A stretch of DNA of 64,000 nucleotides from Arctopsyche grandis (Eukaryota; Arthropoda; Insecta; Trichoptera; Hydropsychidae). The stretch is from NCBI RefSeq assembly GCF_051622035.1, contig NC_135362.1:6823501-6887500 (forward strand), in the 5' to 3' direction. How positions within the stretch are numbered: the first letter of the stretch is position 1; each line of letters opens with the position of its first letter. This document shows positions 1-64,000 of the stretch, in pieces. Below the pieces are notes generated by a model. The model searched no databases and had not been told where the DNA came from. It saw only the letters and a program-made list of their open reading frames with translations. The translations under genes and the position numbers were made by a program.

Positions 1-505
1 CTAATCCATGTCAAACCATTGAAGAATTAAGCCAGACACTTGAAGCTTCATGGTCATCGGTGCAATTTTATTTGAAAAATATTGGAAAAGTAAATAGAGC
101 TGATGTTTGGGTTCCGCACGAACTCTCCCCGGCTAACAAAGAAGCGCGCATCAATACGTGCAGCCCTTTGCTTTCGCGACAACGAATCCGCCCTTTTTTG
201 CATCAACTTGTAACGGGAGACGAAAAATGGGTCAGCTACGACAACATGAGAAACAAAAAACAATGGCTTGCGAAAAATCAAACACCGATACCAATACCGA
301 AAAGAGGATTTATTTTACACAAGGTCTAGTTGTGTGTATGGTGGGATATTAATGGGATCAATCACTTCGAATTATTAAAACCCGGTGAAACAATAACGGC
401 TGAAGTCTACTGTCAACAATTAGATGGATTAAACCAAAAATTAAAATCAAAACGTTCGAGTTTTTCAAAATTTTTCAAATAATGGTTTACTTCCCGGTAC
501 CCTAA
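1..505 (+). mobile_element. mariner transposase fragment (Tc1/mariner), 5'-truncated by the window edge
   Basis: The plus strand reads as the middle of a mariner transposase. Recognisable stretches are VWVPHELSPANKEARI, LVTGDEKWVSYDN and, in a second frame after about 330, ELLKPGETITAEVYCQQL. GDEKWV.YDN carries the second catalytic Asp of the DD34D triad. A frame change near 320-335 and a lost C-terminal third show that the copy is dead. The repeat probably ends near the AATGGTTTACTTCCCGGTA stretch around 480-505. It lies in an intron of the minus-strand carrier gene next to it. Family assignment is from motif recognition; the subfamily is not resolved. Confidence 0.85.
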
Positions 506-706
506 TATAAGGAATAAATAAACAAAATTATTCAGAAAGAATCCAACTCGCACAAGTAAGGTATCAACAATACAGTTACTTTATACTATTATTTTGATTG
601 TTTTTTTTTTTGATAAAAAAGATTCTGGAAGTCGTTATGGTACAAACATTGATGTGCACTTTTCTGTAGTACTAGGTCTGATTATAAATGTTAAAATTCA
701 ACTTAC

Positions 707-1763
707 CCTGATACATATGGTAAAACACCCACCACAAAGCAGAATTAGGAACGTAAGCTACTAAAGATGCGAAATATCCACGATAGAATCCTCGGAATCC
801 GTCTTGTTCGTATATTTTAGTTGCAATATCACACGTCAGTCGTAATTTGGACTGACCTGGATATAGTTTTATACCGAGAGGATTCATACCCATCTGAAAG
901 AAAGCCGAACATAAATGTAATACGAATTGTAGTTTATAAGGAAATATGTTTTTTGCACAATGGATTAAAAGAGGTAACTATTTCGATTGTTTCAGTTGCA
1001 TTAATACTGACTATATTTGCATTGTATTTAATATATTGTATAATTGAAAAAAAACTTCTACATTCGTATGTACTTACACCACCATTAGATTTATTATTTG
1101 CGAGGCCTAATACCATGATGTGCTGACTGAGTACATCAAAAGGAACGATGATTGTTTGGCTCACTAGAGATGCACATCCACCAGCAACAAATGTCTAAAA
1201 TTATAAATATAATATAAAATAAAATTCTAATTACATTATGTATGTAAGTCTTAATAAATACATATTTGACATACTTTTATTTGAAGATTGAAATCCCTGA
1301 GGCCGAGTACATGTCTGACACCTTCGTACGTAGATATATAAAATATTCCGGAAACTATTTGGGGCTGTAAATGGCGATAAATATGAATAAATAAAAGTAA
1401 AACATAAAATTTCACTAATACAAAAAATTGGGACTCACTGAAGAAACCCAAAATCCTCGATAAAGAGCACCAACTCCACCGCTTGCATATATTTTTCTGG
1501 CCGCATCGATCATACCAGAATATGCATCTCTTCTTCTTTGTATTTGAAGTTGAGTTTTAATTAATGTCAAAGGGTAAAGTGCACATCTAACTGCAACCGT
1601 TAAACGTGTTCATTAAGACTGTCGTTCTATTTAAATTATAGTACAATTAGAAATTACCAGAAAAACTGCTCAACATTGACAACGGGAAGAATTTTCTTTT
1701 ATCCATCATGTCCCATTCGATCGTTGTGATCATTTGAGGTGGAGGAGTATCTACAGTCGCCAT
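707..1763 (-). CDS. Mitochondrial carrier, SLC25A44-like; 5' five exons, 3' end outside window
   Basis: This is a solute carrier family 25 protein of the inner mitochondrial membrane. SLC25A44 is known as the mitochondrial branched-chain amino acid carrier. Exons on the minus strand are 1763-1658, 1590-1439, 1364-1275, 1194-1078 and 893-707, with GT-AG junctions and matching phases. The N-terminus has IEWDMMDKRKFF, close to the vertebrate IEWEHLDKKKFY start. Carrier signatures follow: YPLTLIKTQLQ (Px[DE]xx[KR]-type with T for D, as in SLC25A44), a second repeat VPFDVLSQHIM, and GFRGFYRGYFASLVAYVPNSALWW. The third repeat must lie beyond base 1, because exon 5 ends in a good donor and only intron with a mariner fragment follows. 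It starts 288 bp from the divergent gene at 2052. Gene structure is seen; the substrate is by family inference. Confidence 0.88.
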
Positions 1764-2051
1764 AGTGACTTTATTCACATGCCGATTTGACAACGGGCTG
1801 TTGAATTTATTCACGATCATCGGTTATAAAAAACGGAAGGTTTTTGTGAAAAATAATAATAAATTATAGCGATACGGCAAATATCCCATCTGAAAAATGA
1901 AAAATATCGAACATAGATAATTTTAATTAGTGAACACAAGCACATGCATGATCTTGAATGAGTGCCAATAATCAAGAATTTCAATTGAATATGATGACTT
2001 AAGATGTAATGCAAGTTAACACAATATCTATCGCTTACTTTATGTTGTGAA
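1764..2051. promoter_or_regulatory. Short shared intergenic region between two divergent genes
   Basis: Only 288 bp separate the start codon of the SLC25A44-like gene (minus) from that of the CENP-H-like gene (plus). This head-to-head layout suggests a bidirectional promoter or two overlapping ones. I see no convincing TATA box, so the claim rests on spacing. Confidence 0.5.
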
Positions 2052-5000
2052 ATGGATATTTACAATGAGTCATTTGAGTGGCTGCAATATGTGACAATAG
2101 CGAAATTTAGGCGACGCATTGAAAGAGATCTCTATTGTTGTTTGCACAACTTAAAAGTACGTCATACTACAAAAAATGAAGATAACAATATAAATAGTGT
2201 GACAGATAATACTGATGTGTGAGTGTAGTTAGGTTAAGGTCGTGGCCTTACTTTAAGGTTACGAGCGAGAGCGATCGAAAGCGAGAGCGAAATCCCTCAG
2301 CGGGACAATGAGATGACGAAGGGGTGCGACATAGTCGAGGGCACAGCCCCTTCCACGCTGAAATCACAAAACACCACAAAGAACAAGCGCTCGACGACAC
2401 AACTCACAAGTCCTTCCACTGACAGTTGGCCCCTACTTTTACACACACACTCTCATACCACATGACGTACGCGCCTAATCAAAACGACCATCTATACGTG
2501 CATGACAATTATCATTTGTAGTTTGAAGGTTTCAAAATTCAAGATTCCTTATCCATCTATAATCCATCCACTGTTTATATTACTTCATACTTCTGTAGAG
2601 ATATAGCACGACTTGTGATATCACCTATTTCCCTCATCGAACTTAATCTGTACAAATGACATCATCGTGTCCTCTTCTCGTACACGAAAGTTAGCCGTGG
2701 CCGAAATACTTCGTCCAGCTTACCCATAAAGGCGATTCGACTCGCTCCAGATACGCAATCACGAGTACACGGGAAATCCCAAGGAGCTACGCAACTACGC
2801 ATCAAACATCGAACACAAAGGAAGACCTCGACCCCGTCAGAATCTTCCAGAACGTGATCTCACCAGCCCAGCTACGCGTTGCTCAAGCAACACCTTTATA
2901 AACCAGTGCATCATCCCCAGATGCCAGTGAGCTTCAGGAACTCGACCTAGCTCGTTCCAGTGAATCCTTTACCTACTTCGCTGTACATACAAATACACCT
3001 GTATTAATCGAGTAATAAAGATCCTCTTCAAAATTCAACTAAATTTCCATAGGCTGACCAGCGGTCCAAAACCTTCAACCCCCCTATACTTCTATGTTCA
3101 CATTTACATTACTTCCTTCACATATTTAATTTGTAGTCTATTTAATTAATACTTTCTTAGGTTCCATTATTTATTCTTGTTTATACTTTTTCTAGCTACA
3201 TTAGCATTTCATTATTTTTGAATTTACTCTGTAGGAATACAATACAGCTTGTACGAGCTTTCAGCAAAGCCAAAGCAATCATCTATTCGCTCCAGATAAA
3301 CAAACCTTGAGTTCAAGAGAACAACCGAAATAGCATAAATCCTATTACCCCATAAAACACAAGGCACGCAACCACACAAAGGATACCCTTGAGCCTGGAA
3401 GAATCTTCGAGAACGAGATGACATCACCTCACCCATATCCAGACCACCGACAAAGGCGATTAGACTCGCTCCAGATAAATAATCATCAAGCAACCTTGAG
3501 GCACAGCCACACAAAGGATACCCTTGAGCCTGGAGGAATCCCCGGAACAAGATGACATCACCGTGCCCATATATAAACCAGTACAGCAGCCACAGACGGC
3601 AGTTCAGTCAGGTTTTCCCCTAATGCGGGCAACTAGCCCACTTCCCCGTGAATTTTCTGTACTGAAAATAAACTTGTATACTGAAGAAAATAAATTTTCT
3701 CTGTTATCTACAACGAGTTTCCATAGGCCGGGTTATGGTCACAACATAACCTCCTGTCCTATAACTCTATGTACTATACCAGCTACTGTATATATATCTT
3801 TCACCCATAAACATATAATGTTACCGAGAAAAATTGTTGTACCTAGTTATCAAGTTCCATAGGTTTGTGAGTGCAAAATACGATGATAAAAGTTCCTTCT
3901 GTAGATATTCAATTGGTAAATGGATTATTGCGCAAATTGCGATCGCACACATGACAATCGTTGCCACAAAAATCGCAAATACGGAATATCTGGCACTCGA
4001 GTTCTCGTTAGCACAATATTTCGCGTGGATAGCTTTCGATTGATGGAATTTTTGGGTGCCAGATGTTCCGTGATCGAGATTTTAGTGACGTGCGCGAGAT
4101 CGCTTTTTGCGAAATAATCGCCGAACTATTCAATTGCAGTAATTCGCTTAAATGCACTCTATTGTAATTTCACTAGGGTGTATATCAAATATATTAAAAT
4201 AAGAGATAAGTCAATTTTTATTTGACTATTGAGTATTTAAACTTTCAGTTATTTATTATTGATTTTATTTCATGTTTTGTAACTTGAAATATTACCAAAA
4301 TATATTTATTTGAAGTGGCAACATTGGAAAGCTTCAGATGACATATTTGACGGTTGACCAATAAGCTAGAACATAGTTTTAAAATACGTAGTGTCAAAAT
4401 AGATTTATGGGCTGTATCATTAGGATTCAAAGTGATTTTAATGTTGTTTTCGCCGGATATCTTTTTATTTGTGGATTCGATTTTTTTTCGTTTTATGATC
4501 TGCTCAGTTTCTAAATATTGTTTTACTTGATGCTACATTAATGCTACCAGTATTACATTTGAGGTTAACTTATAATATTTCATATATTCTCTCATTACCT
4601 AATTCCCGCACTGTATTTATGGCTTTTCCGTAAAGTATTTGCTCTTGCTATTCCATTGAAGTTGGTAACCAATTTCATTAGCCGATATTGTATTAGAGAC
4701 TAACTTAAGAACTCTTGAATGTTAAAAATTTATATACTGCATACATTCCACCCATTTTTCTTTGCGTTCATTATCCAGAAATTTCTAGAGTTCGGGAATC
4801 TAGATTCTAGATTTTATATTTGGGGTTTCAACAACATAGTGTTGATATATAATATTCCTATATATATATTTATATACATACTTATGTTGTTTACATTTTA
4901 AATTGCAGAATGTCTGGATTTAAAGAATTGTTCACTGCTTGTCATAAGCTAGAAAAATCTTTGAGAAATGCAAAAGTTGGCGCCGTTGCCTATTCAGGAA

Positions 5001-6261
5001 TCGAGAAATCAAATAGAAGTGATGACGAATGGGAAGAAATAATCAAAAATAAACTTAACGATATCAAATTACTTAATTCGAAGGCTATTCTATTTAACGC
5101 TACCGTTCAGAAAGGTAAAGATTTACACACACACACACCGCTGAGACAATCTTAAGTGAACTTTATTGTGATCAATTTTTACATTGTAGACAACATCGAA
5201 GTCGACGATAGGCTGACAAGTGAGGAAGCACAACTGCAATTGAAATACACCATCAAAACTCATGGTCACTGGAGTAATGCGTTGAAAATGAAAGCCATCT
5301 CGAGAGTGGTGTATTTAGCTTATAAAAATAATGATGAAGAAAAAATTTTGTATGTCTAAATTCCTTTGTCAGTTCATTGCAATATTTTTCAGTGGGGTTT
5401 CATTTCCTTTCTTCGAATGTTTCAGAGTATTTAAAGAGTTATTGCAGAAGCTGTCAGCTCTCGATCAAATTTTAGACAAATTGAATGAAAAGGAGGTTTC
5501 GAAGAATAAGGAATTAGACAACGTCACTAACGAGTGGCAAAATATTGCGACACTTTGGAGGGAAAAGCAGAAAATTGCTCAGGAACAGAGGATTGCAAAT
5601 CAAAATTTGGTGGATGATTGCCAAATTAAGGAGTAAGTTATACCTACAACTGCCTCTCAATTTAGGGAGTTTTCCAATTAGAAAGAACCTATCTCAGATT
5701 TTTGCTAAAGTGGAAACATTTCTATATCTTCCTCTTTTACGCGATTATCCCGGAGGGATCTTATTTATTGGTGTGAAAATGCTTGTGCAAATCCTTCAAA
5801 TGAAAAAGCATCAATTTCTCATTGAAGAAAGGGATCTAATTAAATCATTAATTTGGACTGTAGGTTTGTATAAGCTTTTATTTATATTTGTGCGGTTCGT
5901 TGACTTGGCAACGATATGGGAGCTAATAGGGGGTTGAATTTGACAATTTAACCCCCCAAATGAGTATTTAAGACCCATTTCAATAGTATTTTGAGATTAG
6001 AAATAGTAATAAATTTAGAAGCGTATAAATATATAAAATTAATATGTATTTTAATTATATTTATTTGTTTATATACAATTTATATATCATTTTTTCAGGC
6101 AAATCCGCAAAGTAATAGCTAAAATGGAAATATTGAAAAATATTCAAGGTAGGCTTTTGGGATCTAGTATAACACACGAGTGGATGAGAAACCCTGGAAA
6201 GTTGGATGAGTACTTGATAGCAAGTCGAAAACCACCACACAAAGTAGAAGATTTCTTTTAA
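2052..6261 (+). CDS. Coiled-coil protein resembling centromere protein H (CENP-H), five exons
   Basis: Exons are 2052-2218, 4909-5114, 5190-5349, 5426-5632 and 6099-6261; they join in frame to 300 codons plus stop. An internal ATG sits one base after the exon 2 acceptor. Exon 1 (starting MDIYNESFEWLQ) ends in GT|GTGAGT and joins that exon in frame, so I take 2052 as the start. The middle is heptad-rich (LLQKLSALDQILDKLNEKE, then a long Glu/Lys/Gln helix). The C-terminus, with KMEILKNIQGRLLGSSI followed by a Trp-containing stretch and a hydrophobic tail, resembles the end of CENP-H (…FQNLILGSKVNWAED…), an inner-kinetochore CCAN subunit of about 247 residues. That match is from memory and is short. 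Another kinetochore or coiled-coil protein is possible. Structure is more certain than name. Confidence 0.6.
2225..3085 (+). mobile_element. LTR-like fossil in intron 1 of the CENP-H-like gene
   Basis: This GC-richer block has the layout of an isolated long terminal repeat: a TGTAGTTAGG start, a TATA-like TTATAAACCAGT near 2899, a polyadenylation signal AATAAA near 3015, and a conserved TTTCCATAGGC stretch near its end. No internal coding region is attached, so it reads as a solo LTR or fragment. The boundaries, especially the right one, are approximate. It resembles the next element, so both probably belong to one LTR-retrotransposon family. Confidence 0.5.
3234..3755 (+). mobile_element. 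Second LTR-like fossil of the same family
   Basis: It begins TGTAGGAATACAATAC and ends near CACAACA. It carries a TATATAAACCAGT box near 3572, AATAAA near 3667 and the shared TTTCCATAGGC motif near 3719. A unit of about 80 bp (…ACACAAAGGATACCCTTGAG…) occurs twice inside it, near 3375 and 3510. It has no attached coding region. It lies in intron 1 of the CENP-H-like gene, in the same orientation as that gene. Confidence 0.5.
3915..4126. mobile_element. Foldback MITE, family A (complete), 9-bp target duplication
   Basis: The element runs from GGTAAATGGATTATT to AATAATCGCCGAAC. It is flanked by perfect 9-bp direct repeats TATTCAATT (3906-3914 and 4127-4135). The two arms are inverted copies: GGAATATCTGGCACTC in the left arm pairs with GGGTGCCAGATGTTCC in the right arm, so the whole unit can fold into a long hairpin. 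It encodes nothing. The 9-bp duplication fits Mutator-like (MULE) transposition, by knowledge of superfamily target-site lengths. Confidence 0.8.
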
Positions 6262-6637
6262 TTAGTATAATGGGATAAAATCAATAGCTTCGTAAGATTT
6301 TAAAATGAAAACGCATGATAAATTTTTATAAAATATTTATTGTTACTTATTTTATTGATTAATTTTTGATGATAAAATAGGATTTTATACATTAATTAAT
6401 TCACAAACCGATGAGTGTTGTTAGACGTCAGATTAAATGATCGATGGATTATATTGTGAACGTTAGAAAATACAATTCCATTAAGCTGTTTTTATTTCTG
6501 TAACAAAAATATGAACGTATTAGTGACAATAAATCGTTTAAATATATTAACGTGTTACTTTGATAAAACCATTATATGTATATATATATAAAATGTTATA
6601 AAGATTAGCGAGTCCTTGTGTAGCTTGTAAGGATCGA
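6262..6637. other. Convergent intergenic region, AT-rich
   Basis: This short stretch holds the 3' ends of two convergent genes. It contains ATTTATTG and AAATAAAT-like sequences that could serve as polyadenylation signals on either strand, and a short TATATATATA run near 6582. No further gene is visible. Confidence 0.5.
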
Positions 6638-9046
6638 TTAAAATAAGCCAGAGCTGCTCCAAGCCATTGCCAATCCACTTCCAGCAATACTGTCGGATAC
6701 GCTGGTAACGACGCTGGTTAAAGACTCTCCTGGAATGTGAATGAGTTCGGTGATTGTATTAGGTGGATTGGTACCTGGAATCTTTGGCAATTCTATTGAA
6801 GGCACGTCTGTGGTCGCATCGGCTGCTGGAGCTTCTGTACTCGCTGCGGACGCATCAGCTGCTGCAGCATCAGTTGCTGCAGCGGCGTCTGGAGCGGGAG
6901 TGGTTACTCCATCTTTGGGTGCTTCGGTCGAAGCTGCATCAGCAGCTGGAGCGTCGGCAGACTTGGCATCGGGAGCTGCCGTTGTTGCATCTGGAGCTGC
7001 TGTTGTTGCATTTGAATCTGCGTCTGGAGCTGCTGTTGTAGCATCTCCTGCTGCTGCTGTTGTAGTTTCTGGCTCGGCTACATCTCGTCTAGATCTTCCG
7101 AAGATTATACTGCTTGAAGCTAGCTATAATACCAACACATCAAATATTTTAAAGTCACTCGGAACAAATTTGAATTATATATAAAAAACAAATGAATCGA
7201 AATAAAAATATTCGATCCGGACTGTTTTATCATTTTTTTGTAGCGGCTACACTAAAATTTAAATTTGGAATAAATGGTACTTGCAGTAATCTGATTATTT
7301 TAATGAGATAAGTAGTTTTTATTCTAAAAATAAAGACAATTTTATCAAATTGTTGTTTAATGTATATATGCAAAGTCTGTCTTTACGTAAATTAATGATC
7401 AAAAGGGGTGTAATTTTAATTATGCAAGTATTTGAAATTCGTTTTATGCTAATGCGTTAAATTTTCACATGTTTATGGGCCGTGTATTTCTGTATGTAAC
7501 ACTTCTTCAAACAGAAATGCAGTATCGCAACTTTATTTTCGGTTATTGAAAGGCTGTCCTCTGTTTGATTTAATGGAAATTTAGCACGTTGAAACAGATG
7601 TTTAAATACATATAGCATTATATTAATCGAGTGAATTTTAATTTGTTTGCCCGCCTTACCAACTGCTGTTTGTGCCGTTTTGTGTCATCATATGAATATT
7701 AATTATTGTGTTTGTTAATCATTCAATTAACATATTCGTTTCAACTATTTTAAAATCAAACACATTCATCGTCTCTGTCCTGTCTCGATTAGTTTTAATT
7801 AGTCACTCGGTGACTAATACATGCGAGTTATTTGATATTATATCATATACTCATGTTTTGCCCAATGAAATATCATCGCATGGGTTTTGGCACGTTGAGT
7901 TATTAAATTAAAGAAAATTAAAAGAAATATGTTGGTCCTGTCTTCGATCCGCGCGCGGTCATATTTTTTTCAAATACCTTTTAAATATATTTAATTTAAT
8001 AGTTTAATATGAAAGAAAAATGGTTAAAACTACCTACCTACCTACATATAAACAATATAAAACACCAATAGAAAAATTAATTACTTAATTAAATGAATTT
8101 TCAATTGATGGCGCTAAATGCTCAGAGACTTGTGCTAGAGGAAACATTGGTAGCAAACAGTATATATAGAAGTTTTTTCTTGATCTGTTATTATGTTAGT
8201 ACGTTTTGTTGGCAGTGTTTAAATTGTGATATATGTATGTCTTTTTTATAGGCGTTGTTTTATTTATTTTTACTAAGTATCATTCGATATTAATTCATTT
8301 GGAGCTTAAAATATAATTTTTTTCGATTATAATATAATATGTTCTTCAATATATCATACTTGACTGTATTATAATACTAGTGGTTTTACCCGGCTTCGCT
8401 CGGTATTTGTAATATAAACAGATTAAACGTGGCAAAACAATGTAATAGTAAACATGTTTGTTTTTTTATTAAATTTATTGGAATCGAAAAAAAAATTATA
8501 TTCAATGGCATCGTTATTGTCGCCGTAGAAACTTTGATTTCTTTTCGATGCTCCCAACCAAACCTTTAAACCTTACATACATACAAAGTCTCTTTCGAAA
8601 TTATATGTATATTAGATGTCGACTCTTCGCAAATTAAATCGTTAATTATAAAATTATTGAATTGAATGGCTGGAATACATTTAAACATTATGAAACTTTC
8701 ATATGTCGTTCATGGAATTATTATTTTTCTGATTTATTTTATTTGATTTTGGAAAACCTCAGAAAAATTTAACTATACTTTAAATATTATATAAATATAT
8801 GAAGTATCAAAAAATCTGTATGGTACAAATACTTTAATTTTAACTGCATACATACATATACTATATAAATGGTCTCAAAAATGTTACTCATTCAAAATGG
8901 CTATTGAAACGAATCAATAATCTCATTAGTTTGTACATTACAGTCAAATATAATCCAAATACAAATATTTACAAGCCACGAATATCTCTTACCTGTAGCA
9001 CTGATGCCGAGATAAATAAGAATACTAATACTTTTGAGGAGAACAT
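6638..9046 (-). CDS. Small secreted Ala/Thr-rich protein, two exons, unknown function
   Basis: Exon 1 (9046-8993) encodes MFSSKVLVFLFISASVLQ, a typical signal peptide, and ends in CAG|GTAAGA. Exon 2 (7123-6638) follows ATTATAG and continues in phase to a TAA, giving 179 residues. After the signal peptide comes a basic site, GRSRRD (27-32), a likely proprotein cleavage point. Then comes a low-complexity region rich in Ala, Thr, Pro and Asp with repeated TTAAPDA units (about 36-115). A more complex C-terminal tail contains PSIELPKIPGTNPPN and ends in SSSGLF. It has no cysteines, so it is unlikely to be a disulfide-stabilised peptide. I do not recognise the family; haemolymph, accessory-gland or cuticle-associated roles are all possible. 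Its intron holds degraded repeats. Confidence 0.75.
7690..8215 (+). repeat. Degraded retroposon-like repeat, copy 1 (ATATCATCGCATGGG family)
   Basis: This stretch shares long similarity with 9400-10345 and 62690-63390. Shared blocks are CCCAATGAAATATCATCGCA, GGTTAAAACTACCTACCTAC, ATTGATGGCGCTAAATGCTC and AGTATATATAGAAGTTTTTT. Other copies continue into ATAGCGATATTATATGTATA, the AT-rich 3' end usual for RTE-like non-LTR elements. No coding is left. It lies in the single intron of the secreted-protein gene. Confidence 0.6.
8380..8425 (+). repeat. Short RTE-like repeat fragment
   Basis: The string TTTTACCCGGCTTCGCTCGG is the 5' edge of a repeat widely spread in insect genomes and usually linked to RTE-type non-LTR elements. 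Only a few dozen bases are recognisable. The surrounding intron (8426-8992) shows nothing else. Confidence 0.4.
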
Positions 9047-9109
9047 TTTTGTGTACGTGAGTTTGCTGCTTTCAGTCTCAACGTTCTTCAGACTCCGACG
9101 ATCTCGATA

Positions 9110-9152
9110 AACTAACTTCCATCTCCGGATTCAATACATATTATATATATCT
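9110..9152 (-). promoter_or_regulatory. TATA-type core promoter of the secreted-protein gene
   Basis: On the minus strand a TATATATAATATG box lies at about 9151-9139. An initiation region would be some 25-30 bases downstream near 9115, leaving a 5' leader of roughly 65 bases before the ATG at 9046. A TATA box is in keeping with a regulated secreted product. The start site is inferred, not seen. Confidence 0.5.
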
Positions 9153-9339
9153 TGTGTGTACAGAGGTATTGTTTGCCCATCTGCACCAATCAGCAATCAC
9201 CATTTAAAATGTTGACCCGATATAATCAACATTTGCATAGATGGTAATGAGAAGAGAACAATTTTTTTCTCGTGCATTACAGCAATTTTTTTTAATTTTT
9301 CAGCGGTATTTTTATTCAATATAGGTTTTTCATTCCGAA

Positions 9340-10345
9340 TTGACCCCTTTTCAATGTCGATTTGGAATTAAAAACCTGCATAACCGTAACACGTGCATTA
9401 ATATTATATTAATCACTAGTGTTGTGCCCGATGAAGTATCATCGAATGGGTTATGGCATATTAAGTTATTAAATAAAAAAAAATGTATCAGTCTTGTGTT
9501 CGATCAGTATGTAGTCGTATTTTTTTCAAATATTTTTAATTTATATTTAATTGTTTAATATGAAAAAAAAATGATACAAACTACCTACCTACCAATATAA
9601 AACACCAATAGAAAAATTATTTAATTACATAAATGGTGCTAAATGCTTTGAAACAACTGGAAACCCTAGAAGAAACATTGATAGCACAGTATATATGTTA
9701 CGGTTCGGTGATTACTAGTCAAATGTGAACCGGTCGCTCTAGATCGGTCATCCGTCACGAGAAAACTGGTTGACCGATTTTAGGGTGTGACCAGTTTTAG
9801 TGTGACGGGTGATCACGTGTGACCGGTCGCTCTAGACCGGTCACACGTGATCACCCGTCACCCTAAAATCGGTAACGAGAAAACTGATTGACCGATTTTA
9901 GGGTGTGACCAGTTTTAGTGTGACGGGTGATCACGTGTGCCCGATCTAGAGCGACCGGTTATCCTGTGACTGGTTCACATATGACTATTAGTAGTTTACC
10001 ATATGTTACAGTGAAAGCATATTTCAAATGAAAATGTATCAAACAATGAATTTACAACTTTTAACTCTATAAATTTAACCCTAACAACCCAATCTTAAAT
10101 GAATAGGGCCAACCCTTACTTAACCTAACCTATCCTAACCATTAAATAACACCAACCCTAACAACCTAAACTTAAATGAATAAAACAGATCATGAAAATG
10201 TAACTGGTTATGATTTCACTGTGACATATATAAGTTTTTTCTTGATCTGTTAGTATGCTAGTACATACGTCGAATCGAAATGACTATTATAGTACAGCGA
10301 GCGTTATCGCAGACAGACAAGACACACAGAATAGCGATATTATAT
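9340..10345 (+). repeat. Retroposon-like repeat, copy 2, split by a foldback insertion
   Basis: The left part (about 9415-9701) matches copy 1. The right part resumes near 10226 with CATATATAAGTTTTTTCTTG, then GTCGAATCGAAATGACTATT and an ACAGACAAGACACACAGAAT tail. Between them sit the family B foldback element at 9702-10000 and about 220 bp of CCTAA-flavoured simple sequence. The interrupted copy gives a relative age: the foldback insertion is younger than the repeat. Confidence 0.65.
9702..10000. mobile_element. Foldback MITE, family B, 9-bp target duplication ATATGTTAC
   Basis: The element starts GGTTCGGTGATTACTAGTC and ends GACTATTAGTAGTTTACC. It is flanked by perfect 9-bp repeats ATATGTTAC at 9693-9701 and 10001-10009. 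Its inside is built from alternating direct and inverted units: GGTCGCTCTAGACCGG, GGGTGATCACGTGTG, GACCGATTTTAGGGTGTGAC and CACGAGAAAACTGG. It could form several hairpins. Its termini match family A, but the inside is unrelated in sequence. Confidence 0.85.
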
Positions 10346-11100
10346 GTATATGTGATGTTTGAAATATTATAAATAAAACATAATTGGTTTGTATAATCAC
10401 CGATTGAAATTCGCCACTTATTATTTATGTAGATTTGCGTAGTACTTTTGTTTTGAATATTTTAATAAAACGACTATAATGCTTAAGCATGACAAATATC
10501 TATTAGGATTGTCACAAAATGGTGGCAATGAAACGTGTCTATATAAATATTCTAGAATTTTTAATCAAATGAAACTTTGAATCATACATTTACAGAGTGT
10601 CATCGCAATAATGCGAAAAAATGATAAATCTTTGAATGTATAATCGAAAAATTTGCGTCAAAGTTGTGTTTGAACGCTCGTTAAATTTGAATAGTCACGA
10701 ATGCAATACGTCTTCTCTTCATTGTCTCGGGTGAAATTTTAACATTACGAAATACAGTGTTTGTTCAAGTGTTGCGATGCTTTTCAAATTAACTCTGAAA
10801 GATATATGCTTTCAATGTAAATTTCCATCAGCTTATGCAATCAAGAAAATATGCACGAATTATAATTTATAATGATTTTTGTGTTTGCCCTTAAAATTGA
10901 GCGAAATTAATATGTGGAAACATGGCCACCAGCACGTATGTATAAATTATTATTTAAAACGGTTTACAAATTTAGAATTTTCAGACAAACATTGTGATAT
11001 ATTTAAACTCATATGTAATGTGTCCATCGAGACCGTTTATGTTTCGACGATGCATTCAACCGAGTGTGATTTTGCCATTTGAAATGATTTCGTATACATC
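10346..11100. other. Intergenic, nothing recognised
   Basis: AT-rich single-copy-looking DNA with no persuasive coding potential on either strand. Short frames here have random composition and no splice context. Confidence 0.5.
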
Positions 11101-11109
11101 TTTGTTCAG

Positions 11110-11190
11110 GATAGGAAGGATTGGAGAAACATCAGAGGCCTTCGTTAAATTCGCCACTCTCGGAGACAGTGACGTTGATGAAGTACACAC
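11110..11190 (+). CDS. Possible orphan exon
   Basis: A segment preceded by TTTGTTCAG and followed by GTAAGT reads IGRIGETSEAFVKFATLGDS plus a short acidic end in one frame. Both splice signals are good and codon use is more protein-like than its surroundings. I could not find partner exons on this strand, and the protein is not recognised. It may be an internal exon of a gene with very long introns, or chance. Confidence 0.25.
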
Positions 11191-12616
11191 GTAAGTGTTT
11201 GCAAAAACGATGTTATCATATACAGAATAAACTTGTGTATGTTTTTTGCAAAAAATTATGTAATTCAAACTAACCGATGATACACGCATTAATACAAAAG
11301 TGTACAAAGTTAATTTGTTCAGTATATATTAATCATTAACACTTATAAAATTCAAAGATATCACAAAAATATATATTAAATATCACAGAACCTCACGAAA
11401 ATTCCATAAAATCCATTCGTATAATTTACTATTGTATATATATAACGTTACAATTTATAAAAAAAACAGTACATTTTTTTTTTCTTCTAGAAATTGACAA
11501 TCTTCTTTCGGCATAACATCTGTATATAATGTATTGTGACAATATTCGTCTCATAAGCGGTCTTTTATTCTTTACAATCAAGTTTGCTAAGAGAATACTT
11601 ACCCGTCTTTTGTACCGACCGTCGAGGACAAGGTAGATTTGGAACACAATAATATATAATCAGTCGTATGATGAACCATTTAAGGTCACAGTGTAGTTTG
11701 TAGTACATTTAAATATTCGTCCATCAATTCATTCATCACTCATTCAAGAAACAATCAATTCGTCACTCGTTCAGTATATATATAAATATATAATAATAAA
11801 ATAATAATATATTAAATACGTATGTACTAAATTCGATTAAATACTTATACTTATAAAAGTAACAAATATCGATAGAGAAATTGACATAACACCCTATTAA
11901 AATACAATTTTATCCGTTACAGATAAAAACGAAGAAGTTCAAACAACATAATTCAAACCTTCCTATATTATTGCAATACAAAATAAAATTTTCCTATTTT
12001 ACAATTTAAATGAATTCTCAATATTTGAGGTTGTTCGAGCGTTGAAATAAAAAAAAAAAAAAAAAATAGTAGTGTTAAAAGATTACAAAACACAATACAA
12101 AATGTTAAATGTGCTGGTACGATATATAAAACAATATTGGTTAAAAAACAATAGCAATTGTTACCATTTTTAAAAGAGACAATTTGCTTGCATTCAACAA
12201 TGATTTCTAATGTTAAATGAATATTCCATATTTTGACAATTCCAAACATTGAATACAAGGATATTACATAAATTAAAGGACAGGAATTATAAGGAAATAA
12301 TATAACTAAGAAAAACAAGTACCAAAGAGGAAAAAAAAAAACATTAGATCAAACATACTATACATTAATTCGAGGGAATAAAAAAAATAATATATTCCAC
12401 ATACATACATGCTAAAAATATAAATCTTAATTTATTAACGAGATTAAAGATCTACCATCTATTAAAAACAATTTTACACAATGTATTTTCCATTTCATTT
12501 TATTATTTTACAGAGTTCACTTAAACAATCTTATACAAAAAAAAAATGTGTTTCGTTTAAAAGTAATGATAAATATATATGTAGAATGTGACGACGGCGA
12601 TGACGGATCAAACTCA
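11191..12616. other. NUDT21 3' flank; AT-rich, no gene seen
   Basis: The stretch carries T/A homopolymers (for example A-rich 12047-12066) and many ATA runs. Part of it is probably the long 3' untranslated region of the minus-strand NUDT21 gene. Reading frames are short and low-complexity. Confidence 0.5.
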
Positions 12617-14430
<1,814 letters not shown>

Positions 14431-14432
14431 AG

Positions 14433-14515
14433 CCCAGACCCAGAGGGTGCCGCGTATTGTTCAATTGTTGTAAATGAATTGTTAAAGGTTGGCCGAACAT
14501 TTTTTTTTTTGGACT
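14433..14515. repeat. Half of a small foldback repeat (second copy at 59943-60067)
   Basis: The block GTATTGTTCAATTGTTGTAA and GTTAAAGGTTGGCCGAACAT matches the left arm of the palindromic element at 59943-60067. Only one arm is present, so the copy is truncated. Confidence 0.6.
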
Positions 14516-14617
14516 CTAGCTTGATAAATAGAGCTAAACCGCCCCGATTCCTGGAAAAAGCACGGTGTCTATCCGCATCAATCTTAGTACAATACTTTGA
14601 TAAAATGTAATTTTCTG

Positions 14618-14955
14618 GGGTCTACCTCACAGGCCGGAATGTGAAATTACCGAAAACGCAAATATCGGAAGGCAAAAATCGAAAGACCAAAAAAAAGGGT
14701 GCATAGTAAAAGGTACATACTCTTAATTTGCGCGAGCAGGATACAACGGGAACAAGAGGAACAGGCTTTTCCTCTCGTATTAATGTGCGCGCGCAGAATA
14801 CGGGAGGAAAAGCCTGTTCCTCTTGTTCCTGTTGTATCCTGCTCGCGCAAATTAAGTGAGTATGTATCATTTACTATGCACCCTTTTTTTTGATCTTTCG
14901 ATTTTCGATTTTTGCGTTTTCGGTAATTTCACATTCCGGCCCGTCACGGAGACCG
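14618..14955. mobile_element. Foldback MITE, GGGTCTACC family, complete, 9-bp target duplication
   Basis: The unit runs from GGGTCTACCTCACAGGCCGG to GCCCGTCACGGAGACCG. Perfect 9-bp repeats AATTTTCTG flank it (14609-14617, 14956-14964). The arms are near-perfect inverted copies over their full length, meeting around GTGCGCGCGCAGAATACGGG, so the 338 bp can fold into one hairpin. The arms contain GTTCCTCTTGTTCCTGTTGT and its complement. Further copies lie at 24834 and 55732. It is noncoding. Confidence 0.88.
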
Positions 14956-15084
14956 AATTTTCTGATACATGTTTGCCTGTCCACAAAAATAAATATACAA
15001 ACAATTAACAACAATATGATTTTGGAGTAGAGGTTATGTCGAATGCTATACAATAGCATTTAATTCAGTTCATTAATAATTTAC

Positions 15085-15687
15085 AAACAATATTCTTATT
15101 GGCCCCACCAATACTTCCATCGACCAATCAGAGATGGCGCGACAGGTTAGCCAACCAATCAGAAGCCTCCATTATTTTCCGAGTACTGAACCGAATTGAC
15201 GTTTACCGTCAGACGCCAAATCGCGTAGAGAGCCTGTCGCGTTTGAGGCAGCGCTTGCACGCCAGGGGTAGGAGCTGTCAACGGGAATGGCGTGGGTTTT
15301 GTGTAGATTTGTACGCTTGATTTTGTGTACAATTCTCGTATTCGGCATCCGGCATCCGGCATCCGTCGTTCGACACATGCGCACCGCACGCACCGCCACC
15401 CGCCGCACAACAATCGCTGGCGAACAATCGTCATATTACCTGCGTTCGGTCAGCGATGGGGGAATGGCGTCGTCGAAGTCGAAAAGACTCGCTGTCAGCC
15501 GAACCAGCCGTGGATACCGGCGTCCGACGCACTCACACTCGCACTCGCACTCTCGCTCTCACCCACACCCGCACTCACACTCGACTGGCGCAAGGCGTGT
15601 GGACGCTTCCTCGAAATCTAAACACGTCGTTACACGACCCCACTCTCTACACTCAACATTTTCATTTGGTTCATCCTCGGATATAGG
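15085..15687 (+). promoter_or_regulatory. CpG-rich promoter-like block with several CCAAT boxes
   Basis: Three CCAAT-type motifs on the plus strand (ACCAATAC near 15108, GACCAATCAG near 15122, AACCAATCAG near 15153) are followed by GC- and CpG-rich DNA to about 15660. This contrasts sharply with the AT-rich surroundings. It looks like a housekeeping promoter plus leader exon. Frames within it are His/Ser or Arg/Thr repeats made by a CACTCG/CACTCT microsatellite (about 15528-15585), so I do not call a protein. It could serve Shutdown 3.8 kb downstream, which needs a noncoding 5' exon, but no link is proven. Confidence 0.4.
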
Positions 15688-15840
15688 CAGTGGCGGATCA
15701 ATTAAATGGGGGCCCCAAGCGCATTTCAAATTTGAGGGCCCCAATTCAGTAAAAAAATGCTATCAACGTTTTTTACCATGCTTTTCAGTAGTTATTGGAT
15801 TATTAGACACATTGCAATGGTCACAAATACATTTTTTGCC
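15688..15840. mobile_element. Truncated hAT-like end (CAGTGGCGGATC...)
   Basis: CAGTGGCGGATCAATTAAAT followed by GGGGGCCCCAAGCGC has the CAGTG-type terminus and the GC-rich subterminal pattern of nonautonomous hAT elements. The right end is missing: the sequence runs into foldback DNA at about 15841. Confidence 0.5.
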
Positions 15841-16001
15841 ATGAAAATCGCGAATGCGGAAATTTTGGCACTCGAATTTTCGTTAGTATGATGGACTTTT
15901 CGGCTGCCAGATGTTTCATTATAGAGATTTTATTAACTTTGGGGCAAGCGCTTTGTGGGCAGTAATCACTGGTTCACATATGACTAATAGTCCGTTTACC
16001 A
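15841..16001. mobile_element. Chimeric foldback MITE: family A body joined to a family B end
   Basis: From AATCGCGAATGCGG to GTGGGCAGTAATCAC the sequence is family A. It then switches within a few bases to GGTTCACATATGACTAATAG and TCCGTTTACC, the right end of family B. Either a family B copy inserted at the end and then deleted internally, or the two exchanged ends. Confidence 0.65.
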
Positions 16002-16166
16002 TTTCTATCAACTGGTTCTTCGGTCATTTTTTAGAAACCGGTTCACCGCTTATTTTCAGGATTGTCATCGAGAGAGTTTTGATAGATTGATTCGTTTCTA
16101 TTTCTATTTTATAATTTCCATGCAATATTCTATCACTCTGTGTTTAGTCATGCACTGTTCTATTTA

Positions 16167-16987
16167 AGGTCTGTTCATACCTAGTCAGCACGTACCGACT
16201 TCAGCAGGTATCCGGCCGTACGAAAAGTATTCTTTGGTACATTTTGTATGGGTATATTCATACCAACCGTCACGTTTACGCCACGGCAGGCTTACAGCAG
16301 TACCCGACATTTCCTGTTCATACCTTACAGCAACATCCGTCAACGTATCGTATCCGTTTTTTTGGCCATCGTGGAAATATACACGCGAATTACGTGCCAT
16401 GAGTCTGCCGCTTTGCTGTTTTGGACCAATTATCGATAGTGACAGTTGACAGCTGTTCAATCTTTCAACATGGTTTTGACGCAAATATTTAAAAAATATT
16501 TAAAATTTTTTTCGGAAATATTTAAAAAAAATTTGTCCATCATCCACAAGCTCTTTATACAGTGTCCAAAACTCCCCTTCGGTTTTTCTATTTTTTAACA
16601 TGGGATGCAAATCAAAACGCCTCCGTGCTTTTTTATTGCCTTCTTGAGCTTCTTCTTCCAACAACAACGCGATTATACATAATTTTTCGTTCGATAAACG
16701 CCGAAACATTTTTGCTGACTTATATTCTGACGCGTAGCTACGAATGCACGTGTATGCATTCATATTGTAAATACTCGACAATACGACGTAAGCAATATTG
16801 CACCGTATCGCCATGGTCTGTAATGTATTAGTAAGCCGATTTTGCCTTGCACTCGGCCAAAGTGCTGTGAACGTGACGTGACCGCGACGTATAGGTAGAT
16901 ATGAATAAAAATGTAATAAAATGACATATTTGAAACGGAGTCGTGAAGTGCTGAAGCCGTGCAGTACTGTTAAGTATGAACAGACTT
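16167..16987 (-). mobile_element. PIF/Harbinger element with N-terminal transposase remnant, TTA target duplication
   Basis: Terminal inverted repeats AGGTCTGTTCATAC and GTATGAACAGACTT are flanked by TTA on both sides, the 3-bp duplication typical of PIF/Harbinger. On the minus strand (about 16710-16500) a frame reads KARRRFDLHPMLKNRKTEGE and GEFWTLYKELVDDGQIFFKY. This matches the conserved N-terminal part of Harbinger transposases (RRFWVHPLL...GEFHTLYPEL). The DDE domain is absent, so the element is nonautonomous, a deletion derivative rather than a pure MITE. A second full copy is at 36753-37508 and a 3' part at 22519-22788. Confidence 0.85.
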
Positions 16988-17142
16988 TTAATCATGTTCT
17001 GGAAATTCATGGAACCGTCATACATACGAGCTTGATATTATTGATAATTTTTCTCTTTTTTTTAACAATAATGAAAGCACTGTATTGTATATTTGTTATG
17101 TTTATATCTACGTATGTCCTTCTTTATGCATATTATATTAAG

Positions 17143-17313
17143 GGTAATTAGATTATTAGTCACAAAGACAATTTTTGCTATAAAAACCGCGAATGCGAAA
17201 TATTTGGAACTCGAGTTTTCGTTAGTATGATGGACTTTTCGGCTGCCAGATGTTCCGTTATAGAGATTTTAGTGACTTTTGGGGGAGCGCTTTGTGACCA
17301 ATAATCACCGAAC
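17143..17313. mobile_element. Foldback MITE, family A copy
   Basis: GGTAATTAGATTATTAGTC to GACCAATAATCACCGAACC, with the standard inner blocks GGAACTCGAGTTTTCGTTAG and GGCTGCCAGATGTTCCGTTA. The flank CCTTTTCAGTATA beyond the right end recurs next to the inverted copy at 36096, so both may have moved as part of a larger unit. No target duplication is evident. Confidence 0.7.
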
Positions 17314-17460
17314 CCTTTTCAGTATATGGTTTTTCATTATGATTCTACAAAACCATATTTTTTTACTATATGTACTTGAAACACTAATAGTTTTTGGAAT
17401 GAAATAGGTACTATTTTAAAGTACTATGTAAAATTGATATTAAATTTATATATTATTGGC

Positions 17461-17632
17461 GGTAAACGGACTAAAATCTCGATCACGGAACATCTAGCAC
17501 TCGAGTTCTCGTTAGTACAATATTTCGCGTGGGTGGCTTTCGATAGATGGAGTTTTTGGATGTCAGATGTTCTGTGATCGAGACTTTGGTGACTTGCTCG
17601 AGATCACTTTTTGCGGAATAATCACCGAACCG
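17461..17632. mobile_element. Foldback MITE, family A copy (172 bp)
   Basis: Starts GGTAAACGGACTAAAATCTC and ends GGAATAATCACCGAACC. The arms ATCACGGAACATCTAGCACT and GGATGTCAGATGTTCTGTGA are inverted copies. The flanks ATTATTGGC and GTTATTGAG agree at six of nine positions, which may be a decayed 9-bp duplication. Confidence 0.75.
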
Positions 17633-17639
17633 TTATTGA

Positions 17640-18130
17640 GAATATATAAATGGGCTAGATAATATAGATGGGCCCATTGTCTCATTTTGAAGAGTGCACG
17701 CAAAAAAGTGCGCTCTTTTGGTAGCTAGCTGGCTTCTAAGTAAGGAGATCGATTTACATTTTTGCATTCCTTTCTTTTTTTTATTTCTTCCCGCGCATCT
17801 CTGTTGTTTCGTCCGCTTTTTCCAGGCAAATTTGTTTGCGATGCCTCATTTATGTTATTCTATATCTACATATGTACTAATAACTTATTAAGCGAATTTA
17901 CCTATTATGATTTACGTTGTTAATCATATAAATGTGAAATGAGAAAGCGGTCTACAAATAGACTATTTTAGTTTTATGATTGCTTTTATATGATTTGTTG
18001 CAGCACCCCCAGAAAATTTATGAAAAACATTCTGGGGGCGCTGAAGCACCGTAGTTTTTATGCACGAGCCGTCACTGGCTATCTTCACGATATCACGATC
18101 TTCAAAATATGCTACGACGTCATCAAGTCT
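17640..18130. other. Repeat-derived intergenic DNA
   Basis: It includes a fragment (near 17725-17760, GGTAGCTAGCTGGCTTCTAA) shared with the CATAGAT palindromic MITE at 25323. Near 18003-18055 an inverted pair, CACCCCCAGAAAATTTATGA and CATTCTGGGGGCGCTGAAGC, marks another small palindrome. No gene is visible. Confidence 0.45.
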
Positions 18131-18320
18131 AAATCCATAGATGACTCTATGGATTAATTAATTAATTGTTGATTTCGTGTTCTTTAGCCTCTCGAAATAG
18201 ACTGATTTGTGTAATAAAATATGCTGCAATTTTTGTAATTAGTTGTCTAGAAAGGCGCATTGGGGTTTACCTGTTAGGCCTTCCTGGTATATATGTATAT
18301 CTATGTAAAATAAAAATAAA
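18130..18320 (+). repeat. SINE/LINE 3' tail fragment
   Basis: Contains AAGGCGCATTGGGGTTTACC, GGCCTTCCTGGTATATATGT and a (TAAAA)n end. This is the same tail as the SINE at 49082 and the LINE at 49895. The upstream ATCCATAGATGACTCTATGG part resembles the body of the SINE at 21011. The tRNA-like head is missing. Confidence 0.7.
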
Positions 18321-18455
18321 AATATGAAAAGCTATTTTTTTAAACTGTGGCGGCATTATTATGACAAAACATAAAGATCCATTTGAAAAGACTCAAATAA
18401 GCCTTTATCAGAATTATGCTACTTTATTAAAAATAATACTAGCCTTCATCAGAAC

Positions 18456-18833
18456 GGTAATTTAATTATTACGCTCGCCCAAAAGACAATTTTTGCCACT
18501 AAAATCGTGAATACGGAATATTTGGCAATTGAGTTTTCGTTAGTATGATGGACTTTTCGGTAAACGGACTACTAGTCATATGTGAACCAGTCACAGGACA
18601 ATCGGTCGCTCTAGATCGGTCACACGTGATCACCCGTCTCACTAAAACTGGTCACGAGAAAACTGGTCACACCCGAAAATTGGTCTCGAAAAAACTGGTC
18701 ACATCCAAAAATTCGACCATTTTTAATTTCAGACTAGTAATCAGCGAACCGGATTTTTAGGCTGTCAGATGTTCCATTATAGAGAATTTAATGACTTTTG
18801 GGCGAGCACTTTGTGAGCAATAATCACCGAACC
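18456..18833. mobile_element. Foldback MITE family A carrying a nested family B element
   Basis: The host element runs from GGTAATTTAATTATTACG to GCAATAATCACCGAAC. Perfect 9-bp repeats CATCAGAAC lie at each side. It is split at 18559-18750 by a family B element. This gives a clear two-step insertion history with both target duplications still readable. Confidence 0.82.
18559..18750. mobile_element. Foldback MITE family B nested in family A
   Basis: GGTAAACGGACTACTAGTC to GACTAGTAATCAGCGAACC, with CTAGATCGGTCACACGTGAT and ACTGGTCACGAGAAAACTGG inside. The target repeat is GGACTTTTC on the left and GGATTTTTA on the right (two mismatches), both from the GGACTTTTCGGCTGCC block of the host element. 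Confidence 0.82.
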
Positions 18834-19428
18834 ATCAGAACACGTGCAAAATCCATTGACAGAAAATCACAAAAACGTTAATCTAAGTTCTTTTATGCTG
18901 CAAACTGAAATGGTAAATTATTGAATTAAGTAATGCTTTTTACTTTACAAATTCGTGTAAAAATCACTTCTTATTCAAATATCTTATCTACCCTATAATG
19001 TTTATTTACATATGTGTGTAACAACCGTTAATATTGAATACTGTGACATTACCTTTGGTGCACACATTCAATATTCAATTCCATGAAAAAATGTTGCAAA
19101 TTAGAGAAGGCTGTTACTTTGGTTGTTAGTACAGAATTTATTTGGCGGCTTGGGTTGTATCTGTCATTTGCTTTTATTCTTCCCAATAAGCTAATTAGAC
19201 TGCAAAATGTAAGTTTTTCCGACTAAATAATATTTATGTTCTTAGAATACCTACTTTTTGAAAATTTTCTTTTTTACTTCGTACAAGTTCGGCAAAACAT
19301 TAAAATTTATGTCAAATTTTTGTAGGTTAAATGTTAATTGTTGTCTAAATTTTATGATTTTTTTTCATTTCAGGGATTTCTCCGTGACAAAAATCTTCAC
19401 AAAAGAAAGGTCAAACATACGTGATAAA

Positions 19429-20858
19429 ATGAATAAAATGAAGCCATTCGAATTGAACACGCACAAACCAATGAATGAACAACTACACACAATAGATATA
19501 CATCCTGGTCATGTAGAGTTCTCTGATTTGGCTCAAAAGATGAAACCAGTGTTGGTCGAAGGCCTCGAATATATAACGGGAATATTGGGATATATTGAAG
19601 ACAGCTCGCCGAAATCCGCCGCCAACGACGATGATAACCAAAGAAACTCTGGAAAACCGATTGATGGCGCTTTATTGTGGGCACACATAGCGCTGTACAG
19701 CGACGAAAAAACCGAACATTTTGATTGTTCTCAATGTAGAGGAGAGGAACATGTAATGCCACAAAATATTGTTTAGAGATAAGTAAATGTTTTTAGAATG
19801 TATAATTTGATAAATTGATTTTCAGACTATACAGTTACTAGATTCCGACACTTTGCCTGGAATTTTAGTAGCTTGTAGGTCTTTACGACCAGGTCAACGA
19901 GGTCAGTTTCTATTACCACCAGATACTATGTATGGTGAGCTTGGATGTCCTCCGTCAGTACCAAAATCTTGTACAGTTTTAATGATAATATATTCTCTGA
20001 AGTGGATAGATATCATGGCTCCACAGAGGTGATTTACTATACGTTTAATATTTGGAATTACATACATACCTATATTTATGTAATATTGTTTTTAACGTTT
20101 TTAGATATGCAGAACTCAATGAAGATGATAAAAAAGATTTTGCGGCTAATTTGAGTTGGATGCAAAGCACCGATGAAGCTGCTGCTAATGAATTTCAAAT
20201 AAAAAAATATAAGCCTGCTCTGTCTTATTATCAAAAATTATTTGAAATGTTAAAAAATAGCGAAATTAATGCTGATAATCACAGTAAAATTTATTCATTC
20301 AAGATTAAAACTTTGCTGAACGTTGCTACCTGCCAAATAATGCTGTCAAAACCTTTTATTGCATTATCAAATCTGGAAGAAGCCGCTGGTTTAGGAAATT
20401 GTAAAAGTAACTGTAAATATATGTTCACTAGGGGCAGATGTCATCTGATGATGCATCAGTATGAAGAGGCTTTTAAATATTTAATGGCAGCTTTAGATTT
20501 GGAACCCAATAACACTCAGATTGCAGATGAATTGCTGAAACTTGATCCTATAATAACTAAGCATAGAAATGATGAAAAATCTTTATTCAGAAATATGTTT
20601 ACAACTGTCGATAATTCTGTGTCGAATTTCACGATTGACAAAGTTTATACGGAAGATTTAATTAAGAAAGTATGTAAACATATGACAGATTTGGGATATT
20701 CGTATTTTCCCGTGCCAAAATTACTTTTAAAAGAGGAAGAAGAAATTCTGAATAATGTTGTGGACACTATCGATAATGTGAGGATTATATCAAAGACTTG
20801 GCCAGAAAAAGAAGTTCACAAATATTTTGCAGTTACAGGGAAGACAAAGTCTAAATGA
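19429..20858 (+). CDS. shu: Shutdown-like FKBP/TPR co-chaperone (FKBP6 group, piRNA pathway)
   Basis: Coding exons are 19429-19752, 19826-20028 and 20105-20858, in phase, giving 426 residues (fly Shutdown is about 455). An acceptor near 19374 precedes the first in-frame ATG, so the start lies in the second transcribed exon. The FKBP-type domain (about 75-175) contains RPGQRGQFLLPPDTMYGELG followed by CPPSVP, the late strands of the FKBP fold. Three TPR-like helical repeats (about 200-320) include FQIKKYKPALSYYQKLFEML and QYEEAFKYLMAALDLEPNN, a likely Hsp90-binding part. Shutdown/FKBP6 proteins act in the cytoplasm in loading piRNAs onto PIWI proteins, and their isomerase site is degenerate. 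The role is from family knowledge. Another FKBP-TPR protein is a less likely alternative. Confidence 0.85.
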
Positions 20859-21010
20859 GGAATATAAATTTGTTAATTTAAATAAATGTTCATGAGGAAT
20901 TAAAATTTCAATAAAAAAAATTTACTATAATAAAATTTAGTTTTATTATGTAACACATTGATATGTATCTTTAAGATGAATTTTGATATTATGTATCTAT
21001 ATGCATATGT

Positions 21011-21510
21011 TAGCCAGCAGTTTGGCTTAGTGGTAGCGTATACATATATTTAGCACCACTGCGATCGATGGTTCGGCTCATCAAACCGCTGGTTAGATTT
21101 GGGGGTTTTGTGCCTCCAAATCGATCGTTTCTCTATCAGAGTTTGACAAATGTATCTGATCATTGTTGAAACGGTTCCTGAAAATTGGTAATAGATCATT
21201 TCCTGTTGTCACAAAAATCTGTGTGTATAATTCGTAGAAATTATGCACGGAAATCTGAAATCTATAGATATCTCTATAATTTCGTGTTTATTATGTGTAT
21301 AAAAATTGTAATAATAATTGTGCACAAAAACTAAAAATAATCCATAGATGTCTCTATGATTATTATTTCTGTACTTGATTAATTATTGTATTCTATGTTT
21401 ATTGAACGTACTGTATACGTTGTCTGACCGTTCTCGTATACTCGTCGCATTGGAGCGATCTGTAATGACGAGTGTACATTGATTGTAATAAAATAAAAAA
21501 TATATGTACA
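21011..21510 (+). repeat. tRNA-derived SINE, copy 1
   Basis: The head GCCAGCAGTTTGGCTTAGTG followed by GTAGCG is a polymerase III A box (TGGCTTAGTGG). GATGGTTCGGCTCATC is a B box 35-40 bases later. The body has TCTATCAGAGTTTGACAAAT and TTGTTGAAACGGTTCCTG, shared with the SINEs at 49082 and 49526. The 3' part CGCATTGGAGCGATCTGTAA with TTGATTGTAATAAAATAAAA is shared with the 49526 copy. It is noncoding. Confidence 0.85.
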
Positions 21511-21587
21511 CCTACGCAATCATTGGCGAATCCAAGGTAGTACCATGCCCTCCCCCCCCCCCCCAGATGGATTTAATTTCATATACA

Positions 21588-22340
21588 TATGTAGGCGGGG
21601 TACGATGTGTTGACCGTATCCCGGCCTAACGAAACACTGTTGTGTGGTTCAAAGATGGGGTCACCAATGTAGGCGGGGTAGCGATGTGTTGACAGCGCTG
21701 TTGGATGATCAGAAGGTTGCGTAGATCACGTCGGAGTAGTACCAATGTAGGCGGGGTACGATGTGTTGACCTTATCCCGGCCTAACGAAACACTGTTGTG
21801 CTAGTTTTATAAAGTTTTATTGTTTGCCTATGGTTGCTGCTGCTGTGTGTCGACGCTTGCTGCTGTGGGTCGACTGGCGTTGTTTGGGTTGTACCTCCTT
21901 TTATAGTGTTTTTGGAATGCTTGGTGGAAGTGGTTATTGACGCGTACGAAAGGAATTTTGTTTTCGTCGAGGCGTCGAATTTTCTGGAATGCTTGATGGA
22001 AGTGGTCGTACGAGCATTTAGTTTATTGATGCGTACGAAAGGAATTTTGTTTTCGTCGAGGCGTCGAATTTTCTGGAATGCTTGATGGAAGTGGTTATTG
22101 ACGCGTACGAGAGGAATTTTGTTTTCGTCGAGGCGTCGAATTTTCTGGAATGCTTGGCGCCTTTCCGCTCGATGTATTTTAATGGTGGCGGCGTGTTTCG
22201 ACCGTTTTGGTTCCACTCGACTGGTAGGGGCGTTCCGCCTGAGTTTAATATAATGACTGCAGGTGCATGTCGTCTGGGTTTCGGGAATGTAGTTTGTTGT
22301 TGCGGAATATTCTCGAAGGTTTCGATGACGATGACGACGA
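21588..22340 (+). mobile_element. LTR-like fossil with internal repeats
   Basis: TGTAGGCGGGGTACGATGTG occurs near 21590 and 21749, with a third variant near 21669. Each is followed by TTGACC.TATCCCGGCCTAAC in two cases. The same signature opens the solo LTR at 36249 (TGTAAGACAGGG...TTGACCGTATCCCGGTCTAA). The rest looks like LTR leader sequence expanded by a minisatellite. No coding parts are attached. Boundaries are approximate. Confidence 0.5.
21915..22160. repeat. Minisatellite, about three units of 72-89 bp
   Basis: The units begin GGAATGCTTGATGGAAGTGG and end GTCGAGGCGTCGAATTTTCT. They start near 21915, 21987 and 22076, with a partial fourth near 22148. Unit two carries a short internal insertion (TCGTACGAGCATTTAGTTTA). 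The unit length is close to a multiple of three, which leaves open frames on both strands that I regard as artefacts. Confidence 0.85.
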
Positions 22341-22350
22341 CGAGATTCCT

Positions 22351-22453
<103 letters not shown>

Positions 22454-22518
22454 AATTAAAAAATTTAAATTACATAAATATAATTGGTAACTTTATGGAA
22501 TTCTTGAAATGTATTCTG

Positions 22519-22788
22519 ACTTGTATTCTGACGCGTAGCTACGAATGCACGTGTATGCATTCATATTGCAAGTACTCGACAATACGACGTAAGCAATATT
22601 GCGCCGTATCGTCATGGCCTCTAATGTATAAGTAAGCCGATTTTGCCTTGCACTCGGCCAAATTGCTGTAAACGTGACGTGACCGCGACGTGTAGGTAGA
22701 TATGAATAGAAATGTAATAAAACGACATATTTGAAACGGAGTCGTGCAGTGCTGAAGCCGTGCAGTGCTGTTAAGTATGAACAGACCT
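22519..22788. mobile_element. PIF/Harbinger element, 3' part only
   Basis: From ACTTGTATTCTGACGCGTAG to AAGTATGAACAGACCT the sequence follows the 3' third of the element at 16167. The 5' part is absent and the left edge abuts the AT repeat, so it is truncated. Confidence 0.85.
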
Positions 22789-22922
22789 TACTAACTAAAT
22801 TATTTATTGATAAATAAAAAATACGTTAGGCAGATGCGATGGCAACATTAATATTATTTTGGCGAGTAGCAACACTTCACAATATTTGACGTTTGTGGTG
22901 ATGGTGACTGAGTTCGTTAAAC

Positions 22923-25900
22923 ATGTTAGAAATCGTAGTCGAGATGGATGTTTTAAAAAACTCGTGTGGGGCTTGTTTACGGCCCGTACCTTTAGATATT
23001 TCAAATTTAAATGACTATTTGAAAGACGAGTACTTCAATATTACAAATATCAAAGTATGATTTTTTTGTTATTTCTATCTTAACTGTATATAAAGTTAAT
23101 ATGTAGATATTTTGAGATTTTTTTCAAAAAATCGATGATTTTTACCAGTATTTTTTTAAATTTTATCACATACTTTTTTTAGGTTTTCAACATTAAAAAT
23201 TTACCGATACGTTTGTGTTGTTATTGTGAATTTACATTAAAAAGAATTGTACGATTCAAAGAACAATGCATAAAAAGTTTCAAACTTTTGACAAACTCAT
23301 CATCCAAAACTTCGGAACGTAGCAAAGTAAGTCATATTTAAAAATATATAGCATACTTACATTATATACATATATACACTTTTTTTATTATTTTATAGCG
23401 CTTAAAAACTCAAATTTATTCACCGTCGACGACCTTTAATCTGCACATTGAACCGAAAGAAGACGTAACATATGACAATGAAGATACAAAAATTTCAATT
23501 TACTCGCACATCAACAATAATGATTTATCTTCTTGCGAGAGCGACACAGATTATAATGAAATATTGCCATACGAGATAAAAATAGAAAACGATTCGACGC
23601 TATTGCCCGATGAAATAAAGGAAGAGAAAACTGACGAAGTTATATCAACGGTAGAGAGTAAACCTTCACGCAATAAAATAGATCCAAGTTATGTACAATT
23701 AAAAATTCTAACACCACGTCAGCGAAAGATGGAAATGAAAAGTATGTCAATACTTTATTTGTAATATTGAAGCTCTGTGTTTATTTTTTTTTATATCATG
23801 TATGTATTTATAATTTCAGAGAATCGCACAAGTCGAGAGTTTCTGAACGCTACATATAAATGTGATAAGTGCATTAAAGGCTTCAGTATGAAAATAACTT
23901 ATGAACGACATTTAGATAAACATAAAAACGTAAATACATATATATATTTTATTTCATTTATCACCATATTTACATTTATGTATGTATTTTATATAAATTT
24001 ATTTTAAGACTGAAGGTGCTTTCGTTTGCGATGTGTGCACATTAAGATATTCAACAAAGAAAAATCTACAACAGCATTTTATGAGGCATACGCATAGATA
24101 CAAATGTGTATTATGTGATAAAGTATTAAGCGACAGGCATGGAATTAGACATCACTTTGAAGTCAACCATCGGGCAGACCAACAACCTTTGATTTGTACT
24201 GTTTGCGGCAAAGCATCTCGGTTTGGCATCTCGTTTAATTTAAAATAGATGTACACACATCGATGTATAATAAATAGATACGCCCTCACGCTCTATGCCG
24301 GTCTCCCTGTCGGCGAGTTTGGCGTAGTTTGGTTTACATAAACTGTACAAAAATTGGTTGCCGACCGCTGCGTCCTTCCTTTTTTTTTCACCACTTCCCC
24401 GCTAGTTAAACCCCCCGCACCCCTCAGTTAATGGCGACAACATCTCCGACCTAAAATGTCCGTAAGGGCGCATCTATGTATTATATATCTATGTGTACAC
24501 ATCGAAAGACGAGTAGCTGACTGATGCATTTCAGAATACGAAATTTCAAACTAAATATTTATTTTGTTTTCAATATGCTATAAAATTTCATTTTAAGATT
24601 TGCCTCACTGTGATGGATAGCGAGTGACTGGGACTTATATTTTATTTTATTTCTCCAAATATACTGAATGCAGAGTCTTCAAATTTAATATATTCTTCAT
24701 TAAAACCTCTATGATTCGAGTTATTTCATTACGAAATTAAAACATTGATTGATATCAACAGAAATAGTTATTTTTGCGGAAAGCTCCTTGTACACGTGCC
24801 TCACAAGATGCGAGAGAGAGAGGGGTAATTCAGGGGTCTACCTCACGGAACCGAAATTGAAAAGGTCGAAAAAGCAAATATCGGAAGGCAAAGATCGAAA
24901 ATCGAAAGATCTTAAGTCGAAAGATAAAAAAGGGTGCATGGTAAACGGTACTATGTATATATAATATATATAATATATCAGTGGCATGTGGCGAAATTAT
25001 CTCTCTTTTTGTCACACAGCCTTGTTTAATGTGCGCGCGCAGGATACGGGAGGGAAAGCCTGTTCCTCTTGTTCCTGTTGTATCCTGCTCGCGCAAATTA
25101 AGTGAGGATGTACGACGGGGAGAGAGAGAGTTTTAACGCACGCCACTGATATATATACTAACCGTTTTTCATATGTATGCATGATAAATGAATATTTTCG
25201 ACTTTTTCACGGTCACCCGTAATTCAGTAAATGTGAAAATGATATTCGCCTTGGAATGACGGTCTGCTACAGCCGCTGTTTTTCATTTTTTTGCACTTAT
25301 TTTATATTTTTTGACGTCTAATCATAGATATATAATACCATAGATACGCCTTCACGCTCTAAACCGGTCACCTTTTTGGACCACGCACAAACAAAGTAGT
25401 GCATGGTCCAACTCTCAGTAGCTAGTTAGCTTCTAAGTAGGAAAGGTCGATTGCGGAGATCTTGTCGTCACTAACTGAGGGGTGCGGGGGGTTTAACTAG
25501 CGGGGAAGTGGTGAAAAAAACGACGACGGCTGCGTCGTAAGGAAAAAAACCTTTTTTTCCCCAACTTCCGCGTTAGTTAAACCCCCCGCACCCCTCAGTT
25601 AGTGACGACAAAATCTCCGACCAAAATCAGGCGTCAGGGCCCATCTATTTATTATATATCTATGCGTCTAATACACGATAAAATGATTTTTATAGCAAAT
25701 TACAATAATAAACCTTGCAAATTTTGCATTATTTTTACTTAAAATACAAATTTTTAACTGGACACTCTATCATATAAATATTATCCAACTTAAAAAAAAT
25801 CTTAGCATTGGAATTGATTTATATTAGATATGTATTTTCATAAAACAATTTGATACTCTGTTCTGAAATGAATCCTTCGGCTTGGTAAGTAAAACTGATT

Positions 25901-26902
25901 ATAAATAAAAAATAAACCTTCACTTATAGAAATAAGTTCTCAATGCGAAAGCACATGGTAGTTCATAAGAAAACGAAAGACTACAAATGTTACTTGTGTC
26001 CAAAAGCTTTCCTGCGTATAACAGAACTGAATGCACATTTAAGGTAAGTCAATATATGTATTTCGTGCATTGAAGTTAACCTTTCATATGTATATTCAGT
26101 ATATTATAATTGCTTCCGTTTCAGACGACATTCGGGTGAAAAACCGCACAAGTGTCGACTTTGCGATTTATCATTTATAACACTTCTAGAGCGAAATAGT
26201 CACGAGCTGGTGCATTCTCCATCAAAAAATTTCTATTGCGCAGAATGCGACCGGTGCTTCAGATCAAAAACACTCCTCAACCAGCATCTTCGCCGGGGTG
26301 CTAAACATGTAACCCCTGATCTTCTCAAGTGAGACCATTTCTCTCCGTCACACTGTCCGGTGTAACATCAACTTGCATAAAGCTTTGGTTTACTTTCAAC
26401 AGATTCGCCTGTGACCAATGCGAGAAACGCTATGTATCCAAGAGGGATCTGAAACTTCATGTGGACCGAATTCACCTGAAACAACGGAGCGAGGTTTGTG
26501 CCGAGTGCTCGGCGACTTTCATAACCAAGAGCGCTCTGGCATGGCATATGAAAACTGTCCACGAGGGATATAAAAAGCCGAAGAATATCATTTGCGATAC
26601 TTGCGGAAGGGGATTTTCTGTCAGTTTCTGAAAAATGCATGTGCTTTTTCAATACTATGTCCTGTGCTATTTTTGAAATGGTTTTTATTTTGCAGAGTGC
26701 GACTTTGCTGAGGGAACATAACAACACTCATACCAAATCAAGGCCGTATGCGTGCAAGTTCTGCGATGCTACGTTTGCTCAATCCGGGACGATGCACACG
26801 CACACAAGACTGGTGCATTTAAAAACAATAACAAGCTCGGAAAGACAATCTGCTTCAAAGAGGAAAATGAAAAAGCTCATGGAAACTAATAGTTTAGATT
26901 AA
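22923..26902 (+). CDS. ZAD-domain C2H2 zinc-finger protein, nine exons, about 11 fingers
   Basis: Exons are 22923-23054, 23183-23326, 23399-23741, 23820-23929, 24009-24220, 25930-26043, 26125-26328, 26403-26619 and 26696-26902. They sum to 561 codons in phase. The N-terminal ZAD is seen as a CGAC pair in exon 1 and CCYC in exon 2, two zinc-binding Cys pairs about 50 residues apart. ZADs dimerise and are largely arthropod-specific. An acidic linker follows, then eleven C2H2 fingers, for example YKCDKC...H...H, YKCYLCPKAFLRITELNAHL and FACDQCEKRYVSKRDLKLHV. HSGEKPHKC is a classic linker. It is probably a nuclear DNA-binding regulator with unknown targets. The finger-7 His spacing is five instead of three or four. 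Intron 5 (1.7 kb) is full of MITEs. An in-frame ATG at 22944 is an alternative start. Confidence 0.9.
24248..24501. mobile_element. Palindromic MITE (ATAGATACGCCC family) in intron 5 of the zinc-finger gene
   Basis: Inverted ends GATGTACACACATCGATGTA...AATAGATACGCCCTCACG and GGGCGCATCTATG...TATGTGTACACATC. Inside lies CACTTCCCCGCTAGTTAAAC with CCCCCCGCACCCCTCAGTTA. A longer relative is at 25323 and an interrupted one at 36714. No coding. Confidence 0.7.
24834..25115. mobile_element. GGGTCTACC-family foldback MITE, rearranged copy
   Basis: The left arm (GGGTCTACCTCACGGAACCG to AAAAAAGGGTGCATGGTAAA) and part of the right arm (GTGCGCGCGCAGGATACGGG to GCGCAAATTAAGTGAGGATG) are present. They are separated by AT-rich DNA and a CAGTGGC-ended palindrome. 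The right terminus is missing. Confidence 0.65.
24979..25148. mobile_element. hAT-like palindromic MITE ends (CAGTGGC...GCCACTG)
   Basis: CAGTGGCATGTGGCGAAATT with CTCTCTTT on the left and AGAGAGAGTTTTAACGCACG with CCACTG on the right form imperfect terminal inverted repeats, embedded in ATATAT that could hide an 8-bp duplication. The centre is a piece of the GGGTCTACC foldback. Assignment to hAT rests on the CAGTG-type terminus only. Confidence 0.45.
25323..25668. mobile_element. Palindromic MITE (CATAGATATATAATA ends), 345 bp
   Basis: Inverted ends CATAGATATATAATACCATA and TTATTATATATCTATG. The inner blocks CACTAACTGAGGGGTGCGGG with GGGTTTAACTAGCGGGGAAG and their complements near 25555-25620 make a strong hairpin. 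It sits in the same intron as the related element at 24248 in the zinc-finger gene. Confidence 0.75.
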
Positions 26903-27027
26903 TTTAAGTTATTATAAGCGGGTGTCAGTTGTAACGTTGCAAATCAAATGTTGACACAAATTGGAGACAAGTAGTCTAGGATCGGGATCAGAAAATAGGA
27001 AGGGATGTTGTTTTGACCGTTGAGTTC
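26903..27027. other. 3' flank of the zinc-finger gene
   Basis: Short flank with no clear signal. The next recognisable feature is the TTAA at 27028. Confidence 0.4.
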
Positions 27028-27031
27028 TTAA

Positions 27032-27501
27032 CCCTTTGCCCGCGGCAATAAATATAGCGAACAAGCCCTGTACGCGGCACCTTTTTCGCCAATTTGGCAA
27101 TCGAGTTTTCGGCCTTAAATACAGATTTTAATATTTACTCAAGTAACCAGATATGTTAATTAACACATAAAGTATTATTTTAAACAATAAAATACATAAT
27201 ATATCTCGTAGTTTTGGCTTAATTGTCGAATAATCATTCTTCATACGATTGAGACGTATCGTGGTTTCAGTATGGTTCCACAAAAAACTAATTTTGACTG
27301 GTATATATTCATTTTAAGTAAATTGAATAGATGGCATTCAACTCTCGGTAATATATTCAACCAATTTTGAACCTTAAAACAGTTGAAATGGGCGCATATA
27401 AGGCTCAAAATCCCGTGCAAAGTTCAGAAATTCTATGGAAGACAGCCGCGCTACAGACTTGTCGCTCAAAGCTTCCATAGAAGGCGGCCGCGGGCAAACG
27501 G
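27032..27501. mobile_element. piggyBac-like MITE with TTAA target sites
   Basis: CCCTTTGCCCGCGGC at the left end and GCCGCGGGCAAACGG at the right are terminal inverted repeats. Both are flanked directly by TTAA (27028-27031 and 27502-27505), the target of piggyBac elements, whose ends start CCY. The 470-bp inside has no transposase. A palindromic TATGGAAG...CTTCCATA pair near 27433-27480 is subterminal. Confidence 0.75.
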
Positions 27502-27505
27502 TTAA

Positions 27506-28640
27506 GAGGATCTGTATTTATGTTCAGTATACATGTTTTTGCAAGTACAGAATATTCACAACGAAGAGGGCTGGTTACCGACTTCGGTGGAAGGGCTGGC
27601 TCAACTGCCGTCGTGAGTCTGCTGCGCTCGTATATATATTGGTTGAGTGATGTCATTGTGCTTTCAGGAGTTCCTTTTTATAGCTATGTTTCAAGGTTGT
27701 TTGGTGTGCGGTTGAGTGATGAAATCATGCTTCTGGGGTTCGCGATCGTTAATATGGAGCGAATTGAATTGTGCCTTTGCCTTTGTGTGAACAAATATAC
27801 TTCAGGCAAGGTCGGCTCTGAATTCTTTGTTTTATGGGGACATTCGATTCAGGATCGTACAAGTTGAACTACGTTCCTACAAATGGAACGTTGCTGTTTG
27901 TGAAACAAAATATGCCGAGTATAGAATATACTGTGTAAAGAAATAATTAAGGTTTTAGTATGACGAATTTATAATCTGTATTTGATATCATTTAATATAA
28001 GGCAGATGGAGCATTGAAGATTGTTTCCTCTACCTCTTGGTTGCCGAGGCATTTTGAAAATCCCTGTCCAAGATTAACAGTCAGATCGTCGTTTTGTTAT
28101 AGTACTATTTATTTTTAAGTATCTCTGTATACATCTAAAATTAATGATAATGATAATAGTGATAAGAAAGGTCCTCTACTTTTTTATACTTGTTTGGCAG
28201 TCTGCAAGAGATGATTTGTCGTCGTTTGGTAGTCTGTGGTTAGTTACCTTTTTTATATACACCTCATACGGCCCAAAAAAATATGTAAAATATATGTATA
28301 GATATTTTTGAATAGGCTTGAAAGTTAAAATGTGTATGGAGTCATTATATTATATGTATCTCGGGTATTAAATTGAAAGTTTATTTATCTCAATACTATC
28401 TCGGTAAACGAGATAAAGTATAGACCTATCTGAATAATGTTAAGTTTACGAAGATATATACAAGTGTTATTTTTAAATTAACATCAGTATTTACATTATT
28501 TACAGGTGTTAGAATTGAGAAGGATAAATACGACCTGAACCTGTATAAAATTGAAAGTGCGTTTATATTTCTCCTGGTTTAATTTTAGTATTTTTCATTT
28601 TAAAATATCATCATGCCTTCGGAAAGATATTTATGATATA
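27506..28640. other. Intergenic, probable repeat debris, no gene recognised
   Basis: The first 350 bp have mixed composition and open frames on both strands without splice context. I could not match them to another repeat here. The rest is AT-rich. Confidence 0.4.
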
Positions 28641-28852
28641 TGTAGATGTAGAGGTTGTGATCGAGAAATCTCGTCTCGAGATTTCTCGAGAAATTTTGAT
28701 TCTCGTTTCTCGAGAATATTTTATTGTGAAATTTCGAGATTCTCATTTCTCGAGAATATTTTATTACGAAAATTCGAGATTCGAGATTCTCGAGAAATCG
28801 TTTATTAGAATCTCGAAAATATAGAAAATGTTTTAAATTTATCACTATATGT

Positions 28853-29691
28853 CTTTGTTCAATAAACTGATTGATTTATATACTTGTTGACTAGTAAATA
28901 ATTTTGTGTGAATTTTTTAGTATAAATATATGCATGAAGCATGACTTTTTTCCTAATAGGCGTGACGAGGCTCAATTTCTTTATTAATACATGCAGTGTT
29001 GTTCGTGAGAAATTGAAGTTTGTAGCTTCTACGTATATTTAGACATTTTAATACTTTTGCTGAGGAGGATATGAAAACTGCACGCACAATCGTATGCAGT
29101 TTTTTTGTGGGATTTTGCTGTGATAGGACTGATAAGTGCTTATGACTAAACTAAAATGACGGATTTCTCACCGATCACTGAGTTGATGCGAAGTCACACA
29201 GATATATTTAGCAGAATGCAATCGAAAAATGATTTTATGTATTTTTATATTGTTTTGGTAAAATTCGTACATATTTTTGTTCAATAAACTGATTGATTTA
29301 TGTATATACTTGTCAACTCGTAAATAATTTTGTGTGAAATGTTTAGTATAAATATATGCATGAAGCATGGCGTTTTTCCTAAAAGGCGTGACGAGGCTCA
29401 ATTTCTTTAGCCCTCAAACTACATACATACATACAATGTTGTTCGTGAGAAATTTAAGTTTATAGCTTCTATGTATATTTACACAGTTTAATACTTTTGC
29501 CGAGTAGGATATGGAAACTGTACGAACAATCGTATGCAGTTGTTTGTGGGATTTTGCTGTGATAGGACTAGTGCTTTTGACTGAACTAAAATGACGGATT
29601 TCTCACCGGTCGCCGAGTTGCCGCGAAGTCACACAGATATATTTGGCAGAATGCAATCAAAAAATGATTGTAAGTATTTTTATATTTTTTT
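28853..29691 (+). repeat. Tandem duplication of about 420 bp inside the hAT element, duplicating exon 1
   Basis: Copies share CAATAAACTGATTGATTTAT, CTAATAGGCGTGACGAGGCT and AAATGACGGATTTCTCACCG. Copy 1 encodes MTDFSPITELMRSHTDIFSR and copy 2 MTDFSPVAELPRSHTDIFGR. Only copy 2 retains the donor ATT|GTAAGT; copy 1 has ATTTTATG there. The several percent divergence shows the duplication predates the latest mutations. Confidence 0.88.
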
Positions 29692-31700
29692 GATAAAATT
29701 CGCGTATACATATATTCGCGTATATATATAATCTTCAATAAATTCGCGTTCAAAAACTTCATTATTTTTTATTTAAGTAGTAGCCATAGTAAATTCGATG
29801 GGAATGTAAATTATTTATTGTAAATTGTTTATTTTAGCCCAAATTATGAAAGAATATTCTGATGTCTGGAGCTGTTATAAAAGAAACGGCGATAAGGCTA
29901 CATGCACACTGTGTCCAAAAATATTGGGATGTAAAGCATCATTAACAACGGGTTTACATCGGCATTTACAAAAAATTCATAAGATGGAACGCGCATCACA
30001 AGAAACATTAGCTTTAACTGTTCCCGCAAGTACTTCTAAGCAGCAGAAACTAGAAGAAACGTCGAATCTTATTTCGTCCAGTCGTAAAATTACCCTCGAA
30101 AAAATCGTTTCTAAATTGGCTGCTAAAGATGGCATACCTATATTTACCATATGCAAAAGTGAATTTATACGCAATAGTTTGAATTTGCAAAATTTTAAAT
30201 TACCAAAGCAGCCATCAGACGTTATGAAATTAATACATAAACATTACGAAATTACCAAAAAACAAATCCTATCAAAAAATGCCGTTATGAAATCTGAAAA
30301 AAAAAATTTAGTTTGTCCATAGATGAATGGACTAGTTTTAAAAATCGAAGGTACATGAACGTCCATATATATTATTGCAATGGAGATTCACATAACTTGG
30401 GGTTAATGAGGATACACCGTTCTTGTCCAGCAGAGCGTGTATTCGAATTAGTAAATTCAAAAATGATATCCTTCGGAATTAGTTTTGAAAAAGATATTAT
30501 TTCTGTAACAAGCGATGGGGCCAGTGTCATGATAAAATTTGGAAGAGAATCCCCTGCATATCATCAACTATGCTACAATCACGCGGTAATGAAAGTTTTT
30601 TATACAGACAAGCGATCAACTGATTTTGATTCAGAAGTAGAATCTGAAATCGATGAATTTAGTTCAAATAGTTCTCTAGCTGCTGACAATGAATGTGAAT
30701 TTGTTATGGAAAATATTTTTATGAACGTTAATATCTACAAAATAATCAAGAAAATTCAAACAATCGTTAAATTTTTCAAAAATTCACCAGTTGGGAATTC
30801 AGTTTTACAAAACTATGTCAAAGAGACGCGAAGGGCCGAATTACAGTTGGTAATCGATTGTAAGACTCGATGGAATACTATAGAGACTATGGTAAACCGA
30901 TTTATTGAAATAGAAGATGCTGTGGTGAAATCATTAGCTGATTTGAATGCGAATTATTTGTGGATATCGGAGAATGATAAACCAATATCATTACATTTAT
31001 TAAAAGTGTTAAAACCGGTCACTATCGCAGTAGAGGCCCTAAGTCGTAAAGATGCAAATCTTTTAACCGCCGAGGGTGTTTTACAATTTTTATTTAATGC
31101 TTTAGAAAAAAATAACTCCGATATTAGCATAGAACTCCTAAACGAAATTAAGACGCAAATATCCAAAAGACGAGTCACCCCCATAATATCATTATTAAAA
31201 TTTTTACAAGATCCTAATTCTTTAGATATACCTATACAATCGGATTATGTTTTTCAAGTTGGTTCAAAAAATGAAATTATAAGAACTGCCAAGGCAATGT
31301 TAAAACGACTCTTTCTGAATACGAGAGCTGACACAAATACGGAAATACCGATGGTAAATGATAATAATGAATCTGATGGAGATATCATATAGACGATAGT
31401 CTAGAAGAACAACTGAAAAAATCCATCCTCCAAAGCTTAACTCCAAAGTCATCCCAATTAATTGATGATGACTTTCGAACATTAACGAAGGAAATAAATA
31501 TATATGAAGCAATGGGAAAATTAACAGATAACTTGAAAATTTTTACAGAAGCACTAACTACGATAAGACCGACTTCTACACAAAATGAACGAAATTTTTC
31601 GGTATCCGGTAATTTTGTTTCGAAAAGAAGAACATCCTTATCTGACAAATCCATAGATTGCTTGTGTTTTTTAAAAAGTATTTTTTTAAAATCTGAATAG
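29591..31700 (+). pseudogene. hAT transposase (BED finger, hATC domain), two frameshifts
   Basis: Exon 1 (29591-29669, MTDFSPVAELPRSHTDIFGR...) ends in GTAAGT and joins exon 2 at 29838 in phase. The BED zinc finger reads CTLCPKILGCKASLTTGLHR followed by HLQKIH. The main frame 30313-31390 has SIDEWTS, ISVTSDGASVM (the catalytic-core Asp region) and the CKTRWNTIETMVNRF block typical of hAT RNase H-like cores. The C-terminal dimerisation part (31395-31700) has RPTSTQNERNFSVSGNFVSK. The frame breaks near 30297-30315 and again near 31385-31400, so this copy cannot make one continuous protein. Motif order and length otherwise look complete. Confidence 0.88.
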
Positions 31701-32284
31701 TTGCTATCATCAAAGATGTTTATTTATTTGTGTATTTGTTTATTTATTTCATACATATTAATCAATTTTGGTCAGTATTTTAATATGAATTGATGTCCAG
31801 TATTTTTATTTGTTGATCAGTGAATCTTTTGGTCACAAAAACGCGGGCAAAACCGGGTAGCAACACTAGGAATTTTATAAAATTCTTTGTTGCATATTTT
31901 TATTTTTTTGTTTTCATGCCTTCTATAATATTTTTTTTATGTTCTATTGTATCTCGTTTATATCTTTCAATAAACCCCTAATATACTATAGTCCTTTCGA
32001 TTTTTGTATTTTGTCGATTTTATCTGCTAAAAAAACGATTCACTATATAAAAAAAAAATTCTCGAGAATCTCGAGAAATAAAAAAAATAAATCTCGAATT
32101 CTCGAGATTCAAATATTCCGAGAAAATGAGATTCTCGAATCTCGAGAATCAAAAAAAGTCGAGAAATCACAACCTCTACGTAGATGTAAGATACTTTTCA
32201 AATGTTTTCATTTCTCGATAATGAGTTTTACATATGTTTTCGCCATGGCAACTATTAAATTACCCAGCGTCACCTAAGCTGTGG

Positions 32285-32375
32285 AATTCTTATATTCTTG
32301 GAGTCGTCGCTTTTTGGCCGGAGTCGCAGTCATTAAAAATTCGAGTGTCTCCGACTCCACGTTCAAATCGTACTC
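32285..32375. mobile_element. Possible hAT end with GGAGTCG subterminal repeats
   Basis: GGAGTCGTCGCTTTTTGGCC, GGAGTCGCAGTC and TCCGACTCCAC alternate in both orientations over 80 bp. This is the same layout as the TCTCGAGA and CCCGGG clusters in the other hAT ends here. No terminus pair is visible, so this is tentative. Confidence 0.35.
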
Positions 32376-32469
32376 ATTTCTTTACTTGAATGACTCACCA
32401 ATACTCAATGTATTTTTTATTATACAACATCAATTAATCAAGCACACTCGTCTAACAGATTGCTCCTAA

Positions 32470-32820
32470 GCGAATTAAGAAAGGACAAAAGGAAAAAAGT
32501 ACATGAAATTTTACAATTAAAATTACTTAAATAAAGAAAAGATAAATAAATAAAACATGACATATAAAAAAAGAATTCTTAATAAATTCATAATTAAATA
32601 AACTAACTCAACCTTTCTAAATGGTCGCGACTTCCGTAACTCAGGAAGTGGTTCAGAGATGTGACAAATGTCAATGGCATCATCCAGTGAATTTAAGAAA
32701 TGGAGGCCACGAGGAATGGAAGAATAACTAAAAGCCACAGTTCTAGCCAGAGGAGTGTGAAAAAGGGGACGATGGCGGGTCCATATCACACTGTCCGGAG
32801 CATGAAGGCCCATATCTGAG
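32470..32820 (-). mobile_element. 3' end of a jockey-like LINE (ORF2 C-terminus)
   Basis: The minus strand reads PLFHTPLARTVAFSYSSIPR followed by LHFLNSLDDAIDICH. This resembles the extreme C-terminus of ORF2 in jockey/CR1-type elements (a conserved Arg-Thr, Pro-Arg and Trp/Leu-Asn-Ser-Leu pattern). A/T-rich trailer follows. It is 5'-truncated as usual for LINE insertions. Based on motif memory only. Confidence 0.45.
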
Positions 32821-33381
32821 TATTTCTATCTTTGTCTTTTTCACATGTTTAGGTAAAATCGGGGAAAGGCCCGTTATTTGCTGAATGTGTATATTTTATT
32901 CGTTTCATATATGTATGTATTCATAAATAAAAAATTCAAAATATTGAATGAAGTAATTAAAAGCTAATGATTTACATTGGCTTACTTTATATTCGGCACC
33001 CTGTATTAGTACTCGAGAAATATTTGAAAATTTACAGTCATGTTTGTAACAACTTCACAAACTCGTTATAAATATATATTTGTTTATTTGGCCATAGTAA
33101 ATATAACTCGTAATTCATTGTTTGGTTTATTAAAGGTTCAATGTATGTATCTAAGGTTAATGGTATTTATAGAGTTCCAAAATTTTCAATTACATTTGAT
33201 GTCATTGACACAAGTTTAATATTTTGAAACAGCAAATATTGTGTATTGTATTGTTGATATTTCAACTCATCATTTTTGTGTATTTTTTTTATGGAGAAAT
33301 GAAATGAAAGCAAATTAACAAATTAATCAGTCTTTTATTTTAATACAAATCATAAATATACATGTCGTTAAGATTATCGCA
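32821..33381. other. PRMT9 3' flank
   Basis: AT-rich. On the minus strand an AATAAA lies near 33335-33340, about 45 bases after the PRMT9 stop, and is a plausible polyadenylation signal. Nothing else is recognised. Confidence 0.5.
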
Positions 33382-35895
33382 TTAACTACCGTCATCAACA
33401 ACCATTTTTACAGCATCAGTATCCTCACAGAAAACTAAAACGTTAACCGTTTTCCCCTTATACACCTGCACAGGTGGGTCGATTAAATGGTACATATTGT
33501 TTATAAAAGAATCGATGTGATCGGTGCTCATTTCCTCGCCATCAGGGACCAACTGTATCTTGTAATAAGACTGGATGGCGTCTACGTGTCCGTCGGACGT
33601 TGCCGTCACCTTCACCGTTGAGCTGAACCGAGACTCGGCGCAGTCTTCGTAGACGCAGCCCTCGTCGGAGAGATACGACTTCTCGAATTCGTCCGATGGC
33701 GGGAACGAGTTGTGGGTCACTTGATAGCAATTCATCAGCTCGGCAATTTTGTATCTGGTGCTTTTCGATTTGTTGGCCCAAATTGAACGGATGTGTTTGA
33801 TCTTTTCTATGTCGTCAGTTACGTTCGTGACCGTGTTCGAGTTGTGCTTGGAGAAGACCGGGTGAGTTCCGGTCCGGTGCCAAACGTTCGACTCTATCAA
33901 ACTGTCGATGGATGCGTTCAGATCTATCCGCTTTGACGAAGTCTCGTCTTCTTTACACTGCTGATGGTCCACATCGGTTAAATTTTCGTCGTATACTCTA
34001 TTAAATTCGTTTAAATACTTTGAATTTACTAGTCTGACGTACATCTTTATTCTGTGCGGTACGACCGTTCCATTAGTTTGTAACGAGCCTTCTTGATGTA
34101 AACTGGCCATCGATATAGTCTTAGCGTAGAGGGTACCCATAGGACGTATGAAATTATTGACGATCATTTCATATTTGTCGTTTTCGTTCAACGTCATGTC
34201 GTCGTCGTATACGAACTTGTCAAACTCTATATTATTATATTCGGCGAGTTTTTCCAACAACGACCCGACTGCCGCATTGGTGTACGTCAGTTTTGCGATT
34301 CCTCTCACCAACAACAACATACCGACTATAGGAATCGGCGTATTATCCAAAACCGAAATATGCTCGAACAAATAATATAACTGCATTAAATGAAGACACG
34401 AGAAACTAACAGTAGTGATCATATTATTAACGTATTCGGTATCGTTCAAAATCCGTACAATATCTCCGTGAACCGGAAAATCCACACCGCTTTGGTAGTT
34501 TTGGTACACCATGTAAATGATTCCTCTCACCCATACTATATCGACGGATATATCTTGGTCGCGGCGACAATCCAAAGCCGACACGGTGTGGAAGATTGCC
34601 GCGTCCCAAGCGGTGCATCGCTCGGCACTCCTCGGATCGCTCGTTATAGACACACCTTCGCACAAGATCAGATCGAACCACATGGCGTAAGCGTCCACCT
34701 TACAGTCCTGCCGAGCGGTCAGTCGGATCGTTTGCTCCAGCGTGCTCCCCAGAACGCTCCTGATCGAGTCCGGGTCTTGGAAGTCGAATCGGACGATTTC
34801 GACGGGCTCCGTCACATACTTGACGTCTTTGATGAGGGTGAGGTCTTCCGTGTCGTACGGCTCGTCGACGTCGCGGAATATATTGATGTTGTTGAACTTC
34901 AAAAGTGTGAACAGTCGATTCTCCTCGGTGCGGACCACCCGGAACTTCTTGGCTAGCGTTATGCTTTCCACCCCGCAGATGTACACCACGGCGGCCTTCG
35001 GTACTATCTTTCCTTTGGGAATGAGGAGACGGTCCCACGCGTCCAGGATGCTCTCCAGCGCGTTCTCCCCGAAGAGTCCGGCGTCGAATATCTCAGTGAC
35101 GACGGCCGAGAATCTGCGCCGGTCGTCGTCGTCGTCCACCTCCAGGTTGGTCGACAGGTCTTTGCGGACCACAATGTTGTCGAAGCAGTTGAGGTCGACG
35201 GCCTCGCCGGCCACCCTGGTGAGCGCGTCGTTGGAGTCGCAGGCGATGACAGTGCAGGTGTGGCCGCAGGCGTCCGCCGCGTAGAAGGAGAGCAGTCCAC
35301 TGCCGCAGCCGACGTCCAGCACCACATCGTCCGGCTCGAGGACCGCTTCGATGGCTCGCCTGTAGGAGAGGTTGCGGCGCCGGTCGTTGAGCATGCGAAA
35401 GTGCCAGCGGTCGACGAGCAGGTGTTTGGTGACGTTGACGTACTTCTCGGCCTGCGCGAAGGCCGGGTCGATGCGGAGCGACTTCTGCAGGAATCCGCAG
35501 GCCTCGGCCAGGTGTCCGGCGCGCAGGACGCTGCGGCCCACCTGGTAGAGCACGAAGCTGCCCTCGGGGTAGACGCGCAGCGCGTGGCCGATCACCGCGT
35601 ACAGCTCGTCGTGGCGGTTCGTCTCGAGCAGGAAGTGCGCCAGCTCGGACATGGTGAGCGCGAACTCCGACTCGAGCTTGTCGATGGTGTCCTTGCCGAC
35701 GGAGCCCACGGCCGTCAGGTGGACGAACGCCGACACGTACATCTCGAACGCCTCCTCCCACGAGCCGACCTCCGCGTGCTTCCGCGCCGTCTCTAGGATC
35801 GCCACGGGATGGCAGTGGCGAGACACCATCACGCTCTCCGACTCCATGGCGCCGACTGACACCGCCGACTGACTGACAGACGTCAAAAACGGCAC
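33382..35895 (-). CDS. PRMT9: Protein arginine methyltransferase 9 (PRMT9), intronless
   Basis: A single 2,514-bp frame encodes 837 residues (human PRMT9 about 845). TPR-like repeats occupy about 30-170 (FLQKSLRIDPAFAQAEKYVN). Next comes LVDRWHFRMLNDRRRNLSYR, matching the human [20 protein letters not shown]. Then SAM-binding motif I VLDVGCGSGLLSFYAADACG, acidic residue AC-D, and the substrate/double-E loop VVTEIFDAGLFGE. The second methyltransferase-like half follows to the C-terminus. PRMT9 makes symmetric dimethylarginine on the splicing factor SF3B2 in other animals. The 5' third is strongly GC-rich and the 3' half AT-rich. An in-frame ATG at 35847 is an alternative start. Absence of introns, unlike its neighbours, suggests intron loss or an old retrocopy. 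Confidence 0.95.
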   Translation of the reverse strand: MPFLTSVSQSAVSVGAMESESVMVSRHCHPVAILETARKHAEVGSWEEAFEMYVSAFVHLTAVGSVGKDTIDKLESEFALTMSELAHFLLETNRHDELYAVIGHALRVYPEGSFVLYQVGRSVLRAGHLAEACGFLQKSLRIDPAFAQAEKYVNVTKHLLVDRWHFRMLNDRRRNLSYRRAIEAVLEPDDVVLDVGCGSGLLSFYAADACGHTCTVIACDSNDALTRVAGEAVDLNCFDNIVVRKDLSTNLEVDDDDDRRRFSAVVTEIFDAGLFGENALESILDAWDRLLIPKGKIVPKAAVVYICGVESITLAKKFRVVRTEENRLFTLLKFNNINIFRDVDEPYDTEDLTLIKDVKYVTEPVEIVRFDFQDPDSIRSVLGSTLEQTIRLTARQDCKVDAYAMWFDLILCEGVSITSDPRSAERCTAWDAAIFHTVSALDCRRDQDISVDIVWVRGIIYMVYQNYQSGVDFPVHGDIVRILNDTEYVNNMITTVSFSCLHLMQLYYLFEHISVLDNTPIPIVGMLLLVRGIAKLTYTNAAVGSLLEKLAEYNNIEFDKFVYDDDMTLNENDKYEMIVNNFIRPMGTLYAKTISMASLHQEGSLQTNGTVVPHRIKMYVRLVNSKYLNEFNRVYDENLTDVDHQQCKEDETSSKRIDLNASIDSLIESNVWHRTGTHPVFSKHNSNTVTNVTDDIEKIKHIRSIWANKSKSTRYKIAELMNCYQVTHNSFPPSDEFEKSYLSDEGCVYEDCAESRFSSTVKVTATSDGHVDAIQSYYKIQLVPDGEEMSTDHIDSFINNMYHLIDPPVQVYKGKTVNVLVFCEDTDAVKMVVDDGS

Positions 35896-35982
35896 GTGGC
35901 TCGGTCTCTCCCCTCCCTTCGATTGTGGCCAACACGGCGCGTTTCGCGGCCACTGTTATTTTCATCAGCTGGCAATTGGAGG

Positions 35983-36035
35983 GTTCGGTGATTACTAGTC
36001 AAATGTGAACCGGTCGCTCTAGATCGGTCACACGC
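35983..36035. mobile_element. Truncated family B foldback end next to the PRMT9 promoter
   Basis: GGTTCGGTGATTACTAGTCA and CGGTCGCTCTAGATCGGTCA match the first 50 bases of the element at 9702. The rest is lost. It lies under 100 bp upstream of the PRMT9 start codon, so it may sit in the leader or promoter. Confidence 0.75.
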
Positions 36036-36095
36036 ATAGATGTGTAAGATCGCCAATTTAGTAGTCGGCGGTCATCAGTGTATACTGAAAAGGGT

Positions 36096-36248
36096 TCGGT
36101 GATTATTGGTCACAAAGCGCTCCCCCAAAAGTCACTAAAATCTCTATAACGGAACATCTGGCAGCCGAAAAGTCCATCATACTAACGAAAACTCGAGTTC
36201 CAAATATTTCGCATTCGCGGTTTTCATAGCAAAAATTGTCTTTGTGAC
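36096..36248. mobile_element. Foldback MITE family A, reverse orientation, cut at its end
   Basis: GGTTCGGTGATTATTGGTCA, TCTCTATAACGGAACATCTG and GCAAAAATTGTCTTTGTGAC match the family. The terminal ATAATCTAATTACC is missing where the solo LTR at 36249 begins. Confidence 0.8.
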
Positions 36249-36718
36249 TGTAAGACAGGGAAGGTATGTTGACCGTATCCCGGTCTAACGAAACACGTGT
36301 TGTGTAGTTTGAAAGAGGATATTTATTTTCGTTCAATTGGTACAATGGTTATCGTATGTACGGAGAGGTCTCTTCGGAGAAGTGATCTGTTTGAACTACA
36401 GAGGCTCACTCTGCCGGTGGAGGTTGCTGCGTTGCTTTATAAACGTTTTGGGTTGAAGTGTGTCGTGTGCACATCTTTTGTTCTTGGTACTCGCGCTGCC
36501 CTAGTTATGCTGCGAGCGTGGTTTTATGGGTTCATACGCCTGGACGTAGTTCGTGGTTTTTATGGGTTCAGTGAGTTCTTCCTTTGTTTCCAAGACACGT
36601 GTATAGAAACACGTGTCGACCTTTTGACGAGGCGAGCGTGTGCCATGCGTTAATGACTTTCCTGGATATGTGTCGCAGTGACCTGATGAGATCATTTCAG
36701 TTGTACTATATGCCTACA
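36249..36718 (+). mobile_element. Solo LTR fossil (TGTAAG...CCTACA)
   Basis: It starts TGTAAGACAGGGAAGGTATG and ends TATATGCCTACA. TTGACCGTATCCCGGTCTAA near its start is shared with the LTR-like region at 21588. The TG...CA ends and TGTA/TACA inverted termini are usual for LTR elements. No internal region or second LTR is present. A target duplication was not evident. Confidence 0.6.
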
Positions 36719-37565
36719 GATGTATAATACATAGATCCACCCTCACTCTTTAAGGTCTATTCATACCTAGTCAGCAGGTATCCGGCCGTACGAAAAGTAT
36801 TCTTTGGTACATTTTGTATGGGTATATTCATACCAACCGTCACGTTTACGCCACGGCAGGCTTACAGCAGTACCCGACGTTTCCTGTTCATACCTTACAA
36901 CAATATCCGTCAACGTATCGTATCCGTTTTTTTGGCCATCGTGGAAATATACACGCGAATTACGTGCCATGAGGCTACCGCTTTGCTGTTTTGGACCAAT
37001 TATCGATAGTGACAGTTGACAGCTGTTCAATCTTTCGATATGGTTTTAGCGCAAATATTTAAAAAAAATTTGTCCATCATCCACAAGCTCCTTATACAGT
37101 GTCCAAAACTCTCCTTCGGTTTTTCTATTTTTTAACATGGGATGCACATCAAAACGCCTCCGTGCTTTTTTATTGCCTTCTTGAGCTTCTTCTTCCAACA
37201 AAAACGCGATTATACATCATTTTTCGTTCGATAAACGCCGAAACATTTTTGCTGACTTGTATTCTGACGCGTAACTACGAATGCACGTGTATGCATTCAT
37301 ATTGTAAGTACTCGAAAATACGACGTAAGCGATATTGCACCGTATCGTCATGGCCTGTAATGTATAAGTAAGCCGATTTTGCCTTGCACTCGATCAAAGT
37401 GATGTAAGCGTGACGTGACCGCGATGTGTAGGTAGATATGAATAGAAATGTAATAAAATAACATATTTTAAACGCAGTCGTGCAGTGCTATTAAGTATGA
37501 ACAGACCTTTATACTGGTCTCCCTTTACATACATGGCGCATGCACACTTTCTCTCAGTAGGTAGT
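36714..37565. mobile_element. CATAGAT-family MITE interrupted by a Harbinger element
   Basis: ATGTATAATACATAGATCCA with CCCTCACTC before 36753, and ATACTGGTCTCCC after 37511, rejoin to match the MITE at 24248 (CCCTCACGCTCTATGCCGGTCTCCC). The remainder continues to CTCTCAGTAG, where a hAT-like end begins. This shows the Harbinger insertion site directly. Confidence 0.7.
36753..37508 (-). mobile_element. PIF/Harbinger element, second copy, TTA target duplication
   Basis: AGGTCTATTCATACC to AAGTATGAACAGACCT with TTA on both sides. The same truncated transposase N-terminus is present on the minus strand, here broken. It is 756 bp, slightly shorter than the 16167 copy, and clearly the same deletion derivative, so this form has itself multiplied. 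Confidence 0.87.
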
Positions 37566-37660
37566 AGGGTTTCTATATACCCGGACTATTTCAATTCCCG
37601 GGATACGGGACGGAACCCGGAATCATTCCCGGGATTCCCGGGATCCCGAGACACGTGTAA
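37566..37660. mobile_element. One end of a hAT-like element with CCCGGG subterminal palindromes
   Basis: TAGGGTTTCTATATACCCGG is followed by ATTCCCGGGATACGGGACGG and TTCCCGGGATTCCCGGGATC. The TAGRGKTT-type start and the palindrome cluster mirror the intact hAT at 28649 with a different hexamer. The other end was not found. Confidence 0.45.
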
Positions 37661-38306
37661 AAAACATTTTTTATTAATAAAAAAAATATCTATAATAAAT
37701 ACTGATATGAACCTTGTAAAAAATGGCAACAAATTAAATGGCCAGCATTTTAGTCAATTTCGGTAAGTATATAAATTAATTTTCGGCCAGGATTTTATTA
37801 CAAAATGGTCAGTTTTATAAATATCAGGATAAATAACAAATGGATGGTATAAAAATCTTATGTACATGTGATAAGTACATACATTTTTTTTTCAACATTT
37901 CCTTACATTTGAAAAATATCTTTTATTAACATTAGGCAATTTGAGTATAGAATGTAATATTAAAATTGTTGAATATTGTTCAGACAGTTCCAAAATTGAA
38001 TAACTAAGAAAGGCTAAGTTTAGTCATGTTTGTAAAACTTTAAGTACATAATAGTGCATTTTTTTTCAAGAATTTTTGTATTTATATTTTATTGTAGATT
38101 GCCTTAATTCTAAGTATATTTTATTTGAAAGTAGTAATCAATTAAATTTTATTTATTAAAGAAAAATGGTCATGAAATAAATTTGTCATTTATTACAAAA
38201 ATTTCGTTGTGATAAATTCACATCGTTTGATATAAATCTTTATTACATTCATAAACAAAAATAAATTAAATATAACATTAAAACACAATTTTTTTTTTTT
38301 GATAAT

Positions 38307-41300
38307 TCAATTAACTTCCATTTCTTGCTTATCGAAGGAAGACGGTGTAACAGATCGACATTTCTGAAATTAAATGTAGTCGAATATTAAAATTTTTGTA
38401 CATATGTACATATTATACTTTTATTTGTCTTTTTATTAAATGTTGTTTACCTCTCTGTAGTCACTTTCAGCTAATACAACTCCTTCTCTCGCACAAATTC
38501 CGTGAACGGATTGTTCTTCATCATGTATCAACTTATAAACGTCGGAACTCTTCAAGTGGTCTAATGTCACCGGCGGTTTTGCATATTTCATAAAATTAAC
38601 TCTAAAATAAGCATACTATCTATTAACAAAATTGCATTTTTCATTAGACTAAAATTAAAATTTCATTTAAAAATTCGACCTCAAAAGTTTTGCAAATCTT
38701 TACAATTTGTTTGTATAATAGAAACTATTAATCACACTTTCTTTTTATTTACAGAATGATTTAAACTATGAATACACATACATACATATATTATTAATAT
38801 TTAACCAATGACGTACAATGTGCATATCTCTGTTCACTTACCGACTACCTTTTATAACGGGAACCATATGGCAATTAGATTCTCTGAAAATACCCAATTT
38901 ATTCATATACATACTTTGTACTAATATTTAATGGGTGCATTTTTTTAAAATAATTTTGGGATATTTTACAACATACAATGATTTTACCTATAAATTCGAG
39001 TATACTGTTGTTTACTCCATGGCCATATAGCGTTCCAGTGTTGAATCTTTGTATAGCATAATTATCAAAATAATACGGGATTAGTTACAAAGTTGAGTAG
39101 TGATAAACATACATAGAACAGAAAATTTTAAACACAATAATTAATAATCTAATTTTACCTTTTCTTGAGTTATTTACAAAACGTTTATTTGCATTAACTG
39201 TGGACTGATAAGATTAGCTATATTTGTATGCAAGAAATAAACATAAGTTAATCGAAATAAATAAACAACCTTTCATTTACTATTTAAGTATGACTTACAA
39301 AATACATATAACAATTACAAAAGAAATGAAGTCGAATTTTTATAATGAATCATATATCTATATATATATATATAAACTAAATAATATATATATTTATAAT
39401 TAAAATACTCAAATAAAATTATATTTTATAAAAAAATATTAATTTTATTTCAAATCAATGAATAATTTATTCAATGGAATGTATTTTAAATGTGAAATAA
39501 AAATGAATTGTGATACCTTTCATCGTATGGAGGGTAGATGTATTCGATATGATTCCTAAAATGAAATTTAAGTTTAGAAACATATTATAGATAGTCTGCA
39601 TTCATTCATATATTTTTGTAGAGAAAGTACTAGAATCTAAAAAACTCAGTTAAAAAAAAAATGTACACAGGCTTTGAATAATACTAATGTATAGTATGAA
39701 AATGTTTAAAAATAACACAATTTTTAAATCTACATATGTTGATATCAGGTTGAGCTTATGTTCATACTAAATACTGCACCTTTTTATTTGATTATATTGA
39801 ATATCTTTTATGAGACGCATAAATTATTTACGAAATGTGAACTGAAATTTATTACAGTACATACATATGTACATATGTACAATAATTGTATATTTTGTAT
39901 ATACCCCAAAGCTTTCCCCATGATGACTTCGGCTTGTCCGCTCATTGTTTCTGCTATAAAAGCATCAGAGAATGCATCGCGTGGACCTCTCCAGCGACGT
40001 CCACCCGGAAGGACTATCGGCCTCTCTTGAGGGGTCAGTGGACCAAATGCCGGTCGTGGTCTTCCGACTCTTCCACTAGGCCGCTGCTTCACTTGACGCA
40101 TTACATGCTCCTCGGTCAATTCATCAATTAAATCCTATATTACAAATGAACTGATTGTTTATTTACAATGTGTGTATTTTACTATCTTTGCATACATATA
40201 TACATATATTGTAATTTTATCATTCCACAGTTTATAATATTATTAAATGCAGATATATTTATTTTTAGAAAGCGAACCTTTCGCAATTTATGTATACTCT
40301 GTCCTTCTACAACTTTTCCATTTTGTTCCATTTGCATTTCATTAGTTTCTTGGTTTATTTCTTCATATTTTTCCATTACTCCATTTTGAACTGTAGTCGA
40401 TTCATAGTTATTATTTTCACCATTTTCAACGATGCCTTCGTTAGTTGTGCTGTCATCGTATTCAATTTGATCAACATCAGTTGATGACACAGCTTCATCT
40501 GCAACTTAAACATATTTTTTCTCAGGATAAAGTTGATCTCCAAAAAACAGTATAATAGAATATATTATTTACCTTCGGCAGATGCTTCACAACCATTTTC
40601 AACATTTTTTTCGACTCGAGTCTCTTCCTGAGATTGAATGCATTCAAATTCCTCCGTTGTTGTTTTAGTAACCATTTGACTTATTTTTTTAGTGACGAGA
40701 TCAAGAGTTTGTTGAATTGTAGCTGGCAACGCAGATAAAGCAATTAACTGTTGTTGAACTTTAGCGAGTTGTTCTTCAACGGTCAAATTTTCATCTGAAA
40801 ACATCCATATTTATATCACTAAAAAAGTTTATAAAAGCAAACTGAATGCAAGAAAATTGATGTTTAATTTACCGTTAGATTCTACAGTGTCACAGACAGT
40901 TTCATGTAACATGGCGCGTTCCATAGTTTCTTCGACAACGCTTTCTTCTTCTTGTTGTTCTTCGATTTGGTTGTCTGTTTCAACTGCAATATTTTCTTCA
41001 ATTACTTCAATTTTTTGTGGGCTAGGTATGGGTATTCCAGTATCTTCCAAATCCGGAAACGAAGAATCAGCCAAGTATTCAGGAGCCTCAAAGTATTGAG
41101 GCACTGGCTCTGGAATTAAAATTGGAACTTCCGGAACTAAAAATAATCCCTGAAAGTAATTAAATAAATATACAGTCTGCTAAAATATAAGTAAAAAAAA
41201 TATGTATATATGTATATATTACTTCTGTGAGAATGCTTGAAGTTTGCTCTGTTGTACTTCCTTTTCTATCTTGTTTCTTAATGTTCACTCTATAAGGCGG

Positions 41301-44300
41301 ATCCTGTAATGAATTTAAGTTGGTTTCAGATTATTGTACCTCCTTTCACCGACAGCGAACAGTTAATGCTTATATTTGCTGCATTTACCAGACCATTTAT
41401 CTACGAATAATGTTGGCAAAATCTCATTGCCAAATTTTTAAAATTGGTTTCAATGAAAACTAATCAATACATTGGCAGTCATTCAATAAAAATCTGAATA
41501 TATAAAAAGAAACGTCTACATAAATCAACATCAGGAACTTACCTGAAACTCTAACCTCTCTGCATCCCTCTTGCAAAACGGAACTGGTCCCTTAGGCTTT
41601 TGCAAAAACGTCGTCCATTTCTTCCTGCCTTCTTGTAATCGTTCAGCCTTGATTCTCAAATTCTCTTCATTCAACGCTTTGAAAACCTCAGAATCCCTCA
41701 AGAAGCCAACTATCGGCACCATATCTTTAACCTCGGTTGTGTTTATCTCATCGTCAGGGCGATTCATATGTGAAGCCAAAACTTTCGTTAGTCTTAAAAC
41801 AGAAAGTATATATGAAATAATCTTAAGGAATTTTAATCTTAAAACAAAGAATTTCAAATTACCCCATGACGTGTTGTTCCCGGCTCATATTGGCATCTCC
41901 GGATATAATTGCAGATATTTCGTTGTCAGTTAATCCAGGTTTACCTAAATCTGAAACAGTCAATGAGAATCCATGTCGTTTCTTATTATGAGTACTATTT
42001 AATAACATACGTGTATTATAAAATTACCTTCTTGTTCGTCGTTTGTAACACTGTCTAAATTGCTTGCAATGTTTAATATTTGCCGATCGTTATTAACGGT
42101 AGCGAAATTTCGTATTGGCTCTGACATTGTTTTTACTTGCAATGGAGCTTCTTCGATAACCGATGATGTTTCGGAATTCGAATACACCATCATCTCTTGA
42201 TTTAACTCGGTCCGTTCCTAAAATTTTAATTATTTTTTCTGATCGTACATTGGAATCTTACATGTAATCGATTATGTTGGATGATTATTATACATATGTA
42301 CATAATAAATTATTAGATATTATTATGCATGATGCGAAAATGTAAGAAAATAAAAAATTTGATCAATAAAACCACTCTAAATTTTCAATAATTACATAAT
42401 ATTGAAAGCAATAATTCTATTTAAAAAAAATGGTATGAAAAAGATAGACCTTTAATATGTTAAATTGTAATGTTTTTCCGGAGCTAAATTCAAAAATAGT
42501 GCAGACAAGTATTGAAAGGTTCACACATTTTGCTCTATTTTATTTTTATATGTAAACTTACTCTATAATTATTAAAAAATATAACAAATTTTCAGTATTT
42601 ATTTACACTTCTGGATTACATACATTTCAATGTAACAAATATCTGGGTCTATAACAGTAATGATAAATATACAACGACTTATACAATATACAACGAAGTA
42701 ATGAATTCATTCATTTCTGAATAAAATATTTTGTTGCATTTGATAGCAATGACGATCGTGAAGTTGCAAGTTAACTTTTGGATCGGTGTTATTTCAAAAC
42801 ACAGCGGAGAGAATTAAAGTAAAAAGCAATAAGCACGGGAAATAAGTCATGATAGAAGCTCGTCGTACTAAAAACGTTATATTCCTAGCAAGTAGATATG
42901 ATAAAAAAGTGATTGTTTAACTATGAATAATGGTAGAGAGTTCATAACGAGTTACCTTTGTTGATGTAAGGACTGTTTTATGCACTCCCTCTTGGCTGTT
43001 TGCAAAACTACGTGAGCTGGCGTAATTATAAGCAGAAGCAGGTATGTCATTGGTAAAATCATTGCCAGAAGCAGGAATAGAACTAAACATTGTATTTGCG
43101 TTGCCAAGGACAGCATTTGTGTTGTTTGTCGCGGTTTCAGAAAGCACGCTGGTACTATTACTATATTCGGAATTTACCATTTCACTATGGGACATGTTAG
43201 TAGTACAAGTGGTAGCTGCGTTAGAGAAGCTTTCCGTGTTAGTAAGCGTTGACTTAATATCAGCTATGTTAGTAATGACTCCTTCAGTGTTTGAAATTAT
43301 GGATTTTGTTGTGTTTTCAGTACTTTCACTATTGTATGGTTGTTTGGCATTGATAGAGACTTTTTCAGCTTCAGCGATTTTAGTTTCTTCCATATTAGAC
43401 GCCATAAGAGACTTTTTCCTTCTGTTAAGAACGACTGATGCGATTTGATCATCGCCTGAACTTTTCATGATGATTCCGCTTTTATTATTGTCGTTAGATT
43501 CGATGCCATCTTTATTGACGGTACGTTCGATTTGAACATCGCCAATTGTGAAAATTGGTCTTCTGACTATAGATAGGTCTTCGTGCTCCTCTGGTTTTGG
43601 AATTTCTTCAACTTTGGGACCCTCTTCTGGACAATCAGATAGTTTTCCTTTGATTTTAATGTCTAATCTGAACATGTACTCATCGGTGTTTGGAGTCTGC
43701 GGTACGCTTGATGAAATTTTTGTGTCCCATCCAGGACTCATTACATTCTCTACGTCTTTAACGATTAATTCCTTATCTTTTGTGGATGTTTCAGATGACA
43801 CATTAACTACTTCAGTGTTTAACTTTGATTCCACTTGTGTAGTTTCAATTGCTTCGCTGCTTTGCATGATCTTTGTATTGATTGCTGTACTATTTTTTTC
43901 ATCGATATCAGCCAACCATTCCAAAGGATCTTTACCATTGACAGTAACATCAACTCCAGTGGCTGTTTGAATATTTCCAATGACTTCTTTTAGCACTTGT
44001 TCTGTATGACAACTTTGTGACATTTCACTCTTTACTTCTTTTAGCTCGGAGGCATGCTTTTCATCCTTAATTTTTATTTCTTCTTTCTTACTAGACACTT
44101 TTGTTTCATTTTGTTCCCTAACGCTTAGCACTTTCTCTTGTGTTTTTGACAAACACATACAAACAGGACTGCAGGATCTGGAACACTTAGGTGAGTCTTC
44201 ATTTGTGATCATTTGGGTCAAAGCTACCATTACGTCTGTCAAATGTATGAAAAATGTCTTCAATAGTAGATCGGTTTGGGATTTTGTTTGTAATTTGACT

Positions 44301-45620
44301 GCCTCACACGGCACGGAGAAACATTTGTGTTTCATATTTTTTGATAATGCTTTGAAAGCGTCAACCGTTCCCATGTTAGAGCCTTCGAAGGACTGGATTC
44401 CATTGATTTTGGCTTGTTGAGATAAAGTGTTAGCAGCTTTAATGGCTTCCACCTTCACATCTTCTAAGGACACCTCTTTTGATTGATCGTATATTTCGTT
44501 TATAGTCTTCTTTTCTTCAATTTTCGTAGATTGAACTTCGCTAAGCACAGCCTCCTTTTTTACTACAGAGCTTTCGGTTAATTTTGATTCGCTTATTGAT
44601 TTGTTTTCTTCGGTTGTGATAGTTTGAGATTCCTCTTTTATTGAGTTTTCAACCGATGCAGATTTTTTTTCCACATTGTTAATATTTAATCCGGGATTGC
44701 TAAGTTCACATGCACCATTTGTAGAACAATTTGTTTCCACTGTTTCAACAGAATTATGTTCAATAATACCATTTTGTACAATTTCAACAGATTTTATCAT
44801 ATTTTCATCAACAATTTCCTTTGCAGATTGTTCTATTTCTTTAATATCAATGTTTTCACTTTGTTGAATGCACATGGTGTTAGTACTTTCTTTTATAGAC
44901 ATGTTTGTTTGCTTGGAGGAAAACTCCTTCCATTCTTTCTGTTTGATAGTTTGGAAATCTTTGGAAAAAATCAACGGATTCTCTAATGGGGTTATGTCGG
45001 AAAAAGTTTTACTGGAGAATGGTTTATAAAGAGTGGGAGTTTTAGTACCATGGTCGGGTACCTGATTGATATCATTGGTGAGTGTAGAAGGTTCTGATAA
45101 TAAAAGGGGCTCAGGTGCAAAGTCATTTGTTGGTAGTTCAGTAAGGTTGCTCGTATTTCTGAAAATCATACCAAGCCGTTTAGATATAGCCTAATTATTA
45201 AAATTTTGATTCAGTGAAACTACAAGAAGGTAAACATACAATCATTCATCAATACTCAATTGTATGTACCTGAATACTGTAGCAATAAAATCATTTCCTG
45301 CATATAAAATAACTTCGTGCGCCTCGTCATGACTCAAACACGACGTGTCGATGCCATTTATCTTGGCTAGTATATCGTGCTCTCTCAAACCCATTTGCTC
45401 TGCTATACTCCCTTCTGATACCTATAATAGAAATAGATCACAATTTCATTTTTGAACTTTTATTGAAAATTTTTATTAGAAATATGTAACATTTTTATAT
45501 TTGCTATGATTTATTACTCACCTTGACTACAGTTAATGGCATATTACAATCATTACCACCAGTTAGTCGAAACCCCCATGGAGTGTTGTCAAATTTCGAA
45601 AATTTCAACTCTAAAGCCAT
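38307..45620 (-). CDS. Large PDZ-domain protein, Zasp (Z-band) family, 16 exons
   Basis: Exons (minus): 45620-45522, 45421-45270, 45158-42956, 42217-42028, 41944-41863, 41792-41543, 41303-41223, 41149-40873, 40794-40573, 40498-40278, 40134-39905, 39555-39517, 39046-38988, 38881-38849, 38599-38451, 38363-38307. They join in phase to 1,447 residues. Residues 1-85 are a PDZ domain starting MALELKFSKFDNTPWGFRLT, with WGFRL as the carboxylate-binding loop, typical of Zasp/Enigma proteins that bind alpha-actinin. A 734-codon exon then encodes a Ser/Thr/Glu-rich disordered region. Later exons hold EEQLAKVQQQLIALSALPAT, like the helical segment of Zasp proteins, and YPPYDERFNTGTLYG, possibly ZM-like. 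No LIM domain is visible. I favour a Zasp66/67-type muscle Z-disc protein. Exons 12-14 are small and the exon 13 acceptor is weak. Confidence 0.8.
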
Positions 45621-45642
45621 CGCAAATTATATTTGCGTTCTA

Positions 45643-45890
45643 CGTTAATGTTAACTAAATTGTAAAAATAAACTGTATTAATCATTTTTGCATTTTAATT
45701 AATTGTCTTATCTATACACAGTAGATTCCTGTTAAATGGAACACATTGAGGCTGACCCAATTTTGCGAAAGTCTAACAAAATAATTTAATAGTTACATAA
45801 AATAATAGCCCATTTACCGGAATCTTCTGTGTATTCTAAATAAAGTATAAGGTGTACTTGTACTTATACTTATACTTATACTTATACTTG
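45643..45890. other. Upstream region of the PDZ gene
   Basis: AT-rich, with a TTATAC/TTGTAC hexamer run at 45854-45893. No leader exon could be placed. Confidence 0.4.
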
Positions 45891-45891
45891 T

Positions 45892-46386
45892 ATAAGGTGA
45901 CCATTTTTTCCAAATTCAAAACCAGGACATTTTTTTCCAAAAGCATATTTCTAAATATTTCAATTATTTAAAACGTAGATTAAAGAATCATGGACGCAAA
46001 TTTATGAAAAAATGAATTAATTTTCTTGAATTCTCTTATAAAATTCTACACAAGACTGGTTAAAATTATACTAATTGATTAGCAAACATTTTAAGATTTC
46101 AATATTCACTTTCGTTTTATTACTGCATTATATATAGTTCATCAAAGTAAAAAATCCTTCGGCTGGTGCATTTGTCCTGATAAATGGAAACAACATTTAA
46201 CTAATTTGACAATATTTTTGTAGGAGACATAATTTTCGCCGAATAATTTGTATATTTATCCATCCATTAGATAGAAAAATTCCATTACATAAAAAAGTGT
46301 ACTGGTTTTATATCACGACTTACCAGGACAGATAACCAAAAAACCAGCACTGTCCTGGTAAAATCAGTAAGAATGGTCACCTTATA
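45892..46386. mobile_element. MITE with AAGGTGACCATT ends, about 490 bp
   Basis: TATAAGGTGACCATT on the left and AATGGTCACCTTATA on the right are exact inverted repeats. AACCAGGACATTTTTTTCC and CACTGTCCTGGTAAAA are subterminal inverted blocks. No coding. The surrounding TATA could be part of the target duplication. Superfamily uncertain, hAT possible. Confidence 0.75.
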
Positions 46387-46565
46387 CTAGTAGTAGTAAT
46401 TATCTTGTGGAAAACTTTTATAAAGCATGTGTTGTATATATTTTCATGATACAATAATTTAGTTATATCATATTCTATTAATTAATGTTTTTATTTTTAT
46501 TTTATTGCTATTGGAGGAGTAACAAAAATAATGACACAAATCATATTATAATTTTTACATTAATT

Positions 46566-47363
46566 ACACTGTTCGACACGAAAAATGGTTCAGAGACGAG
46601 ATATGACTTTTCTTATAGATCTATGCCCAGTAAACACGAATCTGGTAATAAAAATGTTGATTGGCTCGAGATTCGGAGATATATGTGTTTTTTAAATCGT
46701 GTGAATTTTCTATATTTTGGTGTTGTTCGGTCGAATATGATTTTTTATGAATATGGTCTAAATATGATTTTTCTAAGTGGAATTTTATTTAATTCTCATA
46801 TAAAGACAGTTTAATATATTATCCCTATTAATTCAATTCAGATTTGTGTAAATACGAATAAATAATAGTACGAGATGTTAACTCGCAATTTTACCGATTT
46901 AAAATTCAGCACACTTCCAATTAACCCTTTTAAACGAAAAGAAAAAATTATGTGGCTAGAACACTATCCTAATAAACATGTTTCAATAGAAAATTCTCAA
47001 TATAAAATAGTATTAACAGTGGGAAAAAATCCCAAGGGAAAATACGTACTTTTGACTTTTGATTTGAACTGGATGACTACTTAGAGAGATTTGAAAGCTG
47101 AAAAGTACTACAAATATAAGATAAAATACCCGACTATAGATTCCAATATTCATTTTGAACAGAAAATTGACAGATTTTGATACATTGACCGAACAACACT
47201 AAGATATAGAAAAATCGCGCGATTTAAAAAACACATATATCTACGAATCTCGAGCCAATCGACATTTTTTATTACCAGATTCGTGTTCACTGGGCATAGA
47301 TCTATAAGAAAAGTCATATCTCGTCTCTGAACCAAAAAAAAGTCGTCATTTGTCGAACAGTGT
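46566..47363. mobile_element. Long-inverted-repeat element, about 800 bp, arms of about 170 bp
   Basis: ACACTGTTCGACACGAAAAA at the left and TTTGTCGAACAGTGT at the right start two inverted arms. They share GAGACGAGATATGACTTTTC, TAGATCTATGCCCAGTAAAC and GATTGGCTCGAGATTCG. The 450-bp centre is AT-rich with only short frames. No clear target duplication. Confidence 0.8.
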
Positions 47364-49070
47364 TATTATATATGTATATGTGTGTACTTTTAATCTTCGG
47401 AAACCATTTGATTTACACTTACACTTTTTAATAATAGTATCAAAAATTAATTAATATACTTGACACAATATTTAACAATTTCATATGAATTAAAAATCAA
47501 CGATTACAATCCAAACTGTACACTTGATTATTCACACTATTTTATTGCGTTTTAAAAATCGTAAATTGATTTCATTAGGCATATTGTTAACAACATATTT
47601 TAATTGTGATTGTTCATAGAAAACTATAGTAATGTGCATAGTATAAAATTAATTTAAATTAAAGTGCACCGTTACGTTATCTTATGCAACGATTGTTTTC
47701 TATAATACGATGACGCAAATAGGAATGCAAACATAGATTTGAAATAAAAAGAAAGTCGATTGTAAGCTCACAAGTGATAATATGGATGTACGCAAGGGAC
47801 CCGGGGGAGGTGTGCTTGTACCGGGGGGAACTAAACCGAACTGAATATTTGCACTCGGCTCGATCCAAAAGATTCGCACTTCAATTAAGCCGTTTCATTT
47901 TTAACCAAGATCACACCCGCAGACATTTATTTTTATTGTCCGTTGAACTACTCCGTTCAATGTTTCGTCTAAAAGGTCACGTTTTCCAGTGATGATGCAC
48001 CCACTCAACTATAAATAAAATACTATATCTGTGTATATTAACAAAATTATCTAATTTTAATTGCACATTCACTGAATATATGATATTATACATATAATAT
48101 ACCTTATTGGCAAATTTAAATTGAATTTAAATCTTTAATTATTTAATATTGTAGAACTTTTCATTAAAAACTAAGATACAAATTATAAATTAATATATAT
48201 TTTATATGTATGAAGTCTGTTTAGATATATTTGAATAAAATAAAAATAAAATGTGATGAAATGGTATTTTTTTTAGCTCAACAGTACTATAAGTACATTC
48301 TTCATTAAATTTATGGTGATTTGGAATTTTTGTCTTTGTTAATTGGTGTGTGTAAAGATGAAGTTGACACGATTGCAAATATTGATGTAATTTAATTTTG
48401 TTTTGTATATTCATTCAAAGAAAATTTTGCAGTAACAGGAGCATTCGATCTAATTAAAATAAATCAAGTGACCGTGTCTCTGGGGATATTGAGGCGGTCA
48501 CAAATAGCTGACTCTATCAGTCGATTCGTCAATAGCAGACTCGGATGAGTCGAGTATGCCAACACGTTGGCTTTGGTTTTTTTACCCAGTTAACGAGCCT
48601 GCCAAACTATTTGTTTCACAACTACAGTTTACTTCGAACGAGTGCAGAATGCCAAATGATACTTCTGGGATCCGGTGGCATTGTCACTGTCGATAACGTA
48701 ATGTAATGATCTTTTATATGGAAATCTCGTAGCACAATTATCACTACTTGCACTCTTGCCAAAAATGCGATCACTTATTTGATTGATAAGTGAAGTATAA
48801 TATAATCAACTATAATATTACATAAATATTCATCAACGTCTTCAATTTGTTATTTGACCCCTCAGGTTTTCGTTATTTTGTTCGCCAATCTCACTCGTGA
48901 TTCTCCTAATTTCGTTTTACTCGCTAAGATGCCATTCAAATAATCCCCTTCACATTCAAATTGTCCATTTGTTTCCGATTTTTTTTAGCTATGTGTCCCA
49001 TTCATTACCACTTTAATTCTCATTCACTCCACTTACTCTAGTGATGCTTCTGGATCATGAGTTTCCATAC
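47364..49070. other. Intergenic, no gene recognised
   Basis: Mostly AT-rich. A GC-richer patch at 47790-47990 has open frames on both strands but no family resemblance or splice context; it could be a leader exon of the PDZ gene, which is not shown. Nothing else stands out. Confidence 0.4.
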
Positions 49071-49081
49071 ATATGTACATA

Positions 49082-49512
49082 TAGCCAGCAGCATAGCTCG
49101 GACGTTAAGCTTCTGCTTACTGTCAAGAAGGTGCCGGGTTCTATCCCTGAATGAAAATGAATTTTTCAGAGTATGCTGTTGGTCAGACCTGGATTTGTGA
49201 CTCCAGGTTGATCGTTTCCTATCAGAGTTTGCCAATTTTCTCTGATTTCATTGTTGAAACGGTTCCCGGAAAAAAAATTGGCTAAAAATCCTTCCTACCT
49301 ACTATGTCACCACTATTTGAAATTTGATGGATGTACAATAAAATTTATGTACAATTCATAGATGTCTCGTTAATTTGCGAGTTTTTTCAGTGTCTCGCAA
49401 TTCAACGACTTATAATAAAAAATGCTGCATTTGTATTTGTAATTGGCCAGGAAGGCGCATTGGGATTTTCCTGTAAGGCCTTCCTGGTATATATGTAAAA
49501 TAAAAATAAAAT
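49082..49512 (+). repeat. tRNA-derived SINE with a LINE-type 3' tail
   Basis: The head AGCCAGCAGCATAGCTCGGA with a B box GGGTTCTATCCC near 49137 is tRNA-like. The body CCTATCAGAGTTTGCCAATT and TTGTTGAAACGGTTCCCGG is the core shared with the other SINEs. The 3' end CCAGGAAGGCGCATTGGGAT and GGCCTTCCTGGTATATATGT followed by (AAAAT)n equals the tail of the LINE at 49895. Tail sharing is the known way SINEs borrow LINE reverse transcriptase. Confidence 0.85.
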
Positions 49513-49525
49513 AAAATAAAAAAAA

Positions 49526-49893
49526 TATGCCAGCAGTTTGGCTTAATGGTAGCGTATATAATTAGCACCAATGAGACTGAAGGTTCGAGTCGTCAAACTG
49601 CTGGTTAGGTTTAATCACAGTAATCTGAAATCTATAGACATTTCTATAATTTCGTATTTATTATATGTATAAAAAAAAATTGTACACAAAATCTAAAAAT
49701 AATCCATATATCTCTTTATGATTATTATTTCTGATTAATTGTTATATGGTATGTATTCTGATTGTATATGTATTATTGTATTTCTGATTTCTGATTTCTG
49801 ATTGTATATGTATTCTGTATTTCGTTATCGTACACCCGTCGCATTGGAGCGATCTATAATGACGAGTGTATATTGATTGTAACAATAAAATAA
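49526..49893 (+). repeat. tRNA-derived SINE, copy of the 21011 family
   Basis: GCCAGCAGTTTGGCTTAATG with GTAGCG (A box) and GAAGGTTCGAGTCGTC (B box). The body is shorter than at 21011. It ends CGCATTGGAGCGATCTATAA and TTGATTGTAACAATAAAATA. It is inserted back-to-back between the other SINE and the LINE piece. Confidence 0.85.
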
Positions 49894-49894
49894 A

Positions 49895-50905
49895 AATATC
49901 AAAGCGACCATTTCAAGTTGGAGATTCCTGTTGTATGCCGATGACCTCAGAATTTTTAGAAGTATTCGTAATATTTCGGACTCTTCTAACGTACAAAATG
50001 ATTTTGAATTCGTTATGGAAATGGGCATCCGACAACCATTTGCCTTTTAGCATTAATACATGTCATGTGCTATAATTTTCCCGTTCTTCCACTCCTAGTT
50101 TGTATCCTTATAATCTGGGAGGGGATATTCTGGCAACTTGTCTTACCACAAATGATCTTGGCATTGTGTTTGAGAGTAGATGGAAATTTGGTGCTCATAT
50201 TCCAAATATTTGCTGTAAAGCTTCAAAGATGCTGGGATTTGTTATACGTAATGCTTATAATTTCAGAACTATGTGGGCTTTACGTATTCTTTATGGCTGT
50301 AGCATCTTAGAATCCGGTTTCATAATATGGAGTCCCAGTGGAGTAACCCATCCTTTAGTAATTGCAAGAGTTCAGAGGAAATTTCTTCGATATTTATATA
50401 TGAGAGAGTTTGGGTACTATCTCCTACTGTATCCCAGTGTATTTGTACTGGAACATTTGGGTTATGTAACCTTATCCTCCAGAAGTAATATCCAATTGAT
50501 CTCACTTCTATAAACTATGTATTAAGAGCAATCCGACGGTGCTTGAAGAATTGAAGTTATGGGCTCCTATACCATTCCACGATTTTCGAACTCGTCCGTT
50601 GATTCAGGTGATGAAAGCGAGAACCGGCATCCTCGGTGATTCGCCCATTGCTTGTGCCATTCGTCTTCTCAACTTATTTCCGATCGTATTGAGCTCTTTA
50701 TGGTTACACCAAATCATCTGTCCACTTTCCTTGGATTTTTTAAAGGATGCTCTGAAAGTTAATCAAAAATTAATCTTGTTGCTCGGTTAAAATTAATCTA
50801 TACGTTGTATATCGATGTTTTGCAATTGGCCAGGAAGGCGCATTGGGGTTTACCTGTTTGGTCTTCCTGGTATATATGTGTATGTAAAATAAAATAAAAT
50901 ATAAC
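49895..50905 (+). mobile_element. Jockey-like LINE, 3' fragment with reverse transcriptase remains
   Basis: The 5'-truncated copy starts inside the reverse transcriptase: one frame reads FLLYADDLRIFRSIRNISDS, containing the catalytic YADD. After a frame change, GIVFESRWKFGAHIPNICCK, KASKMLGFVIRNAYNF and RVQRKFLRYLYMR match the thumb and C-terminal region of jockey/I-type ORF2. The 3' end has CCAGGAAGGCGCATTGGGGT and a TAAAATAAAATAAAAT tail. Several frame changes and stops mean it is dead. Confidence 0.85.
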
Positions 50906-52077
50906 CAAGGCTTTTGCTTTGTCATGTAACGCATTGGAACGGCGTTCTGGTACCTTTTTTCATGCTATTTTTTAATGTTTCAAAAGCAATTAGACGAAAC
51001 AATCAAACAATGTTCGGACGTATATAATGACAATCCATATTTATATAATTTGTCAAAATAATAAAATAAGATGTTATGAACCGAGTGAAATATGGATGAA
51101 TTTTGGCGTTCTTGATAGCGTAGTGTAAATAATATTTGAATATAATTTTCTCTATTAAAAAGCTTAACAAGAAGTGTTCCAGCACCTTTTTTTTTTAAAA
51201 AAAAAAACACTGCATGAAACATTTCATATTTTTCATTGAACCATATGCAATATTTAAGTGTCGCATCTTTAAATCATTATTAATAAATGGTATTGAAAAA
51301 TAACTTTTTTCATTTTTGTATATAAAAACTGTATTCATTTGTTCAAACGCACATTTAAACTTCATTCGTTTCCTTATTTTCTATTTGTTCATTGTATTGA
51401 TAGTTCGTAAATATATAAATATAAAATCATATTTAATTTTACAGAAAAAGTTCAATTGAAAATATTCCAACGATTCAGGAGCACCATCAAGAGTACGAAC
51501 GGTATCCAGGGTTATTTTTATTTAAACTAGAAATCCATGTGGTCAACAACTTTAACATGGTCAACAATTATAGCGTTTCCTCTAATAACAATTTAAGTGT
51601 CGCAAAATATCGCCATCTATTGACCGACTACATAAGATTTTACTTCTAATTTACCACAAGAGATTTCAATACGTTTGATAATTTTAAAAATAAAGACATT
51701 TATTTTATTTTATATAGAATTTCGTGTAGAATAATAAATACAAATTATATTATTTCATCTCACATGATTTATTTTAAAGTATTAGGCATGTACTAAAAAT
51801 GTATGTGTATAAGTATATTCAAATATTTTTAGTTTGCATATTGTATCAGAATTTTTTCTGTTCATAAGCAAAGCATGTGGATTTAATTTCAAAGAAATTA
51901 TTAGAGAAGCAAGAATGAATATGCAATGAAAATTTGTAGTTAAAAAATAAAACACAAGAAAGCTAATTATTGTTTTTTTTTTATTTAATATTTACATTTT
52001 TACGTCATATTTCGATTCGTTACATAAATAACAGAAATAGGAAAAACTATACAATTAATACAATGTAACAATTTCAA
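50906..52077. other. Intergenic, AT-rich; sloth 3' flank at its end
   Basis: No gene seen. A T-rich stretch near 51190 and scattered short frames only. The minus-strand 3' untranslated region of the sloth transcript probably ends near the AATAAA complement at about 51977. Confidence 0.45.
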
Positions 52078-52281
52078 TTATGTAGAAATTAATTTTAAAA
52101 CTTTAGTTCTCACTTCTATACGCTGGTCAGATGGTAGTTTGTCCAATTCCATTTCTACATATTTTTCCAAATCGTTGAGAGGTTGATATTTCCAATGAAC
52201 ATATTGAGATCCGATGAACATGCAAAAAATTGCCGAGACAGTAAAACATCCATAGTTGAGCACCGATACTCCCAATGGCAT
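52078..52281 (-). CDS. sloth2: Sloth2 / Brawnin (UQCC6) homologue, second cistron
   Basis: A 67-residue protein starting MPLGVSVLNYGCFTVSAIFC, close in layout to human Brawnin (MPAGVPMSTYLK...). It has one N-terminal transmembrane helix (about 8-26), then HWKYQPLNDLEKYVEMELDK, like the VHRYYRPDL stretch of Brawnin. Brawnin/Sloth2 is an inner-mitochondrial-membrane micropeptide needed for respiratory complex III assembly. The ATG is 11 bases after the stop of the upstream cistron, with no room for its own promoter or an intron, so it is almost certainly translated from the same mRNA, as in Drosophila. Assignment combines similarity with conserved gene order. Confidence 0.88.
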   Translation of the reverse strand: MPLGVSVLNYGCFTVSAIFCMFIGSQYVHWKYQPLNDLEKYVEMELDKLPSDQRIEVRTKVLKLIST

Positions 52282-52292
52282 TTTTTAAAGAT

Positions 52293-52529
52293 CTATTGAT
52301 TCTGGGTGAGAGAATCGGCCGGTTCTTCGTACAGAACGTATTTAACTAAGTTTTCAGCTTCCCTTTTTTTGTATGTGTTGTAAAAATTAGTTTCGCCGAC
52401 GTGCCAGTTTATCATGGAAAACTCCAAGCCAGCTCCGAACAGTACAAATACAGGAAGAAAACGGTAAACGCCGAAGATTTTCTTCCCCGGCCACTTATCC
52501 AGCACTTTCGCGAGCCAAGGTAGCAGCAT
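52293..52529 (-). CDS. sloth1: Sloth1 / SMIM4 (UQCC5) homologue, first cistron
   Basis: A 78-residue protein with PGKKIFGVYRFLPVFVLFGA and VGETNFYNTYKKREAEN, aligning with human SMIM4 (PGKQRFGIYRFLPFFFVLGG, VGQETFYDVYRRKASE). One transmembrane helix lies at about 21-38. SMIM4/UQCC5 acts with Brawnin in early complex III (cytochrome b) assembly at the inner mitochondrial membrane. The leader would start near 52560; a foldback MITE lies about 130 bp further upstream. It has no introns. Confidence 0.9.
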   Translation of the reverse strand: MLLPWLAKVLDKWPGKKIFGVYRFLPVFVLFGAGLEFSMINWHVGETNFYNTYKKREAENLVKYVLYEEPADSLTQNQ

Positions 52530-52663
52530 TTGTCGAAGAGCCGGCTCTCAAGGGGCTTTACGTCAGAATTAGATTTTGACAGATACCAAAATAGCAAAAC
52601 ATAACCCAATCCATCACGGCCATATACTAAATATGCTGAAAATTAAATTGATCGAAAAAATAT

Positions 52664-52870
52664 GGTTCAGTGATTATTGCCCACAAAGCGCTTGCCCAAG
52701 AGTTAATAATATCTCTATAATGAAACATTTGGCAGCTGAAAAGTCCATCATACTTACGATAACTATCATACTAATAACGAGAACTCGAGTGCCAAATATT
52801 CCGCATTCGCGATTATTATGGCAAAAATTGTCTTTTGGGCGATCGCAATGTGCGTAATAATCCGATTACC
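52664..52870. mobile_element. Foldback MITE family A, upstream of sloth1
   Basis: GGTTCAGTGATTATTGCCCA to GTAATAATCCGATTACC with the usual inner blocks GAAACATTTGGCAGCTGAAA and ACTCGAGTGCCAAATATTCC. A short internal duplication (CTTACGATAACTATCATACT) makes it longer than its relatives. No clear target duplication. Confidence 0.75.
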
Positions 52871-52890
52871 CAAAGAATCATAATATATAC

Positions 52891-53070
52891 GGTAAACAGA
52901 TTATTTCGCACGTTGTGATAGCGAACATGACAATCGTTTCCATGAAAATGGAATATCTGGAATTCGAATTCTAGTTTGATCGATAAATGGATTTTTTGGG
53001 TTCCAGACGTTCCGTGATTGAGATTTTAGTGATGCGCGTGAGGTGGCTTTGTGCATAATAATCACTGAAC
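52891..53070. mobile_element. Foldback MITE family A, 9-10 bp target duplication
   Basis: GGTAAACAGATTATTTCGCA to ATAATAATCACTGAAC, flanked by TAATATATAC (52881-52890) and TATTATATAC (53071-53080), one mismatch in ten. Only 20 bp separate it from the oppositely oriented copy at 52664, so two members landed side by side. Confidence 0.8.
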
Positions 53071-53514
53071 TATTATATACAACCACATAAAATAAAAATC
53101 TTCATTATAATAGGAAAGCAAATTAAAAACTTATTTATTTTAATTTGTAAAGATTTTGCGAACATGAACTTGAGCACCGATCGCGGCCCACCTAGACCTA
53201 GGGAAGGCTGGGCTTAAAGGAATAAAAATACGTTTTATCGTAAATTCAATGAAATTCATCAGTCAGTTATAAATATTGTGCACGAATTTTAAATATCGAC
53301 ATATATTTTTTTCTTAGTTTATAAAAGTGGATCGTTTGAATTTTAAAACGTAAAAAAAACTTTATGGTTTCAATTAGCTTGCAACAACATTTGTAAACAT
53401 CTTATCAAAAAGTATTAAGTTTGAATTGCATAGATACTCTTTGATTTAAGATTTCTGAATGCAATGATCAAATTCAATATTTTTTTACAATATCCTCGCG
53501 AACGTCGTCATAAG

Positions 53515-53664
53515 TAAGGGACGGCGGTCGGTTTCTATTTGGACTTTCACCATTTTCAGTTTCAATTTTCAACCTTTTTTTTATCTGTAGCTTTGCAGGA
53601 GAATAACAACTGACAATGGTGAACCCATTTGTTTGCCCAAATAGAAACCGACCACCATTCTCTA
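53515..53664. mobile_element. hAT-type MITE, 150 bp, TSD GTCATAAG
   Basis: Ends TAAGGGACGGCGGTCGG and its inverted partner CCGACCACCATTCTCTA enclose perfect inner inverted blocks GGTCGGTTTCTATTTGG. The 8-bp flanks GTCATAAG are identical on both sides. The TAGRG-like start and 8-bp duplication fit hAT. Confidence 0.75.
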
Positions 53665-53724
53665 GTCATAAGTCAGTCGCAACTTTTATACATAAATATA
53701 TATTTATACAACGATCACCTCATT

Positions 53725-53874
53725 GGCTACGTCCACACTACCGATATCTACACCCGATATTTGCAAATTTTTCCATAACCAGTTCCTAAATAGCAACCAC
53801 AGGTTGCAATATGGGAATTGGATATGGAAAATTCGAGAATATCGGGTGTAGATATCGGTAGTGTGGACGTAGCC
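53725..53874. mobile_element. Palindromic MITE, 150 bp, 37-bp perfect inverted ends
   Basis: GGCTACGTCCACACTACCGA with TATCTACACCCGATATT, and the exact complement at the right end, flanked by ATT on both sides. A 3-bp duplication would suit PIF/Harbinger or a related group, but ATT is a common word here. The near-perfect arms suggest recent activity. Confidence 0.8.
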
Positions 53875-54129
53875 ATTCAATGCTTATCGACAACAATACA
53901 TATTTAAATCAAAATACAAAACTATCAAACATACCGATTAGTGAATTTCAATTTTTTACAATTAAGCGCATTTAAACAATGAAAATAATTATTTCGAACG
54001 AACGAAGCCCCACCAAGAAAATTATATTTCGGCTTCATCACGATGATTTTCAGAAACGGCAGAAAGTAGAAAAGGGCAAAAAAAAAAACAAAGCAATTAT
54101 CGGACATGGTTCACATTATTGAAATGTTA

Positions 54130-54690
54130 GCACCGTCATTCTCAAGCGGGGGGCCGCGATTCTCCTCATTAATCAACAAGCTGCGGGTCGGGTCGGAGCC
54201 GTGCAAAATAGAGCGCAAAATAAATCGCACTACGTGAGTATTTTACGACATTGGTAAAGCACGACAGCTGATCGGAGGCTCGGCTTGACGTTTGAAGTCG
54301 ACGAGCACGTGGAATAGAGGGCGGAGAGGCGCACGAAAAAAGTTTGACCATCTCAGTGGTAAATAAAGACAGTATCTCCGCGTGCGAGTCGAGTTCCGAG
54401 ATGCGCAGTATTACGCCGGCCGCCGCACGAGGAGGTGCGTTTCTTTTCGAACGCGGCTGGGGACTCCGCCCCCCCGCTCCGAGTCGCCCCCAACTCGCCA
54501 CACGCGCCTCCGCCAATCGCAATGCGTGGCCCCCAATCGGCCACACCGTGTGGATTCGCGCCCCCGCCCCTCGGCCCCCGTCCCCTCTGCCCCCTCTCCG
54601 CGGCCAGGACATGCGCACGTAATTAATTGCGCGCGAAAAGCCGCCCACACTCTCGCCAAAATCGAATGTCATACTTTGGCGTAAACAATA
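54130..54690. promoter_or_regulatory. CpG-rich promoter-like block
   Basis: About 550 bp of GC- and CpG-rich DNA in an AT-rich setting, including GCCAATCGCAATGCG (CCAAT type), several CCCCGCCCC GC boxes and a GGCCAGGACATGCGCACG stretch. It resembles a housekeeping promoter with a leader exon. RETREG, whose first coding exon is preceded by an acceptor near 59008, lacks a visible leader exon and is the nearest plus-strand candidate. GT-rich donor candidates exist, but none is decisive. Overlapping open frames here reflect base composition. Confidence 0.5.
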
Positions 54691-55080
54691 ATATTTGGAA
54701 AATATGCGCGCAATAACTGTATTTATTTTTGGTGATCCTTTGTACGTCATATTGGGCGCGTTTCGTACATAGCACGTGTGTGTGTGTCGGGAAATTCAAT
54801 TTTCCGCGTATATACATATTTGTATATATATGTATAGTAAGAATAGGATTATCGTATTTGTCACGCAACACGATTGTAAATATGGTATGCGGAATTGAAA
54901 TAGTTGGTGACCTCTCGTTGTTTTTTTTTTTTTTTTTGAAAATACTGCTTTCAATTTTGGTGATATTTTTTCCGACTTTTCTAAAATTTGATGTGTATGT
55001 ATTTGTTGGAGTCGAATTTTGACCGGATTAGATATAGAATTGGGGATGAATTTTCAACAAATTGATTTATTTATTTATTA

Positions 55081-55440
55081 CTAGCTGAACCCTACATGCG
55101 TTGCAATGTCATAATAACGCATGCAATTCCCGTTCCCATTTGTCGGAAAAACGCAGGCAGTGAACACATTTGAAATTATTGCGTTGCAATGACACTCAAT
55201 CCAGTTTCCGTTCCCGTTTTTTTTTTCACAGTAATCTTCCCAGACATGCATACAACAAATCCTGAAAATTCCATAGTAATCGGTTCAGTGGTTTACGAGC
55301 CTATTCGAGACACACACAGAGACATTCATTTTCCGAAATAAAATAAATAAATAATATGTATACCAAAAGTAAATAATTAATAAATTTACTTTTGGTGTAC
55401 ATATGTGAGAACATATTTATTTTATTTCGGAAAATTTAGT
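55081..55440. repeat. RTE-like 3' tails, inverted pair
   Basis: CTAGCTGAACCCTACATGCG and AATTCCATAGTAATCGGTTC with GCCTATTCGAGACACACACA are typical of RTE-derived 3' ends. The last 100 bp (55334-55434) carry the end sequence AAATAAATAATATGTATACC in both orientations, forming a hairpin. A related copy is at 57585-57800. Confidence 0.6.
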
Positions 55441-55731
55441 TTTAATGACAAATGTCAATAAAATTTAATTATTTAAAAGATAAAACAATTAATATAAATT
55501 TTCACAAAAAGAAGAAAAAGCAATAATAACATTGATGATAGTAGTAAAAATGACAGCAAAAATAAATAATAATTCCATATTATTTATTATTATTATTGCA
55601 AAAAAAATTTAAAATATAACAGTAAAATTATTAATTTGTTGCTATTTAATTAAAATTATTTATTTTATTAGAAAATTATCTGTTACTATTGAATTTGTAA
55701 TAATTTGAAACAAATTTTGTATGTTTAATTC

Positions 55732-55955
55732 GGGTCTACCTCACAGGCCGGAATGTGAAATTACCGAAAACGCAAATATCGGAAGGCAAAGATCGAATAT
55801 CGAAATATCTTAAGTCGAAAGATCAAAAAAAAAGGGTGCATGGTAAACGGTACATACTCACTTAATTTGCGCGAGCACGATACAACAGGAACAAGAGGAA
55901 CAGGCTTTTCCTCCCGTATTCTGCGCGCGCACATTCTGGCTCGTCACGGAGACCG
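55732..55955. mobile_element. GGGTCTACC-family foldback MITE, one arm shortened, 9-bp TSD
   Basis: GGGTCTACCTCACAGGCCGG to GGCTCGTCACGGAGACCG with perfect 9-bp flanks GTTTAATTC (55723-55731, 55956-55964). Most of the right arm is missing compared with the 14618 copy, yet the terminus and target duplication are intact. Confidence 0.85.
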
Positions 55956-55964
55956 GTTTAATTC

Positions 55965-57165
55965 CTTTCCTCACCACATTGACCTTATTATTATCATCTG
56001 GAATTATTATCATCCATCATAGTAGCAAACAAATTACCCAATTTTTCTAAAAAATCATCACACGGGATAGCAAAACATTGAATTACTCGGTTTATATTTT
56101 CTCTAAAGATAAATTGAAGTAATAAAACTAGCCAAGTTGATCTTTTAAGTTAATATATAAATAAATAGATTCATCAATCCCGGCTTTCTTTCTTATCTAT
56201 TGATAATTATATTCGTATCATTTATGTCGCATATTATGTATGTATGTGTTAGAAATAATACGAAGGAATTGAAAGAAGCACGTGTGGGTGAAAATCATGG
56301 CCAAAGTGGCAAAATAATAAATGGATTTACTGCCAGCGGAAGGACCATTTTGAGTTCTAAATATAATTTTATTAAATGTTTTCCATATACAAATACCGTT
56401 GTAGTCATTTTTCACTGTGGCTGTCTCTTTGCAATTGCTGATAAAGTCATGTGATCTTAATGTGAGGATGACTGAATGGAATTTGGGAATGAATTATTGG
56501 CGACGCACATTGACTCTTGGGGTCGTAAATATCACTTAATTAGCAATTCACAAGAAAATTTAGGCACATTCCAAAAGCAGTGGTAGATTGGAAAGGCATT
56601 CAACAAGAGATGATGAAAGATGTGTCGAAAATGCACTGTTAGTATGAAAAATTAATGGCAATTTTGATTTTTTTTTATCAAAATACAAACATGTGGTAGC
56701 CCTTTAGTGAAAGGATTTCTCGTCTACATGTTTATCAATCATTCAAGTTCAAACATAGGTAATATTCATGTAATCTTAAATGTGACTCGTTTTAGTTTTA
56801 TCGGCTATTAAATTTTCTATGTCGAAATCCAATATATTACATATTCACGGTCGTTGTTCTTATGTTGTTTAGAGGTCGTTTTTTTTTACATTTATTTAAT
56901 ACTTACGTACTGTCGAACTTTAGCGTCGATTTTCCAATCCAAAATAGACACATTTACGAAATGTCATTGTTGTCCAAGTCTAAAATTTAACCATTATGTA
57001 TGTACATACATATAAATACATATTTCAAAATTTTTAATAACAATATATATGCAAAGTGATGTAATATTGTATCGCTTTCATCGGGTCATGTATGTTTCTC
57101 TTTATGATCTGGTTTATTTTAGATAATTTGCAATTTCTCTTGCTTAAAATTGCCAAGACGTATTA
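55965..57165. other. Intergenic, no gene recognised
   Basis: AT-rich with short frames only. No repeat of the families listed here is visible. Confidence 0.45.
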
Positions 57166-57171
57166 TCGTCA

Positions 57172-57230
57172 GGCCCGGCCTGAGGGTATTTGGCGCCCCT
57201 AGGCAGATTGGTTTAACCCCCCCACCTCTT
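57172..57230. mobile_element. Fragment of a hAT-like end (CAGGCCCGGCCTGAGG)
   Basis: CAGGCCCGGCCTGAGGGTAT with GGCGCCCCTAGGCAG resembles the CAGGGCCGG...GGCGCCC ends of widespread nonautonomous hAT elements, as does the intact copy at 57947. No right end found. Confidence 0.4.
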
Positions 57231-57396
57231 AATGAATTTAACCTTTAAAGGATGGAGCGTCGAGATCGAACGATTTTTTAATCAAAATACAGCTTTTCTC
57301 AATACAAATGGGTTCAATATATATCTTTTTATACCTCAACATAAAAAAGTTTTAGCCCTATAGCAGGTTTTTGACTATTTTTGTATTAAAATATAA

Positions 57397-57940
57397 CGAC
57401 AGGCATCAACACGCAAGCGCACTGACCAACAGGCGACTGCATGACTCAATAGTCACGCGCCAAAAGCGACGAAAATATAGCTGTCTCTTTTTCTCGCATT
57501 GATTCATCGATCAACAAGAATATGCAAACGAACAGGAAAAAATGTGACTTGTCGCTACCGCCTTTAAATCATACTTTGGAACGTAGAAATGACACTCATT
57601 CCCGTTTCCGTTCCCTTTTTTTTTTCACATTAATCTTCCCGGACATGCATACAAAAAATCCTGAAAATTCCATAGTCATCGGTTCAATGGCTTAGGAGCC
57701 TATTCGAGACACACACACAGACATTCATTTTCCGAAATAAAATAAATAAATAATATGTTCTCACATATGTATACCAAAAGTAAATAGTTAATAAATAACG
57801 ACAGACATCAACACGCAAACGCACTGACCAACAGGCGACTGCATGACTCAATAGTCACGCGACGAAAATATAGCTGTCTCTTTCTCTCGCATTGATTCAT
57901 CGATCAACAAGAATATGCAAGCGAATAGTAATAAATGTGA
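57397..57940. repeat. Direct repeats of about 145-150 bp flanking an RTE-like tail
   Basis: Copies at about 57397-57549 and 57796-57940 share CATCAACACGCAAGCGCACT, GGCGACTGCATGACTCAATA and GCATTGATTCATCGATCAAC. Between them lies an RTE-like 3' end (57585-57795) related to 55110-55340. The arrangement could be a duplicated unit in which the RTE tail is part of the period, or unequal exchange. Confidence 0.7.
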
Positions 57941-57946
57941 TGTACC

Positions 57947-58162
57947 CAGTGCCGGTTTTAGGGGGGGGCTGGCTCGGGCGGCATCCGAGGGCGCCAAATA
58001 AGTTAGGGCGCCGTTCAATGCGCCTAAGGCGCTTTAAAATTTAAAATTAAAGCGCCAAAACCCATACAAAATTTTAGATTAGAGCGCCAAAGGCGAAATT
58101 TTTTTCTAAGGGTGTTTAGAAAATAATTGCCCGAGGGTGCCATTGGGTGAAAGGATGGCCTG
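57947..58162. mobile_element. hAT MITE, 216 bp, TSD GATGTACY
   Basis: CAGTGCCGGTTTTAGGGGGG at the left and GGATGGCCTG at the right, flanked by GATGTACC (57939-57946) and GATGTACT (58163-58170), an 8-bp duplication with one mismatch. The inside is rich in GGCGCC and AAGGCGC blocks. It inserted next to the second 150-bp repeat unit. Confidence 0.72.
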
Positions 58163-58170
58163 GATGTACT

Positions 58171-59000
58171 TTTCTAAATCATACAAAATCTATTAAAATA
58201 TTTTTTTTTTAGTTCATTCTAGGAATACAAGAAATATAGGGTGTATAGCTTTGGAAAACCACATAGTTATTATGAATAACGTAAAAATTGGGGTACTTGC
58301 ATACCCCACTTTGGTGAGGGAGGGTTAAGACAACAACAAAAAATTAAATTTAAAATTTTATTCAAAATACGCAAGTTTTATGTATAAAAATGGAATAAAA
58401 TACGTATAAATATGAATAAATTCGGTAATGATGGCATAAATTTATATTGAACAATGAATTTACGGATTTTATACATATATCGTGGCATTTATTCATTCGA
58501 ATATGATTGGTTAAGATATTTAATTTCGGCAAGCAAATCCAACCATGATATACATATATATACACTAGTGTTGTGTTAAAATGCATACAATTCAGTTTAA
58601 ATATTACATACATATACAAATAGATCAAAAAATTTACGTTTGAATTTTTTTAAGGTGTGTTTAATGTTCAGTAAATTTAATGTCTACTCTATTCGATTTA
58701 ATGTCAATTTGAGACGGGCTATTAATTCAAGACAATACATATTTTCACAATGGCATTTTGCTCATACGCCGTGGAGAAATTCAACGTAAAAAAAAGACAC
58801 GATTCCTTACATGTACAGTTTTATTAAAAATCAACATCAACTTGCACTATAATATCATACGATGGAGATAAGACTTTACAAGCTTAGTCAGTAATTAATG
58901 TGAATTAAATGCAATACGATCCACTTATCTTTCTTTGCGACTTGCGCAAATCGTTCACTTTCCATGTTGTTTGTGAGATAAATTATATGTTGTACTTTTT
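58171..59000. other. Region upstream of RETREG
   Basis: AT-rich. No repeat or gene recognised. An acceptor TTTGTTTTCAG at about 58998-59008 starts the first visible RETREG exon. Confidence 0.45.
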
Positions 59001-59071
59001 GTTTTCAGTTGAAATGAAAAACGTTGGCGATAATTGTGAATAGCGAATATAAATTAACATTTAACATCAAA

Positions 59072-62000
59072 ATGTCGTACGTGTCGAACTTCTTCCGGCG
59101 GTTATTCAATTTGAAACGCTCGAAGCCGCCGTCGAATATCGAAGAGCGAGTATCCTGGCTGCTGAAACCGTACATGAGCACCGTTCAAGATGTTCTCCTG
59201 TGGAAAAATCCCATCGTCAGTGCTTGCATCGTCGTCAGCATCAACTTGATGTTTTGGTATGCGTTTTTACTATCATATATATTACATTTTAAAAAAAATC
59301 CATATAAAAATATCCTCATACGACATTTATAAGGAAAAAAGTAGATCAAGGTTTTTTTGTACGTGAACTTTTTGACCTGTATTTTATGTAGATTCTACAT
59401 TTATGTATCTCGGATTTTTACCCCGCTTGTATTGAATTGCATTTACTGATTGATTATTTCAGTGGTTTAATTTGTACGTTGTGTAAGATTTCGTATATAC
59501 ATATATATGTGTATGCATGAATAATCTTATGCAATGGAAAATCTAGACAAGTGGGTCATTTTTTATGTACATACCATTCACTTTCCATATAAAAAAAAAT
59601 TCCAACAGCTTCATCATCGACCACTTTTCATTTCTTATCAGTTTGAACTGTTATAATAAATATTATATCAATTTTAATTGATATTAAACACTATTGATAT
59701 TAAGTAGTGTATAATAATTATTATTTACACTATGTAGGACAACAAAATTATGCCGAGTCAGACGTTTTTGTATTTGATTTTCGCCATATTTACAAATTTC
59801 ATCAGAAATTGATGTTACATATGTATGTATGTTACTATGTACATATATAATATATTATTTATGTTATATTTTCAAAAAAACGTTAAACTTATGATTTGAA
59901 AATTTTATCTTTAATTCTGGCAATTGATTTAATAATGAATAAAGCCCGGACCCTGAGGGGGCCGTTTATTGTTCAAATGTTGTAAATGCATTGTTAAAGG
60001 TTTGCCCAACCTTTTTTACAAAGCATTTACAACAATTGAACTATAAACGGCACGCCTCCGGTCCTACCTCTAGTTTTGAATCCAAAATATCCCTTTATAA
60101 GTTTTTTTGACGATTGTTGGCTAAATTGGAGCGAAAAACGCGAATTTTCGATTTTCACTGATGGACTTACATAGTTTTAAAAAACGTTAATATAAATTTT
60201 TATTGATTTTAAATAGTCTTATCTTATCTTCCCGTTATTATTTTGAAAATATAGTCGTTGATAGCTTGCTTGAGTAAAAAATGACCAGTTTTACGTTAAA
60301 CATGACATTTTGCGTCAAAACAGTCATTTAGCTCATTTTAACCTTCTTATATGTATTTCATAAAATTCTTTAATTATTTTTGTTTACATAAAAGGCATAT
60401 ATATAGGCTCAATGAAGTTGAAAATACTAATTTCGAAAAATAGATATCAAAACAATCTATGTATGTACATTTTCGAAATTTTTGTCGAGATAAATCGATT
60501 GGTGGAGGCACAGGTCATGGTTTAAAATCAATGAATTATTTTGTTTAACGTTCTTTTGATACGTCAAAGGTTTCCATTTAGTCCATGGATGATAATCGAA
60601 AATTTGCGTCTTTCTTCTGGCCTATTGTTCGAGTTAGTTTTGTCCTAAGGGAAATGTTGGAACATTTATCTTCCCTTGGGACAAAACGAGCACCAACAAT
60701 AGACCAAAAGAAATGGTGTATGGCAGTCTACAATATAAGTTTTATTATCCAAGGACAGGTTTTTTTGTTTAGTTATTTAGATCTTTTTCCAAGCTAGAAA
60801 TCGCTTTGAAAAGATTCTTCATTCTATGTGATATTGTAATGAAAACATCCCTTACTATTGTTTACAGTAAAAGCTTTGCAAATATTCAGAAATGTAAAAA
60901 TAATATATACCTTTTTTTTTTGCCTAAATCTTTAGACTGAAAGGAAGCAAGTGGAGACCACTTTGTTTAGGTTTATACCTTTATCTTTAGGTTTATACCT
61001 GTATATTATATGAATAGAAATAGAATTGTATAAAATACCTACTTCTTATCTGCCATTTTACTTAGCCATTGCTAAGGGATAATGGCGAAGTGAAACAAAT
61101 TAAAACCTTGCAAAAGCCACTTTTATTATTCATCTCTTGCCAGTCATTTTAAACCCAAGTTGCCATTGTTGTTTATATAATGAATTGAAATATATTTTTA
61201 TGTTAATTAGTTTAAGTTAAATCTGTACAATTATCCCATACATAATTTTATTTTTAACATATTAGCCACAGTGACATTACAGAGAGCTCCAACGCGTCAC
61301 TGTGGCCAGTCATACAATCGTAACATCGTAATAATAATCTTGATGGAAAAATCAAAATAATTGATGAAATCAACCACTGGGGTTGCTCAACAATCACTCA
61401 ACCAGTTTAGCACAGTTTAGATTAAAGAGGCCAATTTCACCAGCAACCCGGTTGAGCAGATATATATTAACTGCTTGTAAATTATTTAATTAACAATTAA
61501 AATGCCACTTTTCTATATACATATTTACATGTAAAATATATTAAATCTTTACTTATACGAAATTTTTGGTACTGGTTTAGCGTGCATTCTACCTACAACT
61601 TGCATTCTACCGTAATAGGACTTGATAATAATATTTGTCTGACATCTTGCCAGGGTATTCGGCACCGGCCTAGCGTGCTGACAGTATATTTAGTTTTTAT
61701 TATTCCCCAAGAATGCTTAGAGATTTCTATCGACTGATTTCAACAGAGGAGTCAACCTGCAGTTTTATCTCGGAAAATGGGCTTTTCTAAAACAGCCAAA
61801 CACTGTTTGGCGCATTAAAAATAAGAATGTTCCGACCTTTTTGTCAAGTTTCTTAATGACATTGCGACGGTTTACCGTTAATCAATAATTGCTGTTGTAA
61901 TGACGACTACTTGTTTTCATAAAATATGAACCTGTTTATCTGACCATTCCTATAAACATAGATAGGTTGACTGCATGCTAAACCAGTTATGTACCTTTAA

Positions 62001-63793
62001 GGTAGTATGCACGCTAAATCGGTACCAAATTTTACGTCCGAAGATTCATCGAGGGTCTTTTAAAAATGATTTCAATTCTATTTTCAGGTTGGTAAATCTC
62101 TTCGAAATAAAACCATTTGGATTATTAGGCTTCACGCTACTATTAGCAGTCATTTTGGACGCACTGGCCACCACTCTTGGTGCAGGTCGGCGTGCTAGTC
62201 GTGAACGTGCATCTAACCGCACCAATACCAACGCGGACGTACTCACCCAACGAGTAACGCAAGCTCGGCAGTGGCTTGCTGTTACCTACATCGATATGTT
62301 GAGACTCCGTGAACAAAATCCATCCAAGGTATTATCTCACAATCTTATATGTACATATATATTGCATCCTTCGAGTAAAATGGTGATCTGTTCATAAGAT
62401 TCATTCAAACGTATGGAACTAAATCAGGGTTTTCTAATTGTACTTCAGCTTACTGTCTTGCATTTTGTTAGTTTTGTTTTTATATGTTCTAGTATTTTGA
62501 CCGTTGACATTTCAATGGGTGGTTTTGGCAAGGGATTATTTCCATTTGATTTGAAATTAATTTAAAAGTAATTTGAATAAATTAAAATGCTTAAATTTAT
62601 ACATTGAATTGCTAAGTTACCCGTGTGGTCTAACATATTGAAAATATAACTTTTCATCATTCTGATCTAAATCTGATCTGATTGTACCCGATAACATATC
62701 ATCGCACGGGTGTTGGCATATTAAGTTATTAAATAAAAAAAAAAATTAAAAAAATGTGTCGATTCCATCAGCACGCGGTCGAATTGTTTTCAAATAACTT
62801 TTAAATATATTTAATTTTATATTTATATTTATTTTTTAATATAAAAAAGGTAAAAACTACCTACATACATGTAAACAATATAAAAATTAATTAATTAAAT
62901 AAATTTTCAATAGATGGCGGTAAATTCTCTGCCAAGCAGAAACATTAGTAGCAATTAGTATATATAGAAGTTTTTTTCTTTTGTTATTGTATTCATATAT
63001 ACGTTATGGCAGTGGTTTAGCCGTGGCGTACATATGTATGTGGTAGAAAATCCTGACAGATGACCACGGTTGGGATGTGGCGGTTGAGGTGAAGACCAAA
63101 CACATGCGTTTTCAGTCATGTTGTTTATTAATATGATACGTCTTAGCGACCAACCCCACGGAGCACAGGTCCAACTGCGACTAACCGTTACATCTCTACC
63201 CCTTTTCATACCCTTCTCACAATCAGTCGTAACATATCCTTTCTCAGCCATAGCCCATACATCAGCCTTTCGTTCAATTCCAACCCTACATGTATGTCGA
63301 ATCGAAACGACTATTATAGTACGGCGAGCGTCATCTCAGATAGACAGACAGACACACTGACCGAATAGCGATATTATATATATATATATGCTGTAATTTG
63401 TATTATAATGTTTATATTTATTGTTTATAGTTTTGTTTCATCACATGCAGTAGCCTCGGCATATTATACTTTGTGAGTAACGTCATGGGTGCGTTAATGT
63501 GGCATGCGTTAATTACGCTGGTGTTAATTTCACCGTTGGCTGTTAACCTGCAGAACACCATTGCTTCGATGCAATCTGAAGCCGGTTCGTATTCCACGTC
63601 GTATTGTTTTTATCTTGGTTTTGATGGGCTATTCTAATTGGTCAATTCGTTGCAGATTCTGACGGGGATGTGGACGAGTTCATGCCCGTTATGAATGCAA
63701 ACGTGATAGAAGAACTTCACCGAGCTGGTGAAGTGTTTCAAGATGCTCGGGAGCCAGTCTCGCTCGCTTCCGGTGATCTTTCGCTTCCCAATG
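59072..63793 (+). CDS. Reticulophagy regulator (RETREG/FAM134) homologue, first four coding exons
   Basis: Exons 59072-59256, 62088-62328, 63431-63584 and 63656-63793 join in phase; the last ends in AAT G|GTAAGA and the gene continues beyond the window. The protein begins MSYVSNFFRRLFNLKRSKPP. A reticulon-homology domain follows. Hairpin 1 is NPIVSACIVVSINLMFWLVN with PFGLLGFTLLLAVILDALAT (about 47-85). A linker follows, and hairpin 2 is SSLGILYFVSNVMGALMWHA with LITLVLISPLAVNL. Then comes EPVSLASGDLSLPN. FAM134 proteins bend ER membrane and recruit autophagosomes through a C-terminal LC3-interacting motif, which would lie outside this window. The 59009-59071 leader holds a nine-codon upstream ORF (MKNVGDNCE). 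Intron 1 is 2.8 kb and holds MITEs. Confidence 0.85.
59943..60067. mobile_element. Small foldback MITE in RETREG intron 1
   Basis: AGCCCGGACCCTGAGGGGGC with CGTTTATTGTTCAAATGTTG pairs with CAACAATTGAACTATAAACG and GCACGCCTCCGGTCCTACCT. The arms are about 47 bp with a 30-bp loop. A half copy is at 14433. Confidence 0.75.
60068..61555. other. RETREG intron 1, no gene recognised
   Basis: AT-rich intron. Two small palindromes are visible: TTCGAGTTAGTTTTGTCCTA with TAGACC-type partners near 60630-60705 (CCTATTGTTCGAG / CCAACAATAGACC), and GCCACAGTGAC...GTCACTGTGGC at 61265-61303. Both may be tiny MITE remnants. Confidence 0.4.
61558..62036. mobile_element. MITE with about 35-bp inverted ends, next to RETREG exon 2
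   Basis: ATTTTTGGTACTGGTTTAGC with GTGCATTCTACC on the left and GGTAGTATGCACGCTAAATC with GGTACCAAATTTT on the right are inverted repeats. The right end lies about 50 bp before the exon 2 acceptor, so its insertion stopped just short of the splice site. No coding. Confidence 0.65.
62690..63390 (+). repeat. Retroposon-like repeat, copy 3, split by a solo LTR
   Basis: CCCGATAACATATCATCGCA, AAAAACTACCTACATACATG and ATAGATGGCGGTAAATTCTC match copies 1 and 2. The 3' part GTCGAATCGAAACGACTATT and GACAGACAGACACACTGACC resumes after 63290. It lies in RETREG intron 2. Confidence 0.7.
63041..63290 (-). mobile_element. Solo LTR fossil, 250 bp, inserted in retroposon copy 3
   Basis: TGGTAGAAAATCCTGACAG to CAACCCTACA, bounded by TGTATG on both sides (63035-63040, 63291-63296), a 5-6 bp target duplication. 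On the minus strand it reads TGTAGGG...TACCA with an AATAAAC signal, so that is probably its orientation. The flanks rejoin to the uninterrupted repeat seen at 10260. No internal region. Confidence 0.65.
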
Positions 63794-64000
63794 GTAAGAT
63801 ATGATGATTAAAATTATCCATCAATTTTGTTTGCAATTTTCGTTCATAACACAACCAATCCTCTATTCCTCAATTGTGTGTTTCTAAACAGGTTTTTATT
63901 TGAAATTAACATATTTTGGTATAGTAGTATGTTTCCGAAGCGTGTTGTCAGCATGGCATGTTAATTACTGCTGCCTAGTTTTGCAAACTTGTTTGTTATA

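Follow-up and report, generated by a model that had tools for sequence, protein, structure and literature searches.

Two short open reading frames lie a few bases apart in the window (the whole stretch of DNA analysed here, 64 kb). The question they raise is whether they form an orthologue of the sloth1–sloth2 gene of Drosophila, which encodes two small proteins on a single mRNA. Both are intact ATG-to-stop frames. ORF1 (52293..52529, minus strand, read from 52529 to 52293) encodes 78 amino acids, and ORF2 (52078..52281, minus strand, read from 52281 to 52078) encodes 67. The two occupy different frames and are separated by the intercistronic gap ATCTTTAAAAA (52282..52292, minus strand), 11 bases that are read directly from the DNA and that also provide the start context of ORF2, with A at position −3. 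The initial annotation had placed two frames on one strand at 52078..52529 with an 11-base gap. These coordinates are exact; the strand, which it left unstated, is the minus strand.

Tandem short frames are not rare in this DNA. The window holds six such pairs (each frame at least 60 amino acids, gap 0–20 bases), and Markov shuffles (n = 60) gave a mean of 0.55, with at least one pair in 25 of the 60. Geometry alone is thus not diagnostic, and identification rests on homology as given by Pfam matches. ORF1 matches UPF0640 (PF15114) with an E-value of 6e-30 and 103.4 bits against a cut-off of 27. ORF2 matches DUF4516 (PF14990) with an E-value of 2.6e-12 and 46.6 bits, again against a cut-off of 27. 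PF15114 is taken here to be the SMIM4/UQCC5/Sloth1 family, and PF14990 presumably corresponds to the C12orf73/Brawnin/UQCC6/Sloth2 family. On these matches, ORF1 is the predicted orthologue of sloth1/SMIM4 (UQCC5), and ORF2 is the predicted orthologue of sloth2/C12orf73-Brawnin (UQCC6). The assignment to the SMIM4 and C12orf73 families had been proposed from similarity, together with a profile search of both proteins as the means of checking it. That search recovered both families above cut-off, given the presumed naming of the accessions. The arrangement found, with sloth1 first, a common minus strand and 11 bases between the frames, is that of the sloth1–sloth2 pair.

Each Pfam match forms one unbroken stretch, covering profile positions 6–63 of 67 in ORF1 and 1–43 of 46 in ORF2, and the conserved cores are therefore without an intron. 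The earlier claim that the locus has no intron stands for these cores; an alternative splice acceptor could nevertheless sit inside ORF1. Both proteins are below 100 amino acids, and each has a single hydrophobic stretch by Kyte–Doolittle averaging over 19 residues, a hydropathy measure as distinct from a dedicated membrane predictor. The peak lies at residues 18–36 in ORF1 (1.55) and at residues 5–23 in ORF2 (1.84). A single-sequence AlphaFold2 model of ORF1, of modest confidence (mean pLDDT 72.4, pTM 0.38), places helices at residues 3–11 and 19–67. Sequence searches of the PDB gave no convincing relative of ORF1, the best being Cox5c (E = 0.37), and nothing for ORF2 at E ≤ 1. The organism's own assembly (475,669,232 bases) was searched with each protein. 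Either search returned one match at E ≤ 0.001, which was the locus itself (two of two candidates scored in each case, introns not modelled). The DUF4516 profile likewise found only the ORF2 position in this assembly (nine of nine candidates scored) and had matches in 0 of 14 control genomes. A pattern scan of bacterial, archaeal and viral contigs with ORF1 gave 58 and 2 matches, none confirmed by tblastn, and is uninformative for eukaryotes. UPF0640 has been named among mitochondria-related proteins without known function, in a passage that does not mention SMIM4 (PMC5064140).

The two peptides had been described as unrelated. This was overstated, since Bosch et al. (2022; PMC9681215) regard the sloth1 and sloth2 peptides as likely distant paralogues, with 27% similarity in the fly. 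A BLASTP comparison of the ORF1 and ORF2 proteins gave no alignment at E ≤ 100, a null result that is compatible with distant paralogy.

The Drosophila melanogaster gene (CG32736–CG42308) is the closest known counterpart. As the initial annotation had stated, its two frames are carried on one mRNA; a full-length transcript holds both, with a gap of 5 bases (PMC9681215). As here, sloth1 comes first, the gap is short and the frames are shifted with respect to one another. The products are alike in size (79 and 61 amino acids in the fly, 78 and 67 here), although the present gap is 11 bases and ORF2 is six residues longer. A single transcript is shown for the fly gene and predicted for the present locus; the likeness between them covers order, gap, frames, start contexts and sizes. 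In the fly, loss of the sloth genes reduces complex III, and the two peptides co-immunoprecipitate (PMC9681215). A review equates sloth1 with SMIM4/UQCC5 and sloth2 with Brawnin (PMC9953451). In humans, SMIM4 and C12ORF73 are isolated together with UQCC1 and UQCC2, act in early assembly of cytochrome c reductase (complex III) and depend on one another (PMC8719881). The human proteins SMIM4 (UQCC5) and C12orf73/Brawnin (UQCC6) belong to the same families as the two ORFs by the presumed Pfam link. Unlike the pair here, their genes lie on different chromosomes, as in other jawed vertebrates (PMC9681215). A similar bicistronic architecture is described for sea squirt, lamprey and choanoflagellate, in a figure whose legend pools candidate bicistronic transcripts and adjacent separate transcripts as linked (PMC9681215). 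The orthologues of these other lineages are set beside the present locus by description and not by sequence. Given the similar architecture in fly, sea squirt, lamprey and choanoflagellate, the arrangement is already known and is probably old. The claim that the locus extends eukaryotic bicistronic coding was accordingly overstated, these cases having been reported before; it is a new example, and an ordinary orthologue. Among three further papers (PMC5751329, PMC12485850 and PMC11475943), one on tsetse concerns sloth2 expression and one on a beetle gives CG32736 as a predicted microRNA target. The passages concerned leave the gene arrangement in these insects unmentioned. The literature covered, mostly outside subscription, gave no description of a dicistronic pair in an insect other than Drosophila, an absence of little weight.

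The start contexts bear on how both frames might be translated. ORF1 begins in a weak context (CGACAAATG; CGACAA-AUG, with C at −3) and ORF2 in a strong one (TAAAAAATG; UAAAAA-AUG, with A at −3). This succession is the fly pattern, in which the first start is non-optimal (ACACATG) and the second optimal (CAAAATG), and leaky scanning was proposed by Bosch et al. for the fly gene (PMC9681215). From one start to the other, a distance of 248 bases, there is no out-of-frame ATG and a single ATG in the frame of ORF1, at codon 39 and in a weak context (T at −3). ORF2, through which no scanning is needed, contains four out-of-frame ATGs. Under synonymous-codon nulls, the absence of out-of-frame ATGs had a probability of 0.0204 with the usage of ORF1 and ORF2, 0.0312 with that of five open frames of the window, 0.0103 with that of a 757-residue open frame, and 0.0174 with usage set by composition. 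With the codon usage of ORF1 itself the value was 0.18, and permutation of its own codons gave 0.28. The scarcity of ATGs in ORF1 is only suggestive, because these own-codon nulls do not support depletion. The five comparison frames were taken from the window, and not all are shown to be genes. Stretches of 248 bases free of out-of-frame ATGs made up 282 of 775 and 10 of 34 in two of them, and 0 of 675, 0 of 282 and 0 of 187 in the other three. Seven ATGs occur within the 271 bases upstream of ORF1. The nearest three (at 52623, 52614 and 52602) belong to one short frame that stops at 52558. If transcribed, these upstream ATGs would complicate simple scanning to ORF1. RNA structure from the ORF1 leader to beyond the ORF2 start was unremarkable (z = −0.45; 28 of 100 shuffles folded at least as well).

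The flanks were read for signs of common boundaries. Both frames could share a 3′ end set by the putative poly(A) signal AATAAA (51980..51985, minus strand). This signal starts 93 bases beyond the final base of the ORF2 stop codon and is overlapped by an ATTAAA that starts at 51989 on the same strand. It is the sole minus-strand AATAAA between 52800 and 51900; none lies between the ORFs. Its position is consistent with one mRNA for both. On the 5′ side, the immediate flank (52530..52565, minus strand) holds TGACGTAA at 52565–52558 and AGAGCCGGCTCT at 52548–52537. The latter is a perfect 12-base palindrome just 5′ of the ORF1 start and is unique in the window, even when one mismatch is allowed. 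From its sequence, this flank is a putative promoter or 5′ UTR. A scan for bacterial-type promoters is uninformative for a eukaryotic locus. The gene pair is bracketed by a 19-base direct repeat (84% identity, at 51999–52017 and 52557–52575) that carries TGACGTAA in the same orientation on both sides. Exact TGACGTAA sites number two in the window, both within this repeat, against a chance expectation of 2.73. The repeat may be due to chance, because a repeat finder detected two more copies at 74%. Searches of the whole window with Rfam (gathering threshold) and ARAGORN gave no matches.

Other features of the window were recorded alongside the pair. Two open pieces at 12808–13651 (minus strand) match NUDIX_2 (PF13869) with E-values of 3.6e-18 and 5.5e-15, and are presumably exons of a CPSF5/NUDT21-like gene. 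An 857-residue stop-to-stop frame at 33385–35955 (minus strand) lies in a GC-rich stretch (55.5% at 34001–36000) and matches a methyltransferase family above cut-off and PRMT_C slightly below cut-off. This long frame without interruption is predicted to belong to an arginine methyltransferase-like gene. A BED zinc finger at cut-off and a hAT dimerization match just below it mark 29810–31697 (plus strand) as a hAT-like transposase or a relative. An open frame at 59018–59329 (plus strand), probably a first exon, has a RETREG/reticulon-homology match just below cut-off (26.6 versus 27 bits).

The locus is probably an orthologue of the Drosophila sloth1–sloth2 dicistronic gene, with one mRNA, leaky scanning and a joint role of the products in complex III. 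Leaky scanning is the most likely mechanism here, because the locus has the gene order of Drosophila, a similarly short gap and the same bases at −3. The proposed course of events would be as follows. Transcription from a single promoter 5′ of 52529 on the minus strand would yield one mRNA, with its 3′ end close to the AATAAA at 51985. Ribosomes scanning this message would reach the weak AUG of ORF1 first, and some would initiate there to produce the SMIM4-like peptide. Others would leak past, meeting no out-of-frame AUG and only the weak in-frame one at codon 39, and would initiate at the strong AUG of ORF2 to produce the Brawnin-like peptide. Both single-pass peptides would then enter the inner mitochondrial membrane and cooperate in the early assembly of complex III (cytochrome b). 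The common mRNA may hold the ratio of the two peptides steady. Shared mRNA, leaky scanning, localization and function are carried over, as expectations, from the published work on fly and human.

Three other readings were weighed against this one. The pair might be served by two mRNAs, with ORF2 expressed from a promoter within ORF1 or through splicing of an upstream donor to an acceptor there. Nothing in the DNA forbids a separate ORF2 message, and the earlier statement that there is no space for a second promoter was too strong, as either element could lie within ORF1. A pyrimidine-rich stretch ending in CAG (TTCTCTCACCCAG), noted by eye and unscored, is found six bases before the ORF1 stop. 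In Drosophila, however, the start sites are predicted to produce one transcript only, and both ORFs are present in a full-length cDNA and in an RT-PCR product (PMC9681215). The strong ORF2 start suits a dicistronic message, as does, only suggestively, an ORF1 without out-of-frame ATGs; two messages are very unlikely. A single mRNA might instead deliver ORF2 by termination and reinitiation or through an internal entry site. Reinitiation is disfavoured by the length of ORF1, since 78 codons is long for it, and by the 11-base gap, which is short. The region from the ORF1 leader past the ORF2 start is not unusually structured. Bosch et al. do count both processes among the mechanisms for multicistronic transcripts, but in their fly reporter the output of the downstream ORF rose once sloth1 translation was impaired (PMC9681215). 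Either route is unlikely.

The locus might also be a processed, intronless retrocopy of a real locus elsewhere. Conserved cores without introns would suit such an origin, and so would a direct repeat with TGACGTAA on both sides of the pair. The downstream repeat copy nonetheless precedes the AATAAA and an A-run, unlike a target-site duplication, and the repeat itself is possibly a chance feature. At E ≤ 0.001 the assembly holds no further match to either protein (two candidates scored for each, introns not modelled), and both ORFs are intact. The retrocopy reading is barely credible and was rejected on the single assembly matches, the misplaced repeat and the intact frames.

The lineage of the organism can be approached through its telomeric repeats. 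Arthropods typically have telomeres of TTAGG units, which are not known from Diptera. The assembly contains 46,861 exact matches to six TTAGG units (27,414 forward and 19,447 reverse, overlaps counted), and the reversed control gave 0. On contig C1 they occur, for example, at 7858237 and 42660968–42661447; among the matches listed some are short and scattered and one forms a long array. These arrays point to a non-dipteran arthropod, and the attribution of the pair to another insect lineage is plausible.

As an orthologue of sloth1–sloth2, the locus adds an apparently non-dipteran arthropod case and fits the idea of an ancestral linkage lost in jawed vertebrates. A broader proposal is tentative and somewhat less than an even prospect. 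The pair may go back to a dicistron in the ancestry of animals and choanoflagellates, which selection on the peptide ratio has preserved throughout arthropods; the weak-first, strong-second asymmetry would then be the conserved element of regulation, and it would have disappeared once the genes became unlinked in jawed vertebrates. The locus is also useful for annotation: where a procedure accepts a single ORF for each transcript, one member of the pair would be liable to be missed.
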